Assembly (NCBI GenBank): GCA_000511875.1 | Contig: AZIN01000001.1 | Span: 1,247,332-1,311,331 of the forward strand | DNA from: Gammaproteobacteria bacterium MOLA455 | Lineage (GTDB): Bacteria; Pseudomonadota; Gammaproteobacteria; Pseudomonadales; Porticoccaceae | Direction of reading: 5' to 3' | DNA: 64,000 nucleotides | Shown here: positions 1-64,000 of the stretch, one piece after another | Position numbering within the stretch: the stretch's first letter is position 1 | Layout: every line of letters begins with the position of its first letter | Notes under the pieces: model-generated | What the model saw: only the letters and a program-made list of their open reading frames with translations | What the model was told of the DNA's origin: nothing | The model's database searches: none | Program-made: the position numbers and the translations under genes

Positions 1-3000
1 CAGGTCGCACAATCCTCCTTGTCTAGCGGATCAGTGGCGTCAATCAGTTCTTGTGCATCACTGAAACCATCCCTGTCTGTATCGGCTAAGAGTGGATTAG
101 TACCGCTAGTGGCTTCATCAGCGTCTGAGATCGTATCGCCATCATCATCGGTATCAGCAGTCATGCCAGTATCTAGACAATCAGAATCACATTCATTAGG
201 AAGACCATCAAAGTCAGTATCCGTTAAGCCATTTACACTAATGAGAGGATAGGCATCGTTAGCATCGAGAACTCCGTCACCATCATCATCCAGATCGGCA
301 TTGTTGCCTGTTCCATCAGAGTCCGTATCAAGCGTTTCAGAGGAATTTAGTGGAAATGCATCGGAACCATCTAAAACGCCGTCTCCATCATCATCGGTGT
401 CAGCATTATTACCCATGCCATCTGAATCTGTATCAACAATCTCATTTGGATCTACAGGAAAGGCATCATCACGATCCAAGACACTATCATTGTCGTCATC
501 ATAGTCAAGATAAGTCCCTCCCGAGGTTTCCCCATAAAATACTATTTCGCTAATTTGGATCTCTGGAATCCAGCTCCACCCTCCTCCAATCCATCTCACC
601 TCGACTTTATGAGGTCCAGTTTCACTCAAGAAAAAAGTAAAGCAATCAACCGGTTCCGCAATATCTGCATACACCACGCAATCCCCTCCGGGGTCTTCTG
701 ATGAATTAAATGTCAACGATGCACTTTGATTGGTATCAAGATAAAAAGAAGTTGGGTTGTAATTAATGCCAGAATTACTAACAGCAATAGTGTCAATATC
801 TATAACATCGAGAGCAGTCGATATATTGTCGGCCAATCCGTCGCCATCAGAATCGAGCGAAGCTTCATTGTCGTACCGAAAAGCATCTACATTATCGCCA
901 ACGCCATCACCATCAGTATCGAACGTCTCTGTCGCATTCTCAGGAAAAGCATCCGCATTGTCCCCAACGCCATCACCATCAGTATCTAAAGTCTCTGTCG
1001 AATCCTCGGGAAAAGCATCCGCATTGTCCCCAACGCCATCACCATCAGCATCTAAAGTCTCTGTCGAATCCTCGGGGAAAGCATCAGCATTGTCACCAAT
1101 GCCATCACCATCGGCATCAACAGATTCAAAGATATCATTCAGCGCCCAATCAGAATTATCTCCAACACCATCGCCATCGGTATCAACTGTCTCTGAACTA
1201 TCCAATGGGAATGCATCGCTACTATCAGTGACACCGTCGCCATCATCATCATCAGTATTATTTCCCACTCCATCACCATCTGTATCTAACGTTTCAGAAA
1301 TATCTAATGGGAAAGCGTCATCACTATCCAAAACATAGTCACCGTCATCATCGAGATCAGCAGCGTTGTCGATACCGTCCCTATCGCAGTCATTAATTGG
1401 TGTTATCGGAAAGTTAGTGTCGCCTGTGACAATTGGATTCCCTGACCATGTATCGTTTTCACAATAAGTAATCAAAGTTATTTGGGTGCCTTGGAAAGGC
1501 CTGTTAAAAAATAAAGGCGCATCGCCTAAGAAATGGACAGCTGTAAGAGGATTTCCGTAAAAGGCATGCCGGTGAATTTCGGAAACGCTTTTTGGAATTA
1601 TAACGCTAGTTAAATTGTTGTATGCGAATGCTTCAGATTCTATTACCTCCACACCGTCGGGTATAGTAACGTTAGTTAGTTTAGTTTCTGAGCCCTGACC
1701 CGAAAAAGCCCTATTTTGAATCTGCTGGACGGTTGCTCCGTTGATAACTGAGGGAATTATTAAGTTGACTAAGTCGGCCGGGCAGGAATAATTAACACAT
1801 CCCATCAGGTAAACAAGGCCGTTATACCTATCGTCCCGTGAACCAAATTTCCCATAATAAAATAAGCCATCTGTAGAATCTAATGGAAAGGCATCATCTC
1901 CATCCAATACAGAGTCTCCATCATCATCTGTATCTGCATTGTTTCCAATGCCATCAGCATCTGTATCCGTATCTTCACTTGGGTCAAATGGGAAGGCATC
2001 ATTAGAATCCAACGCAGTATCATTGTCATCATCATTATCTGCATAGTCACCAATGCCATCAGCATCAGAATCAACGCTCTCATTCGCGTCTAATGGGAAG
2101 AGATCATTTGTATCTAGAAAACCATCATCATCATCATCATCATCGAAATTATTACCTATACCATCAGAATCGGTATCCAGAGTCTCAGAGGCATCGAATG
2201 GAAATGCATCACCAATATCTCTTACTCCGTCGCCATCGGTATCATTATTTGAATCAAGAGGGTCAGTGCCATTAATAATCTCTTGCTGATCATCAATGCC
2301 ATCATTATCGTCATCAGTATCTGCATTATTGCCCGTACCATCGTTGTCTGTATCCAACCATTCAGCAGAATCAAGTGGAAAAGCATCGGACTCGTCTAGC
2401 GTACCGTCTCCATCATCATCAGAATCTGTGTTATTACCAATACCATCTGAATCTGTGTCGAGCGTTTCGCTGGTGTCTAATGGGAAGGCATCGAGTGTAT
2501 CTTCAACTCCGTCATCATCGTCATCAGTATCTGCATTATTACCGATACCATCATTATCTGTGTCCAACCACTCAGCAGAATCAAGTGGAAAAGCATCGGA
2601 CTCGTCTATAGTGCTGTCTCCGTCATCATCTGAATCATTGATATCTAGGATTTCATCCCTATCAGTATCTGTACTGCTAGCATCTAAGGGATCAGTTCCA
2701 TCGACAATCTCCTGAGAATCAGGTACACCGTCATTATCATCATCCGTATCTCCATTATCACCGATACCATCAAAGTCGGTATCTATCGACTCATTAGCAT
2801 CTAATGGGAGGGCATCAAAGGTATCTTTAACTCCGTCATTATCGTCATCATTATCTTCATTGTCTCCTAGGCCATCGCCATCTGTATCCGTACGTTCAAA
2901 GGGGTCAAATGGAAACTCATCAGTCAAATCTTTGCCATCATCTCCAGGAATGTTATCGCCATCACAATCCCTAGTTCCGGCCACCTCTACGCCCTCCCCA

Positions 3001-4655
3001 AAAGTATAAGGGGGCCAAACGTCGTTAGGCCAACCCTCACTAATTGGATCAAAAAGATCGTCAAGGCAATAGACAATGACTGTAATTGGCTTCCAATCAC
3101 CAGCCCTTTGAGTTTTGGTAACAAACGCCCGATTAGTAAATAAAGGTCTATCACCGAAGAATCGTATTAGGTGCTTTGGCCCAGATTCCCAAAAGTTCTC
3201 GTCAAGGTCAGGATCGTAATCGTCACATGCAAAAGCGTAGTCTTTAATAGCTTCCAAGTTACCACTTACGTAAATATGCCCATTCGGATTACAAAAAAAG
3301 GCTCTTGCGCCGATCACATTTACGGTATTGGGAATCTCGATAGTATCCAACATGTTATAACTGAAATGTTCACCAATCTCGGGGGTACCAGCACCAATAG
3401 TTAAGCTAGTTAGAGCGTTGAAGCTAAAGGCTTGGAAACCAATGTTAGTGACACTGTCAGGTATCTCAAGGCTACGGAGACTATTACGCCGGAAAGCTCC
3501 TCGCCCAATGCTTGAAACACTCTCTGGAATAATGACGTGAGTTAATGCATTGTCGCCAAAAGTAAACTCAGAAATGTTCTCCAATTTGTTTGGTAAAGAG
3601 ATACTGTTTATCATATTGTGCTCGAAAGCACGGTCTCCTATGCGCTCGACTGAATTTGGTATATTGAGACTAGTTAGCTTGTTTCCTCGAAAAGCGGAAG
3701 AGCCAATATTAATTACAGCTTCCGGAATTAAGAGTTCCGTCAGCGCATTGGATTCGAATGCACCAGCATGAATGGTAGTCACACCCTCGGGAATCGTCAC
3801 CTGCATTATGCTGTTGTTTTTAAAAGCATAATTATTTATTTCAGTCAAATAACGGGGCAAAGTAATGGTGGTTAATCCATTTCCCGCGAAGGCTGAATCG
3901 TTGATTGCGATTACACTATCAGGGAAAGATACTTCGCTTAGCCTGTTGCTAATAAATGCGCTTCCATGAATGATAGTCAAACCATCAGGGAAATTGACAC
4001 TGGGTATTCTATTACGGCCCCAGTAATTAGATCCCGCGCCGGAGCTACCGAATGCAAATTCACCTATGCTAGTAACACCGTCAGGTAATATTAACGGCTC
4101 ACTCAACTCATTGTTGAAGAAGGCGTAACCGGCTATAGTTGTAACGCTGTCCGGGATACTTATACCTGTAAGATTGTTATGAGAGAAGGCGTGAACACCA
4201 ATACTTGTAAGACTGCCGGAAATAGTTGCGCTAGTCAGACGGTTGTAGCTGAAGGCACTGTCACCAATGAGAGTGACGCTGTCAGGGATATCAATGCTAG
4301 TGATTCTATTCCCTCTGAAAGCATCTTTCCCGATATACTTCAGTCCCGGGTTCAACAATACACGCGTTAAAAGCCCAAATCCCGTTATGAGACCATAGCT
4401 ATTCACAAGATCATGATAAAACGCTCTGTACCCTATATCTTCCATCGTGATGGGAAATGTGACGCTATAAAACGGTCGATTTTTGAAGGCTTGAGCTCGA
4501 ATCTTAGTTACAGGGAGTCCTTCAATACTATCCGGAATAACTAAATGGAATGGTGAGTACGTAAGCTGGCCGCCAGTGATAACCACGTGATCGCCGGCCA
4601 CTTCGTATCCAATCCCATTCCAATCCAACGCTAAACTGCTACTGCACAGTACCAT
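1..4655 (-). CDS. Giant secreted BspA-type LRR / thrombospondin type-3 repeat protein (3' end outside window)
   Basis: An uninterrupted minus-strand frame of more than 1,550 codons continues past the left edge. Order of parts, counted from the ATG: BspA-like leucine-rich repeats of about 23 residues with a recurring IPDSVT.IG..AF pattern (about 5-530); a first thrombospondin type-3 block with many DTDGDG and DAFP motifs (about 555-930); a short second LRR patch (about 930-1075); a second type-3 block (about 1085-1290); a non-repetitive insert with Cys and Trp that resembles a beta-sandwich (about 1290-1385); a third type-3 block. The family knowledge says type-3 repeats bind Ca2+ and BspA repeats occur on surface adhesins, so a cell-surface or secreted role is inferred. 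The first ATG gives too short a leader. An in-frame ATT at 4715, preceded by GGTGG, would give a complete signal peptide ending in CSSSLA. It follows the 64-aa gene at once on the same strand. Confidence 0.85.
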   Translation of the reverse strand, partial: MVLCSSSLALDWNGIGYEVAGDHVVITGGQLTYSPFHLVIPDSIEGLPVTKIRAQAFKNRPFYSVTFPITMEDIGYRAFYHDLVNSYGLITGFGLLTRVLLNPGLKYIGKDAFRGNRITSIDIPDSVTLIGDSAFSYNRLTSATISGSLTSIGVHAFSHNNLTGISIPDSVTTIAGYAFFNNELSEPLILPDGVTSIGEFAFGSSGAGSNYWGRNRIPSVNFPDGLTIIHGSAFISNRLSEVSFPDSVIAINDSAFAGNGLTTITLPRYLTEINNYAFKNNSIMQVTIPEGVTTIHAGAFESNALTELLIPEAVINIGSSAFRGNKLTSLNIPNSVERIGDRAFEHNMINSISLPNKLENISEFTFGDNALTHVIIPESVSSIGRGAFRRNSLRSLEIPDSVTNIGFQAFSFNALTSLTIGAGTPEIGEHFSYNMLDTIEIPNTVNVIGARAFFCNPNGHIYVSGNLEAIKDYAFACDDYDPDLDENFWESGPKHLIRFFGDRPLFTNRAFVTKTQRAGDWKPITVIVYCLDDLFDPISEGWPNDVWPPYTFGEGVEVAGTRDCDGDNIPGDDGKDLTDEFPFDPFERTDTDGDGLGDNEDNDDDNDGVKDTFDALPLDANESIDTDFDGIGDNGDTDDDNDGVPDSQEIVDGTDPLDASSTDTDRDEILDINDSDDDGDSTIDESDAFPLDSAEWLDTDNDGIGNNADTDDDDDGVEDTLDAFPLDTSETLDTDSDGIGNNTDSDDDGDGTLDESDAFPLDSAEWLDTDNDGTGNNADTDDDNDGIDDQQEIINGTDPLDSNNDTDGDGVRDIGDAFPFDASETLDTDSDGIGNNFDDDDDDDGFLDTNDLFPLDANESVDSDADGIGDYADNDDDNDTALDSNDAFPFDPSEDTDTDADGIGNNADTDDDGDSVLDGDDAFPLDSTDGLFYYGKFGSRDDRYNGLVYLMGCVNYSCPADLVNLIIPSVINGATVQQIQNRAFSGQGSETKLTNVTIPDGVEVIESEAFAYNNLTSVIIPKSVSEIHRHAFYGNPLTAVHFLGDAPLFFNRPFQGTQITLITYCENDTWSGNPIVTGDTNFPITPINDCDRDGIDNAADLDDDGDYVLDSDDAFPLDISETLDTDGDGVGNNTDDDDGDGVTDSSDAFPLDSSETVDTDGDGVGDNSDWALNDIFESVDADGDGIGDNADAFPEDSTETLDADGDGVGDNADAFPEDSTETLDTDGDGVGDNADAFPENATETFDTDGDGVGDNVDAFRYDNEASLDSDGDGLADNISTALDVIDIDTIAVSNSGINYNPTSFYLDTNQSASLTFNSSEDPGGDCVVYADIAEPVDCFTFFLSETGPHKVEVRWIGGGWSWIPEIQISEIVFYGETSGGTYLDYDDDNDSVLDRDDAFPVDPNEIVDTDSDGMGNNADTDDDGDGVLDGSDAFPLNSSETLDTDSDGTGNNADLDDDGDGVLDANDAYPLISVNGLTDTDFDGLPNECDSDCLDTGMTADTDDDGDTISDADEATSGTNPLLADTDRDGFSDAQELIDATDPLDKEDCAT

Positions 4656-4727
4656 ACCAAAGGAAAAAATCAGGGCGTGTTGAATAACTTTTAGAGAAGA
4701 AAACTGAAATTTAATAGAGCGCCACCA

Positions 4728-4922
4728 TCAAATTGTTCTTAAATAGCCGCTTGGTAAACGCGCGCTAATTTGGAAAACAGCCTTATCGCCGTTTTTAAGA
4801 GTGTCTAGATCGATATCTACAACATTGGTTTGAGGATTTTTCTTATTCAGCGGGCTGATAACCACAAGCCACACGACCAGTGAGCTACAGATAAAGCCCC
4901 AAATTAGGTGTTTCTTTTTCAT
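4728..4922 (-). CDS. Small single-pass membrane protein, function unknown
   Basis: A 64-residue protein with a basic start (MKKK), one hydrophobic segment at about residues 7-23, and a soluble tail of about 40 residues. It sits 10 bases after the Rep-like gene, and its TGA stop lies just before the giant repeat protein, so the three may be cotranscribed. The stretch after the membrane segment (VVDIDLDTLKNGD) resembles by eye the hinge of Rieske iron-sulfur proteins, where a similar VDISKL..G motif follows the anchor. No cluster-binding cysteines follow, so this may be chance. There is no strong ribosome binding site. It could be an inner-membrane accessory protein of the element or a chance ORF. 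Confidence 0.5.
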   Translation of the reverse strand: MKKKHLIWGFICSSLVVWLVVISPLNKKNPQTNVVDIDLDTLKNGDKAVFQISARLPSGYLRTI

Positions 4923-4932
4923 TAAGAGAGCG

Positions 4933-5541
4933 TCAATACTTACCGTGATGGTGCATTAAAATCTTACTATTTGCAAGCGAGTAGAGGCATCTACTAACCG
5001 CATAATCCTGAGTATATGCTGGCCTATAACCCTTCCCTCTACATTTAGCTAAATAGCTCACGTGATAGCATGCTTGTTGCGCCTTCATTTCATAGTCAGC
5101 CTGATCTCGGCGTATATTATGATATCTAGCCCAATACGGCTTTAGATCGAAGAACTCTGAGTATGCTGCTATCCACTTGTTGAGCTGATAAGGGTGGCGA
5201 ACTTTTTGACCGTCTAAGAGAAAAACCAGATGGTAGTGCTGATGCTTGGATCTTTCCTGTTCCCTTACCCAGCAATAACTTATGTCACCGATCTTATAGT
5301 GAGCCTTAATTCTTTTCTTTAATCGCCGAACCAAGTCACTGATGATTTTATTGTCTTCTGTATAACCGGCAACTCGAATGTCAAAGCGGTAGACAAAAAC
5401 CTTACTATGCTTGACTAACATATCGTCAAACTGACTCAGGATTGGCCTCAAAATATGCGTATACAGGCCACTTTTACGTGCATTTACTCGCCACGCATAG
5501 TCGTTAAACCAATACCAATCCTCGTAGTGGATATGCTTCAT
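4933..5541 (-). CDS. YagK/YfjJ (inovirus Gp2-like) replication protein
   Basis: A 202-aa protein that I recognise as the YagK/YfjJ domain family found in cryptic prophages and phage satellites and related to Gp2 replication initiators of filamentous phages. The sequence shows an HUH-like motif (HYH, H102 and H104) followed by LVFLLDG, and a later YHVSYLAK segment (Y159, Y163, K166) in the place where HUH endonucleases carry the nicking tyrosine. It would start rolling-circle-type replication of the excised element; this is inferred from the family. It lies among AlpA-like, small and integrase genes on one strand, as in P4-like islands. Confidence 0.8.
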   Translation of the reverse strand: MKHIHYEDWYWFNDYAWRVNARKSGLYTHILRPILSQFDDMLVKHSKVFVYRFDIRVAGYTEDNKIISDLVRRLKKRIKAHYKIGDISYCWVREQERSKHQHYHLVFLLDGQKVRHPYQLNKWIAAYSEFFDLKPYWARYHNIRRDQADYEMKAQQACYHVSYLAKCRGKGYRPAYTQDYAVSRCLYSLANSKILMHHHGKY

Positions 5542-5559
5542 GTTCTTGTCTCAAGTAGG

Positions 5560-5760
5560 TTAGATATTATTAATTACCTCGTGAGTGAATTTGGTCGAGC
5601 AACCGGCAACCCCATATGTAGCAGTAACCCTTAGCCAAAATACGTTTAAAAAAGGGGGTACAAAACCAAGGTCACAGGGCCAAGACTGTCCACTAATATC
5701 TTTAACTGGGCTACAGCCAGAGCATTCACTAACAGGCATGTAAGCTCTATGAGCCGGCAT
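5560..5760 (-). CDS. Small Ash/Icd-like ORF of P4-type islands
   Basis: A 66-aa ORF overlapping the end of the AlpA-like gene by 14 bases. It has four cysteines near the N-terminal half and the segment WLRVTATYGVAG, which from memory resembles the conserved part of the Ash/Icd-like small proteins encoded next to alpA in P4-type islands (Icd inhibits host cell division in P4). The similarity could not be searched, and the ORF is short, so both the gene and the family are uncertain. Its position between AlpA and the Rep-like gene fits the P4 layout. Confidence 0.4.
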   Translation of the reverse strand: MPAHRAYMPVSECSGCSPVKDISGQSWPCDLGFVPPFLNVFWLRVTATYGVAGCSTKFTHEVINNI

Positions 5761-5992
5761 TATAGTCAGAACGACAAGCCGCTATTCGCTGCGTCAACCA
5801 AAGATTAATCTCAGACTCCAACCAGCCACTCGCTCGCGCACCCAGTTTAATTGGCGGCGGAAATTCACCTTTTGAGACCAGTAAATGAACTTGTGAGCGG
5901 CATATCCCTATTCGGTTCTCTACCTCTGGCCATCTAAGGATTCTGTCATTGAAATTGATTGGTCGAGAAAATAACGTTTTAGCGTTGGACAT
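5747..5992 (-). CDS. AlpA-family transcriptional regulator
   Basis: An 81-aa small DNA-binding protein of the AlpA type. The pattern RILRWPEVENRIGICRSQVH followed by GEFPPPIKLGARASGW is the usual winged-helix/MerR-like fold of the family: helix, recognition helix, then a wing ending in W..SEI..WL. AlpA proteins control integrase and excision genes in P4-like elements and phages. The start has a fair ribosome binding site (TAGGTAG) upstream. The GGACATTAAT motif at 6008-6021, also present upstream of the integrase, lies 16 bases before the start codon and is a candidate operator. Confidence 0.88.
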   Translation of the reverse strand: MSNAKTLFSRPINFNDRILRWPEVENRIGICRSQVHLLVSKGEFPPPIKLGARASGWLESEINLWLTQRIAACRSDYNAGS

Positions 5993-6007
5993 TGTTTTAC
6001 TACCTAC

Positions 6008-6021
6008 GTCGATTAATGTCC
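6008..6021 (-). promoter_or_regulatory. Candidate shared operator GGACATTAATCGAC upstream of the AlpA-like gene
   Basis: Read on the minus strand this 14-mer matches 13 of 14 bases of a plus-strand copy at 7981-7994 upstream of the integrase. Two near-identical copies beside the two regulatory genes of one element suggest a binding site for AlpA or the integrase. Binding is inferred only. Confidence 0.35.
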
Positions 6022-6047
6022 GACAAGAATGATTTGAGCGGGCCGTA

Positions 6048-6689
6048 TCAAGTGAATTGATGGTACGCCTTTTCGATTTGCTCTAATGAAAACCATTTTT
6101 TTACGGTTGACATAGGTATCTTGCTACGTGCGCAGGCTAGACGCCTTGCCTCCTGTTTGGATTTACCTTCTGCACGAAGACCACCATAGTGTTTTAATAA
6201 GATCTTTTGGCGCTCTAGCTTTTTGTCTGTTTTTTCGGAGTCGCCAACTCGTGCAGCACCTGCCAAATAACCAGCCTCCAGCTTCGCAACTGATATTAAC
6301 TCAATGCATTGAGCCGCTCTCAAGAGATGAGAGTAGGCACGCTCACTGTTGTCATTTCGGGCAAGGCTAAAGCAATACAGCTCAAACAATAGAGTAAACG
6401 ACGAGCTGACACCCGCCATATGGTCATAGGTAGCGGCAAAGTCCGGCGGGAGAATGCCTGAACTGCCATGAGGCAGATCGTCAATAGGGATGTTTCTGTC
6501 GATCAGGAAGGCTAATGCTGAGGATTTCAGCGACTCAACCAGAGCATCAACATCCCAGCCTTTATTCAGATCATCAAGCTCGCCACTTGTCGGCATTTCA
6601 TTTAGGAAGCGAGATTTTTCGGTGACTAGCATGCTCTGATGCTGATTTCGCTTCCCCGTCTTTCTTGTGATTGACGTACGCTTTTTCAT
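6048..6689 (-). CDS. Hypothetical protein of the integrated element with C-terminal helix-turn-helix-like segment
   Basis: A 213-aa protein whose family I do not recognise. The N-terminus is very basic (about residues 1-15), the middle is helical with a Cys/Ala-rich core, and residues about 165-205 (EGKSKQEARRLAC followed by IPMSTVKKWF) look like a helix-turn-helix. That suggests a DNA-binding protein, but the function is unknown. It starts 6 bases after the integrase stop and lies before the AlpA-like gene, all on one strand, so it belongs to the element. Confidence 0.75.
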   Translation of the reverse strand: MKKRTSITRKTGKRNQHQSMLVTEKSRFLNEMPTSGELDDLNKGWDVDALVESLKSSALAFLIDRNIPIDDLPHGSSGILPPDFAATYDHMAGVSSSFTLLFELYCFSLARNDNSERAYSHLLRAAQCIELISVAKLEAGYLAGAARVGDSEKTDKKLERQKILLKHYGGLRAEGKSKQEARRLACARSKIPMSTVKKWFSLEQIEKAYHQFT

Positions 6690-6695
6690 TTGACG

Positions 6696-7922
6696 TTAAC
6701 TATGCTCTGCCCAATAACTAGAGGCTTGAGCATCTAAAAAATCGGCCCACCATTGCATCATTTTAGTCCGCTCATCAATATATCTTGCATGATGCGTATA
6801 TGCGGCTCTAACACCATTGCGCTCTTGATGCGCGAGCTGTCGCTCAATAGCATCAGGATTAAAGCCCTCCTCATTTAGGATGGATGACGCTGTCGCACGA
6901 AACCCATGAGGGACAGCCTTGCTCTTGCCCAACGTTTTGCCATCGAAGCCCATTCTAAAAACAGCTTGTCGCATCGTGTTATCAGACATTATTTTGGTTC
7001 GGTTAACCTCTGAGGGAAATACTAGCTCACAGCGTCCCGTGATAACTCTAATCCGCTGAATTACATCAATGGACTGCTGCGATAGGGGTACCAGATGCTC
7101 TACCTTCATTTTCATGCGCTCGGCAGGGATTCGCCAAAGGTTACCTTCAAGATCAAATTCCTCCCACCTTGCTCCGCGAATCTCTTCTGATCGAACGAAG
7201 GTCAGCACCAACAGCTTGATACTCAACTGCGTGAGAATCCGCCCTCTTTTTGAATAGCCCTCCAGACAATTAAGAAACTCTGGCAGCTCTTTCTTAGGCA
7301 ATGAAGGCCGGTGGGTAACCTTTCGAGATTTTACAATGCCGTCGAGGTCGCCAGCGGGATTGGTTGTCACGATTCCGTGTTGAATCGCGTAGCGATAAAC
7401 CACTTTGATACATTGCTTAACTCGATTGGCAACATCAAGCGCGTCTCTGGCCTCAATTTTTTTAATAACGGCGATTACCTGTAGGGGAGTAATTTGGTCT
7501 GCAGGTAACTTACCAAGAGCCTTAAAGCTATTATCAGCTAATCGCTTCATTACTCGGTCAGCGTGACTATCAGTCCACTTATCACGCTCGTGATGCCACC
7601 ACTTAACGGCAACCTCCTCAAATGTCGGCACGGTACTCTGCCGTTTGCGCTCTTTCTTAACTTGACTGGGGTCAACGCCTTCAGCCAACAATTTTTTCGC
7701 CTCATGACGACTCTCTCTCGCTGACTTGAGTGACACTAACGGAAACACACCTATTGCATAGGTTTTACGTTTCCCAGCAAATCGATAATCCAGACGCCAG
7801 TATTTTTTACCATTCTTTTTGACCAATAAATACATGCCATCGGAATCCGATATTTTGTAGTCCTTATCAGACCGCTTGGCTTCTTTAACTTGAATGGCGG
7901 TAATAGGCATATTCGGCGGCAT
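6696..7922 (-). CDS. P4-type tyrosine recombinase (integrase)
   Basis: A 408-aa site-specific recombinase that integrates and excises the element at the adjacent tRNA-Leu. Residues about 5-95 form the DUF4102-type arm-binding N-terminal domain (GMYLLVK..GKKYWRLDYR..GKRK), about 100-200 the SAM-like core-binding domain, and about 210-390 the catalytic domain. All catalytic residues are visible: R244, H339 and R342 (HGFR), H365, and nucleophile Y375 (AAYTHH). It starts about 150 bases from the tRNA 3' end and points away from it, the usual P4 arrangement. Intact length and residues suggest it is active. Confidence 0.96.
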   Translation of the reverse strand: MPPNMPITAIQVKEAKRSDKDYKISDSDGMYLLVKKNGKKYWRLDYRFAGKRKTYAIGVFPLVSLKSARESRHEAKKLLAEGVDPSQVKKERKRQSTVPTFEEVAVKWWHHERDKWTDSHADRVMKRLADNSFKALGKLPADQITPLQVIAVIKKIEARDALDVANRVKQCIKVVYRYAIQHGIVTTNPAGDLDGIVKSRKVTHRPSLPKKELPEFLNCLEGYSKRGRILTQLSIKLLVLTFVRSEEIRGARWEEFDLEGNLWRIPAERMKMKVEHLVPLSQQSIDVIQRIRVITGRCELVFPSEVNRTKIMSDNTMRQAVFRMGFDGKTLGKSKAVPHGFRATASSILNEEGFNPDAIERQLAHQERNGVRAAYTHHARYIDERTKMMQWWADFLDAQASSYWAEHS

Positions 7923-7941
7923 ATCTTGCTATTGAATTAAG

Positions 7942-7974
7942 ATACCGTCAAAAATACCGCCACAAATGCCGCAT
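7942..7974 (+). repeat. Three 12-bp-spaced direct repeats upstream of the integrase
   Basis: ATACCGTCA, ATACCGCCA and ATGCCGCAT begin at 7942, 7954 and 7966, exactly 12 bp apart, between the integrase start and the tRNA. Regularly spaced short repeats here are typical of arm-type binding sites for P4-like integrases. The role is inferred from position. Confidence 0.45.
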
Positions 7975-7980
7975 GTCAAT

Positions 7981-7994
7981 GGACATTAATAGAC
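7981..7994 (+). promoter_or_regulatory. Candidate shared operator GGACATTAATAGAC upstream of the integrase
   Basis: This is the second copy of the 14-base motif at 6008-6021, in the opposite orientation. It lies about 60 bases upstream of the integrase start, between the 12-bp repeats and the terminator. Confidence 0.35.
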
Positions 7995-8014
7995 AGTAAT
8001 TTTTCATAAGACAC

Positions 8015-8040
8015 AAAAAAGCCCCGATATACGGGGCTAT
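8015..8040 (-). terminator. Rho-independent terminator downstream of tRNA-Leu
   Basis: On the minus strand an AGCCCCG...CGGGGCT hairpin is followed by TTTTTTG. It would end transcription coming from secG/tRNA-Leu before the integrase. It lies just past the presumed attachment site, so it may belong to the element. Confidence 0.8.
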
Positions 8041-8073
8041 TAGGTCGCCAGTAATTTCTACTGGACTTTGATA

Positions 8074-8158
8074 TGGTGCCCAAGGCCGGACTCGAACCGG
8101 CACAGCTTTCGCCACTACCCCCTCAAGATAGCGTGTCTACCAATTCCACCACTTGGGC
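8074..8158 (-). tRNA. tRNA-Leu (anticodon GAG)
   Basis: Reading the minus strand, the 85-base gene includes the encoded CCA. GCCCAAG pairs with CTTGGGC in the acceptor stem. The D-loop contains GGAATTGGTAG. The anticodon stem CTATC/GGTAG holds the loop TTGAGGG, giving GAG. A long variable arm typical of class II tRNAs is followed by the T arm with GGTTCGAGTCC. It lies downstream of secG, as in many gammaproteobacteria. Its 3' end is the likely attachment site of the element on the left, and its 5' half is copied three times upstream. Confidence 0.97.
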
Positions 8159-8539
8159 ATATAACATCTAACTCTCTACACTTAATTGCTTCTTGCCAAT
8201 ATCAGCAACACGCTGAGCGTGGTCGCTACCGGCGTCCTGCCTATCGCGACACTCGGGCTCCTGCCCATCGTCTACCAATTCCACCACTTGGGCATATAAC
8301 ATCTAACTCTCTACACCTAATTGCTTCTTGCCAATATCAGCAACACGCTGAGCGTGGTCGCTACCGGCGTCCTGCCTATCGCGACACTCGGGCTCCGGCC
8401 CATCGTCTACCAATTCCACCACTTGGGCATATAACATCTAACTCTCTAAACTTAATTGCTTCTTGCCAATATCAGCAACACGCTGAGCGTGGTCGCTACC
8501 GGCGTCCTGCCCATCGTCTACCAATTCCACCACTTAAGC
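8159..8539 (-). repeat. Tandem array of 135/135/111-bp units each carrying a tRNA-Leu 5' half
   Basis: The units are 8159-8293, 8294-8428 and 8429-8539. The first two differ at two bases. The third lacks 24 bp lying between two CCTGCC words, as expected from slippage. Each unit carries the first 24 bases of the adjacent tRNA-Leu gene (plus-strand copies at 8270-8293, 8405-8428 and a diverged one at 8516-8539). The tRNA part is followed by ATGGGC, which can pair with the acceptor strand to form a mini-stem. Each unit also has a CACGC-TCA-GCGTG hairpin. No gene is seen in this 398-base gap between secG and the tRNA; the plus-strand reading frame across it is only open because the unit lengths are multiples of three. 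Confidence 0.93.
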
Positions 8540-8556
8540 ATGTCACAAACTTTGTA

Positions 8557-8907
8557 TTACTGAGGGATTTCAGAGTTTTGCTCTGACTTTGTTTCTACTG
8601 CTGGTATATCCATATCAACTGCCGAATCGAAGGGAATAATTTCCATTTCTGGCAACAGATCAGCATCTACCACTGTTTTATTTTTCGCAATAACCGCGAG
8701 ACTAACACTGGTAACAAAAAAGATTGTCGACAGTATTGCGGTCATTCTGCTGAAGAAGTTCCAGCTGCCGCCACTGCCAAACACGGTTTGTGAACCACCC
8801 GCACCAAATGAAGCTCCCGCCTCCGCGCCCTTACCTTGCTGGACTAAAATAAGCCCGATCAGAACTACGGCGATTAGAAAGTGAAAGATTAAAATAAAAT
8901 TTTCCAT
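8557..8907 (-). CDS. secG: Protein translocase subunit SecG
   Basis: A 116-aa inner-membrane protein of the SecYEG channel. Two membrane helices are visible (about residues 4-22 and 54-73), separated by the conserved glycine-rich loop (QQGKGAEAG then [11 protein letters not shown]). An acidic tail follows, of variable length as is usual for SecG. It starts 2 bases after the tpiA stop on the same strand, so it is read with tpiA, and tRNA-Leu follows downstream after the repeat array. Confidence 0.96.
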
Positions 8908-8909
8908 GA

Positions 8910-9653
8910 TTACGCTTCTACCAATTGTGCAATGTTCATAAATTCGTCTGCCTCAAGAGAGGCCCCACCAACCAGTCCACCATTGATGTCTGGCTGCTTA
9001 AATAGTTCTGCTGCATTGCCCTTATTGACGCTGCCGCCATAGAGCAACGTAGTCGATTGCCCCGCTTTACCAAGCTGTATACGGATAGCAGCGTGCACTT
9101 CCTGAGCCTGCTCGGGACTTGCTGTCTCTCCGGTTCCAATTGCCCAAACCGGTTCATAGGCAATCACTGATTGGCAGACTTTATCTAGGCCTACAAGGTC
9201 AATCACTGCGCTAATCTGCTTTGCTATCACTTCAAGCGTCGCATCTTGCTGGCGCTGTGAAAAGCTTTCTCCAACACAGAGGATGGGTATCAATCCCGCA
9301 TTCTGTGCTGCTCTAAATTTTTCAGCAACTATCTGGTCGCTCTCACCTAAAACGGCTCGGCGCTCTGAGTGCCCAACCAAAACATACTTACAACCCTGGT
9401 CTAGCAACATCTCCGCAGAGACTTCACCTGTGTAAGCACCATTAGAGTACTGGGAAACATTTTGCGCACCAATGCTAATACTACTGTCAGCAAGAATATC
9501 GCTGACCGCCGATATATGTAACAACGGCGGAAAAACAATCATCTCTGCAACAGCGTCCTGGAAGCTGTGCTGGCTGAGCTGGGTCGCTAATTTTCGCGCC
9601 GATTCAACTGTGCCGTGCATTTTCCAGTTGCCCGCGATCAGCGGTTTACCCAT
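8910..9653 (-). CDS. tpiA: Triosephosphate isomerase
   Basis: A 247-aa TIM-barrel enzyme that interconverts dihydroxyacetone phosphate and glyceraldehyde 3-phosphate in the cytosol. Visible active-site residues are N9 and K11 (GNWKMHG), H95 (VGHSERR) and E167 ([11 protein letters not shown]), with the phosphate loop LYGGSVN near the C-terminus. Full length, no gaps. It lies between glmM (78-base gap) and secG (2-base gap), the usual arrangement. Confidence 0.98.
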
Positions 9654-9731
9654 CCTGAGTACTCCTTTGAGTGCAGTCCCGCAAAAGGGCGCAAATCCTA
9701 CCCGACTGCAGGCTAAGATACAATAAGCAAA

Positions 9732-11087
9732 TTAGCTTTTAAGTGCCTCTACCCGCTGTTTAACGATTTCAGCAATGGCTGCCGCTAAACTCTCCACCAA
9801 TGCACTGTCTTCACCCTCGACCATCACCCGAATCAGGGGTTCGGTTCCAGAAGGTCTAAGTAAAACACGACCGCGACCTGCAAGCTTTTCTTCAGCCTCG
9901 GCAACGGCACGATTGATCGCTTCATCACCACTGAGGTCGATCTTCTGAGAGAGACGAACATTGATCATTAACATTGGCAGTTTGCTCATGCCATTCTTGA
10001 GTTCACGCAGGGATTTGCCGCTATCGACCACAGCTCTCAAGACCTGAAGCGCCGACACTATGCCATCACCAGTGGTATTGAGGTCACTACAGAGAACATG
10101 GCCAGAGCCTTCACCGCCGAGAACCCAGCGGTGCTCTTTCATTGCCTCAACCACATAGCGGTCGCCGACTTTGGTGCGCACGAAGGGAATATTCATTTCT
10201 GCCAGAGCCAATTCGAGCCCCAGGTTACTCATCTGAGTGCCAGCGACACCATTACAGCCGCCCTGAAACTGATGCCGATGCTGGGCGATAATAAACAATA
10301 ATTCATCGCCATCGACCAGATCACCCTGATCATCGATAAAGAGAACACGATCGCCGTCACCATCAAAGGCAATACCTAGATCTGCCTGATTATCCAATAC
10401 GGCAGAAGACAGCCCGGCAGTGTAGGTTGACCCACATTGATCATTGATATTAAAACCATTGGGCTGATTGCCCATGGTAATAGTGGTGGCGCCCAGCTCT
10501 TTAAAGACTTTTGGACCCACGTCATAAGTTGCGCCATGGGCACAGTCGAGCACCACTTTCATTCCCTGAAGGTTAAACCCAGAGGGCAGACTGCCTTTGC
10601 AAAATTCAACATAACGACCTGCAGCATCGGTAATGCGCCGCGCTTTGCCGAGATAATTCGAGCCATTGGTAAATAGTGGCTGGTCGAGCAAGGCTTCGAT
10701 CTCAAGTTCGATTTCGTCTGACAACTTGTAACCGTCAGCGCCGAAGAACTTAATGCCATTATCTTCTACTGCATTGTGCGAGGCGCTGATAACGATACCG
10801 GCGGCGGCGCGAAAGGTCCGCGTCAGATAGGCGATGGCCGGTGTCGGCATTGGCCCAAGCATATCAACATCGACACCCGCAGCAATCAGTCCAGCTTCAA
10901 GAGCGGACTCAAACATATAACCAGATACTCTGGTGTCTTTACCGATCAATACACGCTTTTTGCCTACGGCATTACGCGTCAGAACCGTACCGGCAGCCCA
11001 GCCAAGCTTAAGGAAAAAATCTGCTGTAATAGGTGCTTCGCCTACACGTCCGCGAATGCCATCGGTACCAAAATACTTTCTCGTCAT
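9732..11087 (-). CDS. glmM: Phosphoglucosamine mutase
   Basis: A 451-aa alpha-D-phosphohexomutase that converts glucosamine 6-phosphate to glucosamine 1-phosphate for UDP-GlcNAc, feeding peptidoglycan and LPS. The phosphoserine motif SASHN is at 101-105 (S103), the metal loop DGDGDR at 242-247, the sugar motif GEGSGH near 325-330, and the phosphate site RPSGTEP near the C-terminus. Odd point: the residue after SASHN is Ala106 where the family usually has Pro. It starts 2 bases after the folP stop. Confidence 0.98.
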
Positions 11088-11089
11088 AG

Positions 11090-11980
11090 TTAAATTATCC
11101 CTTTCTTAAAATCTACTGTGCGCTGCCAGACAGTTAATGCCTGCACCGTCTCGCGCACATCATGCACACGCAGTATGATTCCATTTGAGCAACCGATCTG
11201 CGCTCGTCGCTGAGCAACTGACTGGGCCATCAAAAGCGCCATGGTAACACTTCCAATCAGTCTATTATCTACACTTGAATTAATTAACTGACCGATCATA
11301 GTCTTCCGAGAAACACCCAACAGCAGGCTCTGACCTGTATCCACAAAGCGGTCCAGAGAGCCGGACAATGCCAGATTGTGCTCAAGGGTCTTACCAAAAC
11401 CAAATCCGGGATCCAGCAGTATCTGTTCACTGGCAATCCCAACATCTAAGCAGGCTTGCTTGCGCTGCTGTAAAAAATGTAATACTTCAGTGACCACGTC
11501 AGTGTAGACGGGATTTGCCTGCATGCTATCTGGCTGATTTTGCATATGCATCAAACAGACAGGCAATCCAGAGGCTGCAGCAGCCTGAAGAGCCCCCTCG
11601 CGCTGCAGAGCACGGACATCATTAAGTAGATGGACACCGGCCTTTGAGGCCTCTGTAATCACCTGTGCAGTGCTGGTATCCACTGAGATCAGAGCATCAA
11701 ATCTTGCACTGACGGCCTGGACAACAGGCAACACCCTATCTAACTCCTGCTGAGTCGAAACCGGTGAGGCTCCAGGGCGCGTCGATTCACCGCCAATATC
11801 AATAATATCTGCACCGTCGGCCAACATGGATTCCACTGTCTGCAGGGTTTTATCCAGATCGACTTTTTCACCGACGCAGAGCTGGCCCCCGTCGGAGAAG
11901 GAGTCGGGGGTAATATTGACAATACCCATCACCGCGGGGCGGGATAGATCCAGTGTTTTATTGCCACATATAAGCGTCAT
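11090..11980 (-). CDS. folP: Dihydropteroate synthase
   Basis: A 296-aa TIM-barrel enzyme that joins 6-hydroxymethyl-dihydropterin diphosphate with p-aminobenzoate in folate synthesis. Visible motifs are [15 protein letters not shown] near the N-terminus, [11 protein letters not shown], a DPGFGFGKT motif, and [10 protein letters not shown] chose the ATG at 11980, which has AGGA 6-8 bases before it. A further upstream ATG at 12013 lies inside the loop of the ftsH terminator and would add 11 residues unlike the family. It is followed by glmM after 2 bases. Confidence 0.96.
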
Positions 11981-11993
11981 TGCATTCCTAAAA

Positions 11994-12028
11994 GTAAAAA
12001 GCCCCGCAACCATTACGGCGGCGAGGCT
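11994..12028 (-). terminator. Rho-independent terminator between ftsH and folP
   Basis: Read on the minus strand, AGCCTCGC and GCGGGGCT pair (one G-T) around a short loop and are followed by TTTTTAC. It lies between the ftsH stop and the folP start, so it may separate the two units or act as a partial attenuator. Confidence 0.7.
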
Positions 12029-12045
12029 ATGCTTGCTCTAGCGAG

Positions 12046-13986
12046 TTAGGCTTCTTCTACGGGGCCGCCAATGGGGCCCTCTTTGGCTGGCTCTTTCACA
12101 GGTTCTTTAGAGGCCTCTTCAGTGGATCCAGCAGACTGCTTACCTGCGCCTGAATCCGAATCATTATCATCCCAATGCTTTGGCGGACGGACTTTGCGTC
12201 TATGCATTAAGTCGTCAACCTGATCAGCATCAATGGTTTCAAACTCCATCAAGGCGTCTTTCATTGACTCGAGAATATCGCGATTATCTTCAAGCAGCGT
12301 CTTGGCCTGTTTATAGGCGTCGTCCAAGATAGCGCGAACTTCTAAGTCGATCTGACGCGAAGTGTCTTCTGAGTAGTGGGCATTGCCGCCACCAGGATTT
12401 TGCGCTTCATCTTCACCGTAGAGCACCGGGCCCATGGTCTCGCTGAGCCCCCATTTCGTGACCATATTGCGCGCCATCTGAGTGGCCCGCTCAATATCAT
12501 TGGAGGCACCTGTGGTAACCCCATCCAAGCCACCAATCAACTCTTCCGCAAGACGCCCGCCAAACAGGCTGCAGAGCTGACTAAATAGCTGACGTCGGCT
12601 CATGCTGTAGCGATCTTCTTCGGGCAGGTACTGGGTTACACCCAGGGCACGGCCGCGGGGGATAATAGTGACCTTGTGCACTGGATCGTGTTCGGGAACT
12701 AGCTTGCCGATAATCGCATGGCCGGCTTCGTGATAGGCGGTATTGGCCTTCTCTTTATCGGACATGACCATGGAGCGGCGCTCGGCGCCCATCATGATTT
12801 TGTCTCGGGCTTGCTCAAACTCTTCCATACCGACTACGCGACGCTTGCCGCGAGCGGAAAATAGCGCCGCTTCATTGATCAAGTTAGCCAGATCGGCGCC
12901 AGAGAAACCGGGAGTACCGCGGGCAATGACACTTAATTTAACACTTTCATCTATAGGCACTTTGCGTGCGTGCACTTTAAGAATCTGTTCGCGACCACGA
13001 ATATCTGGCAGGCTGACATAGACCTGGCGATCAAAGCGACCGGGGCGCAGTAAGGCTTTATCCAACACGTCGGGACGGTTGGTTGCAGCAATAACGATAA
13101 CGCCTTCATTGCCTTCAAAGCCATCCATTTCCACCAGCAACTGGTTTAACGTCTGCTCCCGCTCGTCGTTACCGCCACCATAACCACCGCCACGATGGCG
13201 ACCGACAGCATCGATCTCATCGATAAAGATAATGCACGGCGCTTGCTTCTTGGCCTGCTCAAACATATCCCGCACGCGCGCGGCGCCTACACCGACGAAC
13301 ATTTCGACAAAGTCAGAACCGGAAATTGAGAAGAACGGCACCTTGGCTTCACCGGCAATCGCTTTCGCCAGCAGCGTTTTACCTGTACCCGGGGGGCCGA
13401 CCATTAATACGCCCTTGGGGATACGTCCGCCAAGGCGTTGAAATCTAGTGGGGTCACTGAGGAAATCAACCAGTTCGCTAACATCCTCCTTGGCTTCATC
13501 GACACCGGCCACATCGGCAAATGTAGTACTAATCTGGTCGCTATTGAGCAGCTTGGCTTTGCTCTTACCAAAGCTCATGGGACCGCCCTTGCCACCGGCA
13601 CCGCCCTGCATTTGACGCATAAAGAAGACAAAGATTGCCAGAATTAATAATATCGGAAAGGCTGCGACCAGCAGCTGAGAGAGCAGACTAGGTGTCTCAG
13701 GCTCTTTACCCACCACTTGGACATTGTGATTGAGCAGGTCATCCATCAAGCCGGGATCTTGAACATTTGGCCGCACGGTCTTGAAGGTTGAACCATCGAG
13801 ACGCACGCCTTCGATAATCAAACCACTAATGGAAACACTTGAGACGCGTTCGTTTTGCACATCGGTCACGAATTCCGAGTAGATGATCTCATTTTCCACT
13901 TCTTTTGGCGTGAAGCTATTGAAAACAGACATCAAAATGGCGGCCAAAACCAACCACACAACCAAATTTTTAACCAAATCGTTCAA
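12046..13986 (-). CDS. ftsH: ATP-dependent zinc metalloprotease FtsH
   Basis: A 646-aa membrane-anchored AAA+ protease that degrades misfolded membrane proteins and regulators such as LpxC and sigma-32. Two membrane helices (about 7-24 and 103-122) flank a periplasmic region. Walker A GPPGTGKT is at 197-204, Walker [10 protein letters not shown] at about 252-260, the SRH with ATNRPDVLD at about 301-309, and the zinc site HEAGH at 419-423. The C-terminal tail is acidic and Pro-rich. It is preceded 10 bases upstream by rlmE on the same strand, the normal arrangement. Confidence 0.98.
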
Positions 13987-13996
13987 GTTATTATCC

Positions 13997-14620
13997 TCAT
14001 AAGCAGGCTTTTAAGCCCTTGGCAACCATGTAGACTTCCCGAGATTTTGATCTCGAGGCGTCGGGCTTTCGCATACTGACTCTATCAAACAATGTTCTAA
14101 CGTGTCGCACAAACTCATCGAATCCCTCTCCCTGGAAAAGTTTGGCAATAAAAACACCTTCTGGCTTCATAACTTTGCAGGCTAGATCTACAGCTAGCTC
14201 GACCAAATAGATGCTGGTGGGCTGATCTACTGCCTTACTACCTGTTAAGTTGGGGGCCATATCCGAAATTACAAGGTCAACAGGCCGTTTATCGATTAGC
14301 CCTAGGAGCTCCTGTAATATTTTATCTTCGGTAAAATCGCCGAGAATAAAGTCAACGCCGGCAATACCGTCCATGGGCAACAGATCTAGCGCATGAACAC
14401 GACCTTCATGACCCACTAAGTCCATCGCCACCTGAGACCATCCACCTGGGGCTGCTCCTAGGTCTACGACGGTCATGCCAGGGCGGATCAAGCGATCCTT
14501 CTCAATGATCTCAAGTAATTTATAGCTTGCGCGGGAGCGATAGCCATCCTTCTGTGACATTTGCACATAAGGGTCTTTCACATGTTGTTTTATCCAACTA
14601 CGATTTTTCGATTTCGCCAT
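13997..14620 (-). CDS. rlmE: 23S rRNA 2'-O-ribose U2552 methyltransferase
   Basis: A 207-aa SAM-dependent methyltransferase (RrmJ/FtsJ) acting on the 50S subunit. The cofactor site [13 protein letters not shown] is at about 48-60, the catalytic region [10 protein letters not shown] near 123-132 and a conserved [11 protein letters not shown] near 166. The usual lysine-aspartate-lysine-glutamate set appears present. It is upstream of ftsH and divergent from yhbY, with 48 bases between the start codons. Confidence 0.97.
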
Positions 14621-14668
14621 GGGGTTGTTTTAGCTAGAATGGCCGACCTTTAAAGTGAGTCGTGCATT

Positions 14669-14971
14669 ATGACAAGTTCCAACGCGGATAAAAAACATTT
14701 ACGTCGATTAGGCCATAATCTTAAGCCTGTAGTGACAGTAGCCGGTAATGGTCTCACCGAAAACGTCACTAATGAAATCGAACGCGCCCTTACCGACCAT
14801 GAATTAATTAAGATTAAGCTGGTCGCTGAAGATCGTGATGCCAAAAAAGCTCTGACAGACACGATTTGCACTAGCCACAGCGCGACGCTTGTGCAATCCA
14901 TCGGCCATATGCTACTCATATACCGCAAAGCCAAGACGCCAGATCCACGGCTATCTAACTTATTGCGCTGA
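14669..14971 (+). CDS. yhbY: RNA-binding protein YhbY (CRM domain)
   Basis: A 100-aa single CRM-domain protein associated with 50S precursor assembly. The family pattern is visible: LRRLGHNLKPVVTVAGNGLT at about 12-31 with the GxxG-like turn, and a C-terminal GHMLLIYRK strand. It is divergent from rlmE, which is also a ribosome-assembly gene, and the pair is normally adjacent. Confidence 0.95.
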   Translation: MTSSNADKKHLRRLGHNLKPVVTVAGNGLTENVTNEIERALTDHELIKIKLVAEDRDAKKALTDTICTSHSATLVQSIGHMLLIYRKAKTPDPRLSNLLR

Positions 14972-15029
14972 ATTACTGAATTTTTGTGCCATAATCTTCG
15001 GTCATACCAGTAAAAATTGAGAGACAGGC

Positions 15030-16184
15030 GTGACCTCAAATCGCACAGTGAATCTTATTATTCGTTACCTTGGCAAACCCATATTAGTCGGCCTGTGCGC
15101 AGCTGCATTGATACTACTGGTGTTCCCTGAGATTCGCCAGCAGGGCAATGGCGCTGAAGAGTCGTCGATCGACCTCGATCGCCGCAGCCACGGCAACGAG
15201 TGGACAGGGCCAGTCTCCTACTCCCACGCAGTGAAGCGCGCCGCACCTTCTGTAGTAAATATATATACGCGAACTATAACCAAGCCTTCTAACCACCCAC
15301 TGCTCGACGACCCCTACTTTCGACGTCTATTTAATAATCAACAGCAACGCATTCAGTCCTCCCTCGGCTCCGGCGTAATCATGCAGGAAGATGGCTTTAT
15401 GCTGACCAACAATCATGTTATCGATGGTGCTGACCAGATATTGGTGCTGCTCTACGATGGTCGCGAAGCCCCTGCCATTGTGGTGGGTAAAGATCCAGAA
15501 ACTGACCTAGCAGTCTTAAAGATTGAAGCCGATAACCTGCAGCCTATCTCTCTGGGCGAACCAACCCAAGCTCAAATTGGCGATGTGGTGCTGGCGATAG
15601 GCAATCCCTACGGCGTAGGCCAAACAGTTACTCAAGGTATTGTCAGCGCTACTGGCCGCAATGGCCTCGGGCTCAATACCTTTGAGAACTTTATTCAAAC
15701 CGATGCCGACATCAATCCCGGTAACTCAGGTGGCGCACTGGTCGATAGCTACGGCAATTTGCTCGGCATCAATACGGCAATTCTCAATCAGGTTGGTTCA
15801 GCAGGTATTGGTTTTGCCATTCCAGCTGATACTGCGGAGAAAGTGCTCAACGATATTATTAGCTACGGCTATGTAGTGCGCGGCTGGCTGGGTATGGATG
15901 CTTTCCCCTTGACGCAACCAATTGCCAAGCGCCTGAACTTGCCCATCTACCAAGGACTGCTAGTGCGAGCGATTTACAATGGCAGTCCAGCTTTTCTGGT
16001 GGGCATTCAGCCAGGAGATATAGTAGTCAAAATTAATAATGAACCGGTCACCGACCGCCAGACCAGTATCAGCCAGATTGCCGATGTGGCGCCTGGCGCG
16101 CCGATTGAATTAGAAATTTGGCGTCAGGGTGCGACCTTTGCCGTAACTGCTGTTGCGGGTATTCGGCCCACTAGCCCGCTCTAG
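15030..16184 (+). CDS. degS: DegS/AlgW-type periplasmic serine protease
   Basis: A 384-aa HtrA-family protease anchored by one N-terminal membrane helix (about 17-33). The catalytic triad is H129 (LTNNHV), D159 (DPETDLAVLK) and S233 (INPGNSGGAL), followed by a single PDZ domain (about 285-375). One PDZ plus a membrane anchor is the DegS/AlgW pattern; these proteases sense misfolded porins and cut the anti-sigma-E factor RseA/MucA. The start codon is GTG, with a weak GAGACAGG site upstream. It is convergent with hisC, as near algW in Pseudomonas. Confidence 0.93.
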   Translation: MTSNRTVNLIIRYLGKPILVGLCAAALILLVFPEIRQQGNGAEESSIDLDRRSHGNEWTGPVSYSHAVKRAAPSVVNIYTRTITKPSNHPLLDDPYFRRLFNNQQQRIQSSLGSGVIMQEDGFMLTNNHVIDGADQILVLLYDGREAPAIVVGKDPETDLAVLKIEADNLQPISLGEPTQAQIGDVVLAIGNPYGVGQTVTQGIVSATGRNGLGLNTFENFIQTDADINPGNSGGALVDSYGNLLGINTAILNQVGSAGIGFAIPADTAEKVLNDIISYGYVVRGWLGMDAFPLTQPIAKRLNLPIYQGLLVRAIYNGSPAFLVGIQPGDIVVKINNEPVTDRQTSISQIADVAPGAPIELEIWRQGATFAVTAVAGIRPTSPL

Positions 16185-16234
16185 ATAAAGCGCTTCATAA
16201 AACAGTCTACAAAAACGGCTGTTCAAAGGCAGTT

Positions 16235-17299
16235 CTAGCCAATAATCTCCCCCAAGGCATCAATCAACTGTTGGTTTTGCTCTGGCGTGCCCACAGTAAT
16301 GCGCAAAAATTCACTGAGCCGCGGTTTATTAAAGTGACGGATAATAATATTTTTATCTCTCAGGGATTGCGTTAGAGCCAAACCATTCTGATCAGAGTGT
16401 CGGGCGAGCACAAAATTCGCTGATGAGGGCAGCACGTCAAAACCGAGCACCTTAAGCTGCTCAACTATCCATTCGCGACTAGAGATCACCTTCTCACGCA
16501 TGGCCGCAAAATAGTCCGGATCATTAAAAGAAGCGATGGCTGCAGCCAACTGAACATGGCCAAGGGGGTAGGAGTTAAAACTATTTTTAATTCGCTCCAG
16601 CCCTTCAATTAATACCTTCGAGCCCATGGCATAACCAATTCTCATGCCCGCCAATGAGCGCGACTTAGACATGGTTTGCACAACCAGTAGATTGTCATAT
16701 TGGCCTATTAAACTGACAGCGCTAGATCCGGCCTCAGCAAAGTCAATATAGGCTTCATCCACCACCACCACAGAATCTCTGTTGTCTTGAAGCAAAGCCT
16801 CGATGGCATCAAGGCCCAGCAGTCTGCCAGTGGGTGCGTTGGGATTAGGGAAAATAATTCCGCCATTTGCACGACGATAGCCCTCTAAATCGAGACTGTA
16901 ATCATCGGCCAGCGGTACCTTACTAAATTCAATACCGTAGAGGCCGCAGTAGACAGGGTAAAAACTGTAGCTTATGTCAGGATATAAGATTGGCTGCGTC
17001 TGGCGAAACAGGCCATTAAATACATGCGCCAAAACTTCATCAGAGCCATTGCCAACAAACACCTGTTCCGGTGTCAGCTGAAAATAATCAGCGAGAGTTT
17101 GCTTAAGCTGATCCGCGTTGGAAGGCGGATAGAGACGCAAGTCATCGTTCACCGCACTTTCCATGGCCTGCATCACGGCTGGCGAGGGCGGATAGGGGTT
17201 CTCATTGGTATTTAGCTTGGTGAGATTGGCATTCGCAGGTTGCTCACCCGGAACATAGGGCTCTAACCCAATGACAAAATCACTCCAGAACTTACTCAT
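16235..17299 (-). CDS. hisC: Histidinol-phosphate aminotransferase
   Basis: A 354-aa class I/II PLP enzyme that transaminates imidazole-acetol phosphate to L-histidinol phosphate. The family motifs are visible: [11 protein letters not shown] at the start, [12 protein letters not shown], the FPNPNAPTG segment, [10 protein letters not shown] and the PLP lysine in [15 protein letters not shown] chose the ATG at 17299, which has AGAAG just upstream; an ATG 15 bases earlier is also possible. It follows hisD in one unit. Confidence 0.96.
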
Positions 17300-17339
17300 A
17301 TTTTCTTCTCGCATTAGCTTGTCAGTCTAGCCTGTCATT

Positions 17340-18653
17340 CTAGCCACGAATTCGATATTCCGCAGACCGCGCGTGGGCTGTCAAGGACTCACCGCGACCC
17401 AAGACCGAGGCCACTTTGCCAAGATCAGAGGCACCCTGCTCAGAACAGAAAATCAGCGAACTGCGCTTCTGAAAATCATAGACACCCAATGGCGAAGAAA
17501 AACGCGCAGTGGATGAGGTTGGCAACACATGGTTGGGACCAGCACAGTAATCACCCAATGCCTCGGCGGTATGGCGCCCCATAAAAATAGCCCCAGCGTG
17601 ACGAATTTTTGGCAGCCATGCTTCAGGATCGGCAACAGACAATTCCAGATGCTCTGGAGCAATTCGATTGATCAACTCTATGGCTTCATCGGCATCGCGC
17701 ACTTCGATCAGCGCGCCGCGGCGCTCCAGAGACTGACGAATAATTTCGCTGCGTTCCATCTCAGGTAACAATTTGGTCATGCTGCTGTGGACTGCCGCTA
17801 TATAGTCGGCATCCCAAGAGACAAAGATTGCCTGAGCATCTTCATCGTGTTCGGCTTGAGAGAACAGGTCCATAGCAATCCAATCAGGATCGGTGTCGCC
17901 ATCGCAGACCACCAGAATTTCACTGGGCCCGGCAACCATATCCAACCCAACCAATCCAAATACCATTCGCTTAGCCGTGGCGACATAGATATTGCCGGGG
18001 CCAACAATTTTATCCACTTTAGGGACAGTTTCAGTGCCATAGGCGAGCGCGGCAATAGCCTGCGCGCCACCAATAGTGAACACCTGATCGACGCCGGCAA
18101 TGGCTGCAGCGGCGAGCACCATAGGACTGAGTTCACCGTCCGGGGCGGGCACCATCATAATCACTTCACCCACACCGGCAACGCGAGCCGGAATGCAGTT
18201 CATTAGAACAGATGAGGGATAGCTTGCTTTGCCTCCTGGCACGTAAATACCGACACGATCTAGCGGTGTGATCTGTTGCCCGAGAATGCTGCCATCGGCT
18301 TCCTGATAGCGCCAAGAGGGCTGCTCCTGGTGGTTGTGGTAGTCTCGAATGCGCTCTGCAGCTCTCTCTAGCGCGTTCCGCGTCGCTACATCTATAGATT
18401 CAAGTGCTTGCTGAAGTTGGTCCTGCCCTATCACTAACTGACTGACTTCTTCAATCTGACGACGATCAAAGCGATTAGTCAGATCAATTAACGCCTGATC
18501 ACCCTGAGCTTTGACCTGGCGCAGAATTGCGATGACCGCGTCTTCCACAGCATTGTCTGAAACCAGATCCCAGGCGATCAGCTCACTCAGGGTTTGGTCA
18601 AAATTTTCGTCGCTGGTAGACAGCTTCTTGATGGCACATTTGTCGCTGATCAT
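17340..18653 (-). CDS. hisD: Histidinol dehydrogenase
   Basis: A 437-aa NAD-dependent zinc enzyme that oxidises L-histidinol in two steps to L-histidine. Visible features are the signature around [12 protein letters not shown], the metal and substrate region with [11 protein letters not shown] and the catalytic IAPEHLELS segment near residue 330. Full length. It overlaps the hisG stop by 4 bases (ATGA), so the two are translationally coupled. Confidence 0.98.
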
Positions 18654-19285
18654 GAATTGTTCTCCACCGCCTCTCTCAGTGCATCGACAATGTCCTGCAC
18701 TTGAGAAAATTTGGTTTTCATCGACGCCTTGTTGACGATTAGGCGCGAGCTGATTTCGGCGATCTCGTCTCTGGCCTCAAGACCGTTGGCGCGCAAAGTA
18801 TTGCCTGTGTCCACTATATCAACAATCTCCTGGGCCAGATCCAGTATCGGCGCCAACTCCATCGCCCCATAGAGCTTGATCAAATCAGCCTGACGGCCCT
18901 GCTGAGCGTAGTATTCACGAGCAACATTGATATATTTGGTGGCAACGCGCAGCCTGCTGTGCTGCTGGGTTGTACCCACAGGTACGGCAGTCATTAACTT
19001 GCAACGCGCTATTCCCAGATCAAGCGGCTCATAGTAGCCATCCCCTTGATGCTCAAGCAGCATATCTTTACCTGCCACCCCCAGATCTGCAGCACCAAAT
19101 TGCACATAGGTGGTTACATCTGAGCCACGCAAAATAATCAACCGGACATTGTCACGATTAGTCGGAAACACCAGCTTGCGACTGGTGAAGACATCCTCTG
19201 CCGGCACGATTCCGGCGCGGGCCAGAAGTGGAAGAGTTTCTTTTAATATGCGTCCCTTGGTCAGGGCGATAGTTATCTGGGTCAT
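18650..19285 (-). CDS. hisG: ATP phosphoribosyltransferase, short (HisZ-dependent) form
   Basis: A 211-aa catalytic subunit of the first step of histidine synthesis, joining ATP and PRPP. The N-terminal [15 protein letters not shown] and the later [14 protein letters not shown] loop are the family motifs. It lacks the C-terminal ACT-like regulatory domain of long HisG (about 290-300 aa), so by family knowledge it needs HisZ for feedback control. hisZ is not in the window. Confidence 0.97.
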
Positions 19286-19339
19286 TAGCCTTTCTGCTTT
19301 TACTATTCGTTATGCTCAGTGGTTACGTCTACTGAGCTA

Positions 19340-19378
19340 AAAGAGCTCTATTAAAGAGCTCCATTAAAGAGCTCTACT
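19340..19378 (+). repeat. Three 13-bp repeats between hisG and murA
   Basis: AAAGAGCTCTATT, AAAGAGCTCCATT and AAAGAGCTCTACT follow each other without gaps in the 106-base intergenic space. Each contains a GAGCTC palindrome or a one-base variant. No function is apparent. Confidence 0.85.
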
Positions 19379-19391
19379 ACAATGCGCTGCG

Positions 19392-20944
<1,553 letters not shown>

Positions 20945-21024
20945 AACTCACTCTTTTGTTGTCGCGCGCACACCGCATTGGTGCGCAAATTGAATTCACA
21001 GGCCCACATTTAAAGGGCTTTTAT

Positions 21025-21666
21025 TTACAGGCTTTTGGATGACCAGCCATCGATAACTTGCTCTAGATCACCACCGGCCCGCTGGGCCGACTGAACAAAT
21101 TGGTTGCGAAAGGTTTTGCCCAAGTTAATGCCGTTAATCACCACATTGACCACCATCCACTGACCGGTCTTTTTTCGTGCCATGCTGTATTCCAGTGGGT
21201 AGATCGTCTCGGCACTGCGAATTTCCTGCTTTACCGTCAGGCGACGCTGCCCTTCAGCCACTTGGCCCACGTTAACCAGAACAATTTCTTGGTTTTCATA
21301 ACCGATCAGACCGCGACCATAGGTTTCAACCAGGCCGCTGCGAAAGGTCGCTGCGAAACGCTCACGCTGCTCAGGGGTGGCTTGACTGAAATAACTCCCC
21401 ATTACATTGCGCGCGATAAAGGCAAAATCAATACGACCAAGGAGCAATCCCTCCAAACTATCGAAATAAGCTTTTTCGTTTTCAGGGTAAGCATCTTTAT
21501 GCTTGGCTATAGTCTCTAAGAGTTCAACCGTAACCTGTTCAATCTGCTGATATGGATCACTGGCGCTATCCTGAGCAATGGCTAGTGAAACAACTCCAAG
21601 TGCACCAGCCAGGGTCAGTAAACCCATACGAAACCATTTTTTAACAGCCATAAAAACATTACTCAT
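21025..21666 (-). CDS. mlaC: Periplasmic phospholipid-binding protein MlaC (isolated from mlaFED)
   Basis: A 213-aa MlaC/Ttg2D-family protein. A signal peptide is visible at about 8-31, ending in SLAIAQ, followed by the typical helical fold (FARNVMGSYF, then GLVETYGRGLIGYE). MlaC shuttles phospholipids between the outer-membrane MlaA complex and the inner-membrane MlaFEDB transporter. In related genomes mlaF-E-D precede it and mlaB follows; here the next upstream gene is yrbG, which is divergent, and ibaG follows directly. The transporter may be elsewhere in the genome or lost. Confidence 0.93.
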   Translation of the reverse strand: MSNVFMAVKKWFRMGLLTLAGALGVVSLAIAQDSASDPYQQIEQVTVELLETIAKHKDAYPENEKAYFDSLEGLLLGRIDFAFIARNVMGSYFSQATPEQRERFAATFRSGLVETYGRGLIGYENQEIVLVNVGQVAEGQRRLTVKQEIRSAETIYPLEYSMARKKTGQWMVVNVVINGINLGKTFRNQFVQSAQRAGGDLEQVIDGWSSKSL

Positions 21667-21839
21667 AATTTAATCGTCCTGATCTAGCAACAGCAAGGGC
21701 TCTTGTACGCAAGCATGGTTTTAAAACGATGCGATATTCTGCGGTAAGTTTGCTGACAATATTGGCTCAGCACTATAACATCCTCGACCTTATGAAGAAA
21801 TAGAACCCGCTGCCGCCAAGGCTGTAATTTGGAGAATTT

Positions 21840-22832
21840 ATGAGCGCAATGTTAATACCGATTTTAGGCCTAATGATCGGCGTTCTTGGACTCCTATGGG
21901 GAGCCGACCGGTTTGTTGAAGGCAGTGCTGGCGCAGCGCGAAATTTTGGTATTTCACCGCTGATTATTGGTCTTACAGTGGTGTCGATTGGCACCTCAGC
22001 GCCAGAGGTTCTGGTATCGATAAATGCCGCTCTCAGCAGCGCTGCAGAACTGGCAGTGGGCAATGCCCTGGGCTCTAACATGGCCAATATTGGCTTGGTA
22101 CTCGGCGCAACTCTGCTTATTGCCCCAACACCGGTGCAAAAACATCTGCTCACCCAGGAAGGCCTGGTGCTTTTGGTGATCACCGCAATCGCCGGATTCT
22201 GCCTCTATGACGGCTATCTGGGCCGAGTTGAGAGCGCGATTTTGGCCGGCCTGATCTTCCCACTGGTGTATATCGCCGTTAAATACAAGAAGACCCATAT
22301 CAGTCCTGAAGAAGTTGCGGTAGGCGAAGATATTCCCGATATCACCATGGGGGCAGCCATGCTTTGGTTCATCATCGGACTGGCCGTCCTCTTGGCCAGC
22401 GCTGAAGTGACTGTGTGGAGCGCCAAAATTATTGCCCAATCCATGGGCGTTAGCGAACTGGTCGTTGGTCTTACCGTCGTCGCCATAGGCACCAGTCTGC
22501 CTGAGCTAGCGGCATCAGTGGTCAGCGCCATGCGCGGTCATCATGATATCGCCATAGGTAACGTCTTCGGCTCAAATCTGTTTAATCTAATGTTAGTGAT
22601 GCCCGCCGCTGGCATTATTGCGCCGATGGCAATTTCACCAGAGGTGTTTAGCCGCGACTTTATCAGCCTTGCAATTATGACCCTGCTGCTTATCGCTATG
22701 GTTGCCCTGGCCCTCAATAAGGCCGCGCGCAACGGCTTGCCCGCAGTGCTTTCGCGATATCTCGGCGCCATTCTAATCGCAGGTTACATAGGCTATTACG
22801 TTGTACTCTGGCCGGCAATTGTCGGCACCTAG
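21840..22832 (+). CDS. yrbG: Sodium/calcium exchanger family protein YrbG
   Basis: A 330-aa inner-membrane cation antiporter of the CaCA family. Two inverted repeats each carry the alpha motif: GLTVVSIGTSAPEVLVS in the first half and GLTVVAIGTSLPELAAS in the second, with about ten hydrophobic segments. Substrate is presumed Ca2+ against Na+. It is the first gene of the Kdo/LPS transport unit and divergent from mlaC. Confidence 0.96.
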   Translation: MSAMLIPILGLMIGVLGLLWGADRFVEGSAGAARNFGISPLIIGLTVVSIGTSAPEVLVSINAALSSAAELAVGNALGSNMANIGLVLGATLLIAPTPVQKHLLTQEGLVLLVITAIAGFCLYDGYLGRVESAILAGLIFPLVYIAVKYKKTHISPEEVAVGEDIPDITMGAAMLWFIIGLAVLLASAEVTVWSAKIIAQSMGVSELVVGLTVVAIGTSLPELAASVVSAMRGHHDIAIGNVFGSNLFNLMLVMPAAGIIAPMAISPEVFSRDFISLAIMTLLLIAMVALALNKAARNGLPAVLSRYLGAILIAGYIGYYVVLWPAIVGT

Positions 22833-22866
22833 TTAGGCCGCAGTTCTCCGCCCGTGCATTTGCCAC

Positions 22867-22872
22867 TATAAT
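22867..22872 (+). promoter_or_regulatory. Possible -10 element upstream of kdsD
   Basis: A perfect TATAAT lies about 45 bases before the kdsD start in the 84-base gap after yrbG. The -35 region is weak (TTCTCC), so this is a tentative internal promoter. Confidence 0.35.
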
Positions 22873-22916
22873 GCCGAGCAACGCATCCCAATTAACCTAA
22901 GCCAAGCGACCGACCT

Positions 22917-23888
22917 ATGACTGCGACAAACTTTATTACTTCGGCACAGCGCACCATCAAAATGGAAGCCGATGCGATTGCCGAACTGCAACATCGACTC
23001 GACCACAGCTTTGTCACCGCCTGCGAGACTATGCTCGCCTGCGAGGGTCGTGTAATAGTCACAGGCATGGGTAAGTCAGGCCACATTGGCAATAAGATTG
23101 CGGCGACTCTCGCCAGCACAGGTACACCGTCGTTTTTTGTCCACCCGGGGGAAGCCAGCCATGGCGATCTTGGCATGATTACTAAAAACGATGTGGTGAT
23201 TGTGATTTCAAATTCCGGCAGCACTGCTGAAGTGATTACCATTCTGCCTCTGATCAAGCGCCTAGGCATTCCCATGATCAGCATGACCGGCGACCCCGAA
23301 TCCGTCCTCTCTCAAGCTGCGCTGGCCAACCTCGATGTCAGTGTCGCCAGCGAAGCCTGCCCACTGAATCTGGCACCAACTACCAGCACCACGGTGACAC
23401 TGGCCATGGGCGATGCTCTGGCTATTGCCCTGCTTGAATCCCGTGGCTTTACCGCCGAAGACTTTGCTTTCTCCCACCCCGGTGGCGCGCTAGGCCGCAA
23501 GCTTCTGTTACGGGTGACAGATATTATGCACAAAGACGTTGAGGTACCGCGCGTTCTGGCCACAGAACCATTGCATCAAGCGCTGCTGGTGATGACAGAA
23601 AAAGGGTTTGGCATGACCACCGTGGTCAGCGATGAGAATAAATTACTCGGCGTTTTTACCGACGGTGATTTGCGTCGGATAGTGGATGCCAAGGTGGATA
23701 TCAATAATGTCACCATGGCCGATGTGATGTCGCCTAATCCTAAGACCATCAGCGGTGAAATTCTCGCCGCTCAAGCGCTTAAAATAATGGAAGATGGTTC
23801 TATTACCGCCCTGATTGTAGAGAATGAACATCATTCGCCAATCGGCGTTCTTCATATGCATGACATTTTGCGCGCCGGAGTCATCTGA
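22917..23888 (+). CDS. kdsD: Arabinose-5-phosphate isomerase
   Basis: A 323-aa enzyme that converts ribulose 5-phosphate to arabinose 5-phosphate for Kdo synthesis. An SIS domain (about 30-180, with GMGKSGHIGNK and SNSGSTAEV) is followed by two CBS domains (about 205-322). Full length. Its stop overlaps the kdsC start (TGATG). Confidence 0.97.
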   Translation: MTATNFITSAQRTIKMEADAIAELQHRLDHSFVTACETMLACEGRVIVTGMGKSGHIGNKIAATLASTGTPSFFVHPGEASHGDLGMITKNDVVIVISNSGSTAEVITILPLIKRLGIPMISMTGDPESVLSQAALANLDVSVASEACPLNLAPTTSTTVTLAMGDALAIALLESRGFTAEDFAFSHPGGALGRKLLLRVTDIMHKDVEVPRVLATEPLHQALLVMTEKGFGMTTVVSDENKLLGVFTDGDLRRIVDAKVDINNVTMADVMSPNPKTISGEILAAQALKIMEDGSITALIVENEHHSPIGVLHMHDILRAGVI

Positions 23889-24436
23889 TGGAGGACATTA
23901 TAAATAGCTCGACAGATAGGGCAGTAATCGACGCCGCAAAACAGATCAAATTATTGCTCGTGGATGTAGACGGTGTGCTCACCGATGGGCGCCTCTACTA
24001 CGGCAACAATGGCGAAGAGCTCAAAGCGTTTGATATTCAAGACGGTCTGGGGATCAAATTACTCCAGCGCGGCGGCGTTCAGGTGGGCATTATCACGGGG
24101 CGGGTCTCAGCATTGCTGCAGCGTCGCGCCGATGAACTGGGCATGGAACCGGTAGTTCAAGGACGCGAAGATAAACTCACTGCGCTCAATGAACTGCTGG
24201 AAAATCTGTCTGTAGAACTGCATGAAATCGCCTTTATTGGCGACGATCTACCGGATCTCGCAGTAATCAATCGAGTTGGCCTGGGTATCACTGTTGCCAA
24301 TGGCAACGCAGCTGTTGCCGCCAAGGCCAAGTGGCAGACCAGCCGCTGTGGAGGCAATGGCGCGGTTCGCGAAGCTGCGGAAATGATCCTCGCGGCACAG
24401 GGCAAACTAGACCATGCACTGGCGGCTTATCAATGA
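23888..24436 (+). CDS. kdsC: 3-deoxy-D-manno-octulosonate 8-phosphate phosphatase
   Basis: A 182-aa HAD-type phosphatase that makes free Kdo for LPS. Catalytic motif DVDGVLTDG at 26-34 (D26, D28), then ITGR near residue 69, and GDDLPDLAV near 118. It overlaps kdsD by one base and lptC by four, so the unit is tightly coupled. Confidence 0.97.
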   Translation: MEDIINSSTDRAVIDAAKQIKLLLVDVDGVLTDGRLYYGNNGEELKAFDIQDGLGIKLLQRGGVQVGIITGRVSALLQRRADELGMEPVVQGREDKLTALNELLENLSVELHEIAFIGDDLPDLAVINRVGLGITVANGNAAVAAKAKWQTSRCGGNGAVREAAEMILAAQGKLDHALAAYQ

Positions 24437-24996
24437 TTCGACAGGCGCTGCTGACTGTTTTTCTGGCGTTTATGATCGGCGGGTTTGTACTTATTTGGGA
24501 CTCGCCTCCAGAAGCATTCCTGCGTCAAACCAGTAGTCAGATGGATAAAAATCCTCAGGCAGACAGCTATATGACCGCGGTCATCAGCCGCCGCTTTTCC
24601 GAACTGGGCGGCGAGCAATTCAGCCTTAGCTCACCGCGCATCGAATTCTTTCAGGGAGAGTCGACGGTCAAGGTTCAGCAACCCCGTTTTTTGGCTCAGG
24701 GCAATGCATCACAGCCCATAGCCCTGACTGCCGACAGCGGACGCCTTGATAACGCCAGCGGCAGACTCGACTTACAGGGTGATGTACTGGCACAGATAAA
24801 CACTGAGGAAGATGTGGCAACATTGACCACCGAGCGCTTGAGCTATTTCGTCGACAGCAGTGTCGCCACCACTGATCAGCCATTTAATTTACTTTCAGAG
24901 CAGGGCAAAGCCTCTGGCACCGGACTCAAAATTGATCTGGTCAACGAAACCTTTGCCATCCAATCCAAAGTCAAGGTAACTCATGATCCTCGCTAA
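24433..24996 (+). CDS. lptC: LPS export protein LptC
   Basis: A 187-aa bitopic inner-membrane protein of the LPS transport bridge. One membrane helix near residues 3-22 is followed by a periplasmic beta-jellyroll (LTADSGRLDNASGRLDLQGD). I chose the ATG that overlaps the kdsC stop by 4 bases; an earlier in-frame start lies wholly inside kdsC and would hide the anchor. LptC binds LptA and the LptBFG transporter. Confidence 0.95.
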   Translation: MIRQALLTVFLAFMIGGFVLIWDSPPEAFLRQTSSQMDKNPQADSYMTAVISRRFSELGGEQFSLSSPRIEFFQGESTVKVQQPRFLAQGNASQPIALTADSGRLDNASGRLDLQGDVLAQINTEEDVATLTTERLSYFVDSSVATTDQPFNLLSEQGKASGTGLKIDLVNETFAIQSKVKVTHDPR

Positions 24997-25552
24997 GCTT
25001 TCTTATTCGTTACAGCCTTATCTTTGGTGTCGAGCCGCCCTGCTAGTAATGCTGAGCAGTTTGCTAGCCGCGCCATGCATAGCTCTCCCCGATGATCGCC
25101 GGCAGCCTATCTCTATTGAATCTGACTACGCCGAGCGCAACGAAAAAACCGGCCGCACAGTTTATCGTGGCAATGTGGTGATCAGTCAGGGTAGCGTGCT
25201 GATCGAAGCTGATGAGATAACATTGCATGTCGACAACAGTAAAATCAGTCGTATTGAGTGCACCGGAAAGCCCGCCAGTTACCAGCAAAAACCGGCACTT
25301 GAAGCAGCCACAATGATTGCTCGCGCCGACCGTATCGACTATCTGCCAGCCACCAACAAACTCGCATTAAAACAGAATGCGATGCTGACCCGGGATGGCA
25401 CTATTATTAAAGGTGATTCAATTGACTACGACATCGACAAGCAAACCTGGAAAGCCAAAGGCGCTAACCAGGGTGCTCAGAAACGTATTCAATTAGTTAT
25501 TCCAGCCTCTGCTCTACAGAGCGATTCTACTGTCCCGGAGACCAAACCCTGA
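24983..25552 (+). CDS. lptA: LPS transport periplasmic protein LptA
   Basis: A 189-aa OstA-type protein forming the periplasmic LPS bridge. A signal peptide (about 1-34, ending in APCIAL) is followed by the jellyroll with [17 protein letters not shown] and GDSIDYDID. It overlaps lptC by 14 bases and lptB by one base (TGATG), as in the standard lptC-lptA-lptB order. Confidence 0.96.
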
Positions 25553-26277
25553 TGGCTACTTTACAAGCGCGCAATCTGGCTAAGGCCTACGGTAAACGTC
25601 CGGTGGTCAAAGATGTTTCCATCAGCGTCAAACAGGGAGAGATTGTCGGCCTGCTGGGGCCCAATGGTGCCGGTAAGACCACCTGTTTTTACATGATTAT
25701 TGGTCTGGTAGCACAAGACCGGGGTTCGATCACCATTGACGGCGACGATATAACGGCCCTTCCCATGCATGGCCGGGCCCGTCGCGGACTAGGCTATCTG
25801 CCACAGGAGCCCTCGGTATTTCGCAAGCTCAGCGTCGAAGACAACATATTAGCTATTCTGGAAACCCGCAACGAGCTCAACCGCAAGCAGCGCAAACAGA
25901 GGGCGGAAGAACTAATGCGCGAGTTTCACGTCTCCCACCTGGCTAAAAATCAAGGTATGAGCTTATCCGGCGGCGAGCGACGACGTGTTGAAATCGCTAG
26001 AGCACTGGCTGCAGACCCACAGTTTATTCTCCTCGACGAGCCCTTTGCAGGGGTCGACCCAATCTCGGTTACTGATATAAAACAGATTATTCGGCATCTT
26101 CGAGACAGCGGCATTGGGGTTTTGATTACCGATCACAATGTCCGTGAGACTCTGGATATCTGCGAGCACGCCTACATCATTGGAGAGGGCCATGTGATCG
26201 CGGAGGGAACAACTAGCGACATACTCAACGATGCTCAGGTACGCAAAACCTATCTGGGCGAGAACTTTACGCTGTAG
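25552..26277 (+). CDS. lptB: LPS export ABC transporter ATP-binding protein
   Basis: A 241-aa ATPase that powers LPS extraction from the inner membrane with LptF and LptG. Walker A GPNGAGKT is at 36-43, the signature LSGGERRR at about 139-146, Walker [13 protein letters not shown] at about 158-169, and the switch histidine in LITDHNVRE. lptF and lptG are not in the window, which is usual. It is followed by the rpoN promoter region. Confidence 0.97.
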
Positions 26278-26406
26278 ATCTCTTTTGGATCTACTCTAGA
26301 GCAACTAAGAATCCGCCCTAAATGGGTCAGATTGAGCGCAGCGATTGCTCAATAAAGCGCCCAAATCAATCCCCCAAGCAAATAGTCCATTGCAAGCAGG
26401 ATAGAA

Positions 26407-26425
26407 TTGGCACTAAACTTGCACA
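26407..26425 (+). promoter_or_regulatory. Sigma-54 (-24/-12) promoter upstream of rpoN
   Basis: TTGGCACTAAACTTGCACA fits the sigma-54 consensus (TGGCAC-N5-TTGCA): the GG at 26409-26410 and the GC at 26421-26422 are 10 bases apart. It lies 25 bases before the rpoN ATG, so the sigma factor gene may be under its own control. The match is exact at the invariant positions; activity is inferred. Confidence 0.6.
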
Positions 26426-26449
26426 ACTCTATAAAAAATAAATTCCCCT

Positions 26450-27919
26450 ATGCGCCAAGGTCTCCAGCTTAAGATCAGCCAACAACTGACGATGACTCCT
26501 CAGCTGCAGCAGGCTATCCGTCTTTTGCAATTGTCGACACTGGATTTACGCCAGGAGATGATTGAGCAACTCTATAGCAACCCCCTGCTCGAGATGGACG
26601 AGGATATACCTGAGCCCACTGGGCAAGACGCCGATCGAACCACTAGCGAGGGCAATCAGGTCGCCGAAGCTGAACGCAATAGCGAGCAAAATCCCGAGTA
26701 CGAATGGAACGATGAAATACCCAAGGATGTGCCGGTAGACGCCAACTGGGACGATGTCTACAGTCCGCCCACCACAGCTGCAAGTAGTGGCGGTGAAGTT
26801 AATCTCGAGCAGGTCTATCAGGTTACTGAATCCTTTCAGGGGCATCTCGAATGGCAACTTAACCTGACTCCTTTTTCCGATCGCGACAGAGAAATCGCCA
26901 CCGCATTTATCGACTCCATCGACAGCTCCGGGTTTCTCTCTGCCGAGCTCAGTGATATTACCGCGCACATTCACTACGACGATATTGAAGACCAACTCCA
27001 TGAAGACGAATTGGTGGCAGTACTGCATCGACTACAGCAGTTTGATCCCCCAGGTGTATTTGCCCGCAGTATTCGCGAGTGTTTGACAATACAGCTCAAC
27101 CAGCTGTCTCCAGAGACCGAACATTTGCAAGCCGCCAAACATCTTGTGGAGGATTTTTTGCAGGATATTGCCTCGGTAGACAGTACTCGCCTAGGCAAAA
27201 AATCCGGACTCGAGCCTGAGGAACTGCAGGGTGCCCTGCAACTGGTGCGCAGTTTAAATCCCCGTCCAGGAGAATCTCTAAGTAGCAATGACGTTGAATA
27301 TATAGTCCCAGACGCCTACGTAGAAAAAATCAAAGGTCGCTGGAGAGTCAAACTCAATGACAGCAATATGCCGCGACTGCGTATCAATGACTCTTACTCA
27401 TCATTAATTAAGCGCTCAGACAGCAGCGATCAAAATCAGTTTTTAAAAGATAACCTTGCCGAAGCACGTTGGTTTTTACGCAGTATTGAAAGCCGCAATG
27501 AAACCTTGATGCGCGTAGCCATGACTATAGTCGAGCTGCAGCGAGGCTTCCTTGACCACGGTCCAGTCGCCATGAAGCCCATGGTGCTATCCGATATTGC
27601 CAGCAAGCTGGAACTCCATGAGTCGACTATTTCTCGGGTTACCACGAGTAAATATTTGGCCACGCCTCAGGGTATATTCGAGCTTAAATATTTCTTTTCC
27701 AGTCATGTGAGTACAGCTGGCGGCGGGGAGTGTTCATCGACAGCAGTTTGCGCTATTCTTAAACAACTGATCGGCGCAGAACTACCGGCGAAACCACTCA
27801 GCGATAGCAAACTGACCTCCCTGCTAGAACAACAAGGCATACAAGTCGCACGTAGAACAGTGGCAAAATACCGAGAGAGCCTGGGTATCCCATCCTCGAG
27901 TCAGCGCAAAAGATTTTAA
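26450..27919 (+). CDS. rpoN: RNA polymerase sigma-54 factor
   Basis: A 489-aa alternative sigma factor. The glutamine-rich region I (LQLKISQQLTMTPQLQQAI) lies at the N-terminus, followed by the acidic region II, the core-binding domain, and the RpoN box ARRTVAKYRE at about 467-476. It drives genes for nitrogen assimilation, motility and others with AAA+ activators. hpf, ptsN, rapZ and npr follow in the standard order. It lacks a clear ribosome binding site. Confidence 0.98.
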   Translation: MRQGLQLKISQQLTMTPQLQQAIRLLQLSTLDLRQEMIEQLYSNPLLEMDEDIPEPTGQDADRTTSEGNQVAEAERNSEQNPEYEWNDEIPKDVPVDANWDDVYSPPTTAASSGGEVNLEQVYQVTESFQGHLEWQLNLTPFSDRDREIATAFIDSIDSSGFLSAELSDITAHIHYDDIEDQLHEDELVAVLHRLQQFDPPGVFARSIRECLTIQLNQLSPETEHLQAAKHLVEDFLQDIASVDSTRLGKKSGLEPEELQGALQLVRSLNPRPGESLSSNDVEYIVPDAYVEKIKGRWRVKLNDSNMPRLRINDSYSSLIKRSDSSDQNQFLKDNLAEARWFLRSIESRNETLMRVAMTIVELQRGFLDHGPVAMKPMVLSDIASKLELHESTISRVTTSKYLATPQGIFELKYFFSSHVSTAGGGECSSTAVCAILKQLIGAELPAKPLSDSKLTSLLEQQGIQVARRTVAKYRESLGIPSSSQRKRF

Positions 27920-27942
27920 TCAAGTGAAAAAAGGAGTACCGA

Positions 27943-28230
27943 ATGCAATTAACCATTAGCGGACATCACCTGGAAATCACCGACGCAATAAGAGAGTACG
28001 TTAACAACAAATTTGCCAAACTCGAACGGCACTACGAACAAATCACTAGCACTTCGGTTATCCTAACCGTCGAGAAACTATCCCAGAACGCAGAAGCGAC
28101 AGTCCATGTCAGTGGAGCAGAATTATTCGCCAACTCTCAGCACGAAGACCTATATGCTGCGATTGACTCACTGACTGATAAACTTGATCGTCAGCTAATT
28201 AAATACAAAGAGAAGCACCGAGGCCGTTAA
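27943..28230 (+). CDS. hpf: Short ribosome hibernation promoting factor
   Basis: A 95-aa protein of the short HPF/RaiA type (ISGHHLEITDAIREYVNNKFAKLERH at the start, split here by normal variation). It binds the 30S subunit and promotes 100S dimers in stationary phase. A strong AAGGAG lies 8 bases upstream. Located between rpoN and ptsN as in other gammaproteobacteria. Confidence 0.96.
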   Translation: MQLTISGHHLEITDAIREYVNNKFAKLERHYEQITSTSVILTVEKLSQNAEATVHVSGAELFANSQHEDLYAAIDSLTDKLDRQLIKYKEKHRGR

Positions 28231-28238
28231 ACCCGTCC

Positions 28239-28706
28239 ATGAAAATCGAGAACATACTCACTCAACAATTGACCCAGTGCGGTATTCCTGGCGGCAGCAA
28301 AAAACGCGTACTGGAGAATCTTTCGACCTTCGTCGCCGAGCAGCTTGGCGGCGATGGCGACCAGGCTGAAAGTTTGTTTCACAACCTGGTCGCCCGTGAG
28401 CGACTTGGCAGCACTGGCATTGGTGAAGGCGTCGCCATTCCCCACTGCCGTGTGGCCGGCTTCAACCGCATTCACGGCTGTCTGATCAAACTGGACCAAG
28501 CCATCGACTTTGGCGCTCTGGATGACCAGCCTGTAGACTTAATTTTCGCGCTAATTGTTCCTGAAGAGCAAAACGAAGAGCATCTTGCTACTCTGGCAAG
28601 AGTTGCCGCAATTATGCAAGATGACAGCTCACGTATGTCTCTGCGCCAGTGCAGCAGCAGCGAAGAACTCTATAACACGGCACTGCAACTTGAGCGCGCA
28701 GCGTAA
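28239..28706 (+). CDS. ptsN: Nitrogen-PTS EIIA component
   Basis: A 155-aa EIIA-Ntr protein, the last acceptor of the nitrogen phosphotransferase chain, with regulatory roles in potassium and nitrogen balance. The phosphorylated histidine is H69 in GVAIPHCRV. It begins 8 bases after hpf. Confidence 0.96.
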   Translation: MKIENILTQQLTQCGIPGGSKKRVLENLSTFVAEQLGGDGDQAESLFHNLVARERLGSTGIGEGVAIPHCRVAGFNRIHGCLIKLDQAIDFGALDDQPVDLIFALIVPEEQNEEHLATLARVAAIMQDDSSRMSLRQCSSSEELYNTALQLERAA

Positions 28707-28708
28707 AC

Positions 28709-29569
28709 ATGCGTTTAGTCATCATTAGTGGCCACTCTGGGTCCGGCAAAACCTCAGCACTGAATATTCTCGAGGATGTTGGCTTTACCTGTATTGATAA
28801 TCTGCCCGCCACATTACTTGAGCATTTAATTGGTCAGCTCAACGAAAACCGTAACCACCAGGATTTGAATGTCGCCGTAGGCATAGATGCACGCAATCTA
28901 GTGGGTGATCTAAATAAAATTCCTGACATCCTAAAGTCGATTGAAAGAGAGGGCGTCGATGTCGATGTCATCTTTCTCTATGCGCATCGCTCAGACTTGC
29001 TGCGCCGCTACAGTGAGACCCGTCGTCGTCACCCATTGAGCACCGATGCTATAGGCCTAAAAGAAGCTATTAAACTGGAAAAGACAATACTCAGCCCGAT
29101 TTCGGAGATCGCTGACCGCTCTATCGACACTTCACAACTGACACTGCATCAATTGCGCGACCTGATTAAAAACACCATTGTGCCGAAACAGCCCCAGCAT
29201 ATGTCGATACTGTTTGAGTCATTCGGGTTTAAGAACCGCGTCCCATCAGACTCGGACTTTGTTTTCGACGTGCGCTGCCTACCCAACCCCTATTGGAAAG
29301 CGCAGCTTAAAAGCAAGACCGGCGAAGATCCTGAGGTGATCGAATTTCTCGAAAGTCAGGTTGAAGTAGCCTCAATGCTAGCGGATATTGTTGGCTTTTT
29401 AACTCGCTGGATTCCCCAGTTTCAGGGCAACAATCGCAGCTATCTGACCATATCCATAGGCTGTACCGGTGGACAGCATAGATCTGTTTATCTGGCAAAT
29501 AGATTGCACGAGCACTTCTCCGGTGTGCACCCATTTGTCCAGGTAAGCCACAAAGAGCTCGCACCTTGA
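28709..29569 (+). CDS. rapZ: RNase adapter protein RapZ
   Basis: A 286-aa nucleotide-binding protein. Walker A is GHSGSGKTS (about 8-16), and the C-terminal half carries SFGFKNRVPSDSDFVFDVR and the GCTGGQHRSVYLA motif. In E. coli it guides RNase E to the sRNA GlmZ and thereby controls glmS. It overlaps the npr start by 4 bases. Confidence 0.96.
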   Translation: MRLVIISGHSGSGKTSALNILEDVGFTCIDNLPATLLEHLIGQLNENRNHQDLNVAVGIDARNLVGDLNKIPDILKSIEREGVDVDVIFLYAHRSDLLRRYSETRRRHPLSTDAIGLKEAIKLEKTILSPISEIADRSIDTSQLTLHQLRDLIKNTIVPKQPQHMSILFESFGFKNRVPSDSDFVFDVRCLPNPYWKAQLKSKTGEDPEVIEFLESQVEVASMLADIVGFLTRWIPQFQGNNRSYLTISIGCTGGQHRSVYLANRLHEHFSGVHPFVQVSHKELAP

Positions 29570-29835
29570 TTTACTGCCAACTCGATATCATCAATAAACT
29601 CGGCCTTCACGCCAGGGCAGCGACCAAGCTGGCGAGTACTGCTGGTCGCTTCGGTTGCACTATCCGCACTGGTAAACAAGAGCCATTAGTGGACGCAAAA
29701 AGCGTTATGTCGCTGATGCTCATGGCCGCCAGCAAAGGCACCAGCCTGGTCTTTGAATTCGATGGTGAAGACGAGCAAGAAGCACAGGCCGCCATTAGCG
29801 AACTACTGGCTGACTACTTTGGCGAAGATGAGTAA
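29566..29835 (+). CDS. npr: Nitrogen-PTS phosphocarrier protein (HPr-like)
   Basis: An 89-aa HPr-type carrier that passes phosphate to PtsN. The active histidine is H15 in GLHARAATKL, and the regulatory serine region SVMSLMLMAA is visible. The start is TTG, overlapping the rapZ stop (TTGA). ptsP, the first enzyme, is not in the window. Confidence 0.95.
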   Translation: MIYCQLDIINKLGLHARAATKLASTAGRFGCTIRTGKQEPLVDAKSVMSLMLMAASKGTSLVFEFDGEDEQEAQAAISELLADYFGEDE

Positions 29836-29883
29836 TCTGCCCCGCTGTTGACCATTGTTTGCACTGGCTTATCAGTTAAAACT

Positions 29884-29897
29884 ACCGATATATCGGT
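29884..29897. promoter_or_regulatory. 14-bp perfect palindrome upstream of mgtE
   Basis: ACCGATATATCGGT is a perfect inverted repeat 56 bases before the mgtE start. It could be a regulator operator or a stem; nothing identifies the regulator. Confidence 0.3.
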
Positions 29898-29952
29898 TAG
29901 CTGGTTAGAATACCAGCGCTGAACTGGTTCAGCCCAGCCAAGGGAGCTACGT

Positions 29953-31296
29953 ATGAATAATAACGATAACAGCCTTTTGGCCCGGCTCGGCAGCGCCATA
30001 GATACCGGCACCCTGAATCAGGTACGACACATACTCAACAATCTCTCGCCGCCAGATATTGCACACCAACTGGAAACCGCACCGCCGCGTCTGCGCAATA
30101 TACTCTGGGAGATAGTTGATCCCGAGATATCCGGTGAAGTACTGCAAGAACTCTCCGACGATATTCAGCTCGAATTCCTCAACCAGATGGATGGCGCGGA
30201 AGTTGCCTCGATCACCGAAGGTCTCGACGTCGACGATATAGTCGATATTCTCCAGCAGCTACCCGACCGAGTTATCCCCGAAGTCCTAAAAGCCATGTCG
30301 GTACAGGATAGGCTTAGAGTAGAGTCAGTACTTACTTACAGTGAAGATACCGCCGGTGGTCTAATGGACACTGAGGTTATCACGGTGCGCCCAGACATTA
30401 CCGTCGACGTAGTGCTGCGCTATCTGCGTCGCTTTGAAGAACTTCCAGATATCACTGACAACCTGTTTGTGGTCAGTCGCAATGACACCTTTTTGGGGAC
30501 ATTGCCCCTGAGTAAAATGCTCACCTCTAGCCCTAGCACCTCCGTTCGTGAAGTCATGAACACCGAAGTTGAGGCGATTCATGTGAATCTCACCGACTCC
30601 GACGTGGCGCAGCTGTTTCAGCGTCAAGATCTGGTCTCAGCACCGGTTGTTGACGACCAGCACCGACTCGTTGGACGAATCACCATTGATGATGTGGTCG
30701 ATGTGATTGTCGAAGACGCTGACCATAGCCTTTTAGCCATGGCCGGGCTCAGCGACACTGAGGATACTTTCTCCTCCATCAGCCGCACCGCACCCCGACG
30801 TGCCCTCTGGTTGGGTCTCAATTTGCTTACTGCAATTCTCGCGTCATCGGCGATCAGCCTATTTGAAGCGACTCTAGAAAAGGTCGTTGCCCTGGCTATT
30901 TTAATGCCGATCGTTGCCAGCATGGGTGGTGTTGCAGGCAGTCAAACTCTAACCGTGGTAATTCGCGGTATGGCACTGGGCCAAATCGAGCGGGACAATC
31001 TCAAATGGCTACTGAGCAAAGAGTTTGCCGTCGGCGCACTCAATGGCATGCTCTGGGCGGTAATCATGGGCGCCATTGTCTCAGTATGGTTTGACGATTG
31101 GACCATCGCACTGGTTATCGCCGCTGCTATGGCTATTAATCTGATGGCGGCAGCAGTCGCAGGCACCCTGTTGCCAGTCATGTTGCGCTCGTTAAAAATT
31201 GACCCGGCCCTCGCAGGCTCGGTTATTCTCACGACAGTCACCGATATAGTCGGTTTTGTCTCCTTTCTTGGACTTGCCACGGTGTTTTACAACTAA
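29953..31296 (+). CDS. mgtE: Magnesium transporter MgtE
   Basis: A 447-aa inner-membrane Mg2+ channel. The N-terminal superhelical domain (about 10-130, including LNQMDGAEVASI) is followed by two CBS domains (about 135-255) that gate the channel and five membrane helices from about 280 to the end, with the pore segment MPIVASMGGVAGSQTL. The stop overlaps the darP start (TAATG). Its placement beside darP is not part of the E. coli order. Confidence 0.97.
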   Translation: MNNNDNSLLARLGSAIDTGTLNQVRHILNNLSPPDIAHQLETAPPRLRNILWEIVDPEISGEVLQELSDDIQLEFLNQMDGAEVASITEGLDVDDIVDILQQLPDRVIPEVLKAMSVQDRLRVESVLTYSEDTAGGLMDTEVITVRPDITVDVVLRYLRRFEELPDITDNLFVVSRNDTFLGTLPLSKMLTSSPSTSVREVMNTEVEAIHVNLTDSDVAQLFQRQDLVSAPVVDDQHRLVGRITIDDVVDVIVEDADHSLLAMAGLSDTEDTFSSISRTAPRRALWLGLNLLTAILASSAISLFEATLEKVVALAILMPIVASMGGVAGSQTLTVVIRGMALGQIERDNLKWLLSKEFAVGALNGMLWAVIMGAIVSVWFDDWTIALVIAAAMAINLMAAAVAGTLLPVMLRSLKIDPALAGSVILTTVTDIVGFVSFLGLATVFYN

Positions 31297-31820
31297 TGAC
31301 CGATTCTGATATTAAAAATAATACTGATAACGACAACAATGAAGAAGATCTGGTCAGCAAGTCGCAGCTTAAACGCGACAGTCATGCACTTCAGGATATG
31401 GGCAGCAAACTAGTTGAAATGCCCTTAGGGCAACTGGCCAAATTTAATTTGCCGGACAATTTAAAGGACGCGATTACCGAGGCGCGCCGCTTAAAGAACC
31501 GTGAAGGAAAGCGTCGCCAACTGCAGTATATTGGCAAGCTGATGCGCACCGCCGATATCAGCTTTATTGAAGAGACATTGGAGCGTATGGACCATCAGTC
31601 GCAAACCTATAGACAGCATTTTATGCAGCTAGAGACATTGCGCGACCGATTAATCAGCCAAGGTAATCCGGTTATAGAAGAGTTAATGGAGAAATACCCC
31701 ACAGCCGATCGCCAGCAACTGCGAAACCTACAGCGCCAAGCGGCACGAGAGCTTGAACTGAAAAAAGCGCCCACTGCGAGCAAGAAAATCTTCGCCTACC
31801 TGCGCCAGCTTAGTGAGTAG
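31296..31820 (+). CDS. darP: Ribosome biogenesis factor DarP (DUF615/YjgA)
   Basis: A 174-aa acidic-start, basic-core helical protein of the DUF615 family, which associates with 50S precursors. Family segments are SKSQLKRDSHALQDMGSKL, LKDAITEARRLK and KREGKRRQLQYIGKLMR. The stop (TAG) is immediately followed by an 18-bp repeat array in the same frame. Length is normal for the family. Confidence 0.95.
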   Translation: MTDSDIKNNTDNDNNEEDLVSKSQLKRDSHALQDMGSKLVEMPLGQLAKFNLPDNLKDAITEARRLKNREGKRRQLQYIGKLMRTADISFIEETLERMDHQSQTYRQHFMQLETLRDRLISQGNPVIEELMEKYPTADRQQLRNLQRQAARELELKKAPTASKKIFAYLRQLSE

Positions 31821-31980
31821 AGCCCTCAGCGAATAAAAAGCCCTCAGCAGATCAAGAGCCCTCAGCGGATAGAGAGCCCTCAGCGAATAAAGAGCCCTCA
31901 GCGAATAAAAAGCCCTCAGCGAATAGAGAGCCCTCAGCGGATCAAGAGCCCTCAGCGGATGGTTAAAAAGCCCTCAGCCA
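31821..31980 (+). repeat. 18-bp minisatellite filling the darP-nit gap
   Basis: Units beginning AGCCCTCAGC start at 31821, 31839, 31857, 31875, 31893, 31911, 31929 and 31947, each 18 bp apart, with a ninth start at 31969. The array runs from the darP stop codon to the nit stop codon. The period is a multiple of three and in the darP frame each unit would read SPQRIK-like; variable sites fall at or next to third codon positions more than elsewhere. In Pseudomonas tldD lies between nit and darP; here it is absent. Confidence 0.95.
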
Positions 31981-32829
31981 CTAAAAACCACCTAACTTTC
32001 GATGCTGGGCAACCGGCATCTTGCTGCGTATCTCGGCCAAGCGGTCTAAATCGATCTCGGCAATCGCCACTCCAGGCTCATCATCAACCCGAGCCAACAC
32101 CGTTCCCCAGGGATCAATAATCGCACTGCCACCCCAGAGAGCTCTGCGCGGATGGTCACGATCAACCATATTGGCACCAATCACGAACAGTTGATTTTCA
32201 ACAGCCCGTGCCCGTAACAATAACTCCCAGTGATCGCGCCCTGTGGCCGCGGTAAAGGCCGCTGGCACCGCAACTACCTGAGCATCGCGATCAGCCAACT
32301 GACGGTAGAGCTCAGCAAAGCGCAGATCATAACAGACAGTCATGCCCAGCTGACAGTGATCAGTCTCGGCCACAACCACGTCTCTAGCACTGCGATAATC
32401 GTCCGACTCGCGATAGCTCACCTGCTGCGAAACACGATCTTTTGACTCCGGCACATCAACATCAAATAGATGAATTTTATCGTAATGCTGAGCAAGATCT
32501 CCCCGGGGATCAAACAGCCATGAACGGGCAAAGGGCTTTGCCGAATCAGTATCGGAGACAGGTACTGTGCCACCGACCAACCAGAGCCTGTGCCGCCGCG
32601 CCTGCTCAGAGAGAAACTCATATACTGGACCATTACGCTGCTCTGCAAGGCCAATTTCTGAGAGATCACTAGACCCCAGGTAGGCAAAATTTTCTGGCGC
32701 CACCACCAGTCGACTGCCAGCATCAGCAGCCTGTCCAATTAGCGCCTCTGCGGCATCTAGGTTCTGTTGTAAGGATTGTTGCGGCCGCAACTGAACGGCT
32801 GCGGCGATAAAGGAATTATTACTGGTCAT
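31981..32829 (-). CDS. Carbon-nitrogen hydrolase (Nit/NIT1-like, probable deaminated glutathione amidase)
   Basis: A 282-aa nitrilase-superfamily amidase. The catalytic triad is E46 (VAPENFAYLG), K118 (YDKIHLFDVD) and C166 (GMTVCYDLRF). Members next to yhdP and rng are similar to Nit1, which removes deaminated glutathione; this substrate is inferred. I chose the ATG at 32829, overlapping the yhdP stop by 11 bases; an ATG 60 bases upstream lies in yhdP. Confidence 0.92.
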   Translation of the reverse strand: MTSNNSFIAAAVQLRPQQSLQQNLDAAEALIGQAADAGSRLVVAPENFAYLGSSDLSEIGLAEQRNGPVYEFLSEQARRHRLWLVGGTVPVSDTDSAKPFARSWLFDPRGDLAQHYDKIHLFDVDVPESKDRVSQQVSYRESDDYRSARDVVVAETDHCQLGMTVCYDLRFAELYRQLADRDAQVVAVPAAFTAATGRDHWELLLRARAVENQLFVIGANMVDRDHPRRALWGGSAIIDPWGTVLARVDDEPGVAIAEIDLDRLAEIRSKMPVAQHRKLGGF

Positions 32830-35800
32830 TCTCGAGAACTCTTTTTGCCTCTGAATCCACTTTAGACTCCTTTGCCACTTCAGCATCATTGCTCTTTAAA
32901 TCGGCGGCAAAAATTCGGTCCACTGACACCTCAACATCGTCCCAGGGACCAGAGAGCTTGTAGCTGATGCTGGACAGGCGATCAACTTGTTTTTCCACCA
33001 GCTTGCTGGTCACATAAACTCCGGCCGCCGCCGGAAGTCCGCCCAATAGCGCCACAACCCAGGGCAGATTAGTCGCCACAGGCAAGGTCGCCACCAGACG
33101 CGCATCTACCACTTCATTGAGCAGACCGAACTCACCGTCCATGCTCATGCGACCAGAGGGCATAGCCATTCTCAGGGGCTGCTTAAATCGAGCCACACCC
33201 TGATTAAATTCCAGGGTCCCACTGAGTTTGTTATAACTGAGGTTCTGGCCAGTGACATCGGAAAAATCCAGCTTCAACCGACGCAACCAATTGGCGAAAT
33301 TAACCAGGCTAACCATTTTTAACGCTGCGCCAGCGCCACCGGTAGAGCGGTAAAAACTGCCCTCTTTTAACTCAACCTGAAACTCGCCACTGAGATTATC
33401 CCGCGAGATATTCCAGGGTTGATCCTGCCAAGCGAGATCAAATACGAAGCGCCCAGATTTGCTGTCGACAACTCTTGGGACATTTAGACCGAGGTCGAGA
33501 AACTCTTCAATATTGCCAATACCTACTGGACCTACTAAACGACTGGCGTAGTCACTGCCATCAAAGCCCCAGAAAAACTCAGTTGCCGGCTGATTATCAA
33601 ATAGACCTGGCTGCAGACCCAAGAGATTGCCTCTAATATCACTGAACGCTGCTCCCGAAATTTCCGGGCGCAATTTAAAACCAATAGAGCCCCATTCCTC
33701 ATCGGCAATCTGCAGACGATCCACAGAAAAATCCAGAGCGATAAACTGGCGTGGATCTATAGTGGATTCGCTGACACTTTTTTCCAGCAATGCCTCGGGA
33801 ACCATCAAGCGGGTCAAGTTTAGAACCGGAACCTGTTGTGCATCAGCTGTCGCCATAAGCAACTGACCGTCAGCCAAGTCAGTCACGAAATTCAGGTCCA
33901 AAATGCCGTCGCGCAGGGAGGCAATGCCTTGAATATCCCGTAACTGCAGAGACGCGAGATCCATCTGATCCAGATGCAAATCAAACACCGGCACCCAACT
34001 CGCTTTTGCAGTGGACTCAGAGCGCTGAAAAAGGCCAATAAGCGGCTGCCATAGACTAAGGTCAGTTGTTGGCAGATAGCCTGAAACGCGCACAACACCC
34101 TCTTGCGGCTCTTCCGCTTCACGGTCATAACGAATATGAGCGCCACTTAGACCAGCCTTATCAAAACGCAGATCGAAGTCCAGATCAGCACTCGTTGTTA
34201 GCCCATCTGATCGCCTTGCGAGGGTCGCCTGTAGACGCTCAAATTCTGGGGCAAATGATAGAGTCACGCTGAGATCTTGAGATTGCGCCGCGGTCTTCGC
34301 TAGCGGTTGGGGAAGATCCAGCTCAACCCCCTTAAGCTGACTATTTATCTGCAGGGTTATAGGAGCTACAGCGACCTGCTGCTGATCATCAGCTCCGGGA
34401 ACTGTGATCAGACTGTCGACGGCAACAACTCCTTTAACCACCTCTTGCCAGGGAAAGTCCACCAATTGATGCAAACTCTCAGGCAGCAGAGTGCCGGTCA
34501 CAGCAATCTTTTGGTCACCATCACTTTTATAGAGGTTTGCCAGAAAAGGTCTCTGCCAAAAGTTAGCGCTAACTCCGTCACCATAGAGACCTTTATCAAG
34601 AGAGAAATTCAACCCCCCATTAATCTCTTCGACAGCAATTGGGCCGCCGGGAATACTCAGGGAACCACTCTTCACAGACGCCGTAACATTGTATTGAGGC
34701 TCAAGGGGTTCACCAGCGACTGCCCGCAAGGGAATCAATAAATCCAATTGACTGGTCATTTTGCCGCTGAAGTCCCAGCCGGTTAATGCCCCCAGGCGAC
34801 TTTGCAGTGGCGACTCGGTTAGCAGGGTCATGGCAGCACCTAGATCGCCTTCAACGTCCGCAGATACGGTTATGGCTGGCGCTTTACTCGGGCCAAATCT
34901 GTCGTAAATAACCTTTGTATTACTAATAGATGTATCGCCAACAGTTCCAGAGTAGACATCAACCTCAGTGTAAGTATCGTCCACCAGCACAAGGTTTTTA
35001 GCGTCGCGAATACCTGTCCACTTAGGATCATAGTTGATGTCCGCACCACGCATTTTCACCATCAACTGAGTGGTCTTCGCCATCGACTCAAGTCGGGGCG
35101 GCTGGTTGCGAATCAGCAACCCAAACTCATCGACATGGCCATCCAAGATAGACTCCTGTAGCCATGTTCGCAGCTGTCCCGGCATTCGATAAGGTAGATA
35201 TTTGTTGTGCTTCTTGGCGTCCAGATCACGGCCACCAATCAAAAGACTCACTGAGGGGGGATTACCCTGTGACGGAATTGACTGTTCGATAGAAAAGAGT
35301 ATGGAAGCAATTCCGGCATCTACCTCGGCGCGCATAACATCACTGCGTAACCTTAGTTGCTTGTCAGCCTCATCCCAAAAAAAGTTAATTGTTCCCTGGG
35401 CTTTTTCGATCGTTTGATAATCTTTGTACACCGTTGGAAAAAGTGCTTCGAAGCCATCAGTGTCGGCCACGGAGAGTAATCCATGACTGCCATAGACTTC
35501 CAAATACCCATCCAGCCCCTTAACTCCAGGTGCTTTTTTCCAGGAGGTTATCCCCAGCCCTTGGAGATTCGCTGACGCGTAATAGCCAATTTCATCATGT
35601 CCCAGAGTGAGAGCATCGACCATACCCCGAGGCTTTAGCCTGTCGACAATATCGAGAATTTTCTGATCAGCAATACGGGTGGTATGGAGCAATTCTGACA
35701 TCAGTGTAAGATCAAGATGGTTCACCGATAAATCAAAGTCGTGCCACCGGGATCCCAGACGTTGATTAAACACTAGATTGAGTGGTTCGATAGAGGTATC

Positions 35801-36832
35801 TGACCAGCTGAAACTGAAGCCCTGGAGGCGCGCGCCCCAATCCGAGCCCGGCGTATACCAACCGGTGACCTCGGTTTTGATCTCGGTAACCGGCGGTACA
35901 TCCGCCAGCCAGTTTAGGGGTACTTCACCCACCGCAAGATTGCCCTCGAAATCCATTGCGCCACCGGGATGCAGAGCAACCCAGATTTCACCCTGGGCAT
36001 TAGCTTTAAAATCCGGAAGATTGGCAAACAGCTCGGGCATCAGGGAACGAACCAGATCAGCCAGAGGTTCGGAGAGATTCAAATCATCGAAACGGAAATA
36101 ACCCTCTGCAGAAAAACTCTCTATATCCGTTAGATCGCCCTGACCTTCGATTAATAGATAAGCTGGGCTGGCGCTGGCAAGCACTTTTTCACTGGCGACC
36201 AGAGCATCATCCAGAGTGCTAACACTGAGTTCAGCACGGTGAAAGTCTTGGGCATTTTCCATAGCCACATTGCGCGCACTCAGCATCATGCTCTTGCCGG
36301 AGTAAAATTCCAATTTCGTCTGCACATCATCAAAACGAATTAGGCGACTGTAAGTCAGGGGGTCAACAATCAGACTTAAATCCGTATCTCCTTCACTGGT
36401 GAAGCCTTTTAAACTCCACCGCCCAACCTTATCCTCAACTAAAGTGAGCGCCAACTTTGCCACCGCTAGCTCGCGCCAGATCGGAGAGCCGTGTAACAGA
36501 CTGTTAAATAGATCTAGATCGGCTCGGGCACCTTCCAAACTGAGCATTGGGCTTTCATTATCTGGTGCATCCGTCGCAGCGATGGATAACTGATCAACTT
36601 CAATAATCGGCACCAATCGCGGCCACTCACCGCGCAGTTCGCCGAGATTCACCTGCAGACCAATCTGCTGCCTGAGAAACTCTTCAACTGGCTCGCGAAC
36701 GTTGTCCACATAGGCAATTGTCTGACGACCAATCACCACTAGAATCACCGTACCGATAATCAGCAGCGCGAGCGTCAGCCATAGCCAACGCATCGACGTC
36801 TTTAATGCTGTACCCATACTCGCCATAGTCAC
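32819..36832 (-). CDS. yhdP: YhdP-family (AsmA-like) phospholipid transport protein
   Basis: A 1,337-aa protein with one N-terminal membrane helix (about 15-35) and a very long periplasmic part made of beta-rich repeats, of the DUF3971/AsmA type. YhdP forms a bridge that carries phospholipids to the outer membrane in E. coli. Length matches the family (about 1,270-1,350). It lies 6 bases after rng, in the usual mre-maf-rng-yhdP order. Confidence 0.94.
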   Translation of the reverse strand: MTMASMGTALKTSMRWLWLTLALLIIGTVILVVIGRQTIAYVDNVREPVEEFLRQQIGLQVNLGELRGEWPRLVPIIEVDQLSIAATDAPDNESPMLSLEGARADLDLFNSLLHGSPIWRELAVAKLALTLVEDKVGRWSLKGFTSEGDTDLSLIVDPLTYSRLIRFDDVQTKLEFYSGKSMMLSARNVAMENAQDFHRAELSVSTLDDALVASEKVLASASPAYLLIEGQGDLTDIESFSAEGYFRFDDLNLSEPLADLVRSLMPELFANLPDFKANAQGEIWVALHPGGAMDFEGNLAVGEVPLNWLADVPPVTEIKTEVTGWYTPGSDWGARLQGFSFSWSDTSIEPLNLVFNQRLGSRWHDFDLSVNHLDLTLMSELLHTTRIADQKILDIVDRLKPRGMVDALTLGHDEIGYYASANLQGLGITSWKKAPGVKGLDGYLEVYGSHGLLSVADTDGFEALFPTVYKDYQTIEKAQGTINFFWDEADKQLRLRSDVMRAEVDAGIASILFSIEQSIPSQGNPPSVSLLIGGRDLDAKKHNKYLPYRMPGQLRTWLQESILDGHVDEFGLLIRNQPPRLESMAKTTQLMVKMRGADINYDPKWTGIRDAKNLVLVDDTYTEVDVYSGTVGDTSISNTKVIYDRFGPSKAPAITVSADVEGDLGAAMTLLTESPLQSRLGALTGWDFSGKMTSQLDLLIPLRAVAGEPLEPQYNVTASVKSGSLSIPGGPIAVEEINGGLNFSLDKGLYGDGVSANFWQRPFLANLYKSDGDQKIAVTGTLLPESLHQLVDFPWQEVVKGVVAVDSLITVPGADDQQQVAVAPITLQINSQLKGVELDLPQPLAKTAAQSQDLSVTLSFAPEFERLQATLARRSDGLTTSADLDFDLRFDKAGLSGAHIRYDREAEEPQEGVVRVSGYLPTTDLSLWQPLIGLFQRSESTAKASWVPVFDLHLDQMDLASLQLRDIQGIASLRDGILDLNFVTDLADGQLLMATADAQQVPVLNLTRLMVPEALLEKSVSESTIDPRQFIALDFSVDRLQIADEEWGSIGFKLRPEISGAAFSDIRGNLLGLQPGLFDNQPATEFFWGFDGSDYASRLVGPVGIGNIEEFLDLGLNVPRVVDSKSGRFVFDLAWQDQPWNISRDNLSGEFQVELKEGSFYRSTGGAGAALKMVSLVNFANWLRRLKLDFSDVTGQNLSYNKLSGTLEFNQGVARFKQPLRMAMPSGRMSMDGEFGLLNEVVDARLVATLPVATNLPWVVALLGGLPAAAGVYVTSKLVEKQVDRLSSISYKLSGPWDDVEVSVDRIFAADLKSNDAEVAKESKVDSEAKRVLENDQ

Positions 36833-36838
36833 TGTTCT

Positions 36839-38332
36839 TTAAACTGGAATAATATCAAACTGCTCAAGAGCATAGAGACTCTCAACCCGAAACTGAATGC
36901 TGCAGTTAATAAATAATTCTAAATCTGCCACCTGACTTGAGTCTTCATCAGTTAGCCTCTCAATCACCGGGGCCGATGCCAACACCCTGAGGCTGTCACA
37001 TTCATAGGCCCGGGCTACGCGTAAAATATCGCGCAAGATTTCATAACTCATGGACTCAGCTGACTTAACATAGCCCCGGCCAAAACAGGTCGGACACTCC
37101 TCACAGAGTATCTGCTCGAGACTTGGACTGGTGCGCTTGCGTGTAGTCTGCACTAATCCGAGTTCGGTCACACCAGAAATTGTTGTTCTAACCGGATCTC
37201 GCGCCAGGGCCTTTTCCAATGCGCGCACCACCTGACGGCGATGCTCAGCGCTGTGCATATCAATAAAGTCGATAATAATAATGCCGCCGAGATTGCGTAT
37301 CCGCATCTGCCGGGCAATCACCACCGCTGCTTCAAGGTTGGTTTTATAAATTGTCTCTTCAAGATTGCGATGACCGACAAAGGCGCCAGTGTTCACATCA
37401 ATGGTCGACATAGCCTCGGTCTGGTCAAAGACTATATGGCCGCCAGACTTGAGCATTACCTTACGCTGCAGCGCCTTGGCAATTTCCTCTTCAATGGCAT
37501 ACATATAAAAGAGCGGTCGCTCCCCCGAGTAGTGCTCAAGCAAGCGCACCATATCCGGATTGAATTTATTGCCAAAGTGCGTCAATTTGTCGAATACGTC
37601 GCGGGAGTCGACGGAAATTTTCTCCACTTCGGTGCCCACCATATCCCGCAGTACCCGCTTGTAGAGTGGTAAATCTTCATAGAGACAACAAGGGGCCTTG
37701 GCATTAATTTTACGCTGGAGAATATCCTGCCATAGGCGGCGTAAAAATCGCACAGTGCTACGCAGCGCTGCTTCCTCGGCCCCATCAGCGGCGGTGCGCA
37801 GAATATAACCACCGGAAACGGGGCTTTTCGCACCCTCTTCGGCGATGACTTCATCGACAATAGTGCTGAGCATAAGCTTTAAGCGCTCGCGCTCTTCGTC
37901 GGATTCGATGCGCTGTGAAACACCGACATGCTTGCCCTCAACCATATAGACAAGATAGTGGGAGGCCACGGAGAGTTGCGCCGACAGACGCGCGCCTTTA
38001 GTGCCTACAGGATCCTTAATCACCTGTACCGCAATCTGCTGCCCATCATGCAAGAGTTTGCGAATATCCGGCTCGCCAGTATCCGTGGCATTGAGCTTGA
38101 TTTTCCGTGGCAGCAAGTCATCTATATGTAAGAACGCCGTGCGCGCCTCGCCTATATCGATAAAAGCAGCCTGCATACCAGGCAGCACTCGCACCACCTT
38201 ACCCTTATAGATATTACCTACTAGACCGCGCTTATTGTTGCGCTCAATAAAAATATCCTGGGGCACGCCGTTCTCGACCAGAGCCACTCGAGTTTCCATG
38301 GGCGTAATATTGACTAGCAGTTCCTGGCTCAT
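36839..38332 (-). CDS. rng: Ribonuclease G
   Basis: A 497-aa endoribonuclease that trims the 16S rRNA 5' end and some mRNAs. An S1 domain (about 35-125) follows the N-terminus (ELLVNITPMETRVALVE); the catalytic core has GGIIIIDFIDM with the metal-binding aspartates, and the zinc link CPTC-FGRG lies near residue 404. RNase E would have a long C-terminal scaffold, which is absent here. Confidence 0.97.
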   Translation of the reverse strand: MSQELLVNITPMETRVALVENGVPQDIFIERNNKRGLVGNIYKGKVVRVLPGMQAAFIDIGEARTAFLHIDDLLPRKIKLNATDTGEPDIRKLLHDGQQIAVQVIKDPVGTKGARLSAQLSVASHYLVYMVEGKHVGVSQRIESDEERERLKLMLSTIVDEVIAEEGAKSPVSGGYILRTAADGAEEAALRSTVRFLRRLWQDILQRKINAKAPCCLYEDLPLYKRVLRDMVGTEVEKISVDSRDVFDKLTHFGNKFNPDMVRLLEHYSGERPLFYMYAIEEEIAKALQRKVMLKSGGHIVFDQTEAMSTIDVNTGAFVGHRNLEETIYKTNLEAAVVIARQMRIRNLGGIIIIDFIDMHSAEHRRQVVRALEKALARDPVRTTISGVTELGLVQTTRKRTSPSLEQILCEECPTCFGRGYVKSAESMSYEILRDILRVARAYECDSLRVLASAPVIERLTDEDSSQVADLELFINCSIQFRVESLYALEQFDIIPV

Positions 38333-38421
38333 CGTTTTTCCATTTTGTACTGCGTTAAAGCTCTTTTAGAGGTCTTAGCTGTTCCGTCAGGGCGCTTAAA
38401 TCTAAGCTCTTAAGCCTAAGT

Positions 38422-39036
38422 TTATGACGTCGACGTCCATATGGGTATACCAAACTCTCCGAGAATCTCAGCCGTTTCGCTCAATGGCAGACCAACCACG
38501 CCGCTGTAACTGCCTTCAAGATGATCAACAAACACTGCGCCAAGCCCTTGAATAGCATAACCGCCAGCTTTGCCTAAAGGCTCACCGGTTTGCCAATAAG
38601 TCTGACACTCGGATTGGCTAATTGTGCGGAAACGCACCGAGGTATTTGTCAGACGGATGGCAGAGCATGGCCCCTGAGAGACAGCGACAGCTGTCATCAC
38701 CACATGAACTTTGCCAGACAGTGACATTAGCATTGCCGCAGCATCAGCCTGATCTTTGGGCTTGCCAAAAATCTGCCCGTCGCAAACTACAATAGTATCG
38801 GCACCAAGACTGGGCAGTTTTTTATCCTCAATAATGTTTTGACTCTGACGGCTGTATCCCGCCCGGGCCTTCTCCAGAGCCAGCCTTAAAACATAATCGG
38901 CAGGTGATTCATCACACAGCCTAGTCTCATCTATATCAGCTGCCAAAATGGTAAAGCGCACTCCAACCTGGCGCAGCAGTTCACTGCGGCGCGGCGACGC
39001 AGAGGCAAGGATAAGATCAGCTGAACACTCAGACAT
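38422..39036 (-). CDS. maf: Maf-family nucleoside triphosphate pyrophosphatase
   Basis: A 204-aa house-cleaning enzyme (YhdE type, for dTTP/UTP-like substrates). The signature LASASPRRSELLRQVGV opens the protein, followed by the catalytic GADTIVVCDG and the FVDHLEGSYSGVVGLPL segment. It sits between mreD and rng, as in E. coli. Confidence 0.96.
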   Translation of the reverse strand: MSECSADLILASASPRRSELLRQVGVRFTILAADIDETRLCDESPADYVLRLALEKARAGYSRQSQNIIEDKKLPSLGADTIVVCDGQIFGKPKDQADAAAMLMSLSGKVHVVMTAVAVSQGPCSAIRLTNTSVRFRTISQSECQTYWQTGEPLGKAGGYAIQGLGAVFVDHLEGSYSGVVGLPLSETAEILGEFGIPIWTSTS

Positions 39037-39045
39037 GAATAGGCT

Positions 39046-39522
39046 TCAACCTCGGTTTGGTTGCAAGCGGGCAATCGAGAGATCAATAAGTGGCCAAACC
39101 ATTATCGACAAGAGAATTTTCATCGGCAAATGTTCTATACCTGAGGGAAGACCGTAAACGATAAAAATGCTCGCCTCGAGCACAGCAACCAGAGTAATTA
39201 TCAGAGCCATCAACAGCGTGCGCTGCAGCATCGAAAGATATTTTGCCCAACGGCTAACCAATAACAGCGCGCCAGCGCAGAGAGCAAAGACAATCATCGA
39301 ATGACCTGGGCTCATACGCAGTAGAAGATCTGCCAACAGTCCAACTGACGCGGCAAAAAAAATGCCCACGCCATTCGGCCAACCCAGCACCCAAGCCATA
39401 ACCACAAGCAATAGGAAGTTAGGCTTCCAGACAATCCAATCACCACTTAGAGGCATCAAAGTGAGAACCACGGCAAGAATAAGCGTCAGACAAACGGCAA
39501 TGCCACGGTTGTCAGACTGCAT
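39046..39522 (-). CDS. mreD: Rod shape-determining protein MreD
   Basis: A 158-aa integral membrane protein with about five helices; little is conserved except the membrane topology and the GLPSGIEHLP loop. Part of the MreBCD-RodA-PBP2 elongation complex. Its start overlaps the mreC stop by one base. Confidence 0.95.
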   Translation of the reverse strand: MQSDNRGIAVCLTLILAVVLTLMPLSGDWIVWKPNFLLLVVMAWVLGWPNGVGIFFAASVGLLADLLLRMSPGHSMIVFALCAGALLLVSRWAKYLSMLQRTLLMALIITLVAVLEASIFIVYGLPSGIEHLPMKILLSIMVWPLIDLSIARLQPNRG

Positions 39523-40367
39523 TATTCAACCGCGTCCGCAGTGTTGTCGCGGGAGGTGTAGAGAAGCAATAGGTGGCGACTGCGATCGATCTCAGCAGAG
39601 GGATCAATATCAACCTCAAGAAAGTTGTCGCCAGGCTTGGAGACAATACTCAGCACTGTGCCAACCGGATAGCCCGCCGGATAGAGTCCGCCGAGACCCG
39701 AACTAACCAATTTGTCACCTTCGCGAATATCTGCGGTGGGCGAGACAAACTTAAGATTCAACCGATTGTAGTCAGCGCTGCCCTCAGCAATCGAGCGCAG
39801 CCCGTTGCGCAACACTTGCACTGGCAGTGCATGACTACTGTCGGTGATCAGCAGCGCTGTACTATGGTGTTTGTGCACCCCAATAATCTGCCCCATCAAA
39901 CCCTCGGCATCAAGCAGCGGCTGGCCGACAAACACACCATCTGCAGTGCCGCGATCGATGGTTAGAGTATGCCGCAGAGGAGTAGCCGACACGCCGATCA
40001 CTTCAGTGACTAGGACACTGTCTTGGACTAATTCGGTGGCATTGAGCAGACGACGTAGGCGCATATTTTCGGCGGCCAGATCAGACATGCGCTGCAACTG
40101 GCCATGATAGATAAGACTCTCTTTAGTGAGGCGCAGATTGTCGCTCTCGATTTCAGAGCGCGGCGTCACGCTATTGGCACTCCACTCCTGAACACGCAGT
40201 GGGATATTGGCAATCCAATAAAGGGGGCGAACAAAATTATCAACAGCACTGTAGGCAGGCTTCAGCCATGGGGTGAAGCTATCGATGATCATCAGCAAGA
40301 CGGCAAGCAGAGAAACTGCAAGAAACTTTCTCAGGAGAGAAGATGATTTGCTAAATACGTTTGCCAT
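39522..40367 (-). CDS. mreC: Rod shape-determining protein MreC
   Basis: A 281-aa bitopic protein: one membrane helix (about 15-32), a coiled coil (about 70-105, ENMRLRRLLN) and a beta-rich periplasmic domain with GLMGQIIGV. It activates PBP2 in the elongasome. I chose the ATG at 40367, with GGAGAGGG just upstream; a longer frame would start inside the repeat array at 40399-40497. Confidence 0.95.
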   Translation of the reverse strand: MANVFSKSSSLLRKFLAVSLLAVLLMIIDSFTPWLKPAYSAVDNFVRPLYWIANIPLRVQEWSANSVTPRSEIESDNLRLTKESLIYHGQLQRMSDLAAENMRLRRLLNATELVQDSVLVTEVIGVSATPLRHTLTIDRGTADGVFVGQPLLDAEGLMGQIIGVHKHHSTALLITDSSHALPVQVLRNGLRSIAEGSADYNRLNLKFVSPTADIREGDKLVSSGLGGLYPAGYPVGTVLSIVSKPGDNFLEVDIDPSAEIDRSRHLLLLYTSRDNTADAVE

Positions 40368-40398
40368 AAACCCTCTCCTGAATATCTCTGAACAACTA

Positions 40399-40497
40399 AA
40401 CAGCCCTGAGCCAATTAACAGCCCTGAGCAATTAACAGCCCTGAGCCAATTAACAGCCCTGAGCAATTAACAGCCCTGAGCCAATTAACAGCTCAGC
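40399..40497 (+). repeat. 17/18-bp alternating minisatellite between mreB and mreC
   Basis: AACAGCCCTGAG starts at 40399, 40417, 40434, 40452 and 40469, with a shortened sixth copy at 40487. The spacing alternates 18 and 17 because the tail is CCAATT or CAATT, so the real unit is a 35-bp dimer. The core AGCCCT-G-AGC is one base different from the darP-nit array (AGCCCT-C-AGC). Confidence 0.92.
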
Positions 40498-40582
40498 GCT
40501 GACAGATAGCCCACAAAAACAGCAGACACCTAGACCTCTAGAGGGACTCCGGAGCTAGGGCGCCGCAGGCGACCACCAAAGC

Positions 40583-41617
40583 TTAGAAAGTTAAAGAATT
40601 TAATTTATTGCTATCCATCATGTCTAGCGCCAAACCACCGCCACGGGCAACACAGGTGAGAGGATCTTCAGCGAGTATAACTGGCAGACCAGTCTCAGCT
40701 GTGAGCAGGCGATCCAAATCGCGCAGCATAGAACCACCGCCGGTCAAAACAATGCCGGTTTCGGCAATATCCGACGCCAGCTCTGGCGGAGACTGCTCGA
40801 GCACGCGCTTGACTGCCTGGACAATGCCGGCCAGCGGCTCTTGCAGCGATTCAAGAATTTCATCGCTATTCAGGGTAAAGCTTTTCGGAACACCTTCGGC
40901 CAGATTGCGGCCGCGAACATCAATTTCACGAACCTCTTTGCTCAGATAAGCGCCGCCGATTTCCATCTTGATACGTTCAGCGGTGCTGTCACCAATTACG
41001 CTGCCATATTTGCGTCGCACAAAATTAACAATCGACTCATCAAAGCGATCGCCACCGATGCGCACAGAATCAGAAAACACCACGCCATTAAGTGACAAAA
41101 TGGCAATCTCAGTAGTACCGCCACCAATATCCACAACCATCGAACCTACGGCTTCTCCAACTGGCATACCAGCGCCGATTGCCGCAGCCATTGGCTCTTC
41201 AATTAGGTAAACTTCGCGAGCACCGGCACTGTAGGCCGACTCTTTAATCGCACGCTTCTCCACCTCCGTGGCCATGCAGGGCACACAGATAAGAACGCGA
41301 GGACTAGGGGGAACAAAGCTCGACGCATGGACCTTTCTAATAAAGTGCTGGAGCATCTTTTCGGTGACCTGAAAATCAGCGATAACACCGTCTTTCAATG
41401 GACGAATAGCGGTAATGTTGCCTGGCGTGCGACCCAACATACGCTTGGCATCGACCCCCACGGCTTCGATAATTTTTTGCCCGAGATGTTGGCGAATAGC
41501 GACTACTGAGGGTTCATTGAGAACTATACCTTCCTCGCGAACATAGATGAGTGTATTTGCAGTTCCAAGGTCAATTGACAGATCACTGGAGAAAAAGCCG
41601 CGGAGTTTTTTAAACAT
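40583..41617 (-). CDS. mreB: Rod shape-determining protein MreB
   Basis: A 344-aa bacterial actin that steers cell-wall synthesis. The phosphate motifs are visible: [10 protein letters not shown] near residue 12, [12 protein letters not shown], and [11 protein letters not shown] near 286. I chose the ATG before [12 protein letters not shown], which is the family's normal start; the frame extends 36 codons further upstream without support. Confidence 0.97.
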
Positions 41618-41941
41618 CTCGTTATATTTCCTTAAAATTCGGCCCCTCGAACTAAGCCTTTTAGGCAGCGGCATGTCGCTACAAATTAATTGCGTAAATT
41701 TAACAGTGGCAGACTGGCAGAGCAAGCGCTCACTGGACCATTCGGCGTATTTTTATGGGATTCTAACCAATCCTGCCTAAAGTTACTGTGATTCATAAAA
41801 AACTGCCTTAAAACACTGACAAATAAGCCTTTAATCAATCCAGCCCCCTTAACCTGACAATACCATTCATGGTACCTTACGGCCCTTCTAAAAGGCGCGG
41901 TCGACCTCCCACAAGCCACCGCTGACAGATGGATTATTTTA
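41618..41941. promoter_or_regulatory. Divergent mreB / gatCAB promoter region (324 bases, no gene)
   Basis: No reading frame here looks like a gene. The region must carry the promoters of mreB (minus) and gatC (plus), but no strong -35/-10 pair is obvious by eye. A perfect inverted repeat TACCAT-TC-ATGGTA lies at 41861-41874, about 70 bases before gatC. Confidence 0.5.
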
Positions 41942-42229
41942 ATGAGTATCGAACGACAAGAAATCGAAAAACTGGCCACGTTATCCCGCATCGCCATCGG
42001 CGAAGACACTATCACCGAAGTGTCACAGCGACTGAGTAGCGTTCTCGAACTGGTGGATCAACTACAAGCTGTCAATACCGATGGTGTCGAGGCCATGTCA
42101 CATCCAATGAAAGCTACTCAGCGCCTGCGTGAAGACGAGGTCAGCGAAATCAATCAGCGCGAAGCCTTTCAGGCAATCGCACCAGATACAGAAGAAGGGC
42201 TGTTTCTAGTGCCCAAAGTCATAGAATAA
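41942..42229 (+). CDS. gatC: Asp-tRNA(Asn)/Glu-tRNA(Gln) amidotransferase subunit GatC
   Basis: A 95-aa small subunit that holds GatA and GatB together. Family segments are [12 protein letters not shown] near the start and [10 protein letters not shown]. First gene of gatCAB, which makes Gln-tRNA(Gln) and/or Asn-tRNA(Asn) by amidation. Confidence 0.97.
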
Positions 42230-42240
42230 ACAGGTCCCTC

Positions 42241-43695
42241 ATGCATAACCTCACTATCGCCGAGCTTGTCAAAGGGCTGCAGGGCAAAGAATTTTCCAGT
42301 GTTGAACTAACTCAACACTTTTTGGCACGCATCGCCAAGTTAGACGCCAACTACAACGCCGTAATTACGGTGACTGCAGATCAGGCGCTAAAAGCCGCTG
42401 CCGCTGCTGACAAAAGACTGGCTGCAGGCAATGCACCAGCACTCTGCGGTGTGCCCATACTGCACAAAGATATCTTCTGCACCAATGGTGTCCGCACCAG
42501 CTGTGGCTCGAAAATGTTGGATAACTTCATCCCCCCCTACAATGCCACCGTGGTGGAAAATTTCGAACAGGCCGGCGCCGTCGTCATGGGTAAAACCAAT
42601 ATGGATGAGTTCGCTATGGGATCATCCAATGAGACCAGCTTCTATGGACCAGTAAAAAACCCCTGGGCCAGCGATTCAGTTCCCGGCGGTTCCTCCGGTG
42701 GTTCTGCCGCAGCAGTTGCAGCGCGCTTAGCGCCTGGCGCAACCGCAACCGATACCGGCGGCTCGATCCGTCAGCCTGCCGCGCTCTGTGGAATCACCGG
42801 CTTAAAACCGACTTATGGTCGGGTTTCACGCTGGGGCATGATTGCCTTTGCCTCGAGTTTGGATCAGGGTGGCCCCATGGCTCGCACTGCCGAAGACTGC
42901 GCCATCTTGCTTAACTGCATGGCCAGTTACGACGACAAAGATTCCACCTGCATCGATCGTGAAGTACCGGATTATGGCGCTACCTTAGGCGACAGTATCA
43001 AAGGTTTGAAAATTGGCGTGCCCAGGGAATATTTTTCCGCCGGTTTGGATCCAGATACTGAAAAAGCCGTACGCGCTGCTCTGGCAGAATATCAAGCTCA
43101 GGGCGCAGAACTGATTGAGATAAGCCTACCCAATACTGGCCTGTCAGTACCTGCCTACTACGTTATTGCACCAGCTGAAGCCTCAACCAACCTGACCCGC
43201 TTTGACGGTGTTCGTTACGGCTACCGCTGCGAAGACCCCAAAGACCTCAATGATTTGTATACCCGCACCAGAGCCGAAGGCTTTGGTGACGAAGTGAAGC
43301 ATCGCATCCTAATTGGCACCTACTGCCTGTCGGCCGGCTACTATGACGCCTACTATGGCAAAGCTCAGCAAGTGCGCCAGCTGATTCAGCAAGATTTTGA
43401 AAAAGCCTTTGAGCAGGTCGATGTGATTATGGGTCCCACCACTCCATCACCGGCCTTTAAATTTGGTTCCAAGGGAGACGACCCCGTAGCCATGTATCTG
43501 GAAGATATCTACACCGTAGCTACCAATCTGGCCGGCCTGCCTGGCATGTCAGTACCCTGCGGCCTGGTTGATAACAAACCCGTTGGCCTGCAAATTATCG
43601 GCAACTATTTTGATGAGGCGCGGATGTTAAATATCGCCCATCAGTACCAGCAAGCCACCCAGTGGCACAGTCTAACCCCAGAGGGAGTTGCCTAA
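42241..43695 (+). CDS. gatA: Asp-tRNA(Asn)/Glu-tRNA(Gln) amidotransferase subunit GatA
   Basis: A 484-aa amidase-signature enzyme that frees ammonia from glutamine. The Ser-cis-Ser-Lys triad is visible: K76 (ILHKDIFC), S151 (PGGSSGGS) and nucleophile S175 ([11 protein letters not shown]). Its stop overlaps the gatB start (TAATG). Confidence 0.98.
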
Positions 43696-45161
43696 TGAGT
43701 CACTCAGGTTGGGAAACCGTTATCGGTCTCGAAGTGCATGTGCAGCTGGCCACTAAAACCAAAATTTTCTCTGCTGCCAGCACGTCTTTTGGCGCCGAAG
43801 CCAACACTCAGGCCTGCGCTATTGACCTGGCCATGCCCGGCACCTTGCCAGTACTTAACAAACAGGCCGTGCATTATGCCGTGATGTTTGGTTTGGCGAT
43901 TGACGCAGAGATTGGCAAAGAGTCCGCTTTCGAGCGAAAGAATTATTTCTATCCCGACTCCCCCAAAGGCTACCAGACCACACAGCTGGAAAAGCCCATA
44001 GTGGGTCGCGGCAATGTTGAAATTAAACTGGCAGATGGCAGCACTAAAAACGTGCGCATCCACCACGCTCACCTTGAAGAAGATGCCGGAAAATCACTCC
44101 ATGAAGGGGGCTTCCGCCACGGTGTCTCTGGTATTGATCTAAATCGTGCCGGCACCCCGCTGATCGAAATTGTCTCCGAGCCGGATATGAGCAATGCCGA
44201 AGAAGCTATCGTCTTTGCCAAAAAACTTCATAGTATTGTGACCTCCATCGGCATCTGCGACGGCGAGATGTCTCAGGGCAGTATGCGCTTTGACGTCAAC
44301 GTCTCTGTGCGCCCCAAGGGCTCGACAGAGTTGGGCACTAGAACCGAAACTAAAAACCTCAATTCCTATAAGTTTATGGAAGAGGCTATAGTCAAAGAAG
44401 TTGAGCGCCAGATTGATCTGATCGAAGATGGCGGCACCGTCAAGCAGGAAACCCGGCTGTATAACGGCGACACCAAAATCGCCCGCCCCATGCGCAGCAA
44501 AGAGGAAGCTAACGACTATCGCTACTTCCCCTGCCCCGATCTATTACCTGTAATTGTCAGTGATGAAACCATCGAAGAACTGCGCCGCAATCTGCCAGAA
44601 CTGCCAGATGCTAGACAGGCGCGCTTTATTGAGCAATATGGCCTATCCGATTATGACGCTGCAGTGATTGGCAGCGACGCCCCTATGGCCGCCTATTTTG
44701 AAATTGCCGCGGAGAAATCCAGCAATGCTAAATTGACCGCCAACTGGACCATGGGTGAACTGGCCGCACGCTTGAACAGCCAAGACCTTAATATCGGCAA
44801 AAGTCCAGTCAGTGCGGAGCAGCTGGGGGGATTAGTGGCAAGAATCGCCGACAACAGCATTAGCGGTAAGATGGCCAAAGAAGTATTCGAAGGCATGTGG
44901 GCCGGCGAAGGCAGTGCCGATGACATTATTGAAGCCCGCGGACTCAAACAAGTATCCGATACTGGTGCTCTGGAAAAAATTGTTGTCGAAGTACTAACCG
45001 CCAACCAAGCCATGGTCGACGATTACATCAACACCGACGAAGCCAAGCGCAAGAAAAAGCTCGGCGGCTTTATGGGTAAAATTATGCAGGCCTCAAAGGG
45101 CCAGGCTAATCCCCAACAGGTAAATCAAATACTGGCTCAAAAGCTTAACGAACTACTGTAA
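43695..45161 (+). CDS. gatB: Asp-tRNA(Asn)/Glu-tRNA(Gln) amidotransferase subunit GatB
   Basis: A 488-aa subunit that phosphorylates and amidates the mischarged tRNA. The start [13 protein letters not shown], the [11 protein letters not shown] segment, and the C-terminal YqeY-like domain with [11 protein letters not shown] are typical. I chose the ATG overlapping the gatA stop; an earlier in-frame start lies in gatA. Confidence 0.98.
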
Positions 45162-45177
45162 AGAATCAGGGAAAATC

Positions 45178-45474
45178 ATGTCACTGAAGAAAGATAAAGA
45201 GAAAGTCCTCGGCGAAGTCTTTGATGATGAGCGCGTGAAAAGCTTTCTGGAATACGAAGCACCAGCAGGAGTAAGCACTGACTTTCACCTTCTGGAAAAA
45301 GCCTATCGTGGCATGAATATCGACAACTTTGTGGCCTTTTTAAACTTCTTTAAAGACGCTGGCCACGACCTTGATGCAACCAATCCGGATGGCAAGACTA
45401 TGGTCGAAGTTGCCGCTGAGCATGGCCATGGTGTCAAGTATGTTGAAGCGCTCAAGACGGCGGGAGCAACGTAG
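45178..45474 (+). CDS. PA4642-like conserved small protein
   Basis: A 98-aa protein that from memory matches the PA4642 family of Pseudomonas relatives (KKDKEKVLGEVF at the start; KAYRGMNIDNFVAFLNFF in the middle). No function is known. It begins 16 bases after gatB with GGGAAA upstream, so it may be cotranscribed with gatCAB. In related genomes I do not recall it at this place. Confidence 0.75.
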   Translation: MSLKKDKEKVLGEVFDDERVKSFLEYEAPAGVSTDFHLLEKAYRGMNIDNFVAFLNFFKDAGHDLDATNPDGKTMVEVAAEHGHGVKYVEALKTAGAT

Positions 45475-45670
45475 ACCTTATCCAGTTAGATAACGTCAGC
45501 TGGCCGCACTCTGCCGGTACAAAATAGGCGAATAGTTTAAAGTTCAGCCTCGGCCATACTGCAGTAATTCAGACAGGCTCAGGGCCTATGCGCAATCAAC
45601 CTACCCGCCAAATACAATAAGAACCCTAGTCACTACGCTCTGTTGGAATGATCTGCCTGTTTTAAAGCCA

Positions 45671-46441
45671 TCAAAGCCTAACCGAAACACCACGCTCGGC
45701 CATATAGCGCTTCGCCTCAGGCACCGTATGCTCACCAAAGTGAAAAATACTCGCCGCCAGCACCGCATCGGCCTTACCCAAAACAATACCATCCACCAAA
45801 TGCTGCAGATTGCCCACACCGCCTGAGGCAATCACCGGCACATTCACCGCATCGCTGATCCGCGACGTCAGATCCAGATCAAAACCATTTTTGGTCCCAT
45901 CGCGGTCCATGCTCGTCAACAAAATCTCACCAGCGCCATAGGCAGTCATTTTCTCTGCCCATTCAATAGCATTAATACCGGTAGACTTGCGCCCACCGTG
46001 AGTAAAGATCTCCCAGCGGGACTGTCCGTCCTGTTCAACCTGCTTCGCATCAATGGCCACCACAATACACTGAGACCCAAACCGCTGAGCCGCTTCACGA
46101 ACAAACTCTGGGTTGTGGATCGCTGCCGAATTGATCGCCACTTTGTCAGCACCGGCATTCAACAGATTGCGAATATCCTGCAATTCACGTACACCACCGC
46201 CAACCGTTAAGGGAATAAACACCTGCCCAGCCATCCGCTCAACCGTGTGCAGCGTAGTGTCCCGGGCTTCATGACTAGCAGTAATATCGAGAAAGGTAAT
46301 TTCGTCAGCGCCCTGTTCGTTATAACGACGAGCAACTTCAACCGGATCGCCGGCATCGCGAATATCGACAAACTGCACACCTTTTACCACGCGGCCTTTG
46401 TCCACATCCAAACAGGGAATAATACGTTTTGCCAGACTCAT
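45671..46441 (-). CDS. hisF: Imidazole glycerol phosphate synthase cyclase subunit
   Basis: A 256-aa TIM barrel that with HisH makes imidazole-glycerol phosphate and AICAR. Catalytic aspartates are D12 ([13 protein letters not shown]) and D131 (VVAIDAK). It starts inside the last 4 bases of ribA (ATGA) rather than after hisA, so the histidine genes are scattered; hisB, hisH, hisA and hisI are not in the window. Confidence 0.97.
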
Positions 46442-47046
46442 TTCTCGTCCTTAAATAGGTGTCCCAGCTTACCCGCCTTAGTCGACAGATACTGAACATT
46501 ATGGGGATTGCTATCGGCCTGAATCGGCTCCCGCTCAACCACATTAATGCCCAAGGATTTTAGCGCAGCGATTTTGCGAGGGTTATTGGTCATCAAGCGA
46601 ACTTCAGTAGCGCCCAAATGTTCTAGCATCGAAGCGCAGATAGAATAGTCACGCATATCAGCACCAAAGCCCAAACGCTCGTTGGCTTCGACAGTGTCAG
46701 CTCCCTTATCCTGAAGATTGTAAGCGCGAATTTTATTCACCAGACCAATACCTCGACCCTCTTGTCGCAGATAGAGAATCGCGCCGCGGCCCTTTTCGGA
46801 AATCCGCTTCATCGCTTCTTGCAGCTGTTCGCCACAGTCGCAGCGCAGACTGCCCAGTGCATCACCGGTCAGACACTCGGAGTGGATACGAACAAGTAAA
46901 GGCTCGCCACTGGCACAGTCGCCCATGCTGATGGCGATATGCTCTTTGCCTTTAAAGGGGTCTTCAAAACCATGGATGTCAAAAGTACCCCAGCGAGTGG
47001 GCAACTTTGAGGATTCGATGAAGCGAAGCGCCACGGTTTTCTCCAA
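46438..47046 (-). CDS. ribA: GTP cyclohydrolase II
   Basis: A 202-aa zinc enzyme that opens GTP in the first step of riboflavin synthesis. The zinc ligands are C58, C69 and C71 ([17 protein letters not shown]), and the active [10 protein letters not shown] loop is present. Its job matters because the GTP cyclohydrolase-like half of ribBA at 49969-51087 lacks these cysteines. It is coupled to hisF by a 4-base overlap. Confidence 0.97.
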
Positions 47047-47120
47047 GATAGTATTCAGCCGCGTATTGTAGCGACAAAGCCCGCCTTGTGCAGACTTTTC
47101 AAATAGCTTGGAAAGGCAGA

Positions 47121-47490
47121 TTAATCAGTAGCTAACTCTGGCTTAGTAAAGCGCTTTGAGTCGCGCAAATCATAGATAACCCGATAGAGGCAGGGAATCA
47201 AAATCAGCGTAATGGCGTGACCGCTGGCTGTGCGAATATGCATATTCTCCAGAGTGGCAATAGAGCTGCGCTCTTCAATAGGGGTAGCGGACCATGACCT
47301 TTAGAGTGTCAGGTCCGCGCTGCAAGCGCTGAACCTCTTCACCATAAAACGCCTGACGCACCTGACGGGCTATATCCCCAAGGCTAATACCCAGCTGACT
47401 GGCGTTAGGCTTGAGGCCAATCAATATTTCTCGACCACCTGCACCCTGAGAGTTATAGATATCAAAAGGATAGACAAGATAAAGTTGAAA
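47121..47490 (-). pseudogene. Remnant of an RND-family efflux transporter
   Basis: Minus-strand fragments translate to a periplasmic piece of an AcrB-like pump (REILIGLKPNASQLGISLGD, then ARQVRQAFYGEEVQRLQRG and VMVRYP). An extra base then breaks the frame, and after IEERSSIATLEN and MHIRTASG the sequence jumps directly to the extreme C-terminus (ITLILIPCLYRV) before a stop at 47121. Most of the gene is therefore deleted and the rest frameshifted. This explains the 447 bases between ribA and pgpA; I see no other gene there. Confidence 0.85.
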
Positions 47491-47493
47491 GGC

Positions 47494-47982
47494 TTAGAGA
47501 ATAAGGCCCAAATAACCGAGCAAATAGATCACTGCTGCGGCAGCGAGACCGGCAATCACATCGTCGATCATAATGCCGAAGCCGCCGGAAACTTTCTTAT
47601 CCAGCCAGCTAATCGGCCAGGGTTTCACAATATCAAACAGACGAAACAATACAAAACCCAGAATCACAGAGGTCCAGGTGATTGGCAGTGCAGCCATAGC
47701 AATCCAAAAGCCGACAAACTCATCCCAGACAATACCGCCATGATCGTGAACACCCATCTGATCCGCAGCGCGGCCACAAATTGTGATGCCCACTACTGCC
47801 GCGATCAAGACCACAATTAGGTAGCTGGTGAGAGGCAGTTGGGCCAATAGCCACCAGAGTGGAATCGCGGCCAAAGTGCCCATGGTGCCCGGAGCTTTGG
47901 GTGAGAGACCGCTGCCAAAGCCGAAGGCCAACAGCAGAATTGGCGAGCGCAGCAGTTGAGCAAATGTTGGATTAGTGGCCAA
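47494..47982 (-). CDS. pgpA: Phosphatidylglycerophosphatase A
   Basis: A 162-aa membrane phosphatase in phosphatidylglycerol synthesis. Family motifs are GLSPKAPGTMGTL at the start, the HGGIVWDEFVGFWI segment, the FRLFDIVKPWPISWLD loop and GGFGIMIDDVIAG, with three or four membrane helices. It overlaps thiL by 11 bases. Confidence 0.96.
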   Translation of the reverse strand: MATNPTFAQLLRSPILLLAFGFGSGLSPKAPGTMGTLAAIPLWWLLAQLPLTSYLIVVLIAAVVGITICGRAADQMGVHDHGGIVWDEFVGFWIAMAALPITWTSVILGFVLFRLFDIVKPWPISWLDKKVSGGFGIMIDDVIAGLAAAAVIYLLGYLGLIL

Positions 47983-48967
47983 AATGGTTGTACCCCGGTT
48001 TTACAACAGTTAGCAAAGTATCATTTTTATCGATTACCGAGACCATAACAGATGATTGGTCGCCCGGATTTATTGTACCAATTCGTCGAGCATCCAATTC
48101 GCCTAGGTCAATCAATGCCTCGACGCTTGCTAACTGATCAGCAGCAACAGTAAAGCAGAGCTGATAGTCATCACCACCACAGAGTGCCCATTCCAAGGCA
48201 TCTAATGGCGACCGTTCCAGTATCTCGGCGGCGATCGGTAACCGCTCGGTTTGAATCACGGCAGTGACGCCACTGGCTTTGCAGATGTGCCCCAGATCAG
48301 CCATCAAACCATCAGAAATATCTATGCAGGCACTGGCGATGGAGCGTAATTTTAATCCCGCCTGGATCTGCGGTTCTGGGCAATAAAATCGCCGAAGTAA
48401 ACGATCACTGTCATCATGGAGCACATGATCATTGACAATTATTTCTAGGGCCGCCGCACCATCACCCAGATTCCCGGTCACAAAGACACTGTCTCCAGAA
48501 CCGGCTCCACCTCGAGTTAAAGCCTCTCCAACCGGAACCTCACCCACTAGGCTAAGTGTCAGGGTTAAAGGTCCGCTTGTGGTGTCGCCGCCCACTAAGG
48601 CCACGTCATACTGCTTGGCAATATCACCCAGACCGGCACTAAAGTCAGCTAACCATTCTGCATTGGCTTTGTCCCTAGGTAGGGTTAAGGCAAGAGTGAA
48701 CCATCGAGGTTTGGCACCCATGGCCGCCATATCGCTGAGATTGACGCAGAGCGAGCGGGTAGCCACCTCTCGGCCACTGGCGGTCTCAGGAAAATGGACG
48801 CCAGCTACAAGGGTGTCACTGGCCATGACCAGCTGTTGACCCGGAGTTACATTGAGCACTGCAGCATCATCACCAATACCCAGCGCCACACCAGACTGGC
48901 CGGTGAGGTTGGCGAAATAGCCGGCGATCAGTTCAAATTCGCTGGGTTGATGGTGATAGTCAGACAG
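47972..48967 (-). CDS. thiL: Thiamine-monophosphate kinase (probable CUG start)
   Basis: A kinase that phosphorylates thiamine monophosphate to thiamine diphosphate. The N-terminal GIGDDAAVL, the MASDTLVAGVHF region and GGDTTSGPL near the middle are family motifs. The first in-frame ATG/GTG/TTG (GTG, 48889) would cut off the conserved SEFELIAGYF segment upstream. An in-frame TAG precedes the segment, and the only fitting start is CTG at 48967, six bases after AGAGGA, giving 331 residues, the normal length. nusB lies upstream. Confidence 0.93.
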   Translation of the reverse strand: MSDYHHQPSEFELIAGYFANLTGQSGVALGIGDDAAVLNVTPGQQLVMASDTLVAGVHFPETASGREVATRSLCVNLSDMAAMGAKPRWFTLALTLPRDKANAEWLADFSAGLGDIAKQYDVALVGGDTTSGPLTLTLSLVGEVPVGEALTRGGAGSGDSVFVTGNLGDGAAALEIIVNDHVLHDDSDRLLRRFYCPEPQIQAGLKLRSIASACIDISDGLMADLGHICKASGVTAVIQTERLPIAAEILERSPLDALEWALCGGDDYQLCFTVAADQLASVEALIDLGELDARRIGTINPGDQSSVMVSVIDKNDTLLTVVKPGYNHFGH

Positions 48968-49029
48968 GTTAAGTCCTCTCTAAGCTCTCATGTTTTTAAA
49001 GCCGCTGCCGCACACTAAAGGACTATGTC

Positions 49030-49470
49030 CTAAGCGCGCTTATTTGCAGCCACTTCAATACTGCGCTTGTCGATGGCAACACGATCGAGAATGCCGTTAA
49101 TGTATTTATAGGCGTCGGTAGGACCAAAGGTTTTCGCCAGATTGACACCTTCATTAATCACGACCTTATAAGGTACATCTATTCGGTAGAGCATTTCATA
49201 GGTCGAGAGGCGCAAGATAGCTCGAGAAACCGGATCCAGCTGCTCTTGCTGGCGATCCAGATAGGACTCGTAAGCGGCATCAATTTCAGTCAGGTTTTTT
49301 GGAACACCAAATAAAATCTCATGAAATAGTTCAGTATCCACCGTAGCCATATTGTTATCGCCATGAAACTCAGCTTCGATATCTATCAGGTCAGTCTTGC
49401 CCACATCCCAAGAGTAGAGCGCCTGAGCCAGAAGTCGGCGGGCTTTTTGGCGCATTTTTGGTTTTGACAT
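49030..49470 (-). CDS. nusB: Transcription antitermination protein NusB
   Basis: A 146-aa helical protein acting with NusE in rRNA antitermination. The start (ARRLLAQALYSWDVG), the ILRLSTYEML segment and the VVINEGVNLAKTFG motif are typical. It follows ribH without a gap in the conserved rib-nusB-thiL order. Confidence 0.97.
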   Translation of the reverse strand: MSKPKMRQKARRLLAQALYSWDVGKTDLIDIEAEFHGDNNMATVDTELFHEILFGVPKNLTEIDAAYESYLDRQQEQLDPVSRAILRLSTYEMLYRIDVPYKVVINEGVNLAKTFGPTDAYKYINGILDRVAIDKRSIEVAANKRA

Positions 49471-49953
49471 CTAATCTGCGCCTTGGATTTGCTTAAATAC
49501 GGTCAATAATTCGAGGATCGTCAGAGCGGCTTCTTCGCCCTTGTTCTCATGGCTATCACCGGAGCGATCCAGAGACTGCTGCAGGTTATCTGTGGTCAAC
49601 AGACCAAAGGCTACCGGCAAATCTTCGGTCAATGAGACATGACCTATGCCTCTAGTGGTTTCCGAGCAGACATAATCAAAGTGTGGTGTATCACCGCGAA
49701 TCACGCAGCCCAACGCCACAACTGCATCGTAGCGCCCAGTGCGAGCAGCGCGCTGGCTGGCCAGTGGTAGCTCAAAAGCACCGGGCACACGAAACACATC
49801 CACTGCATCGCCCGCGATGTTGTGGCGGGCAAAAGCACGCACAGCGCCCTCAACTAGACCATCGGTGATCTCGGCATTCCAGCGCGCAGCTATAACCGCG
49901 ATGCGCACCTTACCTGTATTAAAGCTTCCCTCTTCGGGCCTATATTCGCTCAT
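49471..49953 (-). CDS. ribH: 6,7-dimethyl-8-ribityllumazine synthase
   Basis: A 160-aa lumazine synthase, the penultimate step of riboflavin synthesis. The catalytic histidine is in GDTPHFDYVCSE, preceded by the substrate loops VPGAFELPLA and ALGCVIRG. It lies between ribBA and nusB. Confidence 0.97.
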   Translation of the reverse strand: MSEYRPEEGSFNTGKVRIAVIAARWNAEITDGLVEGAVRAFARHNIAGDAVDVFRVPGAFELPLASQRAARTGRYDAVVALGCVIRGDTPHFDYVCSETTRGIGHVSLTEDLPVAFGLLTTDNLQQSLDRSGDSHENKGEEAALTILELLTVFKQIQGAD

Positions 49954-49968
49954 GCTCTATTCCTGTGA

Positions 49969-51087
49969 TTATTCGTAGTCGACATGCTCGACGACTTCGA
50001 GATCAAAGCCGGAGATACCGGTAAATTTAAACGGTGCACTCATTAAACGCATCTTTTGAATGCCGAGATCGCGCAGAATCTGCGATCCGGTGCCGACTTG
50101 CTGGTAGACCACTTCGCTGGCGCGCTGACCGCGGGCCTGGCCTGGATTGAGAATCTGTTCAATGCTGCGATCTATATCTTCAGAAGATTCCGGATAGTAG
50201 AGCAACACCACAACACCGCGACCTTCGCTAGCAACGCGCTCAAGGGCCTTGTGAAATGACCAACTTTTAAACGTGCTGGAATCTTCAATGGCAAGTAAAT
50301 CACGGGCTGATCGGTTGGTGTGTACTCGCACCAAGACTGGCTCTTCACCACTCACATCACCCATCACCAAAGCGAAGTGCTTCTCACTGTGCACATCGTC
50401 ATGGTAGGTTTTTAAGGTGAAATCGCCATAGCTAGTACTCACTTCACGCTCACTAATGCAGCGAGTTGTCTTTTCAGTCACCAGACGGTGATGAATCAAG
50501 TCAGCAATGGTGCCGATCTTCAGATCGTGTTTCTGAGCAAATACTTCGAGGTCATCGCGACGCGCCATGGTTCCGTCATCGTTCATGATTTCAACAATCA
50601 CAGCAGCGGGTTCAAAACCGGCCATTTTCGCCATATCACAACCAGCTTCAGTGTGACCTGCGCGACTGAGTACGCCGCCGGGCTGAGCCTTGAGCGGGAA
50701 AATATGTCCCGGCTGCACTATGTCTTCTGGACGAGCACTGCTGGCCACAGCAGCCTGCACTGTGCGCGCACGATCTGCAGCTGAAATACCGGTGGTAACA
50801 CCTTCGGCAGCTTCAATAGACAGAGTGAACGGCGTGCCGTGGCTAGCGTTGTTCTGGCTCGAGTTAACCATCATCGCCAGCTCTAATTGCTTGCAGCGAT
50901 CTTGATGCAGGGTCAAACAGATCAACCCACGAGCGTGGGTGGCCATAAAGTTAATGTCTTCAGCACGCACCATGGGTGCAGCCATCACTAGATCGCCTTC
51001 ATTCTCGCGATCTTCGTCATCCATCAAAATAACCATCTTGCCCTGACGAATATCTTCAATCAGCTCTTCTATAGTGTTGAGTACCAT
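49969..51087 (-). CDS. ribBA: Bifunctional-type RibBA with degenerate GTP cyclohydrolase II domain
   Basis: A 372-aa protein. The N-terminal half is 3,4-dihydroxy-2-butanone 4-phosphate synthase ([16 protein letters not shown] and [12 protein letters not shown]). The C-terminal half aligns with GTP cyclohydrolase II but has no cysteines at the zinc positions ([12 protein letters not shown] replaces the usual SEC...CDCG), so it is likely inactive as cyclohydrolase, as in Pseudomonas relatives. I chose the ATG at 51087 with AGAG upstream; a longer frame includes low-complexity sequence. Works with ribA at 46438. Confidence 0.95.
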
Positions 51088-51169
51088 TATTGTTCTCTTC
51101 CAATGCGGAATGTTTGTTAACTTATTGTCTTTTAACTTACTTTCTTTCAACTTAGAGTTTAAAGACGTT

Positions 51170-51784
51170 TTATGCAGCGCCGTCTGCGGCCTTGTCACCG
51201 AGCAATAGGCGCTCAAGGTAACGGGCAACGAGATCAACCTCAAGGTTTACTTTAGTGCCGACCTGATAATCGCCCATAATCGTGTGGACCATGGTATGGG
51301 GCACTATATTGAGTTCGAATTCAGCGCCATCCACATGATTGACGGTGAGGCTGGTGCCATCGACAGTGATCGAGCCTTTGTGAGCAATGTATTTGGCTAG
51401 CTCGCGGGGTGCGCGAATGCGAAAGCGCCATGAGCGGGCGTCTTCGTGGAGCGACACCACTTCACCCATACCATCAACATGCCCGGAGACTATGTGGCCG
51501 CCAAAGCGATCTGTAGCCTGCATGGCTTTTTCCAGATTGATGCGGCTGCCGAGTTTTAGGTTGCCGGTGGTAGTCAGGGTCAGGGTCTCTACTGAGACGT
51601 CGGCGATAAAGCCGTTCTCCGTAAGTTCCACTGCAGTTAGGCAAGTGCCGTTGCAGGCAATACTGTCACCGAGTTGGACATCGGCCATACTCAAATTACC
51701 GGCATTGATGTGCAGTCGAGCGTCGCCACCGCGGGGTTCGAGGTTAGTGAGCTCTCCAAGGGCGCTGATGATTCCTGTAAACAT
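51170..51784 (-). CDS. ribE: Riboflavin synthase alpha subunit
   Basis: A 204-aa enzyme that makes riboflavin from two lumazine molecules. Two homologous beta-barrel halves are visible, each with the start-type motif (MFTGIISALGEL and the second FGGHIVSGHVDGMGEVV), and SLTVNHVDG near residue 143. No FMN riboswitch sequence was found by eye upstream. Confidence 0.96.
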   Translation of the reverse strand: MFTGIISALGELTNLEPRGGDARLHINAGNLSMADVQLGDSIACNGTCLTAVELTENGFIADVSVETLTLTTTGNLKLGSRINLEKAMQATDRFGGHIVSGHVDGMGEVVSLHEDARSWRFRIRAPRELAKYIAHKGSITVDGTSLTVNHVDGAEFELNIVPHTMVHTIMGDYQVGTKVNLEVDLVARYLERLLLGDKAADGAA

Positions 51785-51878
51785 ATTGTTAGCCTGTATG
51801 TATTAATTCTTTGTTAATGAGCGTTTTACTAAAGCCCTGCTATCAGGATAATTTAACGGTCAAGCAGTGGCCCTTAAA

Positions 51879-53012
51879 TTAGTAGTCCTTATCCGGCCTC
51901 AGGGTGATACGGATATCCTCACCAATCTGGCGCATATCTTTTACAGCCAACGCCAAATGAGCATCAATGGTCTGGATCGGCAGCTCAAACATCGGCCGCG
52001 CATCGCTGCCAAACAGCTTAGGTGCCCAATAGCAAACCAACTCGTCCAGCAGTCCTTCAGCGACAAAGCCACCGGCTAATCCAGCACCAGCCTCAACCAT
52101 CACGCTATTGCATTCACGGCGCGCTAGTTCAAGCAATAATTCGTAGAGATCCACATGGCCATCACGAGCGGGCAAAAACACCACTGCAGCACCAGAGGCC
52201 TCCAGTGCCGACGCTTTTTCACGTTGTTCTAGTCCATCGATTGTTGCGATAAGGGTGTCGCCAGGCTGAGCAAACATCCGCGCGTCGGGGCTCATCTGTA
52301 ACTTGCTGTCCACTACCACCCGCAGGGGCTGGCGCAGGCTATCTTCAACGCCAACGTCTTCATGGGTAATACGCACCGTCAGCGAGGGATCATCCATCAT
52401 CTGGGTACCAATGCCGGTGATGATGGCGCAGTTTGCCGCGCGCAAACGCTGCACATCTTTGCGCGACGCTGGCGTAGTGATCCACTGACTCTGACCACTG
52501 GCCATAGCGGTGCGGCCGTCGAGGCTAGCGGCGATCTTAACCACAACCCAGGGTAGTCCCTGTTCATGACGTTTGATAAAACCTTTATTTAGCTCTCGCG
52601 CTTGATCTTCATAGAGACCACAGGCGACGTCGATGCCGGCGGCTTCGAGTAACTGAATACCGGCACCAGCAACGTTGGGATTGGGATCTTCACAGGCGAT
52701 AACTGCGCGGCTAATACCTGCGCCTATCAGAGCCTGAACACAGGGCCCAGTCTTGCCGGTGTGACTGCAGGGCTCCAGAGTGACGTAGGCGGTCGCGCCC
52801 CTTACATCTGAAGCCTTAAGAAAAGCGCTATTCAGCGCTTCAATTTCGGCATGATTACCGCCAGCAGGTCGGGTGAAACCTTCGCCGACAATCTTGTCAT
52901 CGACCACAAGCACACAGCCAACACTGGGATTCGGTGTCGTGGTGAAACAGCCCTGGGCAGCCAGCTCGAGGGCACGGGACATATATTCACGATCTGCCAC
53001 AGAGTAAGCCAT
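51879..53012 (-). CDS. ribD: Bifunctional pyrimidine deaminase/reductase in riboflavin synthesis
   Basis: A 377-aa enzyme with an N-terminal zinc deaminase (H54-A-E56, C82 and C91 of PCSHTGKTGPC) and a C-terminal NADPH reductase (VVKIAASLDGRTA, then VEAGAGLAGGFV). It carries out two consecutive steps after GTP cyclohydrolase. Its start overlaps the nrdR stop (TGATG). Confidence 0.97.
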   Translation of the reverse strand: MAYSVADREYMSRALELAAQGCFTTTPNPSVGCVLVVDDKIVGEGFTRPAGGNHAEIEALNSAFLKASDVRGATAYVTLEPCSHTGKTGPCVQALIGAGISRAVIACEDPNPNVAGAGIQLLEAAGIDVACGLYEDQARELNKGFIKRHEQGLPWVVVKIAASLDGRTAMASGQSQWITTPASRKDVQRLRAANCAIITGIGTQMMDDPSLTVRITHEDVGVEDSLRQPLRVVVDSKLQMSPDARMFAQPGDTLIATIDGLEQREKASALEASGAAVVFLPARDGHVDLYELLLELARRECNSVMVEAGAGLAGGFVAEGLLDELVCYWAPKLFGSDARPMFELPIQTIDAHLALAVKDMRQIGEDIRITLRPDKDY

Positions 53013-53485
53013 CAGTCTTGCGTCTCAGTGGGCTTTAAGGCATTTAAACGATTGAGCTCATCCTGGAATTCACTGAGATCCTGGAAACTGCGATAGACCG
53101 AGGCGAAACGCACATAGGCAACCTCATCCAACTCGCGCAATTTACCCATCACTGCTTCACCAATCATTCGCGACGGCACTTCACGCTCACCAGTGACCTG
53201 GAGGAAATGTCTTATCTGAGTCAGGGCAACTTCGATCTGCTCTATGGATACCGGACGTTTTTCCAAAGCGCGCTGGAGACCGTCGCGCAGCTTGTTCTCG
53301 TCGAAGGGCTCGCGGGTACCATCGGTCTTAATCACTCGCGGCATCACCAGTTCGGCCATCTCGTAAGTGGTAAAACGTTCACTGCAACTAAGGCATTCAC
53401 GACGTCGACGAACCTGGCCACCGTCGGCGACTAGGCGCGAATCCACGACTTTGGTGTCATCAGCTTTGCAAAAGGGACAATACAT
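53012..53485 (-). CDS. nrdR: Transcriptional repressor NrdR
   Basis: A 157-aa repressor of ribonucleotide reductase genes. The zinc ribbon has C3, C6, C31 and C34; the ATP cone spans about 49-139. It is next to ribD, as in many gammaproteobacteria. Confidence 0.97.
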
Positions 53486-53540
53486 GGCTTTAGATCAAAA
53501 AAAAGGGTCGCTATTCTAACACAAGATAATGGCCTGAAAG

Positions 53541-54272
53541 CTATTGTGGATTATCCATAGCCGCTATTCCTACATCCTCACCAGAGTGAATATAGCGAAT
53601 GCCCTGATCGCTGACTATGCAGCGGTGTCGCGGGCCCGCAAGAGCGCTATTTTGTGTCTCATAACCGGCATCTCCAGGATAGAGCAATAGGTCTACTGCA
53701 CCGTCTCGAGTGAATCGTGGAGTAACCCAATAAGCGTCAAAATGACGCAAGCTTTCCAGGGCCTTTTCGGCATTTGAAAACTGATCCACCAACTTGATGC
53801 TCATGTAGGTCGGCGGCATCATATCCAGCTCACCAGCACAATGCATCGCCATAGCCTGAGCCGGAGTTAACCATTGAAAATCATGGATCTCGCCATCGTC
53901 AATCACCACCGTTGAATCGGTATCGGCAACCACCGCAGCAAAAAACCAGGTAGCAAAGCGACGCTTTGACTTTTCCGGAGTGGTCCAGTGGGAGAAATGC
54001 ACTAGCTGCTCCTCATCTAATGCAAGGCCGCACTCTTCAGCGGACTCCCGCACTGCGGCAACTCGCGCCGAACGTAACTCATCCTCTGGTCCAGCACTGT
54101 CGCTCTCACGATCGGCCTGATCTACCGCGCCACCGGGAAACACCCAGGCACCACCGGCAAAGGCTAACTTGGCATTGCGGCGCAGCAGTAATATCTCCAT
54201 GCCCGTTTGAGCCTGGCGCATAATCAAAACAGTTGCGGCGCTGCGTAATCTGTCTGCTGGTTTATCGCTCAA
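53541..54272 (-). CDS. Nudix hydrolase, NUDT19-like
   Basis: A 243-aa Nudix protein. The box ends in RESAEECGL with the two metal-binding glutamates, but the segment between the opening GGAV and this helix is longer than in the classical box, which resembles the NUDT19/NUDT7-type CoA-diphosphate hydrolases. Substrate is not determined. It lies between nrdR and the glyA terminator; it is on the same strand. Confidence 0.85.
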   Translation of the reverse strand: MSDKPADRLRSAATVLIMRQAQTGMEILLLRRNAKLAFAGGAWVFPGGAVDQADRESDSAGPEDELRSARVAAVRESAEECGLALDEEQLVHFSHWTTPEKSKRRFATWFFAAVVADTDSTVVIDDGEIHDFQWLTPAQAMAMHCAGELDMMPPTYMSIKLVDQFSNAEKALESLRHFDAYWVTPRFTRDGAVDLLLYPGDAGYETQNSALAGPRHRCIVSDQGIRYIHSGEDVGIAAMDNPQ

Positions 54273-54315
54273 ATAAGACTCTCTATTTTTTACTCTTAGC
54301 GCTGCCAGTTAAAAA

Positions 54316-54346
54316 CAAAAAAGCCCTGCAGTAAACAGGGCTTTTT
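54316..54346 (-). terminator. Rho-independent terminator downstream of glyA
   Basis: AAGCCCTG and CAGGGCTT pair around a short loop, with A- and T-runs on both sides, so the hairpin could work in either direction. It lies between glyA and the Nudix gene. Confidence 0.9.
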
Positions 54347-54378
54347 CAATTCGTTCTTCATAAACCAATGATTAGAGA

Positions 54379-55638
54379 CTAACCATAGACTGGGAAGCGA
54401 GCACAAACGTCCAACACCTTGGCTTTTACCTCAGCAATAACCTGCTCAGACGTGCCGTTTTCCAGACTGTCGAGAATATCGCACATCCAATCGGTCAACT
54501 GCACAGTCTCGTCAATGCCAAAACCGCGAGTTGTAATCGCTGGCGTACCCACTCGCAAACCAGAAGTTACAAAGGGTGAGCGTGGATCATTGGGTACAGC
54601 GTTTTTGTTGACTGTAATAAAGGCTTCGCCCATGGCGCGGTCAGCATCAGTACCTGTGTACTCTTTACCGATGAGGCTAACTAGCATCAGATGGTTCTCG
54701 GTGCCCTTAGAAACAATATCAAAACCGCGATGCATAAATCTCGCTGCCATAGCTTTCGCATTGGCGACAACCTGCTTTTGATAATTAACAAACTCAGGGC
54801 TGGCGGCCTCTTTAAAAGCAATCGCCTTAGCGGCAATAACGTGGCACAGCGGGCCGCCCTGTCCACCAGGGAAAACAGCAGAGTTACATTTCTTCGCCAC
54901 AGCTTCGTCATTAGTAATAATGATGCCGCCCCGTGGGCCACGCAGTGTTTTGTGGGTCGTCGACGTTACAACGTGGGCATGAGGCACTGGGTTCGGGTAG
55001 ACCCCAGCGGCGATAAGACCAGAGACGTGAGCCATATCAACCATTAGATAGGCACCGACTTTGTCGGCGATCTCGCGGAAACGTGCCCAATCCATGATGC
55101 CGGAGTAAGCCGAGAATCCCGCGATAATCATTGCCGGCTTGTGCTCGATAGCCAGTGCTTCAACTTGGTCGTAATCGATCAGACCAGTGTCGTTATCGAG
55201 ACCATACTGCACTGCATTGTAAAGCTTGCCAGAAAAGCTCGGCTTGGACCCGTGAGTCAGGTGACCACCGTCGGCCAGACTCATACCCAAAATGGTGTCG
55301 CCGCCCTTGATCAGTGCCAAAAATACCGCACTGTTTGCCTGCGAGCCAGAGTGCGGCTGCACATTAGCATAGGCTGCGCCATAAAGGCTTTTCAGACGAT
55401 CAATCGCCAACTGCTCAGTGATATCAACATATTCACAGCCACCGTAGTAGCGCTTGCCGGGATAACCTTCAGCATATTTGTTAGTCATCTGACCGCCCTG
55501 AGCTGCCATAACCGCCGGGCTGGTGTAGTTCTCAGAGGCAATCAGTTCAATGTGCTGTTCTTGACGCTGATCTTCCTGCTGCATGGCGTGCCATACCTCG
55601 GCATCAAAATTCTCAATGGTCTGGTTTTTATCAAACAT
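54379..55638 (-). CDS. glyA: Serine hydroxymethyltransferase
   Basis: A 419-aa PLP enzyme that converts serine and tetrahydrofolate to glycine and methylene-THF. The PLP lysine is in [15 protein letters not shown], with [13 protein letters not shown] and the conserved HSGSQAN loop near the start. Full length. No glycine riboswitch was seen upstream. Confidence 0.98.
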
Positions 55639-55758
55639 GGTTAGGACATTCCCATAGCTGGTGGTGTTTAAATGTAGAGTCGAAATATAGCAGGTCTAAA
55701 ACGGTGGGAAGTTTAACTGAAAGCCGATGCAGCTAACAGCCAAAAATTCCTCTGAAAT

Positions 55759-57057
55759 CTATTTTTCTAACAGCGCAATCGCCTCGACGTGTGCTGTGTG
55801 AGGGAACATATCCATCACCCCAGCTGCCTTCATTTTATACCCGGCTTCGGCGAGCACTTTAAGGTCGCGAACCATAGTCGAAGGGTGGCAGGAAATATAA
55901 ATTACCTGCTTGGCCTTGGTTTTGACAACCCAGGGCATCACACCGGCGGCGCCGCTTCGCGGTGGATCCAGTAGTACCAGATCAACCTTGCCTTTGATTT
56001 TGCGCATGCCGGTCCAACTGCTCAGATCCGAGACGACAAATTCCGTATTAGTAATACTGTTGAGCCGGGCATTCTGTTGGGCTTTTGCCACTAGCTCCGT
56101 GAGCCCTTCAATACCGATCACTCGATCAAATTTAGCCGCCAAGGGCAGCGAGAAATTGCCCGACCCGCAGAACAGGTCAACCGCAACAGACTCTCGATCG
56201 GAAGTAGTCTTACGCACTAGGTCGACTACTTGATCAATCATCTGACGATTAATCTCGCCATTGACCTGAACGAATTGACCCGGCTCAACTTGCAGCCGAA
56301 TAGTCTCAGTGAGTGCGACATTTAAAGATTGATCACCGCCGTCAATACGCTTAAAAGCGGTCTGCTTTTCAGTCTTCCACCACAGCTGAGCATCGCTAAA
56401 CGTCATTTCAGCCAACATGGCTTCGCGCTCCGCAGCGGAGGGCACACGACTGGCCTCAATGGCAATGGCCACGGCATTGTCGGCACTGAGTAACTCAATC
56501 TCCGAGAGGCGAATACCAGACGGAAAGTTAACCATCCAAGCTGGGAGTGCAGCAACTATTGCAGGTAATGGCTCGACCAACACATGACATTCAGTAATCG
56601 GTTCGATACGGCGGCTACCGGCATTGCGAAAGCCAACCACAATCTGGCCATCTTTGGCCCGCTGTACTGCTAGGCGCGCCCGGCGGCGATAGCCCCACTG
56701 AGGCGCGCTCAGCGCCGGCAAAACAATTTCTGGCAGCAGATCAGCACGCTCCAAACTATCCATAAGCTGCTGCTGTTTGAAGCCTATCTGCGCCCCGTGT
56801 TCGAGATGTTGCAGTGTGCAGCCACCACAGCGAGGGAAATGTTTGCACATCGGATCGACGCGACTCGGCGATGCCGAGACCACATTGAGCACATGAGCTT
56901 CATCGTAATTGCGCTTCTCATTATGACGACGAAACTCAACCGTTTCGCCGGGCAACGCACCGTCGACAAAACAGGCCTTACCGTCGGGGCGACCGACACC
57001 GCGGCCGTCGTGGATCAAATCAACAATTTCGCAGATCAGAGGAGTTTCGTTGGCCAT
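55759..57057 (-). CDS. rlmD: 23S rRNA (uracil-1939) methyltransferase
   Basis: A 432-aa SAM-dependent methyltransferase with a TRAM domain (about 1-60) and an iron-sulfur site (C71, C77, C80 and a later Cys near 157). The catalytic region has VLLDPPRSGA and YISCHPSTM. The first Cys of the site lies in PMCKHFPRCGGC. Monocistronic; the next gene on the right is on the other strand. Confidence 0.97.
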   Translation of the reverse strand: MANETPLICEIVDLIHDGRGVGRPDGKACFVDGALPGETVEFRRHNEKRNYDEAHVLNVVSASPSRVDPMCKHFPRCGGCTLQHLEHGAQIGFKQQQLMDSLERADLLPEIVLPALSAPQWGYRRRARLAVQRAKDGQIVVGFRNAGSRRIEPITECHVLVEPLPAIVAALPAWMVNFPSGIRLSEIELLSADNAVAIAIEASRVPSAAEREAMLAEMTFSDAQLWWKTEKQTAFKRIDGGDQSLNVALTETIRLQVEPGQFVQVNGEINRQMIDQVVDLVRKTTSDRESVAVDLFCGSGNFSLPLAAKFDRVIGIEGLTELVAKAQQNARLNSITNTEFVVSDLSSWTGMRKIKGKVDLVLLDPPRSGAAGVMPWVVKTKAKQVIYISCHPSTMVRDLKVLAEAGYKMKAAGVMDMFPHTAHVEAIALLEK

Positions 57058-57191
57058 GGTGGCATCTTGTGTGGTCGAATTTAAGGTCGCTATAGTAGCA
57101 GATTGAAGTAATCGCTTTTGATTGTTTTACACTGATCAGAATTGAGCTGATAATCAGACTTTAAAGGTCAGAGAGACAGAGGAGAATTTTT

Positions 57192-57728
57192 ATGGGCATT
57201 CGCAACACAGAGCAACAATGGGGCTGGCCGAGCAAGCTACTGCACTGGAGCACGGCGCTGTTAATTTTAATTCAAATTCCGCTCGGTTTTTATGCCGATG
57301 ACTTAGCTAATTCGCCGCTAAAACTCGAACTATTTGGCTGGCATAAGTCCTTTGGCATCCTGATATTGATACTGGCCGTTCTGCGACTGCTATGGCGCAT
57401 GGCCGGCTCCATACCCGCCCTGCCGGACGCCAGCTTTGTGCAACGACGACTGGCCAATCTTGGCCACAGTTTACTTTACGGCCTGATGCTGGTGCTGCCC
57501 CTCAGTGGTTGGATCATGTCCTCAGCGGCCAATCGCCCGATCAATTGGTTCTGGATCATCGAACTACCCGCCCTGACCGGCCCTGACAAAGCCCTGAAAG
57601 AAATTGCCGAAGAGGTTCACGAAGTGTCGGTGATTTTACTGCTTGTAGTACTTGCAGTGCATATAGGTGCTGCCCTATGGCATCACTTTACGCTTCGCGA
57701 TAGCGTGGTAAAGCGCATGTGGTTTTAA
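57192..57728 (+). CDS. cybB: Cytochrome b561
   Basis: A 178-aa di-heme membrane protein with four helices; histidines in LLHWSTALLIL, GWHKSFGIL, and the last helix (LAVHIGAALWHHF) are candidate heme ligands. It moves electrons between quinones and periplasmic acceptors such as superoxide in E. coli. It starts the cluster that runs to the right edge, with YceI next (4-base gap), an arrangement often seen because YceI follows cytochrome b561. Confidence 0.94.
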   Translation: MGIRNTEQQWGWPSKLLHWSTALLILIQIPLGFYADDLANSPLKLELFGWHKSFGILILILAVLRLLWRMAGSIPALPDASFVQRRLANLGHSLLYGLMLVLPLSGWIMSSAANRPINWFWIIELPALTGPDKALKEIAEEVHEVSVILLLVVLAVHIGAALWHHFTLRDSVVKRMWF

Positions 57729-57732
57729 GCGG

Positions 57733-58320
57733 ATGAATTATTTCGTTAACGCTATGCTGCTAAGCCCCCTTTTATTCTGCCAACCGAGCCTTGCGGATCA
57801 GTGGCAGTCAGTGCTCACTAACAGCAAGCTTAACTATGAAGTCACCTTTCAAGGCCTACCAATTGACGGGCGCTTTACCCAGTTTTCTGTGGATTACAGC
57901 CCTGCTAAAAAGCTGCTGGTTACAGTAGCTGTTGACAGCGCCGATATGAGTGACGACGAATTGAACAGCGAAATTGCCGGAGTCGACTGGTTTGATGTTG
58001 GTCGTTTTGATCAGGCAGTGTTTAGTAGCAACCACCTTGTGACGAATAGCTCTGTCGCCCAGAGCAACTCAAAGGAAAGCTTTATCGCCGAGGGCAGCTT
58101 AACGTTAAAGGGCGTTTCTGAGCCAGTGAAGGTACCCTTTACCTGGCAGCCAGATTTTCAGAATCCAGACCGCGCCACGATGAGTGGCGAGCTAGTTTTA
58201 AAGCGCAGCGACTTTTCGATTGGCATAGGCGACTGGTCCAGCGGCGATCAGATCGGCATTGATGTCAGTGTTAGCTTCGCTGTTGAAATGCAGCGGCAAG
58301 CTCAGGAGCGGAACAATTAA
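57733..58320 (+). CDS. YceI-family periplasmic lipid-binding protein
   Basis: A 195-aa YceI protein with a signal peptide (about 1-21, ending in PSLA). The lipocalin-like fold is suggested by SKLNYEVTFQGLPIDGRFTQF and LTLKGVSEPVKVPF. YceI proteins bind isoprenoid quinone-type lipids. It is 4 bases after cybB and overlaps the next gene. Confidence 0.93.
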   Translation: MNYFVNAMLLSPLLFCQPSLADQWQSVLTNSKLNYEVTFQGLPIDGRFTQFSVDYSPAKKLLVTVAVDSADMSDDELNSEIAGVDWFDVGRFDQAVFSSNHLVTNSSVAQSNSKESFIAEGSLTLKGVSEPVKVPFTWQPDFQNPDRATMSGELVLKRSDFSIGIGDWSSGDQIGIDVSVSFAVEMQRQAQERNN

Positions 58321-59032
58321 AACGCTTATCGCCGCAGTGTTAATACCCTCGATCTTACTTGTCGCCTGCTCGGTGCCAAGAGAAGAGTTCACCAGGCAAC
58401 AACGACCGGCTGATTACCCTAGCGCCATCTATGCCAACCCAGATCCGCAGAGCAACCTCTACCAAGTAGACAGCGCCAGCTCCATTGTGCTCATAAAAGT
58501 CCTGCGCGGCGGTGCTATGGCCAAATTCGGGCACGACCATATAGTGGCCAGTCGCGATGTGCAGGGCTACCTATTGCTCGGCAATGATGGTAGCTGCCGG
58601 GCGGATTTCTATGCGTCCCTAAACCAACTTATTGTTGATGATCCAATTTTGCGCAACCAGGCCAAGCTGCTCACCACCCCCACAGAAAAAGATATCGCCG
58701 CGACTAAAACCAATATGCTGATCAGTCTGGAAACTGCGGAATTTCCCTTTGTGCAACTGCAGAGTCTAGATTGCGCTGGGGTTATGGATGGACAGCCAGC
58801 CTCCACTCGCATAGGTTTACATGGCGTTTTTCAAACGCAGCAACTGGAGGTAACAGTGAATCAGATGGATACAAACAGCCTTGAGTCAGACATGAAAAGT
58901 CTGCTGATTAGCGGCAGCTTCGGGATTCTGCAGACCGACTTCGGTATACAACCGTTCTCGGTATTTAATGGCTTGTTGAAAGTCGAAGACAGGCTGGAGA
59001 TTAGTTATCAGCTCGTAGCCCGCAAACAATAG
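58316..59032 (+). CDS. YceI-like lipoprotein (probable AUU start)
   Basis: A 238-aa protein with a lipoprotein signal (LIAAVLIPSILLVAC, lipobox LVAC) and a YceI-like body (YQVDSASSIVLIKVLRGGA, KFGHDHIVASRDVQG). In-frame alternatives begin inside yceI with TTG and would add residues before the signal. ATT at 58316 lies exactly 7 bases after AGGAG and overlaps the yceI stop (ATTAA); it gives a standard MKTLIAAVL-type leader. The rare start is an inference from spacing and signal shape. Confidence 0.8.
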   Translation: MKTLIAAVLIPSILLVACSVPREEFTRQQRPADYPSAIYANPDPQSNLYQVDSASSIVLIKVLRGGAMAKFGHDHIVASRDVQGYLLLGNDGSCRADFYASLNQLIVDDPILRNQAKLLTTPTEKDIAATKTNMLISLETAEFPFVQLQSLDCAGVMDGQPASTRIGLHGVFQTQQLEVTVNQMDTNSLESDMKSLLISGSFGILQTDFGIQPFSVFNGLLKVEDRLEISYQLVARKQ

Positions 59033-59049
59033 TTGGTAAAAAAAACCGC

Positions 59050-59595
59050 CTACTCCACTATCGAACAAAAACCTTGAGCAGGCACATCCAACGCATTGTT
59101 AAACTTACTCGAGAGATTCTGAAAGGCAATTAATCCGGTCAATTCGACAATCCCCTCATCATCGTAAAACCTACGCAACCTTGTCATTAACTCAGCACTG
59201 ACTTGCCCATGAGTATAGGTCACCGCCTCAGTGTACTCGAGAACAACCTGCTCTTCTTCGCTAAACAGGTCTTGGTTGCGCCAGTCGCTGAGGGCAAGCA
59301 TCTTATCCATAGAACCGCTGCGCCGAGCCAAAGTGGCGGCATTGATATCGACACAAAAGTGACAGTCATTCACCTGAGAGACTCGCACCGTCACCAATGA
59401 GCGTAGCACCGGGCTCAACGGCGACGCTTTGCGATCCAACACCCCATACATAATCGCCACGCTGGCAAAGAGTTTTGGTGACAGGCCCCAGAGGCGGCCG
59501 GGATCCAGCACGGCGCCATATTTGCGCTTCTGATTCCAGAAAAACGGACGAATATACCAGGGGTATTGATTGAGGGGTTTCACTTGAACATGCAT
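59050..59595 (-). CDS. Carboxymuconolactone decarboxylase/AhpD-like protein
   Basis: A 181-aa protein of the CMD/AhpD group. The redox motif CHFC and the downstream INAATLARRSG segment match AhpD-like alkylhydroperoxidase domains; by family it may be a disulfide-dependent peroxidase. I chose the ATG at 59595, preceded by AGGTGA, over one 33 bases upstream. Convergent with the YceI lipoprotein. Confidence 0.85.
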   Translation of the reverse strand: MHVQVKPLNQYPWYIRPFFWNQKRKYGAVLDPGRLWGLSPKLFASVAIMYGVLDRKASPLSPVLRSLVTVRVSQVNDCHFCVDINAATLARRSGSMDKMLALSDWRNQDLFSEEEQVVLEYTEAVTYTHGQVSAELMTRLRRFYDDEGIVELTGLIAFQNLSSKFNNALDVPAQGFCSIVE

Positions 59596-59650
59596 GGATT
59601 CACCTACTGTTGCCCACAAAACGGACAACAGTGTAGCAATTCTTGTACGC

Positions 59651-60397
59651 CTACCAAGGAATGGCTTTGTTATCCCAATCTAAGTAGGAGAGCTGCCCAT
59701 CGATCTCGGCCTTATCCATGATCTTGCACAATCGCCCGGCGACAAACTCTGGCGTAAACAATTTGTCTGATGGCACTGAAGCCTGAAAAGGCTTAGATAG
59801 CGCCGTATCCGTAGTCCCCGGGTGGAAGGAAATGATCTTCACGTTTTTGACCCGCCGCCCATATTCGATGGACAGTGTGCGCAACATCATATTCAGCGCC
59901 GCCTTGGAACTGCGATAGGCATACCAGCCACCAAGATGATTGTCGCCAATACTGCCAACCCTAGCACTCAGTGCAGCCACAACACAGCGCTGCTTACTCT
60001 TTAACAATCGATGTAATAACTTGAGCCACAAAACCGGCACCACGCTGTTGGCCTGAAACACGGTTTGCAAAGAATCAGCGCTAATATCTTCGAGGCGCTT
60101 CTCTGGCCACAGTGAGTCGCCGTGCAAAATACCATGGCAGATCACCACTCTGGTAATGCGTCCAGCAAAGCATTGCAGCTGCTCAACCACGGCGGCCATA
60201 GCAGGCTCACTGTATTCGGTTTCGATCCACATTGGCGGAGCAGGAGCAGTGGCAAAATGTTCCGGAGCAGCACCTCGGCTCACAGCAATCACCGTATCTA
60301 TACCAGCATCTGCCATTAACTCACTGACAATCGCCTGAGCAAGTCCGCCACTGGCACCCAACACCAATGCTGCAGTACCTTCAGTTACATCCTTCAT
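59651..60397 (-). CDS. Short-chain dehydrogenase/reductase
   Basis: A 248-aa SDR. The nucleotide loop is GASGGLAQ (about 15-22) and the catalytic pair is in the YRSSKAAL segment (Tyr and Lys three residues later), with an N-G-type ICHGILHGD loop. Substrate unknown. SDR members of this sort are frequent in photolyase/LitR clusters. Its start overlaps the DUF393 stop by 4 bases. Confidence 0.93.
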   Translation of the reverse strand: MKDVTEGTAALVLGASGGLAQAIVSELMADAGIDTVIAVSRGAAPEHFATAPAPPMWIETEYSEPAMAAVVEQLQCFAGRITRVVICHGILHGDSLWPEKRLEDISADSLQTVFQANSVVPVLWLKLLHRLLKSKQRCVVAALSARVGSIGDNHLGGWYAYRSSKAALNMMLRTLSIEYGRRVKNVKIISFHPGTTDTALSKPFQASVPSDKLFTPEFVAGRLCKIMDKAEIDGQLSYLDWDNKAIPW

Positions 60398-60828
60398 ACT
60401 TCGCCCCGCTTAATCTCACAGACTTCGCAGCGTTCGCTGCCGGTCAATAGCTTCGAAATTCGCGACCGGTGCTTGGCAAAAAACAGATATACCTGATGAG
60501 ACACCTGCTTGACCACTGGCCAACGCAATATCGCAACCCAGTGACGCTTGCCAACTAGGGCCCAGGCTTCATAGGTCACATCCAGTGCATAAATCATATC
60601 GCCATTAGCCAGTTGGCCATGCAGAATCTGATCCGCACGCACTGAATCTATATGGGGAAATCGCTCAGCAAAACCCTGAGCATGAATGTCTTGCAGAGCG
60701 ATTTTTTGCTCTTTATCCCGGCGATTCAAGTGGCGCATCTCTGAGACACAGAGGGGACAGCCACCATCGTAAAAGATTGTGAGCTCCGGAATAGAAGGCT
60801 CTGGGCTTAAAGATTCAGTCATAGTCAT
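60394..60828 (-). CDS. DUF393 (DCC-type thiol oxidoreductase-like) protein
   Basis: A 144-aa protein. The FYDGGCPLCVSEM motif near the N-terminus is the DUF393 DxxCxxC signature, related to thioredoxin-like folds. A CEVC pair occurs near the C-terminus. The ATG at 60828 overlaps the DUF3429 stop (ATGA), so they are coupled. An in-frame ATG two codons later (60822) is also possible. Confidence 0.9.
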   Translation of the reverse strand: MTMTESLSPEPSIPELTIFYDGGCPLCVSEMRHLNRRDKEQKIALQDIHAQGFAERFPHIDSVRADQILHGQLANGDMIYALDVTYEAWALVGKRHWVAILRWPVVKQVSHQVYLFFAKHRSRISKLLTGSERCEVCEIKRGEV

Positions 60829-61415
60829 AACTCCCCGAGCATCAGTGCAGCGACCAGCGCGTGCAACAACACGACTAAAATTGTGATTCGTATGCGCATC
60901 GACCAATAGCTGCTGTCAGTAAGACTAGCCTCTGCAGTCAAGCGCTCCACCCAGAGCAAGCTAAGAAACCCTGCCATCAGTAAACAGAGGGCGAAGACCG
61001 TCATGATCGGCGCTACATAAATTAACAGCAGACAGGCCCAGGCACTGAGGGCAATAAAATTGCTAAATAAAATAGTTACTGTGGCCAGCCTATTGGGCTC
61101 AGCAACTTTGCTTCGCTGCCTTTCCCGCTCCCAGAGTGCTCCGCTTAAAAAACTTAAGATCACCGCACTGTAGCCAATAAAAATATAGGGTGCATAGAGA
61201 CCGAAAATCGCGGCGCCCTGCAATCCCGGGCCATTAAAATGCGCATTAGCCATAAGTCCTGCGAGCAGAATAAAGGGTAGCGAGCCGAGGTCTCCTAAAA
61301 ATGAGGTAAGGTTATATTTTGCAGATGAGGCCACTTGATCAGTCATAAAGGGTCGCTTTTGCTCTTCAGTGAAAAGATTTGATTTTCTGCGGTTTAGTAC
61401 GCGGGGCACGGCCAT
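60825..61415 (-). CDS. DUF3429 membrane protein
   Basis: A 196-aa inner-membrane protein with about five hydrophobic helices and the conserved FLSGALWERE segment that defines DUF3429 by memory. No function is known. A shorter start at 61346 (MTDQ) is possible. It is transcribed away from the DASH cryptochrome. Confidence 0.88.
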   Translation of the reverse strand: MAVPRVLNRRKSNLFTEEQKRPFMTDQVASSAKYNLTSFLGDLGSLPFILLAGLMANAHFNGPGLQGAAIFGLYAPYIFIGYSAVILSFLSGALWERERQRSKVAEPNRLATVTILFSNFIALSAWACLLLIYVAPIMTVFALCLLMAGFLSLLWVERLTAEASLTDSSYWSMRIRITILVVLLHALVAALMLGEL

Positions 61416-61521
61416 TTAGATGATTCACAGAGACGCGACTACAGGTCTAAACCTGCCCTTTCGGCGTACTTAAAAGCCTCTAACAGTCACTTTACACTGC
61501 TCAACAGTGAGGCGGGTCAGT

Positions 61522-62865
61522 ATGCAAAAAGTCGGTATTTTCTGGTTTAACCATGACCTTCGCATGGATGATAATGCCGCGCTGCTGCGCGCCGCCTCTG
61601 AGGTAGACCAGCTTATCTGCCTCTACTGCGTGGATACCTCCAGCGCCGGGCCCGGCTGGCAGCAGCCAGCCAGACTGTCGTCGCGGCGACGTGAATTTTT
61701 GTTGGAATCTCTGCAAGATCTGGAAGCCCAGCTCAGTCAATATGGTCAGAAGCTGGTGGTGCGACTGCAGTCGCCATTAGAAGCCATCGCCCAGCTGATT
61801 ACAGTGCACAATGTTTCGCATCTCTACAGCTCCCATCATGTGGGCAGCTATGAAAACCGCATCTGGAACACATTGCGCAAGCGTTACGCCATGCTTGAGT
61901 TCACTCAGAGCCATACTCACACATTGTTTAATCCCTCTCAGCTGCCCTTCACCATCGAGCAGCTACCGGGCAGTTTTTCTAAATTCCGCCGCCTGGTGGA
62001 AAAAATGGATTTGGACAGCAGTATCAGTGCCCCTTGCGATGCACCGGCCAAATTGCCACCGCCGGCTCTGGTAGTAGATATGGCTTGGCAACCATTATGG
62101 CAGCAGCACTTTCCATCCCAGGTGGATAGTCATATCCCTCCAGCCCTGTTTAAGGGCGGTGCTAGTGCCGCGGAGAAACACCTCAAAGGCTACTTTGCCA
62201 AAGACCTCGCCAGCAGCTACAAACTGACCCGCAATGGTCTCGACGGCATGGATTATTCCACCAAGTTTTCTCCCTGGCTGGCCAATGGTGCGCTCTCACC
62301 GCGGCGTATTGTTCAGCAATTGCAGGAATACGAAGCTCGCGCCGGAGCCAATGATTCAACCTATTGGATTTTCTTCGAGCTTCTCTGGCGTGAGTATTTC
62401 CAATGGTACGGCCACAAACACCAGCAGCAGCTCTACGCCTTTTCCGGTATTGGCAACTCAGCGCCAACCACCAGTTTTTATCCCGAGCGATTTAAAAAAT
62501 GGTGCGTCGGCAACACCCCTTACGCCATTATCAATGCCTGTATGAAGCAGCTAAATGTCACTGGCTATTTATCCAATCGCGGGCGTCAGTTAGTGGCCAG
62601 CTGTTTTGTCCACGAGCTGGGTCTGGACTGGCGCCACGGTGCCGCTTATATGGAACAGCAGTTGGTGGATTTCGATGTAGCTTCCAACTGGGGCAACTGG
62701 CAGTATCTTGCAGGAGTGGGTGCCGATCCCCGGGGGCATCGCCGTTTTGACTTGCAGAAGCAGGCGCAAATCTACGATCCCAACAACCAGTTTGTGCAGC
62801 ACTGGGCAGGTGATCAAACACTGCAGCCCCTCGATTCTGTGGATGCAGCTGACTGGCCGATTTAA
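61522..62865 (+). CDS. DASH-type cryptochrome/photolyase
   Basis: A 447-aa flavoprotein. The N-terminal photolyase domain begins with VGIFWFNHDLRMDDN; the FAD-binding half has SSYKLTRNGLDGM, FELLWREYFQW, TGYLSNRGRQLVASC and WNWQY-like NWGNWQYLAGVG. The segment TKFSPWLANG is typical of the DASH group, which repairs single-stranded CPDs. I chose the ATG at 61522 with GAGG upstream over an earlier GTG. Next to a second photolyase, in a light-response cluster. Confidence 0.93.
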   Translation: MQKVGIFWFNHDLRMDDNAALLRAASEVDQLICLYCVDTSSAGPGWQQPARLSSRRREFLLESLQDLEAQLSQYGQKLVVRLQSPLEAIAQLITVHNVSHLYSSHHVGSYENRIWNTLRKRYAMLEFTQSHTHTLFNPSQLPFTIEQLPGSFSKFRRLVEKMDLDSSISAPCDAPAKLPPPALVVDMAWQPLWQQHFPSQVDSHIPPALFKGGASAAEKHLKGYFAKDLASSYKLTRNGLDGMDYSTKFSPWLANGALSPRRIVQQLQEYEARAGANDSTYWIFFELLWREYFQWYGHKHQQQLYAFSGIGNSAPTTSFYPERFKKWCVGNTPYAIINACMKQLNVTGYLSNRGRQLVASCFVHELGLDWRHGAAYMEQQLVDFDVASNWGNWQYLAGVGADPRGHRRFDLQKQAQIYDPNNQFVQHWAGDQTLQPLDSVDAADWPI

Positions 62866-62932
62866 ACAGCTGTTAAACTGCGACGACTAAATTAATTTTT
62901 TAATAAATACAATTTAAAAAGCACCCACAACC

Positions 62933-64000
62933 ATGAAAAAATATCACAGCCTGCGACTCATCCTCGGTGATCAACTCAATGCCAGTCACTCTTGGTATAA
63001 AGCGCAGGATGACGGTGTTCTCTACCTGATTGCCGAGCTCCATCAGGAGGCCTCCTATGTGCGCCATCATGTTCAAAAAGTCTGTGCTTTTTTTGCCGCT
63101 ATTGAAAGTTTTGCTACTGCATTAACCTCCGCAGGCCATCAGGTTAAACACCTGACACTGGACGACACCGCAGCCTTTGCCGACCTCAACGCACTGATCA
63201 CCGCTACGTGCCAAGAGCATGGCATCGAACAGTTTGAATATCAGCAGCCAGATGAATATCGTCTCGCGGAACAGTTAAAAAGCTTAGATCTGGGCATTCC
63301 CATTAGCTGCTGGGAAAGTGAGCATTTTTTACTCAGGCACGACGAGCTGGCCAGCTATATCAAGGTCGGCAAACACAATCGTATGGAGTCGTTCTATCGC
63401 AAACTGCGCAAACGCTTTGATATTCTAATGGATGGCACCGAGCCGCTGGGTGAGCGCTGGAATTTCGATGGCGAAAACCGCAATAAATTAAAACATGCAG
63501 ATATCCAGATGGTCCCCCAACCGCTGCTTTTTGCCAACCCAGTGGGCAGTTATTTAGAGCGTATTAAACGGCACGATATAGATACCTTGGGCAGCGCTAC
63601 AGAGGATCTGCTGTGGCCGGTTAATCGCCAACAGTCGCTGCAGCTTTTAACGTTTTTCTGCGAGTACTGCCTACCGAATTTTGGCCGTTTTCAGGATGCC
63701 ATGACCCAGCATGGCGAATCACGCTGGAGTCTCTACCACTCGCGTATTTCCTTTGCCCTAAACAGTAAAATACTCCATCCCATGCAAGTCGTTGATGCGG
63801 CACTGACGCGCTTTGCCGAACCGGACAGCGGCGTAGATCTCGCTCAAGTAGAAGGCTTTATACGTCAGATACTGGGCTGGCGTGAATATGTCCGCGCTGT
63901 CTACTGGGTCAATATGCCAAACTATGGAGAGCTCAATAGCTTCGACGCAGATCGTGATCTGCCGGGCTATTTTTGGAATGGCGAGACCAAGATGGCCTGC
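62933..64000 (+). CDS. FeS-BCP-type photolyase/cryptochrome (cut by right edge)
   Basis: The first 356 codons of a protein of the prokaryotic (6-4)-photolyase/FeS-BCP group, which is about 510 aa in other genomes. It begins LRLILGDQLNASHSW and contains FLLRHDELASYIKVGKHNRME and the DPV-like ILGWREYVRAVYW. The last visible residue is Cys in TKMAC, which should be the first of four iron-sulfur ligands; the rest lies outside the window. It begins 67 bases after the DASH gene on the same strand. Confidence 0.92.
   Translation, partial: MKKYHSLRLILGDQLNASHSWYKAQDDGVLYLIAELHQEASYVRHHVQKVCAFFAAIESFATALTSAGHQVKHLTLDDTAAFADLNALITATCQEHGIEQFEYQQPDEYRLAEQLKSLDLGIPISCWESEHFLLRHDELASYIKVGKHNRMESFYRKLRKRFDILMDGTEPLGERWNFDGENRNKLKHADIQMVPQPLLFANPVGSYLERIKRHDIDTLGSATEDLLWPVNRQQSLQLLTFFCEYCLPNFGRFQDAMTQHGESRWSLYHSRISFALNSKILHPMQVVDAALTRFAEPDSGVDLAQVEGFIRQILGWREYVRAVYWVNMPNYGELNSFDADRDLPGYFWNGETKMAC

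Follow-up and report, generated by a model that had tools for sequence, protein, structure and literature searches.

What is the array of partial tRNA copies that stands directly upstream of a tRNA-Leu gene in this genome, and why is it kept there? In the window analysed here (the whole stretch of 64,000 nucleotides), a tandem array with units of 135, 135 and 111 bp abuts the 5′ end of a tRNA-Leu(GAG) gene on the minus strand. An earlier note, made from the letters alone, had described each unit as carrying the first 24 bases of the tRNA gene and a CACGC-TCA-GCGTG hairpin. The array is real: nucleotides 1-24 of the tRNA are matched at 24/24 positions in units 1 and 2, and the hairpin is found in all three units. 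What the note missed is a structured module, here called X, as well as the restriction of the array to tRNA-Leu genes and its conservation. On the minus strand the order is secG-like ORF, three units, tRNA-Leu(GAG) and a terminator-like hairpin, with the following features:

8020-8038, minus strand: terminator-like hairpin 3′ of tRNA-Leu(GAG)
8074-8158, minus strand: intact tRNA-Leu(GAG) gene (ARAGORN; Rfam RF00005, 50.1 bits)
8159-8293, minus strand: unit 1 (proximal), whole, 135 bp
8159-8208, minus strand: linker of unit 1, ending at the mature tRNA +1
8209-8221, minus strand: short hairpin CACGC-TCA-GCGTG of unit 1
8221-8269, minus strand: module X of unit 1 (covariance model R1, 70.3 bits, E 3.9e-16; covariation)
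8270-8293, minus strand: unit 1 copy of tRNA nucleotides 1-24, identical to the adjoining tRNA
8294-8428, minus strand: unit 2, whole, 135 bp
8294-8356, minus strand: short hairpin (8344-8356) and linker of unit 2
8356-8404, minus strand: module X of unit 2, loop 1 CGGA rather than AGGA (R1, 64.9 bits, E 9.1e-15)
8405-8428, minus strand: unit 2 copy of tRNA nucleotides 1-24
8429-8539, minus strand: unit 3 (outermost), whole, 111 bp
8429-8491, minus strand: short hairpin (8479-8491) and linker of unit 3
8491-8515, minus strand: X remnant of unit 3 (partial R1 match at 8496-8516)
8516-8539, minus strand: diverged unit 3 copy of tRNA nucleotides 1-24 (GCTTAAG for GCCCAAG)
8557-8907, minus strand: secG-like ORF directly upstream of the array (ORF list)

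A complete unit consists of tRNA nucleotides 1-24 (GCCCAAGTGGTGGAATTGGTAGAC), X (GATGGGCAGGAGCCCGAGTGTCGCGATAGGCAGGACGCCGGTAGCGACC), the short hairpin (CACGCTCAGCGTG) and a linker of about 50 nt. X, itself about 50 nt long, lies between the tRNA half and the short hairpin and is the conserved part of the unit. The first bases of the short hairpin in unit 1 carry on the tRNA sequence (GAC continued by ACGC). Two of 135 positions distinguish unit 1 from unit 2, and unit 3 has a 24-bp deletion between two GGCAGG repeats. None of the units contains a complete cloverleaf, and both ARAGORN and Rfam see one tRNA in the whole window. The upstream ORF is called secG-like from its own sequence and from its order with tRNA-Leu(GAG), which is kept in relatives. 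Other tandem repeats in the window occur at 31819-31978, at 40399-40492 and, as repeats of 66-132 bp that are probably coding, on the minus strand at 878-2636.

We searched upstream of all 34 tRNA genes of the window's genome for a copy of each gene's own first 24 nt. Such a copy, matching at 24/24 positions, precedes three of the five tRNA-Leu genes (Fisher p 0.0017 against non-Leu genes), namely GAG, UAA (L002) and CAA (L005), and in each case the tRNA half matches its own adjoining tRNA. No self-copy was found upstream of the 29 other tRNA genes, where the best match was at most 16/24. Since exact 24-mers lie in register and the upstream matches of non-Leu tRNAs stop at 16/24, the resemblance is not due to chance.

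The earlier note had suggested a search of other genomes and would have taken absence from close relatives as a sign of neutral duplication; the array does recur in relatives. When 84,980 species genomes were scanned with the pattern AATTGGTAGACGANNNNCAGGA, 65 loci emerged, 61 of which showed a tRNA-Leu half followed by X when read by eye; the other four (L094, L118, L126, L134) were unrelated. A first order-wide pattern had also matched helicase, rpoC and other genes, which were discarded on reading. The same architecture is thus seen at about 60 loci in named Gammaproteobacteria, where 1 to 5 truncated copies precede tRNA-Leu genes in many marine members. Apart from L121, the next gene is a tRNA-Leu (GAG, CAG, CAA or UAA) wherever the contig reaches that far. 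Carriers include Gilvimarinus, Marinimicrobium, Simiduia, Oceanicoccus, Porticoccus, HTCC2207/SAR92, Oleiphilus, Aliiglaciecola, Lacimicrobium, Kangiella, Aliikangiella and metagenome-assembled genomes labelled Arenicella and Thiotrichales. As a rule the copy matches the tRNA next to it and shows the same junction, GGTAGAC joined to GA. The genomes are a sample, and a stretch of the tRNA half (AATTGGTAGACGA, the last 11 nt of the copy) was fixed in the search patterns, so the conservation of those 11 nt is no evidence, while the first 13 nt were free to vary.

Within the window's genus, the GAG locus carries one to four units or remnants, and decayed remnants of units occur at L012, L014 and L015. 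A scan of an order sample without any condition on the loop found 34 units in 18 of 382 genomes, in a patchy distribution; a further match without GGA (L284) was set aside from this count. The class sample added the carriers G560 and G660. In G560, a three-unit array of the same architecture precedes tRNA-Leu(GAG) (L258 1450-1985), with loops of CTAT/CT/TT and AAA/GAA and no AGGA loops. Upstream of tRNA-Leu(GAG) in another genome (L023, G037) we observed a different leader duplication, in which GTCAGGACGACTTTTTCCGTATAAA occurs twice around a GGTACAGGATGTACC hairpin with no tRNA half.

On the 3′ side of X, the copy goes on with the bases that come next in the resident tRNA (CACGC, CGCAAGG or CATAGG), so X lies within the D arm of an incomplete tRNA. 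At L121/L259, X sits at the same site inside a full-length second tRNA-Leu(UAA) downstream of an intact gene, an arrangement that looks like an intermediate.

X itself is a pair of hairpins. In unit 1, hairpin 1 is GGGC-AGGA-GCCC and the second part has an outer stem, GTCGC/GCGAC, which encloses an inner hairpin, GGC-AGGAC-GCC. Both apical loops have the form C-AGGA(N)-G. Across 40 distinct units the apical loops are AGGA or AGGAN, and the inner loop, whose sequence was not fixed by any search pattern, is AGGA in most; an internal loop of the G..A/G..A type parts the inner from the outer stem. Two stems were tested in these 40 units: 96.5% of cells were paired, with 53 double-change cells compared with 13.7 in shuffles, and pairing dropped to 18-45% when the partner was shifted by 1-3 columns. 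The fold energies of the whole array with its tRNA (z -1.3) and of a single unit (z -0.85) are not unusual, and the structural support for the units therefore comes from covariation. In a search for an Rfam family covering the cassette, the tRNA alone matched, apart from two sub-threshold hits outside cassettes (L039 and L007). A mini-stem that the earlier note had drawn between the acceptor strand and a following ATGGGC does not hold up: ATGGGC forms the 5′ arm of a hairpin within X itself, and the alternative pairing, possible on paper in two window copies, is available to 4 of 60 distinct units, against 59 of 60 in which hairpin 1 closes on itself. On these counts the mini-stem is coincidental.

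To measure conservation, we compared mean pairwise identities at the orthologous UAA locus in nine species of the window's genus. The first 13 nt of the copy (0.906) and X (0.945) approach the tRNA itself (0.966), and the flanks fall to 0.435 upstream of the unit and 0.239 downstream. The hairpin and linker are at 0.749 with a nearly constant length (sd 1.4), and this common descent of the linker indicates that X was inherited rather than re-inserted. With X 94.5% identical between flanks of 24-44%, the comparison shows purifying selection on X at the UAA locus and not neutral duplication. In a CAG set of 13 species (one locus each) from several families, identity is 0.275 upstream, 0.863 over the first 13 nt of the copy, 0.726 in X, 0.40 in the linker, 0.909 in the tRNA and 0.231 downstream. 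Selection was measured at these two sets of loci, and the GAG array of the window is assumed to behave alike. The identity of X within a locus (0.946 at UAA, 0.951 at GAG and 0.889 at CAA) exceeds that between loci (0.797), so X is locus-specific and was inherited in place. A compensatory change in place, from GGGC/GCCC to GGAC/GTCC, is seen at one GAG locus (L106).

By position, the unit is probably transcribed as part of the pre-tRNA leader, as the earlier note had proposed. A sigma-70-like promoter lies within 150 bp upstream of the unit at 28 of 50 loci, with 3.8 expected by shuffling, and a promoter-like site lies between unit and tRNA at one of the 50. Upstream sites were found at 14/14 CAG and 9/10 CAA loci (23/24 together) and are often followed by GC-rich bases. 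The distance from unit start to tRNA is steady (139.8 nt, sd 4.2), and that from the -10 element to the unit is 48.6 nt (sd 20.8). Upstream of UAA units there is often a tRNA-Cys gene, and upstream of GAG units secG, which is consistent with operons. A simple scan of the minus strand between the secG-like ORF and the tRNA of the window gave no promoter-like site, so the array is presumably transcribed together with that ORF. Taken together, the conservation, the locus-specific X and the steady spacing between unit and tRNA speak against neutral duplication, and a purely neutral local duplication is further contradicted by the recurrence in other genomes. We consider it quite likely that the cassette is a functional structured leader RNA.

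Our best overall explanation, which we hold to be about evenly balanced between right and wrong, is that tandem amplification of a tRNA-Leu leader cassette gave rise to the array, with CsrA/RsmA binding as the cassette's likeliest mode of action. The cassette would consist of a truncated tRNA (nt 1 to about 30), whose D arm holds X and whose anticodon arm is replaced by a hairpin, and a linker; it would be transcribed within the pre-tRNA 5′ leader and removed by RNase P. Through its two C-AGGA(N)-G loops, X would bind a protein of the CsrA/RsmA family, and the leader would then titrate this protein in proportion to tRNA-Leu transcription; alternatively, the bound protein could act in cis on maturation of the adjoining tRNA-Leu. 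Tandem copies would add binding sites, their number changing by unequal recombination.

Putative CsrA/RsmA binding by the loops is the least certain step, which we advance as a possibility a good deal short of probable. The loops of X, two per unit, match the CsrB repeat CAGGA(U/A/C)G, which is presented in hairpin loops (PMC7652899). GGA was found in short-hairpin loop 1 of all 34 units from the order scan that set no condition on the loop (L284 being set aside). A csrA gene was present in 18/18 carrier genomes or close relatives checked, but csrA is near-universal in the group, and its presence is uninformative as a discriminating test. The match to the CsrB repeat, together with csrA in every carrier checked, favours a CsrA/RsmA-binding leader. 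G560, however, has csrA and yet no GGA in the loops of its three units; with the architecture kept there, this argues against CsrA binding as a universal step, and such binding cannot be the whole story. The only csrA of the window's genome (L313 1033-1290; G000:C4 ~406530-406790) reads as frameshifted after about codon 40, with the expected C-terminal part continuing in another frame, which is possibly an assembly error or else a real lesion.

A different origin for the pattern is suggested by the relatives of X elsewhere. The covariance model of X finds relatives as dispersed repeats in 64 of 274 class genomes, including 51-nt elements of the DAQGRASAAGGRMPGAA type that lie in frame inside long ORFs (L216, L224, L226) and add about 17 codons, which are features of Rickettsia palindromic elements (RPE). 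Some relatives lie inside longer inverted repeats (L037, L053). Intergenic inverted-repeat elements with several GGA-loop hairpins and an embedded X were observed at L037, L053, L038, L054 and L039, and ATACAGGGATGT in L037 equals the CsrA SELEX consensus RUACARGGAUGU. On this basis X could be a selfish or neutral, REP/RPE-like mobile palindrome that was inserted into redundant tandem copies of tRNA-Leu, the copies persisting since RNase P removes leaders and the arrays growing by slippage. The full-length second tRNA-Leu(UAA) interrupted by X in L259, the patchy distribution and the decayed remnants fit this account, as do the further palindromes inserted into copies (L013, L255), and the structure and loops of X could partly reflect mobility. 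A second palindrome (GCAATGTTTTGCTCCTGCAAACATTGC...CCATGGCGG), unrelated to X, is present in tRNA-Leu copies at L013, L113 and L255. Against this stand the conservation of X far above its flanks at a vertically inherited locus and a difference in loop length: tRNA-linked units of the order sample have a loop 1 of at most 5 nt (34/34) and never the AGGGAN loop, whereas about 15 of 21 dispersed copies read have the 6-nt AGGGAN loop, indicating that the dispersed pool was not the source of the tRNA-linked copies. Every X identified in G038, G258 and G209 lies at a tRNA-Leu gene, and an X-free partial copy was absent from 20 other tRNA-Leu loci. Mobilisation by a resident RAYT was rejected for the window's genome (G000), which has no Y1 tyrosine transposase; none was found in the carriers G023 and G237 either, and no movement of the tRNA-linked subfamily was seen. 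X was probably a mobile palindrome at first, of which a subfamily bound to tRNA-Leu was then kept, but the conservation is more than selfish residence by itself can explain, and we regard such residence as an unlikely full account.

A folding switch, in which the copy's 5′ acceptor strand and the genuine one vie for the tRNA 3′ strand so that the leader controls how much pre-tRNA folds and matures, ranks next best after the CsrA/RsmA leader and is equally unlikely. Such competition, raised in the earlier note, is thermodynamically possible: predicted equilibrium pairing with the tRNA 3′ strand averages 0.48 for the copy and 0.26 for the genuine acceptor, and the copy equals the tRNA over its first 13 nt in 22 of 36 loci (differing by at most 2 nt in 28) whose leaders are otherwise unrelated (mean identity 0.29). 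Yet co-transcriptional folding should favour the nearer strand, the diverged acceptor strands of L091, L098 and L151 cannot pair, nor can that of L113, which has an insertion, and the identity of copy and tRNA could also stem from gene conversion. Where leaders are unrelated, homology starts at the mature +1; it ends near the anticodon arm, and unit length is nearly constant. These features would also suit an RNA origin, by which a mature tRNA-Leu (5′ end at +1) carrying X was reverse-copied and inserted upstream of its own gene. This is improbable: L092 and L095 duplicate 30-55 nt of leader too, the same pattern results when leaders diverge while the tRNA part is constrained, and the proposal addresses origin rather than function. 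Model substrates of RNase P need the T arm and the 3′ acceptor strand. The unit has the first 24 nt of a natural substrate but neither of these parts, which makes the earlier suggestion that the copies bind RNase P as decoys, competing with the real substrate, very improbable indeed.

A tyrosine-recombinase-like integrase ORF lies at 6696-7922, just past the tRNA terminator. Attachment-site debris of this integrase was considered and rejected: the tRNA 3′ end occurs once in the 64-kb window, with no second copy, the array lies 5′ of the tRNA rather than on the integrase side, and in G023, which also carries the array, the 3′ flank beyond the terminator differs.

The 5′ leaders of bacterial tRNAs are usually regarded as waste taken off by RNase P. 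Here, a structured cassette under selection is found in the leaders of a single tRNA family across many species; some of these are in culture, which makes a regulatory role of pre-tRNA leaders directly testable. A palindromic element akin to dispersed repeats has moreover become fixed and conserved at one kind of gene. We found no published description of the cassette in the open-access literature, and subscription journals may hold one.

Among known systems, the rtT repeats of E. coli tyrT are tandem, carry a tRNA 3′ end, lie downstream of one tRNA gene and are co-transcribed with it. The cassette resembles them as a tandem repeat that adjoins a tRNA gene with a piece of tRNA in each unit, but it carries the 5′ half, lies upstream, includes a covarying hairpin module and is found in several orders, at the genes of four tRNA-Leu isoacceptors. 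The leuZ 3′ external transcribed spacer of E. coli is a sponge that pairs with sRNAs; it is likewise a discarded spacer of a tRNA-Leu transcript with a titration role (here proposed), whereas the cassette is a 5′ leader with hairpins of the protein-binding type. With CsrB/CsrC and RsmY/RsmZ it shares C-AGGA(U/A/C)-G hairpin loops multiplied by repeated units (PMC7652899), but it lies inside tRNA-Leu leaders rather than in a free-standing sRNA gene and has two loops per unit. REP (GTAG/CGTC) and Rickettsia palindromic elements are small, dispersed palindromes, some inside genes (PMC3733652), as are the relatives of X; X differs in being a double hairpin of about 50 nt, with a distinct tRNA-linked subfamily that has been passed on in place. 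Repeats in tRNA transcripts and GGA-hairpin RNAs are thus already known kinds, and the cassette does not have all the defining features of either. We tentatively suggest, with somewhat less than even confidence, that it may represent an undescribed class of pre-tRNA leader, confined to tRNA-Leu genes of several gammaproteobacterial orders, in which a partial tRNA mimic with a conserved double GGA hairpin would couple tRNA-Leu transcription to a global RNA-binding regulator or govern maturation of the adjoining tRNA.
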